A program made the translations under genes and the position numbers. Source: Acidobacteriota bacterium (GTDB lineage Bacteria > Acidobacteriota > Terriglobia > Terriglobales > Acidobacteriaceae). Taken from it: a DNA stretch of 39,903 bases. The notes below the pieces were generated by a model, which was not told the DNA's origin, did not search any database, and was given only the letters and a program-made list of their open reading frames with translations. Shown here one piece after another: positions 1 through 39,903 of the stretch (its first letter is position 1; the number at the start of each line of letters is the position of its first letter). Where the stretch lies: contig QIAP01000058.1 of NCBI GenBank assembly GCA_003225075.1, positions 1-39,903 of the forward strand, written 5' to 3'.

Positions 1-2006
1 CCGAGTTTGCTAATCCCGGACGGTCGATGGTGGTGCCTGTAAACCTGACAGTCCTCGCTGGCGGCCCATTCTTCGACAACCTGCCCGGCGGCTTGAGCTT
101 CTCCTTCAAGACGAACGGTACCGCCACCTCACAAATCGTGCAGATCGGGAACGGCGGAACCGGCACATTGAACTGGACCGTCACCCACAGCACCGGCGAT
201 GGCGGCGACTGGCTAACAGCAACGCCTGCCAGTGGCACTGCTGCTTCGATCGCTACTATCTCGGTCACGGCCGCAAATCTCCCGGGCGGCGGGGCGCTCG
301 CCGGAACCTTCACCGGTCAGCTGGTTTTCCAGACGGCAGGTGACACAACCACCATTCCGGTCACGGTCACGGTGGGAACTGCCGTGTTCAACCAGATGAA
401 CCCGATTAGCTTCACCATGCCGTTCGGCGGCGCGAATCCGCTGCCACAGGTATTCAACATCGCCATGACCAACAATTCCACGGTTCGCTTTGGTCCGGGC
501 GCGGTAACCGCAAAGGGTGGCGCCTGGCTCAGCGTCTCTCCGTCTGGTAATGGTTGCTGTTTCACTCCGCTGGCTGTTACAGCGAAAGTGAACGCGAGTA
601 CGCTTGCAGCGGGAACCTATACAGGAGAAATCATCGTCACCGAGTTCGCCAATCCCGGTAGATCGATGACCATCCCGGTGACTTTGACCGTTGCCGCGTC
701 GGGCGCATTCTTCGACAACCTCCCCGGCGGGTTGAGCTTCTCGGTCGCACCTGGCCAGACAGCGACGCCGCAGACGATCCAAATCGGAAACGGCGGTAGC
801 GGCACATTGAACTGGACCGTTACACCCAGCACCTCTGATGGAGGCGCTTGGCTGACTGCGACTCCTTCCCTGGGGACGGCTCCAAAAACGCTCACCGTTT
901 CGGTCAACGTCCTCAATTTGCCCGGAGGAGGCATCCTCGCTGGGACCTTCGACGGTCAATTGCTGCTCGAGTCTGCTGGCGGCATCGTCACCATTCCGGT
1001 CACAGTCACGGTGGGCAAAGCTGTCTTTACCCAAGTGAATCCCATCAGCTTCGTCATGCCGTTCGGCGGGCCGAATCCTCTGCCTCAGGTCCTGTCGATC
1101 CCGGCTGCCGACAACTCTGTCGTTCGCTTTGGTCCGAATGCGGCGACAAGCAAAGGCGGAAACTGGCTGAGCCTCTCTCCATCTGGCACCGGCTGCTGCT
1201 TCACGTCGCTGCCCATCAGGGTCAGCGTCAACGCCAGTTCGCTGGCGGCAGGAAACTACACCGGAGAAATCAGCATCCTCGAGTTCGCCAACCCCGGCCG
1301 ATCCATGACCGTGCCGGTCAATTTGAGGGTCGTTGCCTCGAGCAAGGCGTTCTTCGACAACGTTTCCGGCCAGACCAGCTTCTCGTTCACTCCCAGCAGC
1401 GCCAATCCTCCGTCCCAAATGATACAAGTCGGCAATGGTGGAACGGGGACGCTGAACTGGAGTGTTTCGGCCACCACCGCGGATCCCGGCAAGTGGATCA
1501 CGGTGCTTCCGGCCACGGGCGTCAACGCCGGAACCTACACCGTGTCCGTCACGACCAGCAAGCTGCCCGGTAAGGGATTGCAACCAGGCACCTTCATTGG
1601 CCAACAGGTGCTTAAGACGACGACTGGCAACGTGACCATTCCCACGGTGGTCACGGTGGGCGACCCAGTCTTCGTTCAGCGTCCTACTGTCACCTTCAAC
1701 ACCGCGCGAGGACTGAATCCCCCGCCGCAGGTAATTTCCGTTGCCAGCACCAGCGGAAGCCTCCGCTTTACGCCCATCGCGGCGTCGGGCAAGGGCGGGA
1801 ACTGGCTAAGCATCTCTCCATCCGGCACCGGCTGTTGCTTCACGCCGACGAACGTCACCGTCCACGCGAATGCCAGCGCGCTGGCGGTGGGAACTTACGT
1901 CGGAGAGATCAACGTCATCGAGTTCGCCAACCCCGGCAAGTCGATGACTATTCCTGTGGTTCTCCACGTTACGGCGACAACCCCCGCAAATGGAGAAGAA
2001 CCATAG
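1..2006 (+). CDS. BACON-like Ig-repeat surface/secreted protein, 5' partial
   Basis: The reading frame is open from base 3 and its first residues (EFANPGRSM) already match the end of the internal repeats, so the gene begins upstream of the window. The visible part is about 667 residues and consists of three tandem copies of a roughly 213-residue unit. Each unit looks like two beta-sandwich Ig-like (BACON/viral Ig type) halves. The first starts FFDNLPGG and carries GNGGTGTLNWTV. The second ends with SPSGTGCCFT and then EFANPGRSMTIPV. No sortase motif, membrane helix or autotransporter domain follows the last repeat, and the C-terminus is a short TTPANGEEP tail. Such repeats normally form extracellular adhesive or carbohydrate-contacting stalks. 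An enzymatic or Ig-like N-terminal part may lie upstream. The function is inferred from fold type only. Confidence 0.8.
   Translation, partial: EFANPGRSMVVPVNLTVLAGGPFFDNLPGGLSFSFKTNGTATSQIVQIGNGGTGTLNWTVTHSTGDGGDWLTATPASGTAASIATISVTAANLPGGGALAGTFTGQLVFQTAGDTTTIPVTVTVGTAVFNQMNPISFTMPFGGANPLPQVFNIAMTNNSTVRFGPGAVTAKGGAWLSVSPSGNGCCFTPLAVTAKVNASTLAAGTYTGEIIVTEFANPGRSMTIPVTLTVAASGAFFDNLPGGLSFSVAPGQTATPQTIQIGNGGSGTLNWTVTPSTSDGGAWLTATPSLGTAPKTLTVSVNVLNLPGGGILAGTFDGQLLLESAGGIVTIPVTVTVGKAVFTQVNPISFVMPFGGPNPLPQVLSIPAADNSVVRFGPNAATSKGGNWLSLSPSGTGCCFTSLPIRVSVNASSLAAGNYTGEISILEFANPGRSMTVPVNLRVVASSKAFFDNVSGQTSFSFTPSSANPPSQMIQVGNGGTGTLNWSVSATTADPGKWITVLPATGVNAGTYTVSVTTSKLPGKGLQPGTFIGQQVLKTTTGNVTIPTVVTVGDPVFVQRPTVTFNTARGLNPPPQVISVASTSGSLRFTPIAASGKGGNWLSISPSGTGCCFTPTNVTVHANASALAVGTYVGEINVIEFANPGKSMTIPVVLHVTATTPANGEEP
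69..1976 (+). repeat. Three tandem coding repeats of about 640 bp
   Basis: Unit boundaries set by the TTCTTCGACAAC start are at 69, 708 and 1350, giving units of 639, 642 and about 627 bases. Units 1 and 2 are the most alike at the protein level. Unit 3 has drifted in its first half (FFDNVSGQTSFSF instead of FFDNLPGGLSFSF). All three keep the SPSG-x-GCCFT segment and the EFANPG-(R/K)-SMT segment. Confidence 0.85.
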
Positions 2007-2034
2007 ATCGCAATCTGATTTTGCGAATAGAACC

Positions 2035-2069
2035 GACGGAGTCGGCCTAACCCGACTCCGTCAGTTTTT
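2035..2069 (+). terminator. Intrinsic terminator of the Ig-repeat gene
   Basis: An 11-bp perfect GC-rich stem (2035-2045 with 2052-2062, arm GACGGAGTCGG) has a 6-base loop and is followed by AGTTTTT. It sits 29 bases after the stop codon, as expected for a rho-independent terminator. Confidence 0.9.
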
Positions 2070-2246
2070 AAAAGCCAGACCGCAAAGCCATCGGTCGAGA
2101 ACGATTGTCGCAACAGTCTCCGGCAGCGCAGTTATTCCTCAGAGGCCTGCTCTTCGGTCGCATCCCCGCGCACCGTTGTGCTGTTCTTCCGAAAACAGCA
2201 GCGGCGAGGCCTTAAGTCGGCCCCGCAGCGTTGTCCGGATTTCGCG

Positions 2247-2560
2247 TTAGTAGACGGTAATGCTCCCGTCCAGCAGGTTGCCGCTGTTGTTGTACCCGTC
2301 GGCGAGGGTAATGCTGAATAACCCTGGGGCCGCCAACGAGCTGTCCGCAGCGACAATGGTGAACGCTACCGGCGAGCCATTGTCAGTCCCAGACCCGCTT
2401 AGTTGGTTGGTTGGAATCGTCGTAATTGAAGCTGAACTGACCCTGGCCGCCATGCTTGCCGTTAACGTGGCCGCTACCGCCAGCTTCGTGGGAGGCGCCT
2501 GCACACTTGCCTTTGGTGGCGATGCCCGCAGCGGCCGTCTTTTGCATTCCGAGTTGAGTA
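2247..2560 (-). pseudogene. Decayed post-COAP-1-like domain fragment
   Basis: Two minus-strand frames each carry part of what looks like one Acidobacteria-type secreted beta domain. One frame (about 2560 to 2385) reads GGSGHVNGKHGGQGQFSF, like the start of a post-COAP-1 domain. Another frame (about 2423 to 2247) reads NGSPVAFTIVAADSS followed by FSITLADGYNNSGNLLDG and ITVY before TAA, like its end. The frames overlap in the DNA, so a frameshift plus a small deletion would explain the pattern. No start codon, signal peptide or RBS fits. An alternative is a functional 108-residue protein in one frame, which I find less likely. The family name is a pattern memory, not a search result. Confidence 0.4.
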
Positions 2561-2696
2561 CAACGATGAACATTTACGTAAAAACTGTGCCCGCTGATTC
2601 GGTCGCCCGCTGAACACGCTGGAAGGCTTAATGTGCCCCAAACGTTCCCCCGGAGAAAGCACAGCTGTACAATAACTCCTGCGACAGCAGAACTTT

Positions 2697-2773
2697 GGCC
2701 CCGTAGCTCAGATGGATAGAGCAGCGGTTTCCTAAACCGAAGGTCGGGTGTTCGACTCACCCCGGGGCTACCA
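2697..2773 (+). tRNA. tRNA-Arg (CCU)
   Basis: The cloverleaf can be folded by eye. The acceptor is GGCCCCG with CGGGGCT (one G-U pair). The D-arm is GCTCAGATGGATAGAGC. The anticodon loop TTCCTAA gives anticodon CCU. The T-arm is GGGTGTTCGACTCACCC, and CCA is encoded at 2771-2773. It decodes AGG. tRNA-Arg(CCU) genes are frequent integration sites, but I see no integrase or duplicated 3' end in the window. Confidence 0.97.
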
Positions 2774-3015
2774 TTATTTTCCAAGTACTCTGACCCGGGC
2801 ATTTCCGTGTTCCGTGTATAGTTCTAAGGTTCCTACATGCTCTTCTGCACCGGCCTACAGGATTTACCTGAGGCGCGGGATGGGTACCACGAGGTAATCT
2901 TGTAAAGGAGTTTCTCCGCTGCCGTCCGCTCGTGTGGTACCTGAGCGTGACTTTTCAATTACTTCGCATACCGTAGTCTTGCAATGGCCGCATCGCTCAG
3001 CTTTTGGAGGAGGTC
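2774..3015. other. Intergenic leader with an imperfect inverted repeat
   Basis: There is no coding signal. An inverted repeat pairs 2883-2893 (GGTACCACGAG) with 2929-2941 (CTCGTGTGGTACC, two-base bulge). It encloses a smaller hairpin, GGAGTTTCTCC at 2907-2917. The structure lies in the likely 5' leader of the gene starting at 3016. I could not identify a convincing promoter. Confidence 0.5.
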
Positions 3016-3480
3016 ATGAAATCCCAGACGGCTGCAGTGATCTTCGTAGTCTTACTTTTTGTGAGCGTGCCGCTGGCTCTCGCGCAGCAGTCTTCACTGC
3101 AGCCATCCCAGCCCTCGGCTGACACTTCCGCCACCCCGGCGATCGCCTATTCTGAAATGCAGGCGCCTGTCCCGGCGCCTACAGCACAGCCTTCGCTCGA
3201 CCCGGTGCCGCCAAGCCAGCAACAACAGCCTGAAGACCGGCAACGACAACAGTCAGCGCCCGAAACCTCCCAACCCCGACAGGACGCTGCGCGTTCTTTC
3301 AGCGGAACAATCTTGAAAGACGGTGAACGGTTTGTGCTCAAGACCACTGACAATGTCAACTTCCAGCTCGACGACCAGGAACGAGCCAAGAAGTACGAAG
3401 GTACAGAAGTCAAGGTCACGGGCAGTGTTGATTCCGCAACCCACACCATTCACATTCAAAACATCGAACCCATCGCCTGA
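3016..3480 (+). CDS. Secreted DUF5818-like small protein
   Basis: This is a 154-residue protein of unknown function. The start at 3016 is preferred over an in-frame ATG 12 bases upstream because GGAGGAGG at 3006-3013 sits just before it and the residues that follow form a clean signal peptide (MKSQTAAVIFVVLLFVSVPL, cleavage after ALA). Residues about 20-95 are rich in Pro, Gln and Ser and probably disordered. The C-terminal 60 residues (FSGTILKDGERFVLKT, then FQLDDQERAKKYEGTEVKVTG) fit the small OB-like/DUF5818 domain common in Acidobacteria. It is exported to the periplasm or beyond. It appears monocistronic, with a strong hairpin after its stop. Confidence 0.8.
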   Translation: MKSQTAAVIFVVLLFVSVPLALAQQSSLQPSQPSADTSATPAIAYSEMQAPVPAPTAQPSLDPVPPSQQQQPEDRQRQQSAPETSQPRQDAARSFSGTILKDGERFVLKTTDNVNFQLDDQERAKKYEGTEVKVTGSVDSATHTIHIQNIEPIA

Positions 3481-3495
3481 ACTGGGTTCTCTTTA

Positions 3496-3523
3496 CGGGG
3501 AGAGGACGTCTGTCCTCTCCCCG
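3496..3523 (+). terminator. 12-bp hairpin after the DUF5818-like gene
   Basis: CGGGGAGAGGAC (3496-3507) pairs perfectly with 3512-3523 across a GTCT loop, 15 bases after the stop codon. No U-tract follows, so it may be a terminator of the weak or factor-assisted kind, or an mRNA 3'-end stabiliser. Confidence 0.55.
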
Positions 3524-3734
3524 CCTTGCATGCCTCTTCCGCACGTACGTCGATAATAATTGCAAACCATTTAAAGAACCCCGTTCGCTCCGTTCGCTTT
3601 CTGGGAAGAAAGCCCGCGCTTTGTAACCTGGTTACTTTGAAACCTTGTGACCTTTAAGCCGGCAACCAACCTGCTCTTCCGCGCTTTGTTGCATGTCCTC
3701 TTAAAGAGATTTTATGAGATAGTTTGTACAGACA

Positions 3735-4985
3735 ATGCGCATGCTTTTCGACATCTTCGCCCAGACCCTGCGCACACTCTGGGTGCACAAGCTGCGTTCC
3801 TTTCTCACCATGTTCGGCATCGCCTGGGGTGTGGGCTCACTGCTGCTTCTGGTTGGACTCGGGGAAGGGTTCCGTTCCGGCAATAAGAAACAGTTCGACT
3901 CGTTAGGCGAAAACGTAATGTTCATTTTCGGTGGCCGCGCTCCTACCGTGGGAGGGAGCTTCACCGGCCTGCGCCAATATTACTTGACCTACAAGGACTA
4001 CCTGGACATCAAGGCAGAGTGTCCAGAGGTGAGAGCCGCCGTTCCCATCATTTCCCGCGGAGACATCCGTGCCGTGAGCGACTTTTTTACCTCTAGTGGC
4101 CAGTTAATGGGCGTCCCTGCAATGTTCAGCCAGATTCGGTATATGCCGATGTCCCAGGGGCGCTGGCTCAATGATCTTGACGACGTTCAGAAACGTTCCG
4201 TGATCGTGCTGGGTGATGAAGCACGACGACTGTTATTTCCCGGCCGTCCCTCAGTTGGCGGCACTCTTCTGCTGAATGGGATTCGCTTCGAGGTGATTGG
4301 CACGCTCCAGCGCATTGGACACGGCGATAACAACACAATGAACTTGCGGATATTCATTCCTTTCGCCACCATGCGGCAATATTTCCCTCCCAAGGATGTG
4401 GGGGAGACCGTCGATGCCATCAGCTTCATTAACTACCAACCGCAGACGCGCGACATGCACCAGGCTGCCCAGATTGAAGTGCACAAGATCATCGGCCGCA
4501 ATCATGGGTTCGATTACAGTAATCCTGATGCATTCGACGAGTGGGACAGCATCCGCACTGCAGACCAGGTTGGCAAAATCTTCGACGCCATGAACATGTT
4601 TCTCGGCAGCGTCGGGCTGGTCACACTAGCGCTGGGGGCGATCGGTATTATTAACATCATGCTGGTGGCGGTCGCCGACCGGACGCGGGAAATCGGCCTA
4701 CGGAAAGTCATTGGCGCCACCAATCGCAGCATCATGTTCCAGTTCTTTGTCGAAGGCGCATTTCTGACGCTGCTCAGCGGCGGTATCGGCATGGGTTTTG
4801 CCGCGGCCCTGATGGCTGCATTGTCCTTGCTGCCTTCCCCTCCGGGATGGGACACTCCGAAGCTGGTGCCTTCGACCGCGGCCCTGGCAATCGGGTCGCT
4901 CGCCCTCGCGGGTGTAGCCGCGGGGCTCTATCCCGCGCGCAAGGCGGCGATGCTTCAGCCGGTAGAAGCGCTGCGCAAGGAATAA
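3735..4985 (+). CDS. MacB/FtsX-type ABC transporter permease 1
   Basis: This 416-residue inner-membrane permease belongs to the MacB/FtsX (type VII ABC) superfamily. The order is: cytoplasmic start and TM1 (about residues 18-40, LRSFLTMFGIAWGVGSLLLL); a periplasmic MacB core domain (about 45-280); then three C-terminal helices starting near residue 290. After the first of these come the family signatures TREIGLRKVIGATNRSI and LYPARKAAMLQPVEALRKE. These proteins do not transport across the membrane alone but transmit ATPase strokes to the periplasm (mechanotransmission). Only 3 bases separate it from the second permease, so the two are co-transcribed and probably heterodimerise. No ATP-binding subunit or membrane-fusion protein lies on either side. 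A second ATG two codons downstream is an alternative start. Confidence 0.9.
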   Translation: MRMLFDIFAQTLRTLWVHKLRSFLTMFGIAWGVGSLLLLVGLGEGFRSGNKKQFDSLGENVMFIFGGRAPTVGGSFTGLRQYYLTYKDYLDIKAECPEVRAAVPIISRGDIRAVSDFFTSSGQLMGVPAMFSQIRYMPMSQGRWLNDLDDVQKRSVIVLGDEARRLLFPGRPSVGGTLLLNGIRFEVIGTLQRIGHGDNNTMNLRIFIPFATMRQYFPPKDVGETVDAISFINYQPQTRDMHQAAQIEVHKIIGRNHGFDYSNPDAFDEWDSIRTADQVGKIFDAMNMFLGSVGLVTLALGAIGIINIMLVAVADRTREIGLRKVIGATNRSIMFQFFVEGAFLTLLSGGIGMGFAAALMAALSLLPSPPGWDTPKLVPSTAALAIGSLALAGVAAGLYPARKAAMLQPVEALRKE

Positions 4986-4988
4986 GTT

Positions 4989-6230
4989 ATGAAGCGTGAT
5001 CTCCTGCAACAAGCTTATGGGGCAATGCGGCATGATCTGCGTCGGACTGTGCTCACCATGCTTGGCATGGCTTGGGGTATCGCGACTGTGGTGCTTTTGC
5101 TCGCTTACGGGGAAGGTTTCGGGAATGCGATCCAGCATATCTTTGAGAATTTCGGAGCCAGGGCGGTTGGTATTTACCCGGGCCGCACCTCACAACAGGC
5201 CGGGGGCAATAAAGCCGGAGTAGCAATTCGGTTTACCGACGACGATGTCGAACTCCTGCGTAATGTAGCGCCACTCATCCGCCACATCTCCCGAGTATCG
5301 GATAAGCAAGCCACCGCCCAGAACGGCTCGCGATCATTCACACTTCCGGTGAACGGAGTTGATCCTGCAATCCAGCAGATCTGGAACCTCAAAATCGAGG
5401 AGGGACGCTATCTCAATGAAGAAGATAGTTTGCAACATGGCCACGTGACCGTTCTCTCATCGGAGGCGAAGGAGAAATTGTTTTCCGGGATGCCGGCCAT
5501 TGGGCAGTCCATCCGCATAAATGGAATCACTTTCCAGGTAATCGGTATCCTGGGGCCTCGTATGCAGGAAGGTGACGACGACATCAATCGCGCTGTTTAC
5601 ATTCCCTATAACTCGATGGACGTGCTACAGGATATTCACTACGTCGGCGGTATTTGGTTGGATTTTGAAGGCTTGGACCACGAAAAACTCACCAAGACTA
5701 TTCGTGGTTCTCTCGCGGCGGCTCACAGCTTCAAATCGGACGACGAGCGGGCCGTATTCGTCTTTGACGCCATGAAGCAACTCGACCAATTCCATATCAT
5801 CACTCTCGGGCTGAAAATTCTTTTGGCCTTTATTGGCACTATAACGCTCGGCATAGGCGGCGTCGGCCTGATGAATATTATGCTGGTATCGGTTACTCAG
5901 CGTACGCGAGAAATCGGCGTTGAAAAGGCTTTGGGTGCGACCAAAGGCGATATCCTGTTCCAATTTCTGGCTGAAGCCATGGTGATCACTGCGGTGGGCG
6001 GAGTATTGGGAGTCATGCTCTCCTACGTCGTCTCACTTTCGGTGGGCAGACTGACGCTCTATAGCGCACTGGCCAAGCATGCTGAGGCTGGTGACATCCG
6101 CCTTATTGTAGCCCCCAACATTCTGTTGATCGCAACCGTAATCCTCGGCTTGGTCGGCATTATCAGCGGAATGCTTCCCGCGTTTCGCGCCGCTAACCTC
6201 GATCCTATTGAAGCGCTGCGATACGAATAG
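4989..6230 (+). CDS. MacB/FtsX-type ABC transporter permease 2
   Basis: This 413-residue paralogue of the preceding permease has the same layout. TM1 is about residues 16-36 (LTMLGMAWGIATVVLLLAYG). A periplasmic core reaches about residue 270. A C-terminal three-helix FtsX domain has TREIGVEKALGATKGDI and ends in LPAFRAANLDPIEALRYE. The ATG follows the upstream TAA after 3 bases, so translational coupling is likely. The C-terminal coupling helices of both proteins retain the RE-x-G-(L/V)-(R/E)-K-(V/A)-(I/L)-GAT motif that contacts the ATPase, so the pair should still be active if an ATPase is supplied from elsewhere. It is convergent with the S9 peptidase, with a gap of 34 bases. Confidence 0.9.
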   Translation: MKRDLLQQAYGAMRHDLRRTVLTMLGMAWGIATVVLLLAYGEGFGNAIQHIFENFGARAVGIYPGRTSQQAGGNKAGVAIRFTDDDVELLRNVAPLIRHISRVSDKQATAQNGSRSFTLPVNGVDPAIQQIWNLKIEEGRYLNEEDSLQHGHVTVLSSEAKEKLFSGMPAIGQSIRINGITFQVIGILGPRMQEGDDDINRAVYIPYNSMDVLQDIHYVGGIWLDFEGLDHEKLTKTIRGSLAAAHSFKSDDERAVFVFDAMKQLDQFHIITLGLKILLAFIGTITLGIGGVGLMNIMLVSVTQRTREIGVEKALGATKGDILFQFLAEAMVITAVGGVLGVMLSYVVSLSVGRLTLYSALAKHAEAGDIRLIVAPNILLIATVILGLVGIISGMLPAFRAANLDPIEALRYE

Positions 6231-6264
6231 GGCGCTGAAGCCTTCTTGGCGTGATCCGTATATC

Positions 6265-8205
6265 TCACTGCTTCATGTACTTATCAAACCACGCAACGAT
6301 CCGGTTGAGCCGGTCCACCAGATGTTTTTCTTCTTTCAATCCGTGTCCTTCACGCGGATAAAGGACGAGTTCTGTTTCGACCCCATAGCGTTTTAGTCCG
6401 CGATAGAGCTGTTGGCTCTGTCCCCGTGGATCAATGACGTCGGCATCGCCTTGCAGGATCAACGTTGGAGTGCGTGCTCGTTTGATGTAAGTAATCGGTG
6501 AACTGCGGACGAAGCCGTCTAGCTTTTCATACGGCAAACCATAGAACCATTCGTCATACGAAGGATGTTCCTCAATGCCGAATTCGGCGGCCAGGTCGGC
6601 CAGACCTGCGCCGGAAACCGCCGCCTTGAACCGATTTGTTTGCGTGATCGCCCATTCTGACATGTAGCCACCGTACGACCAGCCCGCAATTCCCAACCGC
6701 TCAGGATCAGCAATCCCGCGCCTTACGAGATCATCGGCGGCTGCCATGACATCACGAAAATCGCCCCCACCCCAGTCTCCGCGGTTGAGAACCATAAAGT
6801 CATATCCGTATCCGGTGGACCCTCGTACATTTGGGTAGAACACGACGTAGCCCGCCGTCGCCAGTAATTGGCCCCAAGGCTCGAATCCATCCTGCCAGTT
6901 CCCGGTGGGACCGCCATGGATCAGCAGCACCGTCGGCAACCTTGATTTGCCATCGTATGCCGCCGGCTTCAGCAAGGCGCCTTCGATCTCCCGGCCATCG
7001 AAACTCTTAAAGCGCATAAATTGCGGTTGTATGAGAGCAAACTGCTCGGTCGCCGTATTGAAATGGGAGACACGTTCCGGAGCGACTTTTCCGTTCCAAA
7101 TCCAGAGTTCCGGCAAGCGTGTCGCATTCTCACCAACGAAGGCAATGTTCTGCGCGCTTGTCACGTCGAAATCACTTACACTCATGTCGGGCGAGGGAAG
7201 CGGCTCGGCATTCCCTTGATTGTCGACAATATAAAATCGGTTGCGAAAACCGTCTCCTGCCAGAACCACAAGCTTGCCGTCAGGTCGCCACGCCGCCACA
7301 TTCACCGGCCGGTCAATACTTTTTGCGGTGAGGTTTTGCGACTCCCCTCCTGCGATGGAGATCACGAAAAGATCGTGTGGATTTGGCCCATCCACTCGGC
7401 ATCCCACGTAGGATATCCACTTGCCGTCAGGCGAGATTCGTAGCTCCCCGAACGGTCCGTGTGGCGCGGCGATTGGCTGCGTCTTCCCATCGGAAGGATC
7501 AATCGAAAAAATACGATTCGTTTCCTGGTCCGACTCCGGATGGTCCGTGGCCACTGCTACTAGTCTGTCACCACTCGGAGACCACCGGACATCGTCGAAA
7601 TTCCAGGGAGAGCCAGCCAATTCACGAATCTTTTTCGATTCCACATCGACCAGCCACAGGTGGGCATGCTTATCATCCCGGTCAACCACTTTGGCATCAT
7701 CTTTGTCTTTGTCCTTCTTCTCTTCAGCCTCTGTTTTCGCCTCCGAAGCTAAGAAGGCGATCTTCTTGCCATCGGGCGACCATTCAAATTTATCAATGGA
7801 TCGTTTGCCTTCCGTCAGGCGTATGGCCTCCCCGCCGTCCGCCGGCATCAAGTAAATTTGCTGGAACTCCTCCCGGTCGGAAATAAATGCAAGCGTCTTG
7901 CCGTCTGGCGACCAACGCGGATGACTTTCCGTCTTGGTCGAGCTGGTGAATTGTCTCAAGTCGCGCGAGACTGGGCTGTATACCCAAATGTGACGCTGCT
8001 GTTCGGAGCCCTTAGGAGGTGCCGTGACCGTTAGCGCCATGCGACTTCCGTCTGGCGACCAACGCAGTTCGCGGAGCCGCTGCACCGAAATGGCCTGTTC
8101 GGCCGTAAGTTTGGACTGCGTAGCTTGAATCGTCTGCCCCGGCGCGGAGGTTGCAAACATTGCCCCGGAGATCGCAATCACGAGAGTGCGTAGATGTGTG
8201 TTCAT
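6265..8205 (-). CDS. Secreted S9-family serine peptidase (prolyl oligopeptidase/acylaminoacyl type)
   Basis: This 646-residue protein probably trims oligopeptides outside the cytoplasm. The start at 8205 is chosen because it gives a signal peptide (MNTHLRTLVIAISGAMFATS, cleavage near PGQ). A longer in-frame start at 8319 would bury it. Residues about 35-370 are TolB/WD40-like beta-propeller blades with repeated WSPDG motifs. The C-terminal third is the alpha/beta hydrolase. It has oxyanion-loop HGGPTGNW, the nucleophile serine in GWSYGGYMS, the acid Asp in LQGDADVIDP and the catalytic His in REGHGLKEEKH. A Lys/Asp/Glu-rich loop (KTEAEEKKDKDKDDAK) interrupts the propeller. No strong RBS is visible. 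Confidence 0.93.
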   Translation of the reverse strand: MNTHLRTLVIAISGAMFATSAPGQTIQATQSKLTAEQAISVQRLRELRWSPDGSRMALTVTAPPKGSEQQRHIWVYSPVSRDLRQFTSSTKTESHPRWSPDGKTLAFISDREEFQQIYLMPADGGEAIRLTEGKRSIDKFEWSPDGKKIAFLASEAKTEAEEKKDKDKDDAKVVDRDDKHAHLWLVDVESKKIRELAGSPWNFDDVRWSPSGDRLVAVATDHPESDQETNRIFSIDPSDGKTQPIAAPHGPFGELRISPDGKWISYVGCRVDGPNPHDLFVISIAGGESQNLTAKSIDRPVNVAAWRPDGKLVVLAGDGFRNRFYIVDNQGNAEPLPSPDMSVSDFDVTSAQNIAFVGENATRLPELWIWNGKVAPERVSHFNTATEQFALIQPQFMRFKSFDGREIEGALLKPAAYDGKSRLPTVLLIHGGPTGNWQDGFEPWGQLLATAGYVVFYPNVRGSTGYGYDFMVLNRGDWGGGDFRDVMAAADDLVRRGIADPERLGIAGWSYGGYMSEWAITQTNRFKAAVSGAGLADLAAEFGIEEHPSYDEWFYGLPYEKLDGFVRSSPITYIKRARTPTLILQGDADVIDPRGQSQQLYRGLKRYGVETELVLYPREGHGLKEEKHLVDRLNRIVAWFDKYMKQ

Positions 8206-8443
8206 AGTTGTTAAGTAAGAAGGCGAGACATCGGTGTAGCACGCGACAGACTGAGAGATAGCGACTCCGCCAGACCAAAGGTGGATAACCGGCTCTACCG
8301 AATGTGGTGAAGCCCCCAAGGATTTAGTAAGCCCTGAGACCCGCGAATCTGCGAAGATGGGCTTGGCCTCAGCCCGCTACCGAAGACGGACAGTGGAGAA
8401 ACTCCGAGGCAGCTATCCTCGCTTCTGCAATGGGGGACCGCGC
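8206..8443 (-). other. Unassigned interval with nested complementary segments
   Basis: No protein signal is convincing here, although a minus-strand frame stays open across it. On the minus strand CCCCCA (8431-8436) can pair with TGGGGG (8313-8318). Inside it, GCCTC (8406-8410) can pair with GAGGC (8366-8370). A GGAGTTTCTCC hairpin lies at 8395-8405. It could be a 3' UTR or small RNA following the microprotein ORF, part of the 5' leader of the S9 peptidase, or a dispersed repeat. It does not match tmRNA, SRP RNA or RNase P signatures I know. Confidence 0.3.
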
Positions 8444-8548
8444 CTACTTGGGTTGCATCTTCTTTCGGATACGCCGTATTTCGATAAACGTTAGTGATGT
8501 CGTTACAGAAATCAAGCAGCCGAACATAATGTAGATAATTCTGTCCAT
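8444..8548 (-). CDS. Candidate 34-residue membrane microprotein
   Basis: This short ORF starts ATG at 8548 and ends TAG at 8444-8446. The predicted peptide begins MDRIIYIMFGCLISVTT, a single hydrophobic helix of about 18 residues. It ends in a strongly basic tail RRIRKKMQPK, giving an N-out/C-in or tail-anchored type topology by the positive-inside rule. GGGGAG (8556-8561 on the minus strand) is a fair Shine-Dalgarno sequence about 7 bases before the ATG. A perfect TATAAT lies about 90 bases upstream. No homologue comes to mind. It might be chance, since hydrophobic short ORFs are common. RBS, promoter box and an amphipathic-tail design together make it plausible. Confidence 0.45.
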   Translation of the reverse strand: MDRIIYIMFGCLISVTTSLTFIEIRRIRKKMQPK

Positions 8549-8551
8549 TTA

Positions 8552-8602
8552 TGCGGTCTCCCCACCGCGTGACCCGGTGCCGGGCTGCGACGCCCCAGAC
8601 CA
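8552..8602 (-). promoter_or_regulatory. Structured leader covering the microprotein RBS
   Basis: On the minus strand GGTCT (8598-8602) pairs with AGACC just before the ATG. Inside it GCGT pairs with ACGC, and CCCG-GCAC-CGGG forms the tip. The outer 3' arm overlaps the GGGGAG ribosome-binding site, so the fold could modulate translation. No known riboswitch consensus was recognised. Confidence 0.35.
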
Positions 8603-8639
8603 AACAGTACCCGTTAGATAGATCTAGTGTGTGGCTGGC

Positions 8640-8645
8640 ATTATA
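8640..8645 (-). promoter_or_regulatory. TATAAT -10 box upstream of the microprotein ORF
   Basis: There is a perfect TATAAT on the minus strand at 8645-8640, about 92 bases before the 8548 ATG. The region 17-18 bases upstream (CTAGCG) does not resemble TTGACA, so the promoter is only half supported. Confidence 0.4.
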
Positions 8646-8664
8646 CGCGGGGGACTCCCGAGCG

Positions 8665-8711
8665 CTAGCGGAAATCACGATCAGATTTTCGCGTCTTCTA
8701 TCTTCCGCTAG
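8665..8711 (-). terminator. Inverted repeat directly after the MBL hydrolase stop codon
   Basis: CTAGCGGAA (8665-8673) pairs with TTCCGCTAG (8703-8711), a 9-bp stem with a 29-base loop. It begins immediately after the stop codon of the MBL gene. There is no U-tract. It may act as a transcript end or 3' stabiliser. Confidence 0.35.
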
Positions 8712-9344
8712 TTAGGGTTTTACCAGAAACGGGTTTGTCTTCCGCTCTTGCCAAATCGTTGTTGCGGGCCCGTGGCCAGGAACGACGACGGTGTCGTCGG
8801 GAAGCGCCAGGACACGCTCGTGGAGCGAATTCATGATTTTCTTGAATGACCCGCCCGGGAGATCGGTGCGGCCAATGCTGCCGGCGAAAAGCGTGTCTCC
8901 TGCTATGAGTTTCGTTTCAGCAGGGAAATAGAGGCAAATGCTGCCTTCGGTATGCCCGGGAGTGTGGAGCACATTCGCGCGGTGCGACCCGACGTAGATA
9001 GTTTCATCGTGGCCAACGCTGTGGTCAACCTCGACCGGACCTGGAGGAGCTACGCCAATCCACCCTGCCTGCACGTCGAGCATTTTCAACAGGGCATAGT
9101 CATTTTGGTTAAGCAGGATGGGGGCGCCAGTAGCCGCTCGCAACTTCATGGCGCCGCCCACATGATCGATGTGGGCATGGGTAACCACGATCTGCTTTAC
9201 TTGCAACTTGTGTTTAGCGACAAGCGCCAGCACGTCCTCAATGTCATCGCCCGGGTCGATCACCATCGCCTCACGCGTGCTCTCGTCACCAATCACAGAG
9301 CAATTGCACTGCAGAGGCCCCACGGGCAGGATTTCATGAATCAT
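8712..9344 (-). CDS. Metallo-beta-lactamase-fold hydrolase (glyoxalase II-like)
   Basis: This 210-residue cytoplasmic protein belongs to the hydroxyacylglutathione-hydrolase/YcbL branch of the MBL superfamily. The zinc-binding signature THAHIDHVGG is at residues 55-64, with later ligands HTPGHTEGS (about 130), AGDTLFAGSIGRTDLPGG (about 150) and the terminal VVPGHGPATT (about 190). The C-terminal glutathione-recognition extension of true GloB is missing, so the substrate is likely a small thioester or related ester rather than S-lactoylglutathione. The start ATG at 9344 gives the usual N-terminus (MIHEILPVGPLQCNCSVIGD). The RBS is weak. It lies downstream of secG on the same strand, 126 bases apart. 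Confidence 0.9.
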   Translation of the reverse strand: MIHEILPVGPLQCNCSVIGDESTREAMVIDPGDDIEDVLALVAKHKLQVKQIVVTHAHIDHVGGAMKLRAATGAPILLNQNDYALLKMLDVQAGWIGVAPPGPVEVDHSVGHDETIYVGSHRANVLHTPGHTEGSICLYFPAETKLIAGDTLFAGSIGRTDLPGGSFKKIMNSLHERVLALPDDTVVVPGHGPATTIWQERKTNPFLVKP

Positions 9345-9470
9345 GAATCAATTTTAGCTGATCTATGACTGTCAGCTAGGGAGGCTGAGCGCGATTAAGA
9401 CATTCCGTTGTGCAAGAGATGTGTGCCGGGTCAGTAGCCATTAAATAAGAGCTTAGGCGGCAGCCAAAAT

Positions 9471-9815
9471 CTATTTCTGTGTCGGAGCTTGCGGCTGCGA
9501 GGTTGGTGGAGGAGTGGCCGGCTTCACGGGTTGAGATTTGCCTTGGGCTGGCTTAACGTTTTCGAGTACGGAATTTGATCCGGTGTGGCGTACCGCGAAT
9601 ATCGAAAGGGTAATAGACGTCACCATAAAGATGATTGCCGACCAGGTGGTTGCCTTGGACAGCGCCGTGGCCGCGCCGCGCGGACCAAATGCGGTCTGAC
9701 TGCCCATGCCGCCAAAAGCAGCAGCAATGTCGCCGCTCTTGCCGCTCTGCAGTAGCACCACGATGATCAAAAAGAAGCAGACAATAATGTGAATAATAGT
9801 AATTAATGTAATCAT
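9471..9815 (-). CDS. secG: Preprotein translocase subunit SecG
   Basis: This 114-residue inner-membrane protein is the small accessory subunit of the SecYEG channel. It has two transmembrane helices (about residues 3-22 and 55-74). Between them is the highly conserved cytoplasmic loop [18 protein letters not shown], then [17 protein letters not shown]. The C-terminus (about 80-114) is a Pro/Gln/Lys tail of the kind often seen in Acidobacteria and probably disordered. Placement downstream of tpiA (with a tRNA-Leu between) matches the common bacterial order gap-pgk-tpiA-secG-tRNA-Leu, although here the tRNA precedes secG. Confidence 0.95.
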
Positions 9816-10115
9816 GATCTCAAAACCGCAGCCCGGCGATAAAGCCAGTCATGTTCTGACGTTCCTTCCTGGGATCACCGCAATCGCTTAACGTATAGTA
9901 CCGGCGTCTTTCGTAGCATAGCTAAAACTTTACCATGATCGAGGGCTTAGACCAAACTAGCGATAACGGTTAGTTCGGTATCTCCGCTGTTCCAGACAGC
10001 CGGTGGGCGGCCCGATCTGGCGGTATTCCTAGGCTTGGAAATTATCTGCTGGTGCGAACGCGAATAATCATTGTGCGAAGCATCTTGTTGTGAAGAATCA
10101 CGGTGTGAAGAATCG
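9816..10115 (-). other. Interval between secG and tRNA-Leu
   Basis: There is no gene here. It holds the leader of secG and, next to the tRNA, a short tandem repeat described separately. A TACTAT-like -10 candidate near 9900 has no clear -35 partner. Confidence 0.5.
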
Positions 10116-10121
10116 TGGTGC
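10062..10121. repeat. Four 15-bp tandem repeats abutting tRNA-Leu
   Basis: Four contiguous degenerate 15-mers on the plus strand are at 10062 (GAATAATCATTGTGC), 10077 (GAAGCATCTTGTTGT), 10092 (GAAGAATCACGGTGT) and 10107 (GAAGAATCGTGGTGC). The last copy contains the complement of the tRNA CCA end, so the array lies in the tRNA 3' trailer when read on the minus strand. Confidence 0.75.
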
Positions 10122-10200
10122 GGAAGGGGGGATTTGAACCCCCACGCCTTTCGGCGCCACCCCCTCAAGATGGTGTGTCTGCCAATTCCACCACTTCCGC
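10116..10200 (-). tRNA. tRNA-Leu (GAG)
   Basis: This is a class II tRNA with a long variable arm. The acceptor is GCGGAAG with CTTCCGC. The D-arm is TGGTGGAATTGGCAGACA. The anticodon loop TTGAGGG gives GAG. The variable arm is GGCGCCGAAAGGCG, and the T-arm is GGGGGTTCAAATCCCCC. CCA is encoded at 10118-10116. It decodes CUC and CUU. Confidence 0.96.
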
Positions 10201-10320
10201 AGATTTCTCTGAGACTGCGATTATAACAAAGGGAAACAAACTAGCCGCGCAAGCAAATTCACAGCAAGCGGATTGGCGTTTTGTCTCCGATCGAGGTTTC
10301 TACAATCTTCTTCCGCGCGC

Positions 10321-11073
10321 TTAGTACTTCACGATGGCGGCGAAGGATTTGGGATCCAGACTGGCGCCCCCTATCAAGGCGCCGTCGATTTCTTTCTCTG
10401 ACATGAGAGATTTAACGTTGTCGGGCTTCACGGAGCCGCCGTAGAGAATTCGCAGATTATCCGCCAGGGTCTCGCCGAAGGCCTTGGCGGCTTCGCTGCG
10501 GATTAGGCTGTGGGCTTCGGTTGCGAGTTGCGGCGTGGCAGTCTTGCCGGTACCGATCGCCCACACGGGCTCATAAGCAACGACAAGTTTGGCGGCCTTC
10601 TTACCAGAAATAGCGTGGAAGGCCCGTAGACATTGGCGGCGCAGCACGTCTTCGGTCAGACCCGCTTCACGCTCTTCCAGAACCTCACCCACACAGACGA
10701 TGGGGATCAAGCCAGCTTCGAGGGCGGCCTTAAGTTTCAGGTTCACGGTGTCATCCGTCTCGCCGAAATACTGGCGGCGCTCAGAGTGTCCGATGATCAC
10801 ATGGGTGCAGCCTACGGCGAGTAGCATGCCTGCGGAGATTTCTCCGGTGAAGGCGCCTTCCTTTTCCCAGTACATGTCTTGTGCGCCAATGGAAATCTTG
10901 GAGTCTTTCGCAGACCCAATCGCCGCCGGCAGGTCGACGAAAGGCGGGCAGACTGCAATTTCGTCACGGCTGTGACCGGCGACGAGAGGCAGGAATTCGC
11001 GGAAAAAGTCCCGGGCCTGGTCGGGAGTCTTGTACATCTTCCAGTTGGCGGCCATCAGTTTTTTGCGGGGCAT
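10321..11073 (-). CDS. tpiA: Triose-phosphate isomerase
   Basis: This 250-residue cytoplasmic TIM-barrel enzyme interconverts dihydroxyacetone phosphate and glyceraldehyde 3-phosphate. Visible active-site elements are Asn10 and Lys12 (AANWKMYK), His96 (IIGHSERR), Glu168 in the AYEPVWAIGTGK loop-6 motif and the phosphate-binding GGSV near residue 213. The length is typical. It follows pgk with a 120-base gap on the same strand and belongs to the lower-glycolysis cluster gap, pgk, tpiA. Confidence 0.98.
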   Translation of the reverse strand: MPRKKLMAANWKMYKTPDQARDFFREFLPLVAGHSRDEIAVCPPFVDLPAAIGSAKDSKISIGAQDMYWEKEGAFTGEISAGMLLAVGCTHVIIGHSERRQYFGETDDTVNLKLKAALEAGLIPIVCVGEVLEEREAGLTEDVLRRQCLRAFHAISGKKAAKLVVAYEPVWAIGTGKTATPQLATEAHSLIRSEAAKAFGETLADNLRILYGGSVKPDNVKSLMSEKEIDGALIGGASLDPKSFAAIVKY

Positions 11074-11193
11074 GGATTCCTTTTCACAACCGTTTTGCCA
11101 CGGAGACGCAGAGCCACAGAGACTAAAATGTCGCTCGGAAAAGCTTCATTCGTTCTGCCAAAGGTCTTGGTCTAAGAAAGATACTTGCTGCGG

Positions 11194-12405
11194 TTACGCC
11201 TTCTCGGTGAGTGCTTCGACACCGGGCAACTTCTTGCCTTCGAGAAATTCCAGCGATGCTCCCCCGCCGGTGGATATGTGCGTAATCTTATCGGCTACAC
11301 CTGCAGCACGCACTGCCGCCACCGAATCACCGCCGCCCACGATTGATATGGCCGCAACGTTCTCGGCCACGGCTTCAGCAATTTTGAAAGTCCCCTTGGC
11401 GAAGGGAGCAACTTCAAAGACCCCCATTGGGCCATTCCACACGATGGTTCGGGCGCGCGAAATCTCCTCCGTAAAAGCCTCGATGGTTTTGGGACCAATG
11501 TCGAGCGCCATCATGTTGTCTGGAATTGGCTGTCCGGGGCTGACAATACGCACAACCGCATTAGCGTCAATCTTATCGGCAAGGATGTGATCCACGGGCA
11601 GCAAAAAGTTCAATTTGCGAGTTTTCGTATCCTGCAGGATCTTACACGCAAGGTCGAGCTGATTCTCCTCTACCAGGGACTTGCCTACGGCTTCATTCAT
11701 TGCCTTAAGGAATGTGTAGGCCATGCCTCCGCCGATAATGAGCCCATCCACTTTGTCCATGAGATTCTGGATGACGCCGATCTTATCGCTGACCTTAGCG
11801 CCGCCCAGGATGGCGATGAAGGGCCGCTCTGGGTTGTGCAAGGCACGACCCAGGTACTCCAGTTCTTTTTCCATTAGCAGGCCGGCAGCGGACTTCTGCA
11901 CGAATCGGGTGATACCGACAGTTGAAGCGTGGGCGCGATGCGCAGCACCAAAGGCATCGTTCACATAGTAATCCGCAAGTTTGGCAAGTTGCAGGGAGAA
12001 CTTTTCGTCGTTGGCTTCCTCTTCCGCATGGAAACGCAGGTTTTCTAATAACAGGGTTTGCCCTTTTTCCAGCTTGCCCGACATCTCCTCAGCCTCCGCG
12101 CCGACACAATCCGGGCAAAAGCCCACGTTTTCTCCTCTCCGCAATTCTTTATCGAGCAACATGCGGAGACGCTCGGCTACCGGCTTAAGGCTCATCTTTG
12201 GATTTGGCTTGCCCTTGGGTCGGCCGAGATGGGAGGCGAGGATCAGGCGTGAGCCACGCCGCAATGCATACTCAATCGTAGGCAAGGTCTCGCGGATTCG
12301 GGTGTCGTCCATGACCAGACCGTTATCGAGAGGAACATTAAAGTCCACTCGCGTGAAGATACGGTGGCCGTCGAGAGGAAGATCGCGGATGGAAAGTTTG
12401 GACAT
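11194..12405 (-). CDS. pgk: Phosphoglycerate kinase
   Basis: This 403-residue enzyme transfers the acyl phosphate of 1,3-bisphosphoglycerate to ADP. N-terminal substrate-domain motifs are TRVDFNVP (about 18-25) and ASHLGRPKG (about 58-66). The C-terminal nucleotide domain has [10 protein letters not shown] and the GGGDSVAAV loop, and ends with [14 protein letters not shown]. The length is normal. It is separated from the upstream gap gene by 92 bases that contain an intrinsic terminator, so pgk may depend partly on read-through or on its own promoter. Confidence 0.98.
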
Positions 12406-12457
12406 GCAGTTTTCTGCTCTAGCGGCCAGGAGTGCTTGTGCCTAACAAAGCAAAGTT

Positions 12458-12493
12458 AAAAAAAGCCGTGTGGGTAACGGCACCCCCACACAC
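12458..12493 (-). terminator. Intrinsic terminator between gap and pgk
   Basis: On the minus strand GTGTGGG (12491-12485) pairs with CCCACAC (12474-12468). GGC and seven Ts (12464-12458) follow. It lies right after the gap stop codon and before pgk, so it can set the gap:pgk transcript ratio. Confidence 0.8.
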
Positions 12494-12497
12494 GTTG

Positions 12498-13508
12498 TTA
12501 CAAGCCCTTGCTGCTTAGGTAATTGATTAAGTCGCGGACGCGGCAGGAGTAGCCCCACTCATTGTCATACCACGAGATCACCTTGACGCAATTTCCTGCC
12601 ACCACGCGGGTCATGGGGGAATCGACGATGGAAGAACGGGCATCGCCACGGAAGTCCGCGGAAACCAATTCTTCAGTCTCGTAGCCGAGATACCCCTTCA
12701 GCGGACCATTTTCGGAAGCCTTTTTCATAGCCGCGTTCACCTCTTCGGCAGTGGTTTTCTTTTCGACGAATGCGACTAGATCCACGACCGAGACGTTCGG
12801 CGTCGGTACCCGCATGGCAAATCCGTCGAGTTTGCCCTTCAGTTCAGGAATCACGAGGTGAAGCGCCTTGGCCGCGCCGGTGGAGGTCGGAATCATGGAG
12901 ATGGCCGCGGCGCGAGCCCGGCGTAAATCCTTGTGAGGGAAGTCGAGGATCACCTGGTCGTTAGTATAGGAATGAATAGTGGTCATGGTCCCGCTGATGA
13001 TTTTGAATTCATCATGAACGACTTTTGCGATGGGCGCGAGGCAATTCGTCGTGCACGAAGCGTTCGAGATGATGTGATGTTTAGCCGGATCGTACTTGTC
13101 ATGGTTAACTCCCAGCACGACGGTGAAGTCTTCATTTTTGGCGGGCGCGGAGATGATGACCTTCTTCACCGGGCCGCGCATATGTTTCTTGGCGTCCGCG
13201 GCATCGGTAAATCGTCCGGTAGACTCAATCACCACTTGGGCGCCCACCGATTCCCAAGGCAGCTTGGCAGGATCTTTTTCCGCAAACACGCGAATGTTTT
13301 TTTCACCTACTTTGATGGAGTTCTCCCCGGCTGTGATCTTGTGTGGCAGATTGCCAAGAATAGAGTCGTATTTGAGCAAATGTGCGAGGGTTTTCGGGTC
13401 GGTAAGATCGTTGACTGCAACGAACTCAAGATTGGAATCGTTCAGAGAGGCGCGCAGTACATTGCGGCCGATACGTCCAAAACCATTAATAGCTACTTTG
13501 ACTGCCAT
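12498..13508 (-). CDS. gap: Glyceraldehyde-3-phosphate dehydrogenase, type I
   Basis: This 336-residue NAD(P)-dependent enzyme oxidises glyceraldehyde 3-phosphate to 1,3-bisphosphoglycerate. The start at 13508 is chosen because GGAGG lies 5 bases upstream and the protein then begins directly with the Rossmann motif [11 protein letters not shown]. The open frame extends 84 codons further but reads as nonsense. Catalytic Cys152 lies in [12 protein letters not shown], and the base His179 in [10 protein letters not shown]. Asp33 in VAVNDL at the end of the second strand suggests NAD preference. It is the first gene of the gap-pgk-tpiA cluster. Confidence 0.97.
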
Positions 13509-13625
13509 GTTGCCTCCGAAAGGATGATGGAAACCTGGAGAAAACTGCGGGAACGAGGATAGAAAGAAAAATGGTAACAGGGGAACTGAGCGGGCGGCAA
13601 ATGGGGTGGGTCGTGAAACCGACGG

Positions 13626-13642
13626 GCGGCGCCTCCCGCCGC
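13626..13642 (-). terminator. GC-rich hairpin after the PIG-L gene
   Basis: GCGGCG (13626-13631) pairs with CGCCGC (13637-13642) around a 5-base loop, about 80 bases past the PIG-L stop on the minus strand. No U-run follows, so it is only a possible transcript end. Confidence 0.25.
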
Positions 13643-13723
13643 TTGGCTCAAAATTGCAAACCTCGGGGGAATGAAGCTGGCAACCTATGTCACTGCCCCG
13701 CGAGTTCCAGTACGCCGATAGTC

Positions 13724-14497
13724 CTAGCGTTGTGGGAGGGAAGTCCCGAGATTCTGACAATGCCGGACAAAACTCTCCGCCAAGTCACAGCCGCATTCCA
13801 TGCCGCGAAAGTGGTTCATCTTATCGTGAAGCTGGTAGAAGCCGGTTTCAGGCTGTTGGCTGGCGTGCGCGAAACAGGCAGCCCGCTTGCGACTTTCGGT
13901 CTGTCCGATATCCACATAATTAGTTGGGTAAAACTGTTGTGTCTGGGAGCCCTGGTCTACTTCGAAGTAATAAAGATCGAAGCTTTTTCGACTTTGCGCC
14001 CAGGCATCGTAAGCCAGCAACGACACCGCACGGTGGTCACGATGGGTGTCAATGGGCCAGTGCGTGAAGACTATATCCGGATGTTCTGCTTGCAGAAGTT
14101 TTCCAAAGTCGTCATAGCGGGACCGGCTTAGCTCTGTGTTGCCATCAATCTGTCCGGCAAATATCGGTCGCGCTTTCAAGATTGCACAAGCCTTCTGGCA
14201 TTCCGACGTGCGAATGGCCGCCGCCTGCTGAGCGCTCTTGTTTGGGATCCCGGCCTCTCCACGGGTCAAGTAAAGCACGACCACTTCATGTCCCAGATCG
14301 GAGTAAAGGGCGATGGTGCCTCCACATCCTGATTCAGGATCATCAGGGTGTGCACCGGCAACGACGACTTTAATCTTATGGGACGTGCCTGGAGCTCCAC
14401 CGCCGGTTACCTGAGATAGCAATGGCAGTCCGATGCCTACTGAAGCCGCAATGCGAGAAGAGTGTGCCAACATGTCTCTGCGAGTGATCTTTTTCAC
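13724..14497 (-). CDS. Exported PIG-L/LmbE-family N-acetylglucosaminyl deacetylase-like protein
   Basis: This 257-residue zinc-dependent deacetylase belongs to the PIG-L family, whose members remove N-acetyl groups from GlcNAc-type substrates. The metal motif AHPDD is at residues 49-53 (preceded by [17 protein letters not shown]) and the third ligand region is THRDHRAV near residue 148. The N-terminus [20 protein letters not shown] with its twin arginine, polar serine stretch and hydrophobic GIGLPLL resembles a Tat signal, so export of the folded protein is likely. The Acidobacteria set of secreted PIG-L proteins fits. The true sugar substrate cannot be read from the sequence. Confidence 0.88.
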
Positions 14498-14581
14498 GGA
14501 TTGACCATCCTGTGCAGCGAATTGCTCGAAAGAAACGAATCAGACTCTTGACCCGACATAACGCCCCAAGCCAAAACGAGC

Positions 14582-14953
14582 TCAGTCGAACACTAGCTCT
14601 ATGAAGACGTTCTTCTTGCTCCACAAGAAGGACAATCTCATCAGCCAATACTTGCGCTCGAGCGATTTGCGAGCACTACCCCAATCTTCTGGCGGCAATA
14701 TGCGCGCGGTTGCAGCGAACTCTGGGCCCGTGACCTTACCGCGCATGGTGCACGGTGCAATGCGAACATGCGGATTATTTCGTATGCGCTTGTATTTTCC
14801 CGAGTCACTACGGGTCATGATATAGAGCTTGCCGTTTTCTTCCGCAAACCAGACGGGTGTATAGACGGCGGTTCCGTTTTTTCGGAAGGTTGCCAGATGG
14901 ATGTACTTCTGTCCGTAAATCGCAGAAGGAACCGGGTTAGCCATGGCTCCCAT
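14582..14953 (-). CDS. PPOX-class (pyridoxamine-oxidase-fold) flavin/F420-binding protein
   Basis: The protein is about 123 residues with a split beta-barrel fold. The recognisable segment IHLATFRKNGTAVYTPVWF is followed by LYIMTRSDSGKYKRIRNNPHVRIAPC and a VTGPEFAATARIL strand. This matches the PPOX class F420-dependent (Rv2061-like) family. Cofactor (FMN, F420 or heme) and substrate are unknown. Starts at 14953 (MGAMANP) or 14944 (MANP) both precede the domain. A longer frame back to 15046 has an implausible Trp/Arg-rich leader. No clear RBS distinguishes them. The gene is divergent from the kinase-like gene at 15098, so the intervening DNA probably holds both promoters. Confidence 0.8.
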   Translation of the reverse strand: MGAMANPVPSAIYGQKYIHLATFRKNGTAVYTPVWFAEENGKLYIMTRSDSGKYKRIRNNPHVRIAPCTMRGKVTGPEFAATARILPPEDWGSARKSLERKYWLMRLSFLWSKKNVFIELVFD

Positions 14954-15097
14954 ATTGTACGAGAGGCGATGCCACGTGCATCTCCAGCGAGATCGCCAAG
15001 CAGAGGCATTGGGTGCAAGGTTGCGCCATTTAGAAGGCTGTTGCACGTAGTTCGTTGCAGATTGCTACGAAGCATGGTGGTGTGTTAAAAGCGCTAC

Positions 15098-16018
15098 ATG
15101 CGCAAATGGATGCGCGAGCGCATGAAGCGCCGCAAGAAAGAACCGGAAAAGACCCAAGCCAGCGATCAAAAGCCCGCTCCACTACAACCTGATTTTTATG
15201 GAGAGCCGGGAGCGGCCCGGCCTGCTGCTGAAGAAAAAGAGACACAACCGGAGATGCCGGAATCGCGGGAGACGGAGCACATGGCGCCGTCTCCAACCGC
15301 AGCACAGCATCAAAGGCGAGAAGCGCCATCCCCGACAGCCATCCCCTCAACAGTCAGAAGTGATGAGCCCTCGAGACGGCGACGTAGGAGGGGGCGCGGC
15401 GGCCGCGGCCGTGGGTCGGGACAGCGCGGCGAGAGCGCCGCACAACCGGCAGCTTCGTCCGAGCCAACCGGGGCGGGACGGGAAGAGACAGAAGCGCCGG
15501 AATCCCCGGCCGCCGGAGTGCCGGCGAAGCCTCCGATAGCGGCACCACCCTTGTCGCGAGTCCCTCGAGGAACTGTTGTGCTGGCGATCGGACTGCCGGG
15601 TTCAGGTAAGAGTTCGTGGTTCAAGCGCCACGATGTGACTCCTCTGTCGAGCGACTTGTTGCGCAGTCTGCTGTTCGATGATCCCAAGGAACAACGATTT
15701 CAAGATCTGGTTTTTTCCAACTTGCGTTCCATGCTGAAGGCCCGGCTGATAGCGCGGCGGCCGATGAATTATGTGGACGCCACCAACCTGACCCCGCATG
15801 AACGGCACAACTGGATCAAGCTGGCGAAGGATTTTAACTACGATGTCCAGGCATTTTTTTTCGATGTGCCGGTGGAAGTTTGCATCGAACGCAACCAGCG
15901 ACGGGAGAGAGTGGTTGCCGACGATGTGATGCGACGCATGGCCGCTAAGCTCCGTGCACCGACGTTTGAAGAAGGCTTCTCCAAAATTACGGTGGTGCGC
16001 GTGAAAAAGAAAGAATAG
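15098..16018 (+). CDS. P-loop polynucleotide-kinase-like protein with RG-rich disordered N-terminus
   Basis: This 306-residue protein has two parts. Residues 1-155 are low complexity: a basic start (MRKWMRERMKRRKK), a Pro/Glu/Ala linker and an arginine/glycine block (SRRRRRRGRGGRGRGSGQRG, 92-111) that resembles RGG RNA-binding segments. Residues about 158-306 are an AAA_33/zeta-toxin-like P-loop kinase. It has Walker A GLPGSGKS (165-172), SSDLLRSLLFDD, the YVDATNLTP segment typical of 5'-OH polynucleotide kinases of the T4 Pnkp type, and the lid arginines ERNQRRER. It may phosphorylate RNA or another small substrate. Alternative starts at codons 5 and 9 change only the basic tail. No partner ligase or phosphatase is adjacent. 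Confidence 0.75.
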   Translation: MRKWMRERMKRRKKEPEKTQASDQKPAPLQPDFYGEPGAARPAAEEKETQPEMPESRETEHMAPSPTAAQHQRREAPSPTAIPSTVRSDEPSRRRRRRGRGGRGRGSGQRGESAAQPAASSEPTGAGREETEAPESPAAGVPAKPPIAAPPLSRVPRGTVVLAIGLPGSGKSSWFKRHDVTPLSSDLLRSLLFDDPKEQRFQDLVFSNLRSMLKARLIARRPMNYVDATNLTPHERHNWIKLAKDFNYDVQAFFFDVPVEVCIERNQRRERVVADDVMRRMAAKLRAPTFEEGFSKITVVRVKKKE

Positions 16019-16125
16019 CCCCGAGCGGGGAGCCGATATTGCGATCGCGAGAGCCTGACCTACAGATATTCTTGGCGGACACCCCTTTGAATTGTTTCTG
16101 ACCCCTTTGTCACAGAATCCGGGCG

Positions 16126-18267
16126 TTACTTCTTTTCCGGCGTTGCCACCTTCATGGATTGCGCCTTTTTTCCGTCTTTCATTTTAGTGACCGTGCTTGC
16201 CTTCGTACCGAGTAGTTCCTGCGCGAGGGCGTGGGCGCCGTAAATATTTCGTAGTGCCTCCTGAATTCCGCGGGAACCGACGTGGATCGCGCGCCCCATC
16301 CTATCGTCATAAACAAAATTCCAGACCAGCGATTGAATATTACCGTCAAAGATAATTCCGACCACTTCTCCGGCTTTATTCACCGTGGGACTCCCGGAAT
16401 TGCCGCCGATGATATCTGCGGTAGAGAGGTAATTGAGCGGAGTCGATAGGTTTAGCTTCGACTTCATCTTCATCCAACTCTCGGGCAACTCGTAGGGATC
16501 CTTGTTTCCATGTTCGGTGGCATGCTCGAAAGTGCCTCTCACGGTAGTGAAATAGGAAATGTGTTTTCCGTTTTCCGTGTAGCCCTTCACCGCGCCGTAG
16601 CTGAGGCGCAGAGTAAAAGTGGCGTCCGGCGGCTGGGTAAATCCACTCTCTGCGAATCGCGCCTTGGCAATGGCGGCGCCCTCGCGGCGTTCGACGGAAT
16701 CCACCTGGTCATCGAATTGTTTACGGACGGTTCGCGCGTCGGGATCGATGGCTCGCATCGCCACGATGAGAGGATCGTTGCTGGCCTGCACCGCGGCGGC
16801 GCCTCCTTGATAAAGTTGCTTGCGGAGGGCGACATTATCCAGCTTCGTATTACCGATCAGGTCTTTGGCCGCGTCATCTGCTGTTTTGCCACCGAGGACC
16901 TTCTGCACTACGGGATTGTCGCGGCCCAGAGCGTCTTGCATTTGGGCGAGGGAGTCGGCGAGTGTCACCGTTTCGAGTGACTTATAAATTGGGGCAGTCG
17001 AGAACAGATCCTGCTCCAGTGACGGGAGATTGGAGTCGCGGTATTCGCGCAGGCGCTTCTCATTTGGTTTGGTTTTTTCTTCGGTAACCCGCACCAGGTT
17101 GCGCGCAATCCGGGCCAGATCGGAATTGAAGCCGCGGAGACGCTCGACGTAGGTGAGCGGCAGGAACATGTCCCGTTGTACCTTCATGGCATTGGCGATT
17201 TCCTGCCAGGGATCGGGCGCAGCACTGTTTTTTGTCTTGTAATCGGCGCGCAGTTTGTCTTCCTCGGCCTGCTTGCGGGCCATAATCTCCTTATCCTGCA
17301 ACCCCGATAGGTAGCCTGTAATGGCCTTCTGAGAATTTTCGTAACTGAACAGGTCTTCCTTGGCGATACGCGCGTTTTCCTCGGACTGGGAGCTGAAATT
17401 CTTGAGCAGGTTAATGCGGCGTTTGTAAGTCTCGAGACGGGATGGGTACTCTACGTCGCGCAAGTATTCGAGTTGAGCCATGGTGCGGAGACGCCCGGTG
17501 GAACCAGGGTGGCCGGAAACAAAGATCAAATCGTTCTCCGAAACCCCGGTGCGGGACCAGTGCAGGTAGTGATCGAGGTGCGCCGGCTTGTCGTTTTCGT
17601 AAACGCGAAAGAACGTGATGTCGAGGTCATACCGCGGATAGGTGAAGTTGTCGGGATCGCCGCCGAAAAACGCGGCTTCGAATTCGGGAGCAAAGACCAG
17701 GCGTACATCGGTGTACTTTTTGTATTTGTATAGGTTATAGACCTGACCAGAATAGAGTGTGACCACATCGCAACGCAGACCCGTTGACTTGGCACAATCC
17801 TGCTCGATGGTGGACATTGCGGCGCGCTGCGCCTGCCCCGCATCGGCGGCTGACATATCGGGCCTTACCGCAGCTTGAACCTTGGCGGTGACATCCTCGA
17901 TCTCGACAAGCTGGTTCAGTTCGAGGTTGGGACACTTGGCCTCTTCAGCCCTGGTCTTGACGGAGAAACCGGTTTTCATGTAGTCGCGGCCGCCGGTGGA
18001 AAGCTGCTGGATGCATTCAGCCCCTACGTGGTGATTCGTGAAAGTAAGGCCCTCGGGAGAGACGAATGATCCGGAGCCGCCATTGTTGAAGCGGACCGAT
18101 GATAGCCGGACATGGTCGAGCCACTGCTGGGTGGGAGCAAAACCGTATTTGGCTTGGACCTTCTGTTTGGGGAAAGCGTTATACAGCCACATGCCCTCGT
18201 CGGCAGACGATTGGGAACTAGCGAGTAGAGAGAAGAGCAAACCGGCAAGTAATAGGAAGCGTTTCAT
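16126..18267 (-). CDS. Secreted S46-family dipeptidyl peptidase (DPP7/DPP11-like)
   Basis: This 713-residue periplasmic serine exopeptidase releases dipeptides from the N-terminus of oligopeptides. The start at 18267 has GGAGA in its RBS region and gives a signal peptide (MKRFLLLAGLLFSLLASSQ, cleavage after SSA). An upstream in-frame start at 18297 has no such merit. The mature protein begins DEGMWLYNAFPKQKVQAKYG, the family's usual N-terminus. The catalytic His is in FTNHHVGAECIQ, and the nucleophile Ser is in IIGGNSGSPTVNKAGEVVGI. An alpha-helical domain typical of S46 occupies the middle. Together with the S9 and M20 enzymes it suggests a peptide-scavenging lifestyle. Confidence 0.95.
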   Translation of the reverse strand: MKRFLLLAGLLFSLLASSQSSADEGMWLYNAFPKQKVQAKYGFAPTQQWLDHVRLSSVRFNNGGSGSFVSPEGLTFTNHHVGAECIQQLSTGGRDYMKTGFSVKTRAEEAKCPNLELNQLVEIEDVTAKVQAAVRPDMSAADAGQAQRAAMSTIEQDCAKSTGLRCDVVTLYSGQVYNLYKYKKYTDVRLVFAPEFEAAFFGGDPDNFTYPRYDLDITFFRVYENDKPAHLDHYLHWSRTGVSENDLIFVSGHPGSTGRLRTMAQLEYLRDVEYPSRLETYKRRINLLKNFSSQSEENARIAKEDLFSYENSQKAITGYLSGLQDKEIMARKQAEEDKLRADYKTKNSAAPDPWQEIANAMKVQRDMFLPLTYVERLRGFNSDLARIARNLVRVTEEKTKPNEKRLREYRDSNLPSLEQDLFSTAPIYKSLETVTLADSLAQMQDALGRDNPVVQKVLGGKTADDAAKDLIGNTKLDNVALRKQLYQGGAAAVQASNDPLIVAMRAIDPDARTVRKQFDDQVDSVERREGAAIAKARFAESGFTQPPDATFTLRLSYGAVKGYTENGKHISYFTTVRGTFEHATEHGNKDPYELPESWMKMKSKLNLSTPLNYLSTADIIGGNSGSPTVNKAGEVVGIIFDGNIQSLVWNFVYDDRMGRAIHVGSRGIQEALRNIYGAHALAQELLGTKASTVTKMKDGKKAQSMKVATPEKK

Positions 18268-18425
18268 AGGATCTCCAGAGCTGGGGCGACCTCGCATCAG
18301 GGCAGGCCGCGCGATTCAAGCAAACTCTTCACTATACGCCGGGGAGAAAAGATGGCGCAAAGAGTGAAGTGATTCCGGAAGCGCACAGCGACCGCGATCG
18401 CGGCTTTATCTGCGCGACCGACCGG

Positions 18426-18454
18426 TTGGAAAGTTAAAGAGAATGGCGTATAAA
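18426..18454 (+). promoter_or_regulatory. Sigma70-type promoter of the citrate synthase gene
   Basis: TTGGAA (18426-18431), a 17-base spacer and TATAAA (18449-18454) lie 70 bases before the citrate synthase start codon. Four of six bases match in the -35 and five of six in the -10. Confidence 0.65.
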
Positions 18455-18524
18455 AGTTAGTTGGCCCGCTTTGCAGCGTTTCTCCCGCGGGTCAACACCA
18501 AGATCACCGGCAAGGCGAGGAAGC

Positions 18525-19667
18525 ATGTCCAGCTTAACCACGACGCACGCCACAAAAGGCTTGGAAGGGGTGGTCGCTACCACTTCCAGTATCTGCTATA
18601 TCGATGGAGATCAGGGTGTCCTAGCGTATCGCGGATTTGATATTCACGAACTGGCTGACAATTCCAGCTTCGAAGAAACCTGCTATTTGCTGTGGTTCGG
18701 ACGTTTGCCGAAGCGCAATGAGCTCACAGAATTGCGGGATCGCCTGGCTCAAGAGCGCAAGGTCGATGCGGCCATTATTAATTTGCTGCGCTCGGCCCCA
18801 AAGCAAGCACTGCCTATGGATGTGCTGCGGACGGCGGTATCGGCCCTCGGTTTTTACGATCCCGATGAGAAAAGTAACGATCATGAAGCCAATGTGCGCA
18901 AGTCAATCCGGCTGACATCGCAGATTGCCATGATTGTGGCGGCTTATGACCGCATCCGAAAAGGAAAGCCGGTTGTAGAACCTGACCGGTCGCTGTCGCA
19001 TGCGGCGAATTTCCTCCTCATGTTGAATGGCGCAAAGCCTTCCTCTACGGCCGAGCGGGCGCTGGACATTGCTCTCATCCTGCACGCGGACCACGAGTTG
19101 AATGCCTCAACATTTGCGGCTCGCGTTACCGCGGCGACGCTGTCAGATATGCACTCGGCGATTACCTCCGCGATTGGGGCCTTGAAAGGGCCCTTGCATG
19201 GTGGGGCGAATGAAGCGGTGTTCCAGATCCTGCAGACGATCCATACTTCGAAGGCTGAGCCAGTGGAATACGTGAAGGGGATGTTAGCGCAGAAGAAAAA
19301 GATTCCAGGATTCGGCCATCGCGTGTATCACACCGAGGATCCTCGAGCCACGCATCTGCGGAAGATGTCGCGGGACCTCGGGCAGTCCAGCGGACAGGCA
19401 AACTGGTTCGAGATGTCCCACAGAATTGAAGAGTTCGTCAAGGCAGAAAAGAAGCTGAACGCCAACGTGGATTTCTACTCGGCTTCCACGTATCACACGC
19501 TGGGCATCGATGTGGACCTGTTCACGCCGGTATTTGCGGTTTCGCGCATCAGTGGCTGGGCAGCGCACGTGATTGAGCAACTTGATGACAACCGGCTGAT
19601 TCGTCCGCGCGCGGATTACATTGGACCGGCGTATCCGCAGCGCTATGTGGCGGTAGAAAAGCGATAG
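18525..19667 (+). CDS. gltA: Citrate synthase
   Basis: This 380-residue enzyme condenses oxaloacetate with acetyl-CoA. The start at 18525 is supported by GAGGA a few bases upstream. The frame extends 18 codons further without domain content. Active-site signatures are GPLHGGANE (His, about residue 223), the PGFGHRVYHTEDPRA motif (second His, about 265) and the catalytic Asp of the NVDFYSASTYHTLGI segment (about 317). The length of about 380 is that of the short, Gram-positive/archaeal-type homodimeric enzyme (CitZ-like) rather than the NADH-regulated hexameric form. A 2-methylcitrate synthase cannot be excluded on sequence alone, but no prp genes are near. Confidence 0.93.
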   Translation: MSSLTTTHATKGLEGVVATTSSICYIDGDQGVLAYRGFDIHELADNSSFEETCYLLWFGRLPKRNELTELRDRLAQERKVDAAIINLLRSAPKQALPMDVLRTAVSALGFYDPDEKSNDHEANVRKSIRLTSQIAMIVAAYDRIRKGKPVVEPDRSLSHAANFLLMLNGAKPSSTAERALDIALILHADHELNASTFAARVTAATLSDMHSAITSAIGALKGPLHGGANEAVFQILQTIHTSKAEPVEYVKGMLAQKKKIPGFGHRVYHTEDPRATHLRKMSRDLGQSSGQANWFEMSHRIEEFVKAEKKLNANVDFYSASTYHTLGIDVDLFTPVFAVSRISGWAAHVIEQLDDNRLIRPRADYIGPAYPQRYVAVEKR

Positions 19668-19844
19668 GGAAGAGTTCCGTCATAGCTGTCTCGACACTTC
19701 AGCGGCCAGCCCATCCAGGTTGTACTCAGCTTGCCATACACGGCTACTAAAATCTTTTGCGCTACTAAGGGATACGGACGAAGGTATCCGGGTCACATGT
19801 TTCCGTCCTAGGGCCGTAGCTCGGCGTAAAATAGAAGGGAAGTC
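19668..19844. other. Citrate synthase-nifS intergenic interval
   Basis: There is no coding signal. A small hairpin GGATAC/GTATCC occurs at 19770-19789. GCTACTAA occurs twice (19743, 19761). No convincing promoter was found for the downstream pair. Confidence 0.4.
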
Positions 19845-21011
19845 ATGCGCCGAGTCTATCTGGACAATAACGCGACTACCCCGGTGCTGCCCGAAATATT
19901 TGAGGCCATGCGGCCTTACTTCGGCGAGCAGTTTGGTAATGCCTCGTCCATTCACCACCACGGCCAGGAGACACGGGCGGCGGTGGAACGGGCGCGGGAG
20001 TCGGTGGCGGGGCTACTGGGCTGCCGGGCATCTGAAATCGTATTCACCAGCGGGGGCACCGAGGCGGACAATCTCGCGATCTTCGGCTTGGTCGCCGCCG
20101 GAGATCATGTCATTACCTCGACCATTGAACATCATGCGGTGCTGAATTCCTGTAAACAACTTCAGTCACTGGGCTGCGACGTCACCTATGTGCCGGTGGA
20201 CGGTCAGGGACGAGTCGATCCCGACGATGTTCGCCGCGCCGTGACCTCGAAGACGAAGCTGATCACCATCATGATGGCGAACAACGAGACCGGCGTGCTG
20301 CAGCCCGTCGATGATATCGGCAGGATTGCTGCCGAAGCGGATGTGTACTTCCACACCGACGCGGTGCAGGCGGCAGGGAAGGTTCACATCAACGTGCGTA
20401 CGATTGGTTGTGATCTGCTGGCGATTTCCGGTCACAAGATTCACGCTCCGCAAGGTGTGGGCGCGCTGTATGTTCGGAAGGGTACGAGGCTTCGAGCACA
20501 GCTCTATGGCGGTAGTCATGAGCGGTCGCGGCGTGCCGGAACTGAGAACGTGCCAGGCATTGTGGCGTTGGGCAAAGCTGCCGAGTTAGCGCGCAGAGGT
20601 CTTGAGCAGGGCACCGATATAGCCTTAAGCGCAATGCGCGATCGTCTGCAGAAAACTTTGTTTGATCAGATAGACGCCACGGGAGTGACAGCCGCTGGAG
20701 CGCCGAGGGTGCCGAATACGACCAACATTTATTTCGAACACATCGAGGGCGAAGCGCTGGTCATCGCCCTGGACTTGAAGGGACTCGCGGTTTCAACCGG
20801 CGCAGCTTGTTCTTCAGGCGCGATTGAACCATCGCATGTGTTAACCGCCATGGGGCTGACGGCGGATCGCGCACGTGCCAGTATTCGATTCAGTTTGGGC
20901 AAGCAGAACACAAACGACGACATTGAGTTCGCTCTGAGCCTGATTCCTGCAACAGTGGCCCGCCTGCGAGAGTTGTCACCGGTTTACAATAGAACAGTAG
21001 TTAGCAATTAA
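19845..21011 (+). CDS. iscS: Cysteine desulfurase (NifS/IscS class)
   Basis: This 388-residue PLP enzyme takes sulfur from cysteine as a persulfide for Fe-S clusters and tRNA thiolation. The start has AAGGGAAG as RBS. Motifs are the N-terminal [13 protein letters not shown], the cofactor lysine Lys198 in [24 protein letters not shown] near 232 and the persulfide cysteine Cys322 in [17 protein letters not shown] (a group I loop). No iscU, iscR or suf gene is adjacent. mnmA follows at once, arguing that supplying sulfur for 2-thiouridine in tRNA is a main job of this copy. It is nifS-like in many annotations. Confidence 0.95.
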
Positions 21012-21074
21012 CACTTTGACGGGTAGTCTCTCAGGTTGCGGAGGAGGCGTCTTTGTTAAGTGTCAATTGCTAAC
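21000..21074 (+). repeat. Long hairpin across the nifS stop and mnmA leader
   Basis: GTTAGCAATTAACACTT (21000-21016) pairs with AAGTGTCAATTGCTAAC (21058-21074), a 17-bp stem with a single mismatch. The 41-base loop includes GCGGAGGAGGCG. The 5' arm contains the nifS stop codon (21009-21011), and the 3' arm ends 13 bases before the preferred mnmA ATG. Confidence 0.75.
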
Positions 21075-21087
21075 CTCCAAGCGCCAA

Positions 21088-22200
21088 ATGCTGAATACTC
21101 AAACCATTGCCGTCGCCATGTCAGGCGGGGTTGACTCCTCGACCGTTGCGGCCATGCTCCGCGCGGACGGGCACAATGTCATCGGCTTGACCATGCAGCT
21201 CTGGAACCAGCGCCGGCTGGCAGGTCATGATGGCATGCCTGAAGCGGTGCAGGGGCGCTGCTGCTCGCTGGACGACGTATACGACGCCCGGCGCGTCGCG
21301 GAGACGCTTGGCATTCCTCACTACGTAGTCAACCATGAGGATCGCTTCGAGCGGGATGTCGTACGGCCTTTCGTTGAAGAGTATCTATCTGGTCGAACGC
21401 CGATTCCATGCAGTTTGTGCAACAACCACTTGAAGTTTGACCAGTTGCTTATTGTGGCGCGTCAGATCGGCGCCGACATGCTCGCAACCGGACACTACGC
21501 GCGCGTTGTATACGATGCGAGCCGCGGACGGTGGCTGCTCAAGCGGCCGGCAGACTCGTCGAAGGATCAGACTTATTTTCTTTTCGGACTAACCCAGCAG
21601 CAACTCAGCCGTACGTTATTTCCCTTGGGCGAAATGACCAAGCCCGAGGTCCGCGAGTTAGCTCACCAGCACGGGTTAGCGCTTGCAGCGAAACCCGATT
21701 CACAGGAAATCTGCTTTGTTCCCGGGGGCGATTACAAGCGCTTCATCGATGCATACCTGGCAGAAGAGGGCGCGACGCTTCCGGACACAGCCGGTGAACT
21801 GGTCACAACGAGCGGGGAAGTAATTGGTGAGCACGGCGGTATTCACAACTTCACGGTCGGGCAACGCAAGGGTCTGGGTATCGCTACTGGCTCGCCATTC
21901 TACGTACTGCAGATCAAGGGTGATTCACGTCAAGTGGTAGTCGGTGCGAGTGAGGATCTGTACTCCCAAACCCTGCGAGCGCACCGAGTCAATCTTATTG
22001 CCGTGGATGAACTACACGAACCGATGCGTGTAGCGGTGAAGATTCGCCACCGTCATGAGGCCGCGCCCGCTCTGCTCGAAAAGACTGGGGCTGACGAAGT
22101 GCTTGTCACTTTTGACCACCCGCAGCGCGCCATCACCCCTGGTCAGGCGGCAGTGTTCTACGATGGTGATGTTGTCGTGGCAGGCGGCTGGATTAAGTAG
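21088..22200 (+). CDS. mnmA: tRNA-specific 2-thiouridylase MnmA
   Basis: This 370-residue cytoplasmic enzyme makes 2-thiouridine at position 34 of tRNA-Lys, -Glu and -Gln, using sulfur relayed from a cysteine desulfurase. The start at 21088 is the ATG nearest the ATP-pyrophosphatase PP-loop (SGGVDS, residues 12-17). A TTG at 21016 would add an implausible leader. The catalytic pair is Cys111 ([11 protein letters not shown]) and Cys209 ([13 protein letters not shown]), with GHYARV between. The C-terminal OB-like barrel ends [19 protein letters not shown]. The RBS is poor and the leader is structured, so translation may be coupled to the upstream gene. Confidence 0.96.
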
Positions 22201-22417
22201 AGAACGCTCCGACTTCAACTTTCGGCATTATAGCCAGCGAGTTGTGAAAATATTTGCGTATGTTCGACCTAATGTAATGCTCTACACATATACCACAAGT
22301 AACTAATTCTAAATAACTAATCGTTTCACAACATCGTTGTACATCGCCTGCTCTGAATATCGCGAGCAACTTTTTCGGCCCGAAATAGCAACAGACTCCA
22401 AAGGGAGAACAGCCTCT
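22201..22417 (+). promoter_or_regulatory. AT-rich leader of the secreted protein at 22418
   Basis: This 217-base gap is markedly AT-richer than its surroundings and so is the likely promoter region, but no -35/-10 pair is convincing. A 9-bp inverted repeat (GTTGTGAAA at 22241 and TTTCACAAC at 22324) is separated by 74 bases. Confidence 0.35.
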
Positions 22418-23218
22418 ATGAAGAAGATTCTTTTTGCAGGTCTAATCACAGCTTTGTTGACCGGAACTTCGTTGGCGCAAAGCTCGACGGAATCACAGAC
22501 AAACGCGACAGCTTCGCAGAGCACATCGACTTCAGCAGCCCAGGCGGCAGATTCCACACAACTTGCCGCTGGCACAACCATTCGCGCCGAGCTGGCGAAA
22601 ACAGTCGACGCAAAAAAGGCTAAGCAGGGCGACGAGGTCGTCGCCAAGACCAGCGATGACGTGAAGGCTAACGGGCAAGTCGTCATTCCCAAAGGCTCGA
22701 AGCTCATCGGGCACGTAACCGACGCTAAAGCGCGCACCAAGGGCGAGTCGGAATCGATGTTGGGAATTGCCTTCGATAAGGCAATCCTGAAGGGCGGACG
22801 AGAGATTCCGCTCAATGCCACCATTCAGGCGCTTGCCGCGCCCGCGCAAAACAATGCCGCCAATGAGGAACTGTCAACGCCACCATACGGCGGAGGCGGG
22901 GCTCCCAGTTCAGCGCCTGGGCGTCCCCAGGGTGGAATGAGCGGTGGCGTAGCACCGGTTGGTTCGGTGGCTGGGACGGCAACCAAAGCCGCCGGCGACG
23001 TCGGCAGCACTGCCGCCGGCACGGTAACCAATGCCGCGGGTGGGATAGCTGCTAACGGACAGCTTTCGGGGAATTCGCAGGGCGTGGTTGGAATCTCCGG
23101 TCTGTCGCTGAGCGCGGCAGCGGCCAACAATACACAGGGCTCGGTTATCACTTCGCAACAACGCAACGTCAAGCTGGATAGCGGAACCCAGATGATGCTG
23201 CGCGTGAACAGCAAGTAG
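22418..23218 (+). CDS. Secreted protein of unknown function, TrbI/VirB10-like core
   Basis: This is a 266-residue protein. The start at 22418 has GGGAGAA 8-9 bases upstream and gives a signal peptide (MKKILFAGLITALLTGTSLA, then QSS). After a Ser/Thr/Gln-rich stretch, residues about 50-145 read LAAGTTIRAELAKTVDAKK, VVIPKGSKLIGHVTDAKA and SMLGIAFDKAILKGGREIPLN, a pattern like the beta-barrel of TrbI/VirB10-type proteins. The rest (150-245) is Gly/Ala/Ser/Pro-rich with a few TVTNAAGGI-like segments. It closes with LDSGTQMMLRVNS. No type IV secretion gene is near, so a conjugation role is not implied. I do not know its function. Confidence 0.75.
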   Translation: MKKILFAGLITALLTGTSLAQSSTESQTNATASQSTSTSAAQAADSTQLAAGTTIRAELAKTVDAKKAKQGDEVVAKTSDDVKANGQVVIPKGSKLIGHVTDAKARTKGESESMLGIAFDKAILKGGREIPLNATIQALAAPAQNNAANEELSTPPYGGGGAPSSAPGRPQGGMSGGVAPVGSVAGTATKAAGDVGSTAAGTVTNAAGGIAANGQLSGNSQGVVGISGLSLSAAAANNTQGSVITSQQRNVKLDSGTQMMLRVNSK

Positions 23219-23233
23219 TGTGAAAGGTAAGCG

Positions 23234-23265
23234 AAAACGAAAAGGCAGCGCTGCCTTTTCGTTTT
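23234..23265. terminator. Bidirectional terminator between convergent genes
   Basis: This is a perfect 16+16 palindrome (AAAACGAAAAGGCAGC and its complement, meeting at 23249/23250). A-runs are on one side and T-runs on the other, so it can stop transcripts from both the plus-strand gene ending at 23218 and the minus-strand gene ending at 23283. Confidence 0.92.
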
Positions 23266-23282
23266 GATGGAATTCTTCGCAG

Positions 23283-23798
23283 TTAGATGAACATTTCGTC
23301 CTGGGGTACACCCATTCCGTCGCCGGGCTGACGGCGGCGGCGTCCAATCAGAAACTCCAAGCCAGCGGTCACTCCGTGCATCACTCCGGAAACACGACGA
23401 AGCGGCGAAACCACGGTTTTGTGTACCATGTCGGTAGTTTCTTCCACTCGATCCATGGTCCGATTGACGAGTTCATCGGCGCGAATTATCTGCAAACGGG
23501 CGCGGTCGATCACGTCGCTGACAGTGGCGTCCACTCGCTCAAGTTGAGCTCGAAGCATGGCGGTGGAATGGCTGACATTTTCCGCGATCGATTCCACCTT
23601 AGGCCGAAGCTCAACTAACAGGGTGTGAGCGGCCTCTACTGTGGGCAGAGCTTTGGTCCTAACCTCGTTCGCGAGAACTTCCATCCGGGCGCTGGTCTTG
23701 CGTACTGACAAATAAAGAGCCACTAGTATAAAAGCCTGGATCACTACCGCAAAAGCGGTCAAGGCGATGAACGCGATCAAGAGGTTTACATTTTCCAT
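23283..23798 (-). CDS. Membrane-anchored coiled-coil protein, DUF948-like
   Basis: The protein has 171 residues. An N-terminal transmembrane helix (about residues 6-31, LLIAFIALTAFAVVIQAFIL) is followed by about 100 residues of predicted coiled coil with regular hydrophobic spacing (TSARMEVLANEVRTKALPTV, VSDVIDRARLQIIRADELVN). Near residue 140 there is a short hydrophobic patch (VMHGVTAGLEFLIG) and an Arg-rich turn. This is the layout of DUF948 proteins. It is 50 bases downstream of the YtxH-domain gene on the same strand. DUF948 and YtxH proteins often occur as a pair and are linked to general stress or envelope functions. Confidence 0.75.
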   Translation of the reverse strand: MENVNLLIAFIALTAFAVVIQAFILVALYLSVRKTSARMEVLANEVRTKALPTVEAAHTLLVELRPKVESIAENVSHSTAMLRAQLERVDATVSDVIDRARLQIIRADELVNRTMDRVEETTDMVHKTVVSPLRRVSGVMHGVTAGLEFLIGRRRRQPGDGMGVPQDEMFI

Positions 23799-23848
23799 AA
23801 GCTTAAACTCCGCAGGCTGCGCACCGAGTCACGCGCTTTGAATCAGGA

Positions 23849-24157
23849 TCACAGGTTCTTCGGAGTTGCACCTTCGGTTGTCACTTCCTTATAGGCCTGG
23901 CGACCGGCTTCGTAAGCTGCGCGAAACTGTTCCTTTTGCTGATTCAGTACATCTTTGCCCTTGTCGACCCACTCAGTAGCGTGCTCTCGTGCCTCGCGGG
24001 CGCGGTTTCGCATGAATTCGCGGCTATCGTCGGCCTTAGCGCGCAACGCTTCCCGCATTTCACTGCCTGGACGGGGCGCGTACAAAACTCCAACCAGCGC
24101 ACCCACTCCCAATCCGGCGAGGAACCAAACAAAATTATTGCCATCTCGATCCGACAT
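23849..24157 (-). CDS. YtxH-domain protein
   Basis: This 102-residue protein starts at 24157 with GGAGGAAAAGG as RBS. It begins MSDRDGNNFVWFLAGLGVGA, one N-terminal helix with the glycine-zipper-like GLGVGALVGVLYAPRPGSEMR that defines the YtxH family. A charged amphipathic helix (about 35-95) rich in Arg, Glu and Lys follows, similar to late-embryogenesis/apolipoprotein-like stress proteins. The upstream in-frame ATG at 24199 adds an unlikely leader. It is transcribed with the DUF948-like gene and divergent from the pilin gene. Confidence 0.88.
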   Translation of the reverse strand: MSDRDGNNFVWFLAGLGVGALVGVLYAPRPGSEMREALRAKADDSREFMRNRAREAREHATEWVDKGKDVLNQQKEQFRAAYEAGRQAYKEVTTEGATPKNL

Positions 24158-24315
24158 AACCCTTTTCCTCCTGCAGTCTTCAATCTCGGATGGTAGCACC
24201 CGATCTGCGGAAATACAATTCGTTGCAGCCAGTTACAATGCGGTCGCAACGCAAATGGCCATCCTTTGAAAGATCGGCCGGATTCAACCTCGATGGCTTG
24301 AATCGCGGTATCCTG

Positions 24316-24843
24316 ATGGAGATGCCAGCGAGATATTCCATGCCTAACCGCGGATTTACCCTGATCGAGTTGTTAATAGTAATCGCGATCATCCTAATCA
24401 TCGCTGCCATTGCGATTCCCAATCTGTTGCACTCGCGGATCGCCGCTAATGAAGCATCAGCCGTGTCCTCGATTCGCAGCATAAACAGCGCGGAAGTCTC
24501 CTATCAAGCGGCATATCCCACCCATGGTTACGCCGCGAAGCTGGCCGATCTGGGCGGAGGTTCGCCGTGTACGCCGAGCCCGACTTCCGCTTGCCTGGTC
24601 GACCGTTTCCTGACGCGGGGAGTGAAAAGCGGGTACAACTTCGCCGCGACTGGGACGGATCGGGCCATCAATGGGATTTTAATGAACTACACTACTGGTG
24701 CGGCTCCCGTGGCTTATAACCAGAGTGGAATTCGCTGGTTCTGTTCGACGTCGGACGCGATCATTCGCTACAGCCCCAACGTCAGCCGCCGTACGACGCC
24801 TCCGAGTTCGACGGAGTGTCATTCGGCTTCGCCATTGGAGTGA
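24316..24843 (+). CDS. Type IV pilin-like (prepilin) protein
   Basis: The protein is about 175 residues. The class III signal NRG|FTLIELLIVIAIILIIAA is cut by prepilin peptidase after Gly, with Phe at +1 and Glu at +5. The hydrophobic N-terminal alpha-helix continues to AIPNLLHSRIAANEASAVSS. The globular part has a Cys pair near residue 94 and 101 and another pair (WFCSTSDA, STECHSA) near the C-terminus, probably disulfides. It may be the major or a minor pilin or pseudopilin. No assembly gene is nearby. The start is uncertain (24316, 24322 or 24340), with the last closest to the signal and no strong RBS for any. Confidence 0.85.
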   Translation: MEMPARYSMPNRGFTLIELLIVIAIILIIAAIAIPNLLHSRIAANEASAVSSIRSINSAEVSYQAAYPTHGYAAKLADLGGGSPCTPSPTSACLVDRFLTRGVKSGYNFAATGTDRAINGILMNYTTGAAPVAYNQSGIRWFCSTSDAIIRYSPNVSRRTTPPSSTECHSASPLE

Positions 24844-24882
24844 TGGATCTTTAGTCTTGACCCTTCGGATTTTCAACCGGAC

Positions 24883-24910
24883 TTGTCGCGTGTGCCCACA
24901 CGCGAGACAA
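24883..24910 (+). other. Stable hairpin before the zinc-ribbon gene
   Basis: TCGCGTGTG (24886-24894) pairs with CACACGCGA (24897-24905). Outer TTGTC/GACAA pairs form with a 2-base bulge. It lies between the pilin stop and the RBS of the next gene and lacks a U-tract. It could be a pilin transcript end or a leader hairpin. Confidence 0.5.
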
Positions 24911-24935
24911 TGTCAGCCATAGCTGGAGGGTTCCT

Positions 24936-25352
24936 TTGTCCGATAGAAAGTACCGGCAGCATGGCTACCAGGATAGTGGTCATGAACCGCAAAAGAGAAC
25001 TGAGAAACTCCCGAAACCAGAGACCTTCGGGCCCAAGGCTTTGCAGATGCCCGGAACCCGCAGCGTCTCACGCTGCAGCCAGTGCGGCACGTTGCTCCAG
25101 TCGATTGCGGAACCGGTTGGGCAATGTCCCAAGTGCGGCTTTGAATTGCATTCCTGCAAACAGTGCTCTTTTTTTGATCCTTCCAGCCGCTTCGAATGTA
25201 CGCAGCCCGTTCCTGAGCGGATTCCGCGAAAAGATGCTCGCAATGGGTGTACGTTTTACGCTATCCGTGTCACTCGGGAAAAAGAGACCTCAGCCGGCGC
25301 CGGCCGCGTGACCGATGCGCGCGCCGCTTTTGACAATCTTTTCAAGAAATAA
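24936..25352 (+). CDS. Zinc-ribbon protein of unknown function, TTG start
   Basis: This 138-residue cytoplasmic protein probably binds two zinc ions. The start is TTG at 24936, fixed by GGAGGG at 24925-24930. No ATG suits the domain. Eight cysteines are well placed: C47/C50 (CSQC), C64/C67 (CPKC), C74/C77 (CKQC), C88 (FECTQPVPERIPRKDA) and C105. The N-terminal 40 residues are charged and probably disordered. The CPKCGFELHSCKQCSFFDP core occurs as a conserved hypothetical in Acidobacteria. A role in RNA or protein binding is only a guess. Confidence 0.8.
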   Translation: MSDRKYRQHGYQDSGHEPQKRTEKLPKPETFGPKALQMPGTRSVSRCSQCGTLLQSIAEPVGQCPKCGFELHSCKQCSFFDPSSRFECTQPVPERIPRKDARNGCTFYAIRVTREKETSAGAGRVTDARAAFDNLFKK

Positions 25353-25366
25353 AATGCGCGTCGCGT

Positions 25367-26092
25367 TCACGGTTTCAGGGTGGGACGCAGCACGACTTCG
25401 CTCGCGAAAGATTGTGGCGCTTGCGTGACCAGCATTTGGACTGCGTGCGCGACGTCATCCGGTTGCAGCATCCTTTCGGGGTCCTTGCCTGGGTGAGGAC
25501 TGAATTCGGTGTGCACCGAGCCGGGGCAAACCACCGAGACACGTATCTTGTGCGCGCGTAACTCCTCGGCGACGGAGTAGCTCAGCCCATTCAATCCCCA
25601 CTTTGAGGCGGAGTAGGCAGCTCCATTCGGCAGAGCGTTCTTGCCTGCAATAGAAGAAATGTTAACGATGTGCCCGCCACCGGTGCGAATTATCAGGGGA
25701 GCGAAGCTGCGAATGCAGTAATACACTCCGCGCAAATTTGTGTTGAGGATTTGGTCCCAGATCTCCGGGGCGAGCTGATGCAGTGGGCCGCCAGCGCCTC
25801 CAATTCCTGCATTGTTAACCAGGATGTCTACCCTGGCGAACCTGCTGTCTACGTGCTTTGCCAGCAAGTTCACGGAGGAGAGGTCAGTGACATCGCATTC
25901 GACAATGTCGCTCTGGCCGCCTTCTTGAGCAATCGCCGCGGCGGTCGATTCCAAGCCGCCCCGCGTCCTGCCGGAGAGCACCGAGGTCGCGCCAAGGCGG
26001 GCCAGTTTACGCGCAATGGCAGCGCCAATGCCACGTCCAGCACCGGTTACGACCGCAATTTGTCCCGCGAGTGGTCGGGTTGTATCGGACAT
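25367..26092 (-). CDS. Short-chain dehydrogenase/reductase (SDR) family oxidoreductase
   Basis: This 241-residue classical SDR is cytoplasmic and NAD(P)-dependent. The start at 26092 is preferred over 26104 because GGAG precedes it by 6 bases. Motifs are TGAGRGIG (Rossmann, about 17-24), NNAG (about 89), the catalytic Ser of NISSIAG (about 139) and YSASK (Tyr/Lys about 152-156), followed by VCPGSVHTEF. Arg after the second strand (SGRTRGG) suggests NADP preference. FabG-like reductases of this size act on many 3-keto or hydroxy substrates, and the neighbours do not narrow it down. Confidence 0.92.
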   Translation of the reverse strand: MSDTTRPLAGQIAVVTGAGRGIGAAIARKLARLGATSVLSGRTRGGLESTAAAIAQEGGQSDIVECDVTDLSSVNLLAKHVDSRFARVDILVNNAGIGGAGGPLHQLAPEIWDQILNTNLRGVYYCIRSFAPLIIRTGGGHIVNISSIAGKNALPNGAAYSASKWGLNGLSYSVAEELRAHKIRVSVVCPGSVHTEFSPHPGKDPERMLQPDDVAHAVQMLVTQAPQSFASEVVLRPTLKP

Positions 26093-26399
26093 TGGATACT
26101 CCATCCTTGGATGATCTCACCGGGCCTCTCGGCAACCATCCTCGCATGTAATTTTCTGCATCTTATGTAGCTAGGCACTCAGTGCGGATGCTGGCTTGCC
26201 AGAAGGCAGAGCACATCCTTATAATCCGGCACACCGGAATTAGCGGATTGGCCGCTTTCACGTTGTTGGGCGGCGTTCAGTTTCCGGGACCTGTCGCATG
26301 AGCGTGAGCTGCGCTCGTGTATGAAGGCTTGGGCGCGTGAGTTCGAGCAGGCCTGAGTGAGTCGTCGCAATTTTCCCGAAAGCTCAAGGAGCCATACTG
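26093..26399. other. Divergent intergenic region
   Basis: It holds the upstream regions of the SDR gene (minus) and the TPR gene (plus). I saw no promoter pair good enough to call and no RNA gene. Confidence 0.4.
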
Positions 26400-27824
26400 A
26401 TGAAGAAAATACTGGTGACGATTGTGCTTGGGTTTGCTGTAGTGGCAAGCGGTCAGACCACATCGCAACAGGCGCCGGCGCAACCGGCAACTCCTCCGCA
26501 GCAACCCGCCGGCCAAGCCCCTGCTGCAAAGCCCGGACAGCAACCCGCGCAGGCGGGACAACAGCCGGCCCAGCCTGCACAAGCTGGACAGACTGCCCAA
26601 CCCGGCCAACCTGCCGCCCCCCAGCAGAAAAAAGAAATCAAAGATCCGGCGGAATATAACGCTTACATGGGCGCCGTTCAACAGTCTGATCCAAACGCCA
26701 AAATCAGCGGTTTGGAAGCCTTCGTCACACAGTACCCCAACAGCGTGATGAAGGAAGACGCGTTGGAAGCGCTGATGGGCGCCTACCAACAAGCGAACAA
26801 CGCCGCCAAGATGGCAGATGCCGCCCAGCGATTGTTGCAGGCGAATCCATGCAATCTGCGCGCTCTCGCGCTATTGGCATACACTAAGCGGGCAGCGGCG
26901 GAAGCGAACCAGAATCCACAGCAGAACCTGACGGAAGGTGCCCAGTACGCAGAAAAAGGACTGCAATGCTTACAGTCGGCGACTAAACCGGAAGGAACTT
27001 CAGATGCCGATTTCGAAAAGTTCAAGAAGCAGACGAGCGGAATCTTCAATGGTGTCGCTGGCATCGCTGCATTGCAGTCAAAGGATTATGCGAAAGCACA
27101 AAAATACTTGCGAGCGTCAGTAGAAGCGGATCCCAACAATCTGCGCGATGTCTATCCCCTGGCGTTGGCGTACTTAACGGCAACGCCACCTGATTCTTTG
27201 AACGGTCTCTTCTTCATCGCCCGAGCCGCGAATCTGGCCGCCGGATCACCGGCCCAGGCTCAGATTATGACCTACGGCCAAAAGCAGTACACCAAGTACC
27301 ATGGTTCAGACCAGGGATGGACCGACGTGCTGGCACAGGCAAAGGCCAATCCCTTGCCACCTGCCGGTTTCAGCATCACGCAGTACGTGCCACCTACCCC
27401 TGCGCAACAGGCTGCCGAGCTCGTAAAAACCAAGCAGCCCAAGGACATGAGCTTCGGCGAGTGGGAGCTTGTGCTTTCCGCCGGCAAGCCGGAGGATGCC
27501 GCCGCAGTGTGGAATGCAATCAAGGGCGTCCCGCTGCAGATGCAAGGTCAGGTCATCAAAGCGAGTCCGACGAAGCTCGAGATCGCGGGCAGCGTGGATG
27601 ATATCGATCAGAAGCGCGCTGACATTATTCTGACGATGAGCGGTGCCATACCTCCTCGCATGATGCCAAAGGAGGGCTCCAGCCTCGACTTCGAGGGCGT
27701 TCCTGTCTCTTACGAACCCAGCCCGTTCGTGATGACAATGGAGAAAGGAGCTTTGCTTACGAAGAAAGCCCCGGCGCCGGCGAAGAAGCCAGCGGCGCGA
27801 CGTCGCCGTCCAGCATCACAATAA
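26400..27824 (+). CDS. Secreted TPR-repeat protein with Pro/Gln/Ala-rich linker
   Basis: This is a 474-residue exported protein of unknown function. A signal peptide (MKKILVTIVLGFAVVASGQ) is followed by residues 20-78, a linker of QQPAGQ-like repeats. From about 85 to 310 come alpha-helical TPR-like repeats (YNAYMGAVQQSDPNAKISGL, AKAQKYLRASVEADPNNLRD). Then a roughly 100-residue C-terminal beta domain (QGQVIKASPTKLEIAGSVDD, FEGVPVSYEPSPFVMTMEKG) is followed by a basic KKPAARRRRPASQ tail. The RBS AAGGAGC lies 9 bases upstream. Such proteins are recurrent in Acidobacteria genomes and probably scaffold periplasmic complexes. Confidence 0.85.
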   Translation: MKKILVTIVLGFAVVASGQTTSQQAPAQPATPPQQPAGQAPAAKPGQQPAQAGQQPAQPAQAGQTAQPGQPAAPQQKKEIKDPAEYNAYMGAVQQSDPNAKISGLEAFVTQYPNSVMKEDALEALMGAYQQANNAAKMADAAQRLLQANPCNLRALALLAYTKRAAAEANQNPQQNLTEGAQYAEKGLQCLQSATKPEGTSDADFEKFKKQTSGIFNGVAGIAALQSKDYAKAQKYLRASVEADPNNLRDVYPLALAYLTATPPDSLNGLFFIARAANLAAGSPAQAQIMTYGQKQYTKYHGSDQGWTDVLAQAKANPLPPAGFSITQYVPPTPAQQAAELVKTKQPKDMSFGEWELVLSAGKPEDAAAVWNAIKGVPLQMQGQVIKASPTKLEIAGSVDDIDQKRADIILTMSGAIPPRMMPKEGSSLDFEGVPVSYEPSPFVMTMEKGALLTKKAPAPAKKPAARRRRPASQ

Positions 27825-27846
27825 TTCTCTGCAATGCGGCGGAAAC

Positions 27847-27874
27847 GAAGGCAGCCTGATTGGCTGCCTTCTTG
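27847..27874 (+). terminator. Hairpin terminator of the TPR gene
   Basis: GAAGGCAGCC (27847-27856) pairs with GGCTGCCTTC (27862-27871) around TGATT, 23 bases after the stop codon. Only a short T-tract follows. It also lies before the stop of the fis-like gene on the opposite strand, so it may serve both. Confidence 0.75.
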
Positions 27875-27896
27875 CCTTGTGGTTTGGCAGGTGATC

Positions 27897-28175
27897 CTAT
27901 CGCGCGACTTTCCGTTCCAGGAAAGCCGGCCGGGCACTGCGAGGCGGACGCCTGGTGCCGTCGCGCAACTGTCGCACGTCAATTTTCAATTCAGAGATAG
28001 TTCGACTGAGGGTGTTGCGGTGCATGCCGAGTTCGCGCGCGGCGCGGCACTGGTTACCCTTATTTTCCTGGAGCACCGTGAGGATGAAGCGCTTCTTGAA
28101 TTCGCGTACTGCTTCGGAGTAAAGAATGTTGCTCTTGTACATCTGCATGATGAGGGCTTCAAGCTGATCTTTCAC
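27897..28175 (-). CDS. Stand-alone Fis-type HTH DNA-binding protein
   Basis: This 92-residue protein has a GTG start at 28175 with an AGAGAG-type RBS. It contains a Fis/NtrC C-terminal HTH_8 domain: FKKRFILTVLQENKGNQCRAARELGMHRNTLSRTISEL places the helix-turn-helix at about residues 43-64. A basic tail (RRPPRSARPAFLERKVAR) follows. No receiver or AAA+ domain is present, so it is a small Fis-like nucleoid or regulatory protein rather than a sigma-54 activator. It is the last gene of the purC-cvpA-fis run, with 47 bases between it and cvpA. Confidence 0.88.
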   Translation of the reverse strand: MKDQLEALIMQMYKSNILYSEAVREFKKRFILTVLQENKGNQCRAARELGMHRNTLSRTISELKIDVRQLRDGTRRPPRSARPAFLERKVAR

Positions 28176-28222
28176 GGCGATCTCTCTTTCTTCCAGCGTT
28201 TAGTAACAGCCATTTTGAATGT

Positions 28223-28777
28223 CTAGTGCGCCGCCGCCGGTTTTGACGCGGTAGGAGGTTGCGCTTGGTGCTCTTTCCGCAGCAAATCTAACCCTTGATA
28301 AAAACGCCCCCGCAATTCCGAAGGCGCCGCCCAGATAGCGGCACGACCTAGCACCAGAAAATAAGGCGCAAATTGTGATCCTTCCAGCCATTGCGAAGTG
28401 GGCGTGAAAGCAGTCATTCCCATGAGGATCACCGCTACCATCAATGCACCTCGCAACACACCGAAGGCAGCACCCAGACTGCGGTCGAACCAACTAAGCC
28501 CGGCTTCTTTGACCGCCCAGCGCACTACCCGGCCGATGATGCCGGCCAGCACCACGAGCGCGATAAAAATAATCAGGAAACCCGCAATATCCCCTAACCA
28601 CGGGGACTTTAGATGTGGCGCGAACCACGCCGCCAACCGGTGATACTGCCAGGCCGCCAAGAGATATCCGACGACCAGGCCAGCCACTCCGAAGGCGGCG
28701 TGAAAAAAACCTTCCGAGGCGGCCTGTAATACCGAGATCAGAATGATCGCCAGGACCGCCCAATCCGCACCACTCAT
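28223..28777 (-). CDS. cvpA: CvpA-family membrane protein
   Basis: This 184-residue inner-membrane protein has four predicted helices (WAVLAIILISVLQAASEGFF; FGVAGLVVGYLLAAW; GDIAGFLIIFIALVVLAGII; ALMVAVILMGMTAF). The conserved LSWFDRSLGAAFGVLRG segment of the CvpA/colicin V production family lies between helices 3 and 4. The C-terminus is a soluble basic/Pro tail. CvpA is commonly encoded next to purine-biosynthesis genes, in line with purC 25 bases upstream here. In other bacteria it supports envelope integrity, while the exact molecular role is unsettled. Confidence 0.88.
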   Translation of the reverse strand: MSGADWAVLAIILISVLQAASEGFFHAAFGVAGLVVGYLLAAWQYHRLAAWFAPHLKSPWLGDIAGFLIIFIALVVLAGIIGRVVRWAVKEAGLSWFDRSLGAAFGVLRGALMVAVILMGMTAFTPTSQWLEGSQFAPYFLVLGRAAIWAAPSELRGRFYQGLDLLRKEHQAQPPTASKPAAAH

Positions 28778-28802
28778 GGAGCTATTCTCCTGGCGGAGTC
28801 GA

Positions 28803-29714
28803 TCACACTTCCAACTCGCGTCCCGTGAGCTGCCGGTATGCCGCGAGGTATTTTTCGCTGGTTCTGCGAGCCACCTCCTGGGGGAGCGCAGGCGCGGGGG
28901 GCTGCTTGTTCCAACGAATTTGCTCGAGGTAGTCCCTTACATACTGTTTATCAAACGAGTCCTGGGCTTTCCCTGGTTCATATTTGTCTGCCGGCCAGAA
29001 GCGTGAGGAATCCGGCGTGAGCACTTCATCTCCTAGCGTGACGCCGAGCGGGGTTCGTCCAAATTCAAACTTGGTATCCGCAATAATGATGCCTCGCTGG
29101 CGGGCGTAGTCCGCTGCCGTTTTGTAGAGATTGAGGCTGATGTCTCGCAATTCCCGGCTCAGCTCCGGCCCCGCGCGTTTGCACATCTCTTCAAAGGAAA
29201 TGTTCTCGTCGTGGCCGCTGGTGGCCTTAATGGCGGGGGTAAAGATCGGCTCCGGCAAAGCATCAGACTCGCGCAGTCCTTTGGGCAACGCAATCCCGCA
29301 GACGCTTCCATTGGACTTGTATTCCTTCCAGGCTGAGCCGGAAATGTAGCCGCGCACCACGCACTCGATAGCGAACATATCGGCGCGCATCACCAGCAGG
29401 GAACGTCCGCGCAACTGGTCGGCGTATTTGCTCAGGCTGCCAGGGTAACGATTGACGTCGGCCGTGATGAGATGATTGGGAACGATGTCCTTCAAAAAAT
29501 CGAACCAGAAAAGCGAGAGTTGCGTCAGTACGCGACCCTTGTGCGGAATACCGGTTACCAAAACGTAATCGAATGCCGAGATGCGATCCGTGGCCACGAA
29601 CAGCAGGCGCTCGTTGTCCACACGATACACGTCCCTGACCTTGCCACTGGCGTAAAGTTCAAGTTCGGGGAAGTCAGTCTGCAAAATGACGGTGTCGAGG
29701 AGTTGGGAAGTCAT
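28803..29714 (-). CDS. purC: SAICAR synthetase (phosphoribosylaminoimidazole-succinocarboxamide synthase)
   Basis: This 303-residue enzyme of purine biosynthesis ligates aspartate to CAIR using ATP. N-terminal motifs are YASGKVRDVYRV (glycine-rich, about 22-33) and LLFVATDRISAFDYVL (about 37-52). The catalytic core has RADMFAIECVVRGYISGSAWKEY, TPAIKATSGHDENIS, and IIADTKFEFG (about 205-214). It ends with SRFWPADKYEPGKAQDSFDKQYVRDYL. At about 300 residues it belongs to the longer, yeast ADE1-like class rather than the 240-residue Escherichia type. It is the first gene of a purC-cvpA-fis-like operon. Confidence 0.97.
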   Translation of the reverse strand: MTSQLLDTVILQTDFPELELYASGKVRDVYRVDNERLLFVATDRISAFDYVLVTGIPHKGRVLTQLSLFWFDFLKDIVPNHLITADVNRYPGSLSKYADQLRGRSLLVMRADMFAIECVVRGYISGSAWKEYKSNGSVCGIALPKGLRESDALPEPIFTPAIKATSGHDENISFEEMCKRAGPELSRELRDISLNLYKTAADYARQRGIIIADTKFEFGRTPLGVTLGDEVLTPDSSRFWPADKYEPGKAQDSFDKQYVRDYLEQIRWNKQPPAPALPQEVARRTSEKYLAAYRQLTGRELEV

Positions 29715-29745
29715 GAGGAAATTTTACAGGCAAAAATCGTGGCGT

Positions 29746-29773
29746 ATTCTAGCTGGCCAGAAATATTTGTCAA
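29746..29773 (-). promoter_or_regulatory. Near-consensus sigma70 promoter of purC
   Basis: On the minus strand TTGACA (29773-29768), a 16-base spacer and TAGAAT (29751-29746) lie 32 bases before the purC ATG. The -35 is a perfect match and the -10 matches five of six. Confidence 0.8.
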
Positions 29774-30001
29774 CGGTTAAGTAGGGCCCTGGGAAAAATC
29801 CGGTATTCACAAATATGAAAAAAGTTGACATCGGGGTGATACGCGGAGATTGCCTGTCCGGCGCGACTTTCAGCGGCAAATCGTTGTGGAAAAACTGAGG
29901 ACATCAGAGGATCAAAAAGCATTCATCTTACATCGCGTCTCTACCCAGGCCGTTTGAGCGGGCAAAGTGCCATACTGATCATTAGCTGCTGACCATCGGA
30001 C
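29774..30001. other. smc-purC interval
   Basis: This is the 3' side of smc and the upstream region of purC. I see no terminator, RNA gene or repeat beyond the purC promoter. Confidence 0.4.
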
Positions 30002-33000
30002 CTAAGCAGTTGCACCGAAGCGTACTGACACCAGCTTCGAAACTCCGGGCTCCTGCATCGTCACCCCATAAAGTACAGGGGCGATGCTCATTGTCCTCTT
30101 GCTGTGGGTGATGAGCACGAACTGGGTCTGCACACTCATCTCTTTTACGAGGTCAGTGAAGCGGGCAATATTAGCTTCGTCAAGCGGAGCATCCACTTCG
30201 TCCAGAATGCAGAATGGGCTGGGCTGGTATTGGAAGATGCCCACCAGCAAGGCCAGCGCCGTAAGCGCTTTCTCGCCGCCGGAGAGCAGCAGCACGTTTT
30301 GCAGCTTCTTGCCAGGAGGCGATGCGACTACGTCAATGCCGCTCTCCGCGCTGTTTTCCTCATCGGTCAAGCGCATAAATGCTTGTCCGCCACCGAACAA
30401 TTTGCGGAAGGTGGCTTGGAAATTGTCGTTGATCTTGTGGAACGCTTCTTCGAATTTCTGACGTGAGAAAGTATCGATTTCCTTAATCGTAGCCTGCGTA
30501 TTTTCAATGGACTCAAGCAGATCCTTGCGCTGCGTTTCAAGGAATTGGTGGCGCTCGGCACTTTCCTTATACTCTTCGAGTGCCATCATGTTGACCGGGC
30601 CCATCGCATCCAGCCGAATGCGCATCTCACGATAGATCTGGTCTTCGATCGCCAGTTGCTCCCCGCTGGCAATTGCTATGGTGGTGTCGGCCATGAGTTC
30701 ATGCCGCTGCACGCCAAGATCGTTCAGGCAACTTTCCGCCATGTGCTGCGCGTCGGATTGTAATTTGGCCGCGCTGGCTGAGAATTCCCCCCGACGATCG
30801 CGGGCCTGATCCAGTAACTGACGGGCGCCGCGCAGCATTTCGTCAATTTCTGCCTTCCGTGCTCGGAGTTGCTCTGACTCGAATTGCAGCAATCCGTCGC
30901 GTGCTGCCGCCGTGTTCCGCTCAGATTCCAAGTCGAGTAACTGCCCCGAGAGTTCCTGATTTTCTGTTTCGCGCTGCAGCTTTTCGGCAGCGGCGGACTC
31001 GATCTGTATGCGCAGTGCACTTACTCGCTCGCGCATTTCGGAAACTATGGCTTCGATCCTCTCCATTACGGCGGCGGCCGAGCGGTGCCGCTCTTCGAGA
31101 GCCGCCACACGCGCTACGTGTTGCGATTTATTCTGGGCTGCCAGGTCGCGGCGTTCCTTTAAGTCTGCCAGACGTTGGTGAGCACTGGTCATCTGTCCTT
31201 CGAGTTCGACCCGCTTTTGCTCGAAAGCAGAGATGTCAGCCTGACGCGCGTTGATTAGTTCTTGTTGATCGGCTCGTTCAGAAGCGAGCCGTTGGAGTTC
31301 CTGCTGGCTAGTGCGCAAGCGCTCGCTCACGCGGCCCATCTCAGCGTCGAGCTGTTGCAACATGTGGCCCGACGTCATCGCCTGTTTCTCGGCGGCGAGT
31401 TTCTCGCCTTCCAGGCGATCGAGCCGGGAAGCAAGTTCCTTGATTTCACGGCCCAACGTTAAGGCACGAATGCCCTCGTCACGCAATGCACGCTCCAATT
31501 CCTCCAGCAGCCGCGCTATTTCGCGCAATTCGCGCTTCATGGAAAGCGGGCCTTCAGCCCGCTGTTTGCCACCTGTCACAGTGACGTTGTGGAAGCATTC
31601 GCCGGAATTGGAAAGAAAGAATGCATCCGGATTCATCAGCGCCAGCTCGCGCGCGAAACCCTGATCGGCGACGATATATCCGTCCCGAAGCTTGGGAAGA
31701 ATCACTTCCAGGGACTTGCCGAAACCGTTCAAAACTCGAATCGTGTGCTTCAACGGGAGAATGGATTCTGATGGCAGCGCCGATTGCGCGCTCTCATCCA
31801 CTACGAACGAAAACTTTGCCTGTGAATCGTCAGGATGTACCAGGAAGGTCGCGCGTCCGTCCACATCCGTGCGCAAAAGGCGCAGGCCCTCGTCCGCGGC
31901 ATCCCAGGATTTCACCACAATGTAGTTCAATTCATCACGCAGAAAATCCTCAACCACGCGTTCGTAGCGCGGCTCGACCTCAAGAAAGTCGGCCAGCACA
32001 CCGGCCGGAGCGTGCCCGCCCTGCATGCATCCCGACTGGAAAAGTCGCCGAACGCACTCCGTGGAGTAGCCGTGCTCGGCAATGACCGCTTCGAGTGATC
32101 CCTTTTTCCCCAATGCAGACGCGTATTCCGCCCGCAGGCTGTCGAGGCGGTTCTTAACTTCGACTTCCTCCTGTCGCTTCGATTCCAACAACTGCCGTAT
32201 TTCAGTGATCTCGTCGGTTAATCCATTGACGCGCTGCGATACCGTTTCAAATTCCAGCGCAAGCTGTCCGCGTTGCCCGCCAAATGCCTCGACCTGAGAG
32301 TTGGCAGTGCCAATTTCATTCTGTAAACGCTGCGCCTCTCGGTCCACCGCGGCAAGCCGCTCTTCGGCTTGCGTAAGTTGGTTGCGAACATCGGACGCAG
32401 ACGCAACCGCCTGCATCACCGCCACACGGCACTCTTCCTGCTCACGCTCCAGAGATGCCAGTTCATTCGCAGCGTTGACCACCGCTTGCTGGCAGAGAGC
32501 CATTTCGCTTTGCGCGGCGCAAAGATCGGCAGCAGCTGAGTCCAATATCTGACGATTGGAATCCAGTTCTTCTTCGAGCGCCGTCAGACGGTGCTGGCTT
32601 TGCGATAATTCGGAGTTCGCTGCGTCCGCTCGCACCACAAGTTCGGTGCGGCGTTCTTCATTGGTGCGCCGGCGAGCCTGTGAGCGATCGCTCTCAATTG
32701 CAATCTGGTTCAACCGCTCGCGATTTTCACGGAGCTCGGTTTCAATCTCGTATCCCCGCTGCGTCCGCTCGCTGTGCTCGGCCTCGAGTTGTTGCACATT
32801 TTCTGTCTGCTGCCGAATCTCCTCAGAGATGCGATTGAGCTGAGCGTCCAGTTCGGCACTTTCCTTATCCAGTTGCACAAACTTGCTGGCCAGCACAATG
32901 CGAAGTTTCGCGCGCATTTCGTCGCGCAACCTGCCGTAACGCTCGGCTTTTGAAGCTTGGCGCTTCAAGGAGTTCATCTGCCGCGTGACTTCTTCGAAAA

Positions 33001-33883
33001 TATCATTCACGCGCGCGAGGTTCAGCTTGGCATCTTCCAATCGCGCCTCTGCCAGTCGCTTCTTGGTCTTGAATTTCGTGACCCCTGCGGCTTCTTCAAT
33101 AATGGCGCGGCGGTCGGTAGGACGGCTGCTCAGGATTTGTCCTATGCGCCCCTGCTCGATCAATGCATACGACTCAGGCCCCAGGCCTGTGCCCATGAAC
33201 AGTTCCTGGATGTCACGCAGGCGGCACAGCTTTCCATTCAGCAGATATTCGCTGTCTCCCGATCGGAACAGCCGTCGCGTGACCACGATCTCGCCCGCGC
33301 GAAACTGCTGCTGGTTGAATTTCCTCCGCCGGATCTTCAGAACAACTTGCGGACCAACGACATTGTTCGAACCCTCGACAACCCTTGGGCCGGCATCTTC
33401 GCTCCCGAGGCCATCTTCGCCCGCCGACACCTCCTCTATTTCCTCGGCTACTCCCTCCTCAATTACTCCGGGCTGAGCTTCTTCTACCAGTCGCTCCGTT
33501 TCTTCCGCCGCCTTGGCTCGCACTTCAGCCTCGTCCCAGTGCTCCGCGGATTCGGGCATGTCATCCTGGATTACGATTTCGGTAGGCTCGCTGGCATCCG
33601 GACCTTGATAGACTTCGGGATCGAGCAGCGTCAGCGACACTTCTGCCATGCCCGTGGGTTGGCGGTCGCGAGTGCCGGCGAAGATCACATCTTCCATGCG
33701 TGCGCCGCGCAGCGACTTGGCGGATTGCTCCCCCAATACCCACGAGATGGCATCCGCGATATTGGACTTGCCGCAGCCATTTGGTCCAATGATGGCTGCC
33801 ACACCGTCACCGTGAAACTTCAACTCGGTGCGGTCGCAGAATGACTTGAACCCAAGAATTTGAAGCTTTTTCAGTTTGAGCAA
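30002..33883 (-). CDS. smc: Chromosome segregation/condensin protein SMC, with head insertion
   Basis: This 1293-residue ATPase is the core of the SMC-ScpAB condensin. The start is TTG at 33883, fixed by AAGGAG at 33896-33891 (7-base spacing) and by the family N-terminus LKLKKLQILGFKSF. Walker A GPNGCGKS is about residue 33-40. The N-terminal head continues through a long acidic insertion (about 89-196) to TRRLFRSGDSEYLLNG. Coiled-coil arms run from about 275 to 590 and 760 to 1130, with a hinge (GVLADFLEVEPRYERVVEDFLRDELNYIVV, about 600-760) between them. The C-terminal head has the signature LLSGGEKALTALALLVG and Walker B FCILDEVDAPLDEAN. Most bacterial SMCs are near 1190 residues; the excess fits the insertion. 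scpA and scpB are not in the window. Confidence 0.96.
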   Translation of the reverse strand: MLKLKKLQILGFKSFCDRTELKFHGDGVAAIIGPNGCGKSNIADAISWVLGEQSAKSLRGARMEDVIFAGTRDRQPTGMAEVSLTLLDPEVYQGPDASEPTEIVIQDDMPESAEHWDEAEVRAKAAEETERLVEEAQPGVIEEGVAEEIEEVSAGEDGLGSEDAGPRVVEGSNNVVGPQVVLKIRRRKFNQQQFRAGEIVVTRRLFRSGDSEYLLNGKLCRLRDIQELFMGTGLGPESYALIEQGRIGQILSSRPTDRRAIIEEAAGVTKFKTKKRLAEARLEDAKLNLARVNDIFEEVTRQMNSLKRQASKAERYGRLRDEMRAKLRIVLASKFVQLDKESAELDAQLNRISEEIRQQTENVQQLEAEHSERTQRGYEIETELRENRERLNQIAIESDRSQARRRTNEERRTELVVRADAANSELSQSQHRLTALEEELDSNRQILDSAAADLCAAQSEMALCQQAVVNAANELASLEREQEECRVAVMQAVASASDVRNQLTQAEERLAAVDREAQRLQNEIGTANSQVEAFGGQRGQLALEFETVSQRVNGLTDEITEIRQLLESKRQEEVEVKNRLDSLRAEYASALGKKGSLEAVIAEHGYSTECVRRLFQSGCMQGGHAPAGVLADFLEVEPRYERVVEDFLRDELNYIVVKSWDAADEGLRLLRTDVDGRATFLVHPDDSQAKFSFVVDESAQSALPSESILPLKHTIRVLNGFGKSLEVILPKLRDGYIVADQGFARELALMNPDAFFLSNSGECFHNVTVTGGKQRAEGPLSMKRELREIARLLEELERALRDEGIRALTLGREIKELASRLDRLEGEKLAAEKQAMTSGHMLQQLDAEMGRVSERLRTSQQELQRLASERADQQELINARQADISAFEQKRVELEGQMTSAHQRLADLKERRDLAAQNKSQHVARVAALEERHRSAAAVMERIEAIVSEMRERVSALRIQIESAAAEKLQRETENQELSGQLLDLESERNTAAARDGLLQFESEQLRARKAEIDEMLRGARQLLDQARDRRGEFSASAAKLQSDAQHMAESCLNDLGVQRHELMADTTIAIASGEQLAIEDQIYREMRIRLDAMGPVNMMALEEYKESAERHQFLETQRKDLLESIENTQATIKEIDTFSRQKFEEAFHKINDNFQATFRKLFGGGQAFMRLTDEENSAESGIDVVASPPGKKLQNVLLLSGGEKALTALALLVGIFQYQPSPFCILDEVDAPLDEANIARFTDLVKEMSVQTQFVLITHSKRTMSIAPVLYGVTMQEPGVSKLVSVRFGATA

Positions 33884-34018
33884 CTTAATACTCCTTGCGC
33901 TGGCCAGGCGCGCGATGCAGTAACTAACCAGATTCCTTCGGCTCGTAACATCTCCAGATTGACCCTCATCAACTCGTCGCCTTTTGGCAAAGCCCTCCCC
34001 TTTTCCAGTAAGAGGCAC

Positions 34019-34328
34019 GGATTCCAGCTACTGTAAAGGTGAAATCGGGCCCGGGTCAAGCACGAAAACACTATATATGGTGTGGCCATCACAATCAGCG
34101 CATTGTATTGCACAGACAATGTAGCGAAGGCAGCCAAAATACGTGTATTCGTTTGGATGAGGAAAAGAGGCAGGAGAAGTCGCGAGAGCGCAATTACTTT
34201 AGCTTAGGCAAACACGCGAAGCAATCAACAAAAACAGAAGCTGTAATATTACGGCCCGGCTTTGATCAAACAAAAAGGGTGGAAGCCCAGGGGCAGCGTA
34301 CCCCTTTTTTCACCTGGGATTGAAAAAG
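34019..34328. other. Intergenic interval between the M20 peptidase and smc
   Basis: No gene recognised. It is AT-richer than the flanks. Near its end a plus-strand AGGGG/CCCCT hairpin followed by six Ts lies at about 34290-34313, with no annotated plus-strand gene to terminate. Confidence 0.4.
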
Positions 34329-35708
34329 CTACCCCGCGCCGCCCACCTTCTCGAAGAAGGTACAGATGGTCTCGATTCCGCGATAGAAATTAGGAATGTG
34401 GAACTTCTCATTGGGCGCGTGCAGATTGTCATCTGGCAATCCGAATCCCATCATCACACTTGGAATCTTGAGTACGTCCTGGAAGTCGGTCACGATCGGA
34501 ATGGAACCGCCCGAGCGGATGAAAACCGTCTCCTTCTTGAATACATCATGCAGCGCCTCGGTCGCCGCCTTGATGTACTTATTGTCGGTTCCCACAACAC
34601 ACGCGGGGCCCTTGCTCCATACTTTGATCTTTATGTCGATTCCCCTGGGAGTAATCTTCTTTATATAGTTGCTGTACTTCTTAAGAATGTCCTCAGGATC
34701 CTGCTTTGGCACCAGCCGCATCGAGACTTTGGCCGCTGCGCGCGCGGGAATCACCGTCTTAGCTCCGGGAGCGGTGAAGCCGCCCGGCATGCCGTGTACT
34801 TCCAGCGTGGGACGCGCCCATAGCCGGTAGAGCGTCGGGTACTCGCGTTCCCCGATGAGCGTTGTGGAACCCACCTCGGCCTTGCGGAAGGTTTCATCCT
34901 TGAACGGCAACCGCTTCCAGGCTTTGAGTTCGTCTTTGGTCGGTGCCTTCACATCTTTGTAAAAACCGGGAATTAGAATGCGCCCCTTGGCATCCTTTAG
35001 CTTGCTGATGACTTCGATCAACCCGAAAAACGGATTCGGCGCCGCCCCTCCGTACATTCCCGAATGCAGATCGGTTTTCGGACCTACCGCTTCGAGTTCC
35101 GTGTAGACCAGTCCTCGCAAGCCAACGCACAGAGTGGGAAGATCGGGCGCGAACAGCTCGGTATCACAAACCAGCGCGAAATCGGCCTTCAGCTTCGTCT
35201 TCTCTTTGCGGACGTATTCGGCAATCGATTCGCCGCCCACTTCTTCTTCGCCCTCGATGATGACTTTCACATTCAGCGGCAGCTTACCGTGGTGCGACTT
35301 CATCAGCGCTTCAAAAGCCTTAACCTGCATCCAGAGCTGGCCTTTATCGTCCACCGCGCCGCGGGCATAGATATTGTTGTTGCGCTCGGTGGGCTCAAAT
35401 GGTGGAGATATCCATTCATCCAGCGGATCGGGTGGCTGCACATCGTAATGCGCGTAACAGAGAACGGTCGGCTTGCCCGGTGCATGTAGCCAGTCCGCGT
35501 ACACGAGCGGATGGCCTTTGGTAGGCACGATCTGTGTATTTTCCAGTCCAATGCGTCGCAGCTCATTAGCAACGTATTCCGCCGCTTTTTGGACATCCGA
35601 TTTGTGTTCCCGCAAAGTACTGATACTTGGAATGCGTAAAAAAGTCTTCAGCTCACTCAAAAATCGCTGCTGGTTATCGCGGGCATAATTGACTGCCGGG
35701 GAAGCCAT
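34329..35708 (-). CDS. M20-family dipeptidase/carboxypeptidase
   Basis: This 459-residue cytoplasmic di-zinc peptidase (M20A/C, like CNDP dipeptidases) has a start at 35708 supported by AAGGA 8 bases upstream. The extra 17 codons to 35759 lack homology signals. Metal-site motifs are YAHYDVQPPDPLDEW (first His and Asp, about 85-99), GAVDDKGQL (bridging Asp, about 118), EGEEEVGG (general base and Zn Glu, about 150), CDTE (about 181) and a distal SGGSIPI / HAPNEKF His near 440. The dimerisation lid occupies the middle (EVHGMPGGFTAPGAKTVIPA). It probably cleaves dipeptides taken up after external proteolysis. Confidence 0.93.
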   Translation of the reverse strand: MASPAVNYARDNQQRFLSELKTFLRIPSISTLREHKSDVQKAAEYVANELRRIGLENTQIVPTKGHPLVYADWLHAPGKPTVLCYAHYDVQPPDPLDEWISPPFEPTERNNNIYARGAVDDKGQLWMQVKAFEALMKSHHGKLPLNVKVIIEGEEEVGGESIAEYVRKEKTKLKADFALVCDTELFAPDLPTLCVGLRGLVYTELEAVGPKTDLHSGMYGGAAPNPFFGLIEVISKLKDAKGRILIPGFYKDVKAPTKDELKAWKRLPFKDETFRKAEVGSTTLIGEREYPTLYRLWARPTLEVHGMPGGFTAPGAKTVIPARAAAKVSMRLVPKQDPEDILKKYSNYIKKITPRGIDIKIKVWSKGPACVVGTDNKYIKAATEALHDVFKKETVFIRSGGSIPIVTDFQDVLKIPSVMMGFGLPDDNLHAPNEKFHIPNFYRGIETICTFFEKVGGAG

Positions 35709-35913
35709 ATTCGTGTCCTTTTCTCGCGGACGGAGCGCGCTTTCGTGACCTGCGGTCAAACCGTATCAAATCGTTAGTATAACTGAATTGCAGCGCGACC
35801 AATCCGTGCGACGGAGCGCTATGTACCGCGGAAAGCCCATGTTCAGGCGAGCGCTGAAGGAAAACGCCCACTCTCACGACGGGGGATTTATCTTTACAGG
35901 CGCAAAGCTTTCG
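35709..35913. other. M20 upstream region/thiO downstream region
   Basis: There is no gene. On the minus strand a TATACT -10-like hexamer (plus 35777-35782) could belong to the M20 gene, but its -35 partner is poor. Confidence 0.3.
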
Positions 35914-36987
35914 CTATGCCGCTCGAGTTGCGAAGCGCGCGACGGAGAACGCCGAAATGTCATAGTCAATCTTCCCACCCATAACTACCTGCGCCATTAG
36001 CTGTGCTGTCACCGGCGCTAGCAGAATCCCATCGCGAAAGTGACCCGTGGCAACATAATAGCCCGCCACGGAGGTAGCACCCAGAATCGGCAGATCATCC
36101 GGGGTTCCTGGTCGCAACCCCGCCCAATCTTCGAGGATTCGTGCCTGCGCCAACTCTGGAATCAGACCGACAGCCGCCTGATGCAGCCGGTGAATCGTAT
36201 CGGGGTCAGTGCGTTTATCGAATCCAGCCTCTTCGACCGTAGCACCGATCAAAATTCGTCCATCGCTCCGCGGCACCAGGTAAATCTCAGGTGCTCGCAC
36301 CACATGGCGCAATAGCGTACGGGACGGTGCGGCCACGGCGAGCATCTGTCCTCTCACTGGACGTGTGGGAAAGCGAGCCGGCCCAAGCTGTCCCGACCAC
36401 GCACCCGCACAATTCACCACAATCGGCGCGCTGAAAGATGTCTTGGCTGCGCTCACCCCAATCACTCGTCCGTCCGCGAGATCGACCGAGGCCGCCGGGT
36501 CGCCAGAGGAGAAATCAACCTCGCGATGCTTGGCTGTCTTAAGCGCAGCTTTCACCAGCGCACGCGGATCCACGCTGCGTTCTTTGAGATAAATCGCCGC
36601 GTCGTTCCGCGTCGGCGCCAGAGCCGGTTCTAATTTTCTGGGATTCTGAAGCGCATCGCCCGCAACGTCGGCCGGTCGCTGCCCTTGCCGAGTACTCGAA
36701 AAGAGAATCGTGCCTTCCGATCGCAGATCCACGCGTACGCCCGATTCATTTTCCAGTTCGTGAACGAATTCGCGGTACATGCGAGCGCTGGCCGTAGCTA
36801 ACGTTTGCAACGCAGCGGGAGTCTCCACCCCGCAATCCACCAGCATGCCGGCCGCTGCATGCGATGCCTCACGCCCGGGCTCTCCTTTTTCAACCACCAA
36901 TACGCGCGCCCCACCTTTGCGCAACGCGATCGCCAGCGATAGCCCAATAATGCCGCCGCCAACGATGATGACGTCGTAGCTTTTCAC
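35914..36987 (-). CDS. thiO: Glycine oxidase ThiO-like FAD-dependent oxidoreductase
   Basis: This 357-residue flavoprotein of the DAO/ThiO family oxidises glycine (or another small amine) to the imine; ThiO does this for the thiamine thiazole ring. A GTG at 36987 gives VKSYDVIIVGGGIIGLSLAI, a normal FAD-binding start. A longer frame to 37092 has a Cys/Arg-rich leader without merit, and no RBS is strong for either. Motifs are GGGIIG (about 9-14), SHAAAGMLVD (about 43), NCAGAWSG (about 192) and the C-terminal GLRPGTPDDLPILG / GHFRDGILLAP of glycine oxidases. No other thiamine gene is nearby, so a broader D-amino-acid or sarcosine oxidase role is possible. It is divergent from the amidohydrolase. 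Confidence 0.85.
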   Translation of the reverse strand: MKSYDVIIVGGGIIGLSLAIALRKGGARVLVVEKGEPGREASHAAAGMLVDCGVETPAALQTLATASARMYREFVHELENESGVRVDLRSEGTILFSSTRQGQRPADVAGDALQNPRKLEPALAPTRNDAAIYLKERSVDPRALVKAALKTAKHREVDFSSGDPAASVDLADGRVIGVSAAKTSFSAPIVVNCAGAWSGQLGPARFPTRPVRGQMLAVAAPSRTLLRHVVRAPEIYLVPRSDGRILIGATVEEAGFDKRTDPDTIHRLHQAAVGLIPELAQARILEDWAGLRPGTPDDLPILGATSVAGYYVATGHFRDGILLAPVTAQLMAQVVMGGKIDYDISAFSVARFATRAA

Positions 36988-37109
36988 AACAACATTGTAA
37001 AAGACGGCGGTCGAGCGAACTCGGTTGACAGCCCGCCGCCTGCAATTTAGAGTGCCCGCCAACCCGCCACACATTCTGCTGGAGGAATACAAGTTCGGGA
37101 GAACAAAAA

Positions 37110-38582
37110 ATGCGAACCGTCGTCTGCATCATCGGTCTTACGCTATTCAACTGCGCCACACGAGCGCAGATCGCGACCTCGTTAGCGCCTGAAGTTCGTG
37201 AATATGTGAAGGTAGACGCACCCGTGGTGGCCCTAGTCCATGCTCGCCTGATCGACGGTACCGGATCAGCAGCCCGTGACCAGCAGACTGTTGTCATACG
37301 CGAGGGAAAGATTTTATTCGTTGGTCGTGATGGTGACCCACCCCTACCTCGTGATGCAAGAGTTCTTGATATGAACGGACGCACAGTAATTCCCGGCCTG
37401 ATCGACATGCACGGTCACATGTTCTATACCGCGGGGAATGTCTTCACTAAGGATGGCAAGCTGGCCCCCGGCGGCATCACCCTCAACGAAATGGTTTACA
37501 GCTATCCCCGACTCTACCTGGCTGCCGGAGTAACCGCCGTGCGCACCACTGGCAGCATCGAACCCTACACCGACTTGAACCTCAAGAAGTGGATTGACCA
37601 GGGAATGATTCCCGGCCCCAAAATGGATGTGACTAGCCCTTACCTTGAAGGTCCGGGCACGATGTTTCCGCAAATACACGAACTCACCGGCCCGGACGAC
37701 GCGCGAAAGACCGTCGCATACTGGGCCGATGAAGGCGTCACATCCTTCAAGGCTTACATGAACATCACGCGCGCCCAACTCAAGGCCGCCATTGACGAAG
37801 CGCACCGCCGCAATTTGAAGGTTACTGGTCATCTCTGCTCGGTGACATCACGCGAGGCGGCAGATCTGGGCATCGATAATCTTGAGCACGGCCCTTTGGT
37901 CGTCGATACCGAACTGGTGCCGAACAAGATTCCCGACAAGTGCCCGCCGTTCGCCGACATGCTGGCCGCGCAAGCCAATGCCGACGTAAACGGTCCGGTC
38001 GTGCAGCAGATCATGCGCGATCTCATTCAACGGCACGTAGCCGTGACTTCGACATTGTCGGTCTATGAACTCGACATTCCCAGTCATCTGCCATTGCGCA
38101 AAGAAGTTCTCGACGCCATGTTGCCCGAATCCCTCATCAGCTACCTGACGTTGCGAAATAATGCCGGCAAAGATCCGCACTGGCTCATGCGTTTTCAGAA
38201 GGAAATGCAGTGGGAGCGCGCATTCTACACAGCCGGGGGAACTCTCCTGGCGGGCAGCGACCCCACGGCTGTCGGCTACGTCGTGGGCGGCGACCTGGCA
38301 GGCTACGGTTTTCAGCGCGAGTTGGAACTTCTGGTCGAAGCGGGTTTCACTCCATTAGAAGCGATACACATCGTGACCGCTGGAAACGCGGCGTTTCTCG
38401 GTCAATCCGAACGCATGGGAACCATCGCCCCCGGCAAACAGGCGGACCTCGTCGTTATCAACGGCGATCCCTCGACGAATATTTCTGACATTGAAAAAGT
38501 CGAGATCGTCTTCAAAGATGGAGTCGGATACGACCCAATCAAGTTGCAGGAAGCCGTACGTGGGATGGTCGGCCTGAGATGA
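37110..38582 (+). CDS. Secreted metal-dependent amidohydrolase (imidazolonepropionase/prolidase-like)
   Basis: This 490-residue periplasmic hydrolase of the amidohydrolase superfamily has a signal peptide (MRTVVCIIGLTLFNCATRA, RBS GGGAGAAC). Residues about 40-85 form the composite beta-sandwich (ALVHARLIDGTGS, GRTVIPGLIDMHGHMF), with HxH near 98-100. Later ligands are the probable carboxylated lysine in SFKAYMNI (about 210), His in GHLCSVTS (about 240), His in LEHGPLV (about 261) and the Asp in AGSDPTAVG (about 386). It ends with APGKQADLVVINGDPSTNI. Relatives cleave Xaa-Pro and similar dipeptides, so it may add to the peptide-scavenging set. Confidence 0.9.
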   Translation: MRTVVCIIGLTLFNCATRAQIATSLAPEVREYVKVDAPVVALVHARLIDGTGSAARDQQTVVIREGKILFVGRDGDPPLPRDARVLDMNGRTVIPGLIDMHGHMFYTAGNVFTKDGKLAPGGITLNEMVYSYPRLYLAAGVTAVRTTGSIEPYTDLNLKKWIDQGMIPGPKMDVTSPYLEGPGTMFPQIHELTGPDDARKTVAYWADEGVTSFKAYMNITRAQLKAAIDEAHRRNLKVTGHLCSVTSREAADLGIDNLEHGPLVVDTELVPNKIPDKCPPFADMLAAQANADVNGPVVQQIMRDLIQRHVAVTSTLSVYELDIPSHLPLRKEVLDAMLPESLISYLTLRNNAGKDPHWLMRFQKEMQWERAFYTAGGTLLAGSDPTAVGYVVGGDLAGYGFQRELELLVEAGFTPLEAIHIVTAGNAAFLGQSERMGTIAPGKQADLVVINGDPSTNISDIEKVEIVFKDGVGYDPIKLQEAVRGMVGLR

Positions 38583-38584
38583 GG

Positions 38585-38803
38585 TCAGGCATTCGATTCG
38601 CCGCAAAACGAAAGCGAGACCCAGACTTGCTTGTCCGAACCAGCTGGAGAATCGACGAGTGAGCGGAATCTCTTGTGGTTGAGGGCTCGTTTGAAGGAGT
38701 CCACATACTCTTGCCACGCCCCATTACCTTTAGACGAACACTTCTGGATAGCAGGAGTCCCGCTGCTGCCCACATATAATCCGCTCAGGTGCGAACAAAC
38801 CAC
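38585..38803 (-). CDS. Possible small protein of unknown function
   Basis: This 72-codon minus-strand frame starts GTG at 38803 and ends within 3 bases of the amidohydrolase stop. The residues (CSHLSGLYVGSSGTPAIQKC, then WQEYVDSFKRALNHKRFRSL and SLSFCGESNA) look protein-like, with two Cys pairs and a helix, and the interval is otherwise empty. The RBS is weak. No known family was recognised. It may equally be chance. Confidence 0.3.
   Translation of the reverse strand: MVCSHLSGLYVGSSGTPAIQKCSSKGNGAWQEYVDSFKRALNHKRFRSLVDSPAGSDKQVWVSLSFCGESNA
38774..38779 (+). promoter_or_regulatory. Possible TATAAT -10 box for the downstream membrane protein
   Basis: TATAAT occurs 42 bases before the ATG at 38822. 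The bases 17 upstream (CAGGAG) are a poor -35. Confidence 0.3.
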
Positions 38804-38821
38804 TTAAAACAATCTAACGGT

Positions 38822-39903
38822 ATGAAGCAAAACGACACTGCGGCGTCGCCGCTGTGGGTCTACAACCAGTGGCTCGATCTGATCGTCGGCTGCGGCGCCT
38901 GGTCCGCACCGCTGCTGCTGTTGGCGTATTTCACCGCTGCTTCGAACGTCGTGATTTGGTCAGCCGGCTTCTACGCGCTTGCGCTATTTTTCAACTACCC
39001 GCATTACATGGCGACGATATACCGCGCCTACCATCGTGCGGAAGACGTCCGCAAATACCGCATCTTTACCGTCCATATCACCGCGATCGTTGCGCTTACT
39101 CTGCTGTTGTCACACTTCTGGTTTCGCGCCCTGCCATTGATCTTCACGCTCTATCTGACTTGGAGCCCCTGGCATTACAGCGGACAGAACTACGGCTTGT
39201 TCATGATGTTTGCGCGCCGCGCCGGAGCCAAGCCAACCACTGCCGAAAAACGCGCGCTTTACGCTGCATTTCTCATTTCTTACGTGATTCTTTTCCTGAG
39301 TTTTCACACTGGCAGTTCTAACGATCCACTTTTTCTTTCACTGGGAATTCCGGGAAGGCCGGCCTCGTTCGTGGCCAGCGCCTTAGCGGTCGCATTCGTC
39401 GCACTCTCGGTATTCGGCTTGGCGCGATTGCAGGAGCAGGTTGGCTGGCGTCCGCTGTTGCCGGCACTGACGTTATTCTCCACCCAGTTTGTCTGGTTCC
39501 TGTTGCCGACAATGCTTTCCATGGGCGAGGGCATGCGAATCCCGCAGAGCCGCTACAGTACCGGTGTGCTCGCCGTGATGCATTCCGCGCAGTATCTCTG
39601 GATTACAAGTTATTACGCGCGGCGAGAAGCCGATGCCGAAGGCGTCTCGCGTTGGCGTCCATTTGGTTATTTTGCAATCCTCGTCGCCGGAGGCATTGCC
39701 CTCTTTGTCCCCGGACCGTGGCTTGCCAGCCATGTTTTCCACTATGACTTCACCGCCAGCTTTCTGATTTTCACCGCCTTGGTCAACATCCACCACTTCA
39801 TCCTCGATGGCGCCATCTGGAAATTGCGTGACGGTCGCATCGCCGCGCTTCTTCTGAATTCGCAGGAACGCATTTCGCATGCCGCAACTAGGACGACTAG
39901 CCG
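38822..39903 (+). CDS. His-rich polytopic membrane protein, 3' partial
   Basis: The frame is open from ATG 38822 to the window end (360 residues visible, no stop). It encodes eight or more hydrophobic helices with conserved-looking polar motifs at their ends: NYPHYMATIYRAYH (about 60-73), SHFWFR (about 98), WSPWHYSGQNYGLFMMFARR (about 115-134) and NIHHFILDGAIWK (about 325-337). His residues at helix boundaries, paired as HY..H and HH, resemble membrane-bound di-metal enzymes, but no exact histidine-box set is recognisable. It might also be a transporter or a lipid-modifying enzyme. The start has no strong RBS. The function is unknown. Confidence 0.7.
   Translation, partial: MKQNDTAASPLWVYNQWLDLIVGCGAWSAPLLLLAYFTAASNVVIWSAGFYALALFFNYPHYMATIYRAYHRAEDVRKYRIFTVHITAIVALTLLLSHFWFRALPLIFTLYLTWSPWHYSGQNYGLFMMFARRAGAKPTTAEKRALYAAFLISYVILFLSFHTGSSNDPLFLSLGIPGRPASFVASALAVAFVALSVFGLARLQEQVGWRPLLPALTLFSTQFVWFLLPTMLSMGEGMRIPQSRYSTGVLAVMHSAQYLWITSYYARREADAEGVSRWRPFGYFAILVAGGIALFVPGPWLASHVFHYDFTASFLIFTALVNIHHFILDGAIWKLRDGRIAALLLNSQERISHAATRTTS

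Follow-up and report, generated by a model that had tools for sequence, protein, structure and literature searches.

A conserved 34-codon gene for a predicted single-helix membrane microprotein in soil Acidobacteria

The 34-codon open reading frame (ORF) on the minus strand at positions 8548-8444 of the window, by which we mean the whole 39,903-nucleotide stretch of DNA analysed here, is almost certainly a real, conserved gene, judging by the sequences of its relatives, and its product, MDRIIYIMFGCLISVTTSLTFIEIRRIRKKMQPK, is very probably a single-span membrane protein according to hydropathy and structure prediction. The best explanation that we can offer, at a probability of roughly 60%, is that this product is an accessory membrane microprotein, an explanation that does not insist on any particular partner. 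An ORF that had been singled out in a gap by visual inspection appears to be a conserved gene whose family is apparently undescribed and for which a partner can be hypothesised. The frame consists of 34 codons and a TAG stop codon (included in the coordinates), just as the original prediction had it; the same prediction's description of the interval as an apparently empty gap fails, because the interval contains this gene. The window belongs to genome G000 (4.79 Mb, 259 contigs), and the microprotein gene lies there between two neighbours on its own strand: upstream, a metallo-beta-lactamase-fold hydrolase gene at 8712-9344 (PF00753), and downstream, beginning 238 nt past the microprotein stop codon, an S9-family peptidase gene at 6265-8205 (PF00326 with query 6268-8205; probable start ATG 8205). 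The seven window neighbours that we scanned with Pfam are these two, SecG, TIM, two MacB-like permeases and a DUF5818 protein.

The window protein has a best 19-residue Kyte-Doolittle mean of 2.05, over the span IIYIMFGCLISVTTSLTFI, and a basic tail with a net charge of +5. AlphaFold2, run with nine sequences, predicts a single helix at residues 2-30 with a mean pLDDT of 91.6. Both the predicted one-helix membrane peptide and the basic tail that had been claimed from the sequence by eye are thus supported, the former by the hydrophobic 19-mer together with the AlphaFold helix and the latter by the charge. Across all 37 family copies the best hydrophobic 19-mer scores 1.74-2.45, and the sequence from the glutamate onward is net positive in 36 of them, the exception being G093. 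The positive-inside rule puts a basic tail on the cytoplasmic side of the membrane, and by that rule the tail of the microprotein should be cytoplasmic. Translation of the ORF would yield a bitopic inner-membrane protein of 34 residues, whose orientation is most likely N-out/C-in, with a hydrophobic helix at about residues 4-22 followed by E-x-RR-x-RKK at the cytoplasmic face.

We searched for relatives at several taxonomic depths. When 61 genomes were searched with the single sequence, seven had a match at E<=1, five of them strong, including the window's own genome. A seven-row profile matched 33 of 398 genomes of the same taxonomic family at E<=0.01, distributed over 17 of 79 genera, and found no member in the other 365 at that threshold; a 29-row profile again matched 33 of the 398, with two weak matches differing and the same 31 genomes strong. 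The seven-row profile located 39 places, and after the two weakest (G144 and G255) were dropped, 37 copies in 31 genomes remained, for seven of which the start codon was shifted upstream to an in-frame ATG. There is one copy in 28 of the 31 genomes, while G005 has two, G012 three and G066 four. Among 396 genomes sampled across the phylum, the only strong match was the window's own genome, with two others weak, and among 399 sampled across the class, strong matches came from G000, G005 and G073, all of the same taxonomic family, with four weak matches, two of which (G977 and G988) belong to another family of the class. No strong relative from outside the window's own taxonomic family was found in the phylum and class samples. 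A possible distant relative in that other family of the class, ORF MGNNQYVIVLLTVMCILEGLVFIELRRLRMGKGPK (locus L132, G988:C25, about 1480-1590, E 5.5e-5), is preceded by an SD-like GGAGG and was kept out of the family analyses.

The alignment and the pattern of substitutions carry the case for a gene. The 29-row alignment shows no variation at four residues, E23, R25, R26 and R28. Frameshifts and stops in relatives, the outcome named beforehand as telling against the gene, are rare: the frame is kept through the conserved core in 35 of the 37 copies (the window's own included), and G093 and G066c leave it at the C-terminal motif. The comparison of synonymous and nonsynonymous change reveals purifying selection, with pN/pS values of 0.00-0.35 across 16 pairs. 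When the nine pairs that share no sequence are pooled, 95.5 synonymous stand against 50.5 nonsynonymous differences, giving a pN/pS of 0.16 and a p value of 7e-27; in the absence of selection, 23% of the differences should be synonymous. The pair G000-G001 alone gives a p value of 5e-4, with 6, 2 and 12 differences at the three codon positions; the two ORFs align without gaps at 81% identity and the 100 nt before them at 66% (50% in shuffles), and the 100 nt downstream are at shuffle level (0.52 vs 0.52). Short ORFs are common, and 21 of at least 20 amino acids overlap positions 8000-9200, so a chance ORF without a product deserves consideration. The relatives in 33 of 398 genomes (with both profiles) and the purifying selection, at 0.00-0.35 in single pairs and 0.16 pooled, refute a chance origin as far as sequence allows and leave it hardly credible.

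Upstream of the gene, the TATAAT that had been claimed is present at 8645-8640 on the minus strand, 91 nt before the ATG and within CGTATAATGC, and it is common to two relatives. This longer sequence also occurs 87 nt upstream of the ATG in G001 and 83 nt upstream in G100, and because of this recurrence we consider the TATAAT element to be probably a promoter. The element was not seen at the corresponding place in most other relatives, no good -35 accompanies the TATAAT (the best total is 8 of 12), and the consensus promoter scanner of the window does not list it. Transcription from this putative promoter of its own would give the gene a leader of about 85 nt. Rfam reports at the gathering score only two tRNAs in the window and no known RNA family at the leader.

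The leader had been described as folding into a three-tier stem. As a whole this fold is not more stable than dinucleotide shuffles (MFE -27.9 vs a shuffle mean of -29.55, z +0.50) and was rejected, while its last tier, which recurs in the family, stands. That tier is a 5-bp hairpin at 8553-8568 on the minus strand, in which GCGGU (8568-8564) pairs with ACCGC (8557-8553) around the loop GGGGAG. The loop is itself the Shine-Dalgarno (SD) sequence (8563-8558) that had been noted, which lies 9 nt ahead of the ATG; it sits in the loop and does not overlap the last arm as had been supposed. The hairpin is kept in the centroid of the window leader along with one upstream stem, and on its own it reaches a borderline shuffle p of 0.052 in the window; hairpins reach p<0.05 in the shuffle test in 10 of the 37 copies. 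An SD-in-loop hairpin scoring at least 12 occurs in 21 of 37 family genes and in 3 of 96 controls (Fisher 1e-11), and one scoring at least 14 in 16 of 37 and 0 of 96, respectively. The controls are genes of the same loci, called crudely as ORFs of at least 250 codons that have an ATG and a word resembling an SD. Kinship among the rows means that they are not independent and inflates these p values.

GCGGU/ACCGC forms the stem in the window, many relatives have GCGGG/CCCGC, and different stems occupy the same place in G012c (shuffle p 0.010), G100 (0.146) and G201 (0.174). Compensatory change had been put forward as a check, and the stem pairs were compared by eye, as loop-length differences shift the stem columns in the MAFFT alignment. 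Covariation is scant, amounting, among rows whose stem is homologous, to one double change (G-C to U-A, in the window) and one wobble (G226), and there are mismatches in G001, G073, G299, G297 and G390 and loss of the stem in G024. Even so, the hairpin probably affects translation: with the SD presented in the loop directly ahead of the ATG, this short hairpin would tune translation, and the displayed SD may favour initiation or may be a binding site. CsrA sites have a GGA-type core in a hairpin loop that overlaps the SD, and so does the family hairpin, which raises the idea that the hairpin is a target for an RNA-binding protein of the CsrA type and the peptide is secondary. However, of 19 carrier genomes one (G128) yielded csrA (PF02599), and G000 did not, in a search that gave a match in 3 of 14 control genomes; a CsrA site is largely refuted and in our view extremely unlikely, though some other RNA-binding protein may recognise the hairpin.

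Comparison with known proteins suggests that this microprotein family of soil Acidobacteria is apparently undescribed. No credible match was found in Pfam, NCBIfam (searched with four members), PHROGs or the PDB (searched with the window protein only). For the window protein, neither Pfam nor NCBIfam lists any family even at E<=10. The best Pfam E value for 29 members was 0.026, to NEDD4_Bsd2 in 6 of them, with CcmD, LapA_dom, DUF624, DUF3789 and Hol_Tox each appearing below the cut-off for one of the 29; the best PHROGs value was 0.011, to an unnamed family in 2 of the 29. Phage and plasmid collections gave no match, and three stretches of viral contigs fit a sequence pattern, none of which was confirmed; a phage or plasmid origin was therefore discarded. 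Literature searches returned, among the matches listed, no paper about the microprotein by title or abstract, none relevant by title on small membrane proteins together with Acidobacteria and no paper on Flp pilin and Acidobacteria together.

Small single-helix membrane proteins are in themselves a known kind. CydX/YbgT (of cytochrome bd), KdpF and AcrZ are small bitopic accessory subunits of membrane complexes, and the microprotein resembles them in its size of roughly 30-50 residues, its one membrane helix and its proposed accessory role, but unlike them it ends in a distinct E-x-RR-x-RK. The CydX/YbgT profile is not listed for four members in Pfam or NCBIfam at E<=10 or for 29 members in Pfam at E<=1, in searches where HMMER filters drop most matches above about 0.1. 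There are no cydAB, oxidase, Kdp or Acr genes among the seven scanned window neighbours; in relatives the profile scan covered one GT2 and one Flp neighbour. In the GMSC catalogue, according to its main text, 15.3% of small-protein families are predicted to be transmembrane or secreted, most of them annotated without a function (PMC11364881). That main text contains no occurrence of the string 'acidobacteri' (PMC11364881).

The genes around the family members point to candidate partners. In 13 of the 37 copies a gene for a Flp-type pilin lies within 306 nt on the same strand. The Flp stop codon precedes the microprotein start by 55-306 nt in 10 of these 13 pairs, and the other three have the reverse order, with 80-131 nt from the microprotein to the nearest Flp methionine. 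From the density of Flp genes, as estimated from counts in 22 of the 31 genomes, about 0.02 of 37 copies would be expected to have such a neighbour by chance. The remaining 24 copies have no Flp neighbour, a few of them lying near contig ends. We found 127 Flp-type matches in 22 carrier genomes, so that all 22 carriers tested have Flp-type genes, in a count that covers carriers only. The number per carrier ranges from 2 to 12 in these 22 genomes, on many different contigs and with some genes in tandem (L160, L161, L165). Around 40 other Flp matches, some of which lack a clean Flp reading (L174 has none), we detected no credible family member (the best hmmsearch E value was 0.088, for an RRIRKK-type fragment), and the 400 nt preceding the Flp motif contained no GTAAN3TTAC. 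The absence of a member from these 40 stretches indicates that the pairing concerns one special Flp copy and not Flp genes generally.

We take the Flp name to rest partly on the GQDIAEY motif; it rests also on closeness to rcpC in several genomes, and 15 of 16 genomes searched for the Tad protein RcpC yielded it. The Flp-type proteins exceed the Pfam Flp_Fap cut-off in 1 of 19 genomes and reach E<=0.01 in 11 of 19, and the Flp query protein itself matched no Pfam family at E<=0.01. On the protein tree, which is poorly resolved (36 columns and 36 rows, with G066c left out), the Flp label needs eight gains or losses, only two of which are forced by well-supported branches, and one gain and one loss are possible. 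The two gene orders suggest separate Flp pairings. At one locus (L071, G005:C12), downstream of the microprotein-Flp pair, the ORF translations D2 and D3 of G005b repeat a motif that we take to resemble a translated CRISPR array.

Part of the lineage carries a shared operator-like sequence. In 528 kb of fetched loci, GTAAN3TTAC occurs at eight sites, six of which lie 62-101 nt upstream of family genes, two each in G005, G012 and G066; the other two are about 4.4 kb beyond G005a and in G303's locus. The palindrome precedes the family genes at loci L054, L057, L058, L059, L062 and L071. These six genes span two contexts, that of an amine oxidase and that of Flp, and the presence of the operator in both speaks for joint control in G005, G012 and G066. 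It is absent upstream of the window gene and of the other 30 copies within 400 nt (a few contigs end sooner). We also considered GGTAAYGTTTAC as the signature of a wide regulon and rejected it, as it has eight sites in four genomes and only three at family genes; the other five have no family member beside them and, by eye, lie in or among longer genes. Literature retrieved with operator words contained, among the matches listed, none on Acidobacteria by title.

We propose that the microprotein would serve as an accessory subunit that is not itself catalytic and that docks, through its helix and basic juxtamembrane tail, on a membrane partner of greater size or abundance. A Flp-type pilin or the Tad pilus pathway would be the best single candidate for such a partner, because chance would seldom produce co-directional pairs in both orders; the genetic link to Tad/Flp genes extends to 13 of the 37 copies and not to the window's copy, and we hold a Flp/Tad link only tentatively, at somewhat less than even odds, on this genomic evidence. 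Like Flp/Tad type IVb pilins, the microprotein is a short one-helix protein, and it is their same-strand neighbour at 13 of 37 loci; unlike them it has only 34 residues and the opposite charge layout. The processing motif of Flp-type pilins is G-xxxx-EY, which the microprotein lacks, and Pfam does not list Flp_Fap for the 29 members. The Flp-type proteins carry an acidic leader of the WxDDxGQD type, and the basic tail could meet this prepilin leader at the cytoplasmic face. In its fullest form, which we put forward as doubtful, the proposal would make the microprotein a dedicated, lineage-specific partner of extra Flp-type pilins, acting as an assembly, retention or selection factor of the Tad pilus, paired with them in both orders and probably more than once, controlled by GTAAN3TTAC in part of the lineage and by the SD-in-loop hairpin in over half, with its tail meeting the prepilin leader.

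The main rival to Flp/Tad as the partner is a glycosyltransferase of the GT2 type. Thirteen of the 37 copies are divergent from a GT2 gene (12 recognised by motif and G100 by position, its GT2 start being masked), with roughly 150-260 nt between the two starts in the 12 motif-found copies. One of these is the copy in the congener G001, whose GT2 protein matches Pfam Glycos_transf_2, and G000 itself holds a GT2 gene 89% identical to that of G001. On such grounds the microprotein could be an accessory subunit or regulator of the divergent GT2, or of another membrane enzyme, and not of a pilus; modulation of membrane enzymes had been named beforehand as a frequent role of peptides of this shape. 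We consider this unlikely, as the orientation is divergent and not co-directional, 13 other copies pair on the same strand with Flp, and G000 has retained the microprotein and its -10 although its GT2 gene lies on another contig (C29), where no microprotein accompanies it and the gene upstream is unrelated. A gene resembling by eye the one that adjoins the microprotein in G001 (the DUF5818 gene in the window) sits 5 kb away in the window, and together with the GT2 on C29 this indicates that the locus was rearranged around a retained microprotein gene. The GT2 gene starts 6 nt past a TATAAT in G000:C29 (L124, before 3659) and about 9 nt past one in G001 (L052, about 8367), and from this spacing the GT2 mRNA looks leaderless. 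A convergent amine-oxidase-type gene accompanies three of the 37 copies. Eight copies have no Flp, GT2 or amine-oxidase neighbour, among them G299, G297 and G066c near contig ends and the window's own, which has neither a Flp neighbour nor a GT2 neighbour nor a GTAAN3TTAC. Could the ORF instead be a regulatory leader peptide that controls the next gene? It stands directly ahead of the Flp gene at 3 of 37 loci, and in the window the same-strand peptidase gene begins 238 nt past the stop; against this, the downstream gene varies between loci and is convergent in many, the microprotein is the second gene in 10 of the 13 Flp pairs, and conservation at the amino acid level extends over the ORF and its tail, all of which makes such a role very unlikely.

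A type I toxin, that is, a small hydrophobic peptide that an antisense RNA restrains, had been suggested from the shape of the peptide, and its small size, single hydrophobic helix, basic tail and leader of about 85 nt agree with that suggestion. The plus strand of the window also has a promoter-like site at 8502-8530 (9 of 12), inside the ORF, and a terminator-like stem at 8668-8692, which between them could give an antisense RNA of about 150 nt over the ribosome-binding site and leader. Both sites, however, are at chance level, with one of each found against 0.6 and 1.4 expected. The promoter-like site is present in 1 of the 37 copies and the upstream terminator-like site in 10, and the full layout is confined to the window, being absent from the other 36 copies, with neither site in the congener G001. 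Since the promoter-like site occurs in one copy only, the antisense layout is not a family trait, though it is possible in the window's strain. Resemblance to Hol_Tox (PF16935) likewise extends to size and a hydrophobic helix, and one of 29 members comes near that family at an E value of 0.33, which is not significant; no described toxin family in Pfam or NCBIfam was matched significantly. What disfavours the toxin is the single copy in 28 of 31 genomes, the recurrent chromosomal contexts, the purifying selection at a pN/pS of 0.16, the lack of any phage or plasmid match or confirmed viral-contig member, and the absence of a toxin-family match, so that we regard it as improbable.

An accessory membrane microprotein is thus the reading that we prefer, with a Flp-type pilin as its best single partner candidate. 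We know of no explanation for the 2-12 Flp-type genes found per carrier genome, and a microprotein paired with one of them would give a handle on what the Flp-type pilins of Acidobacteria do.
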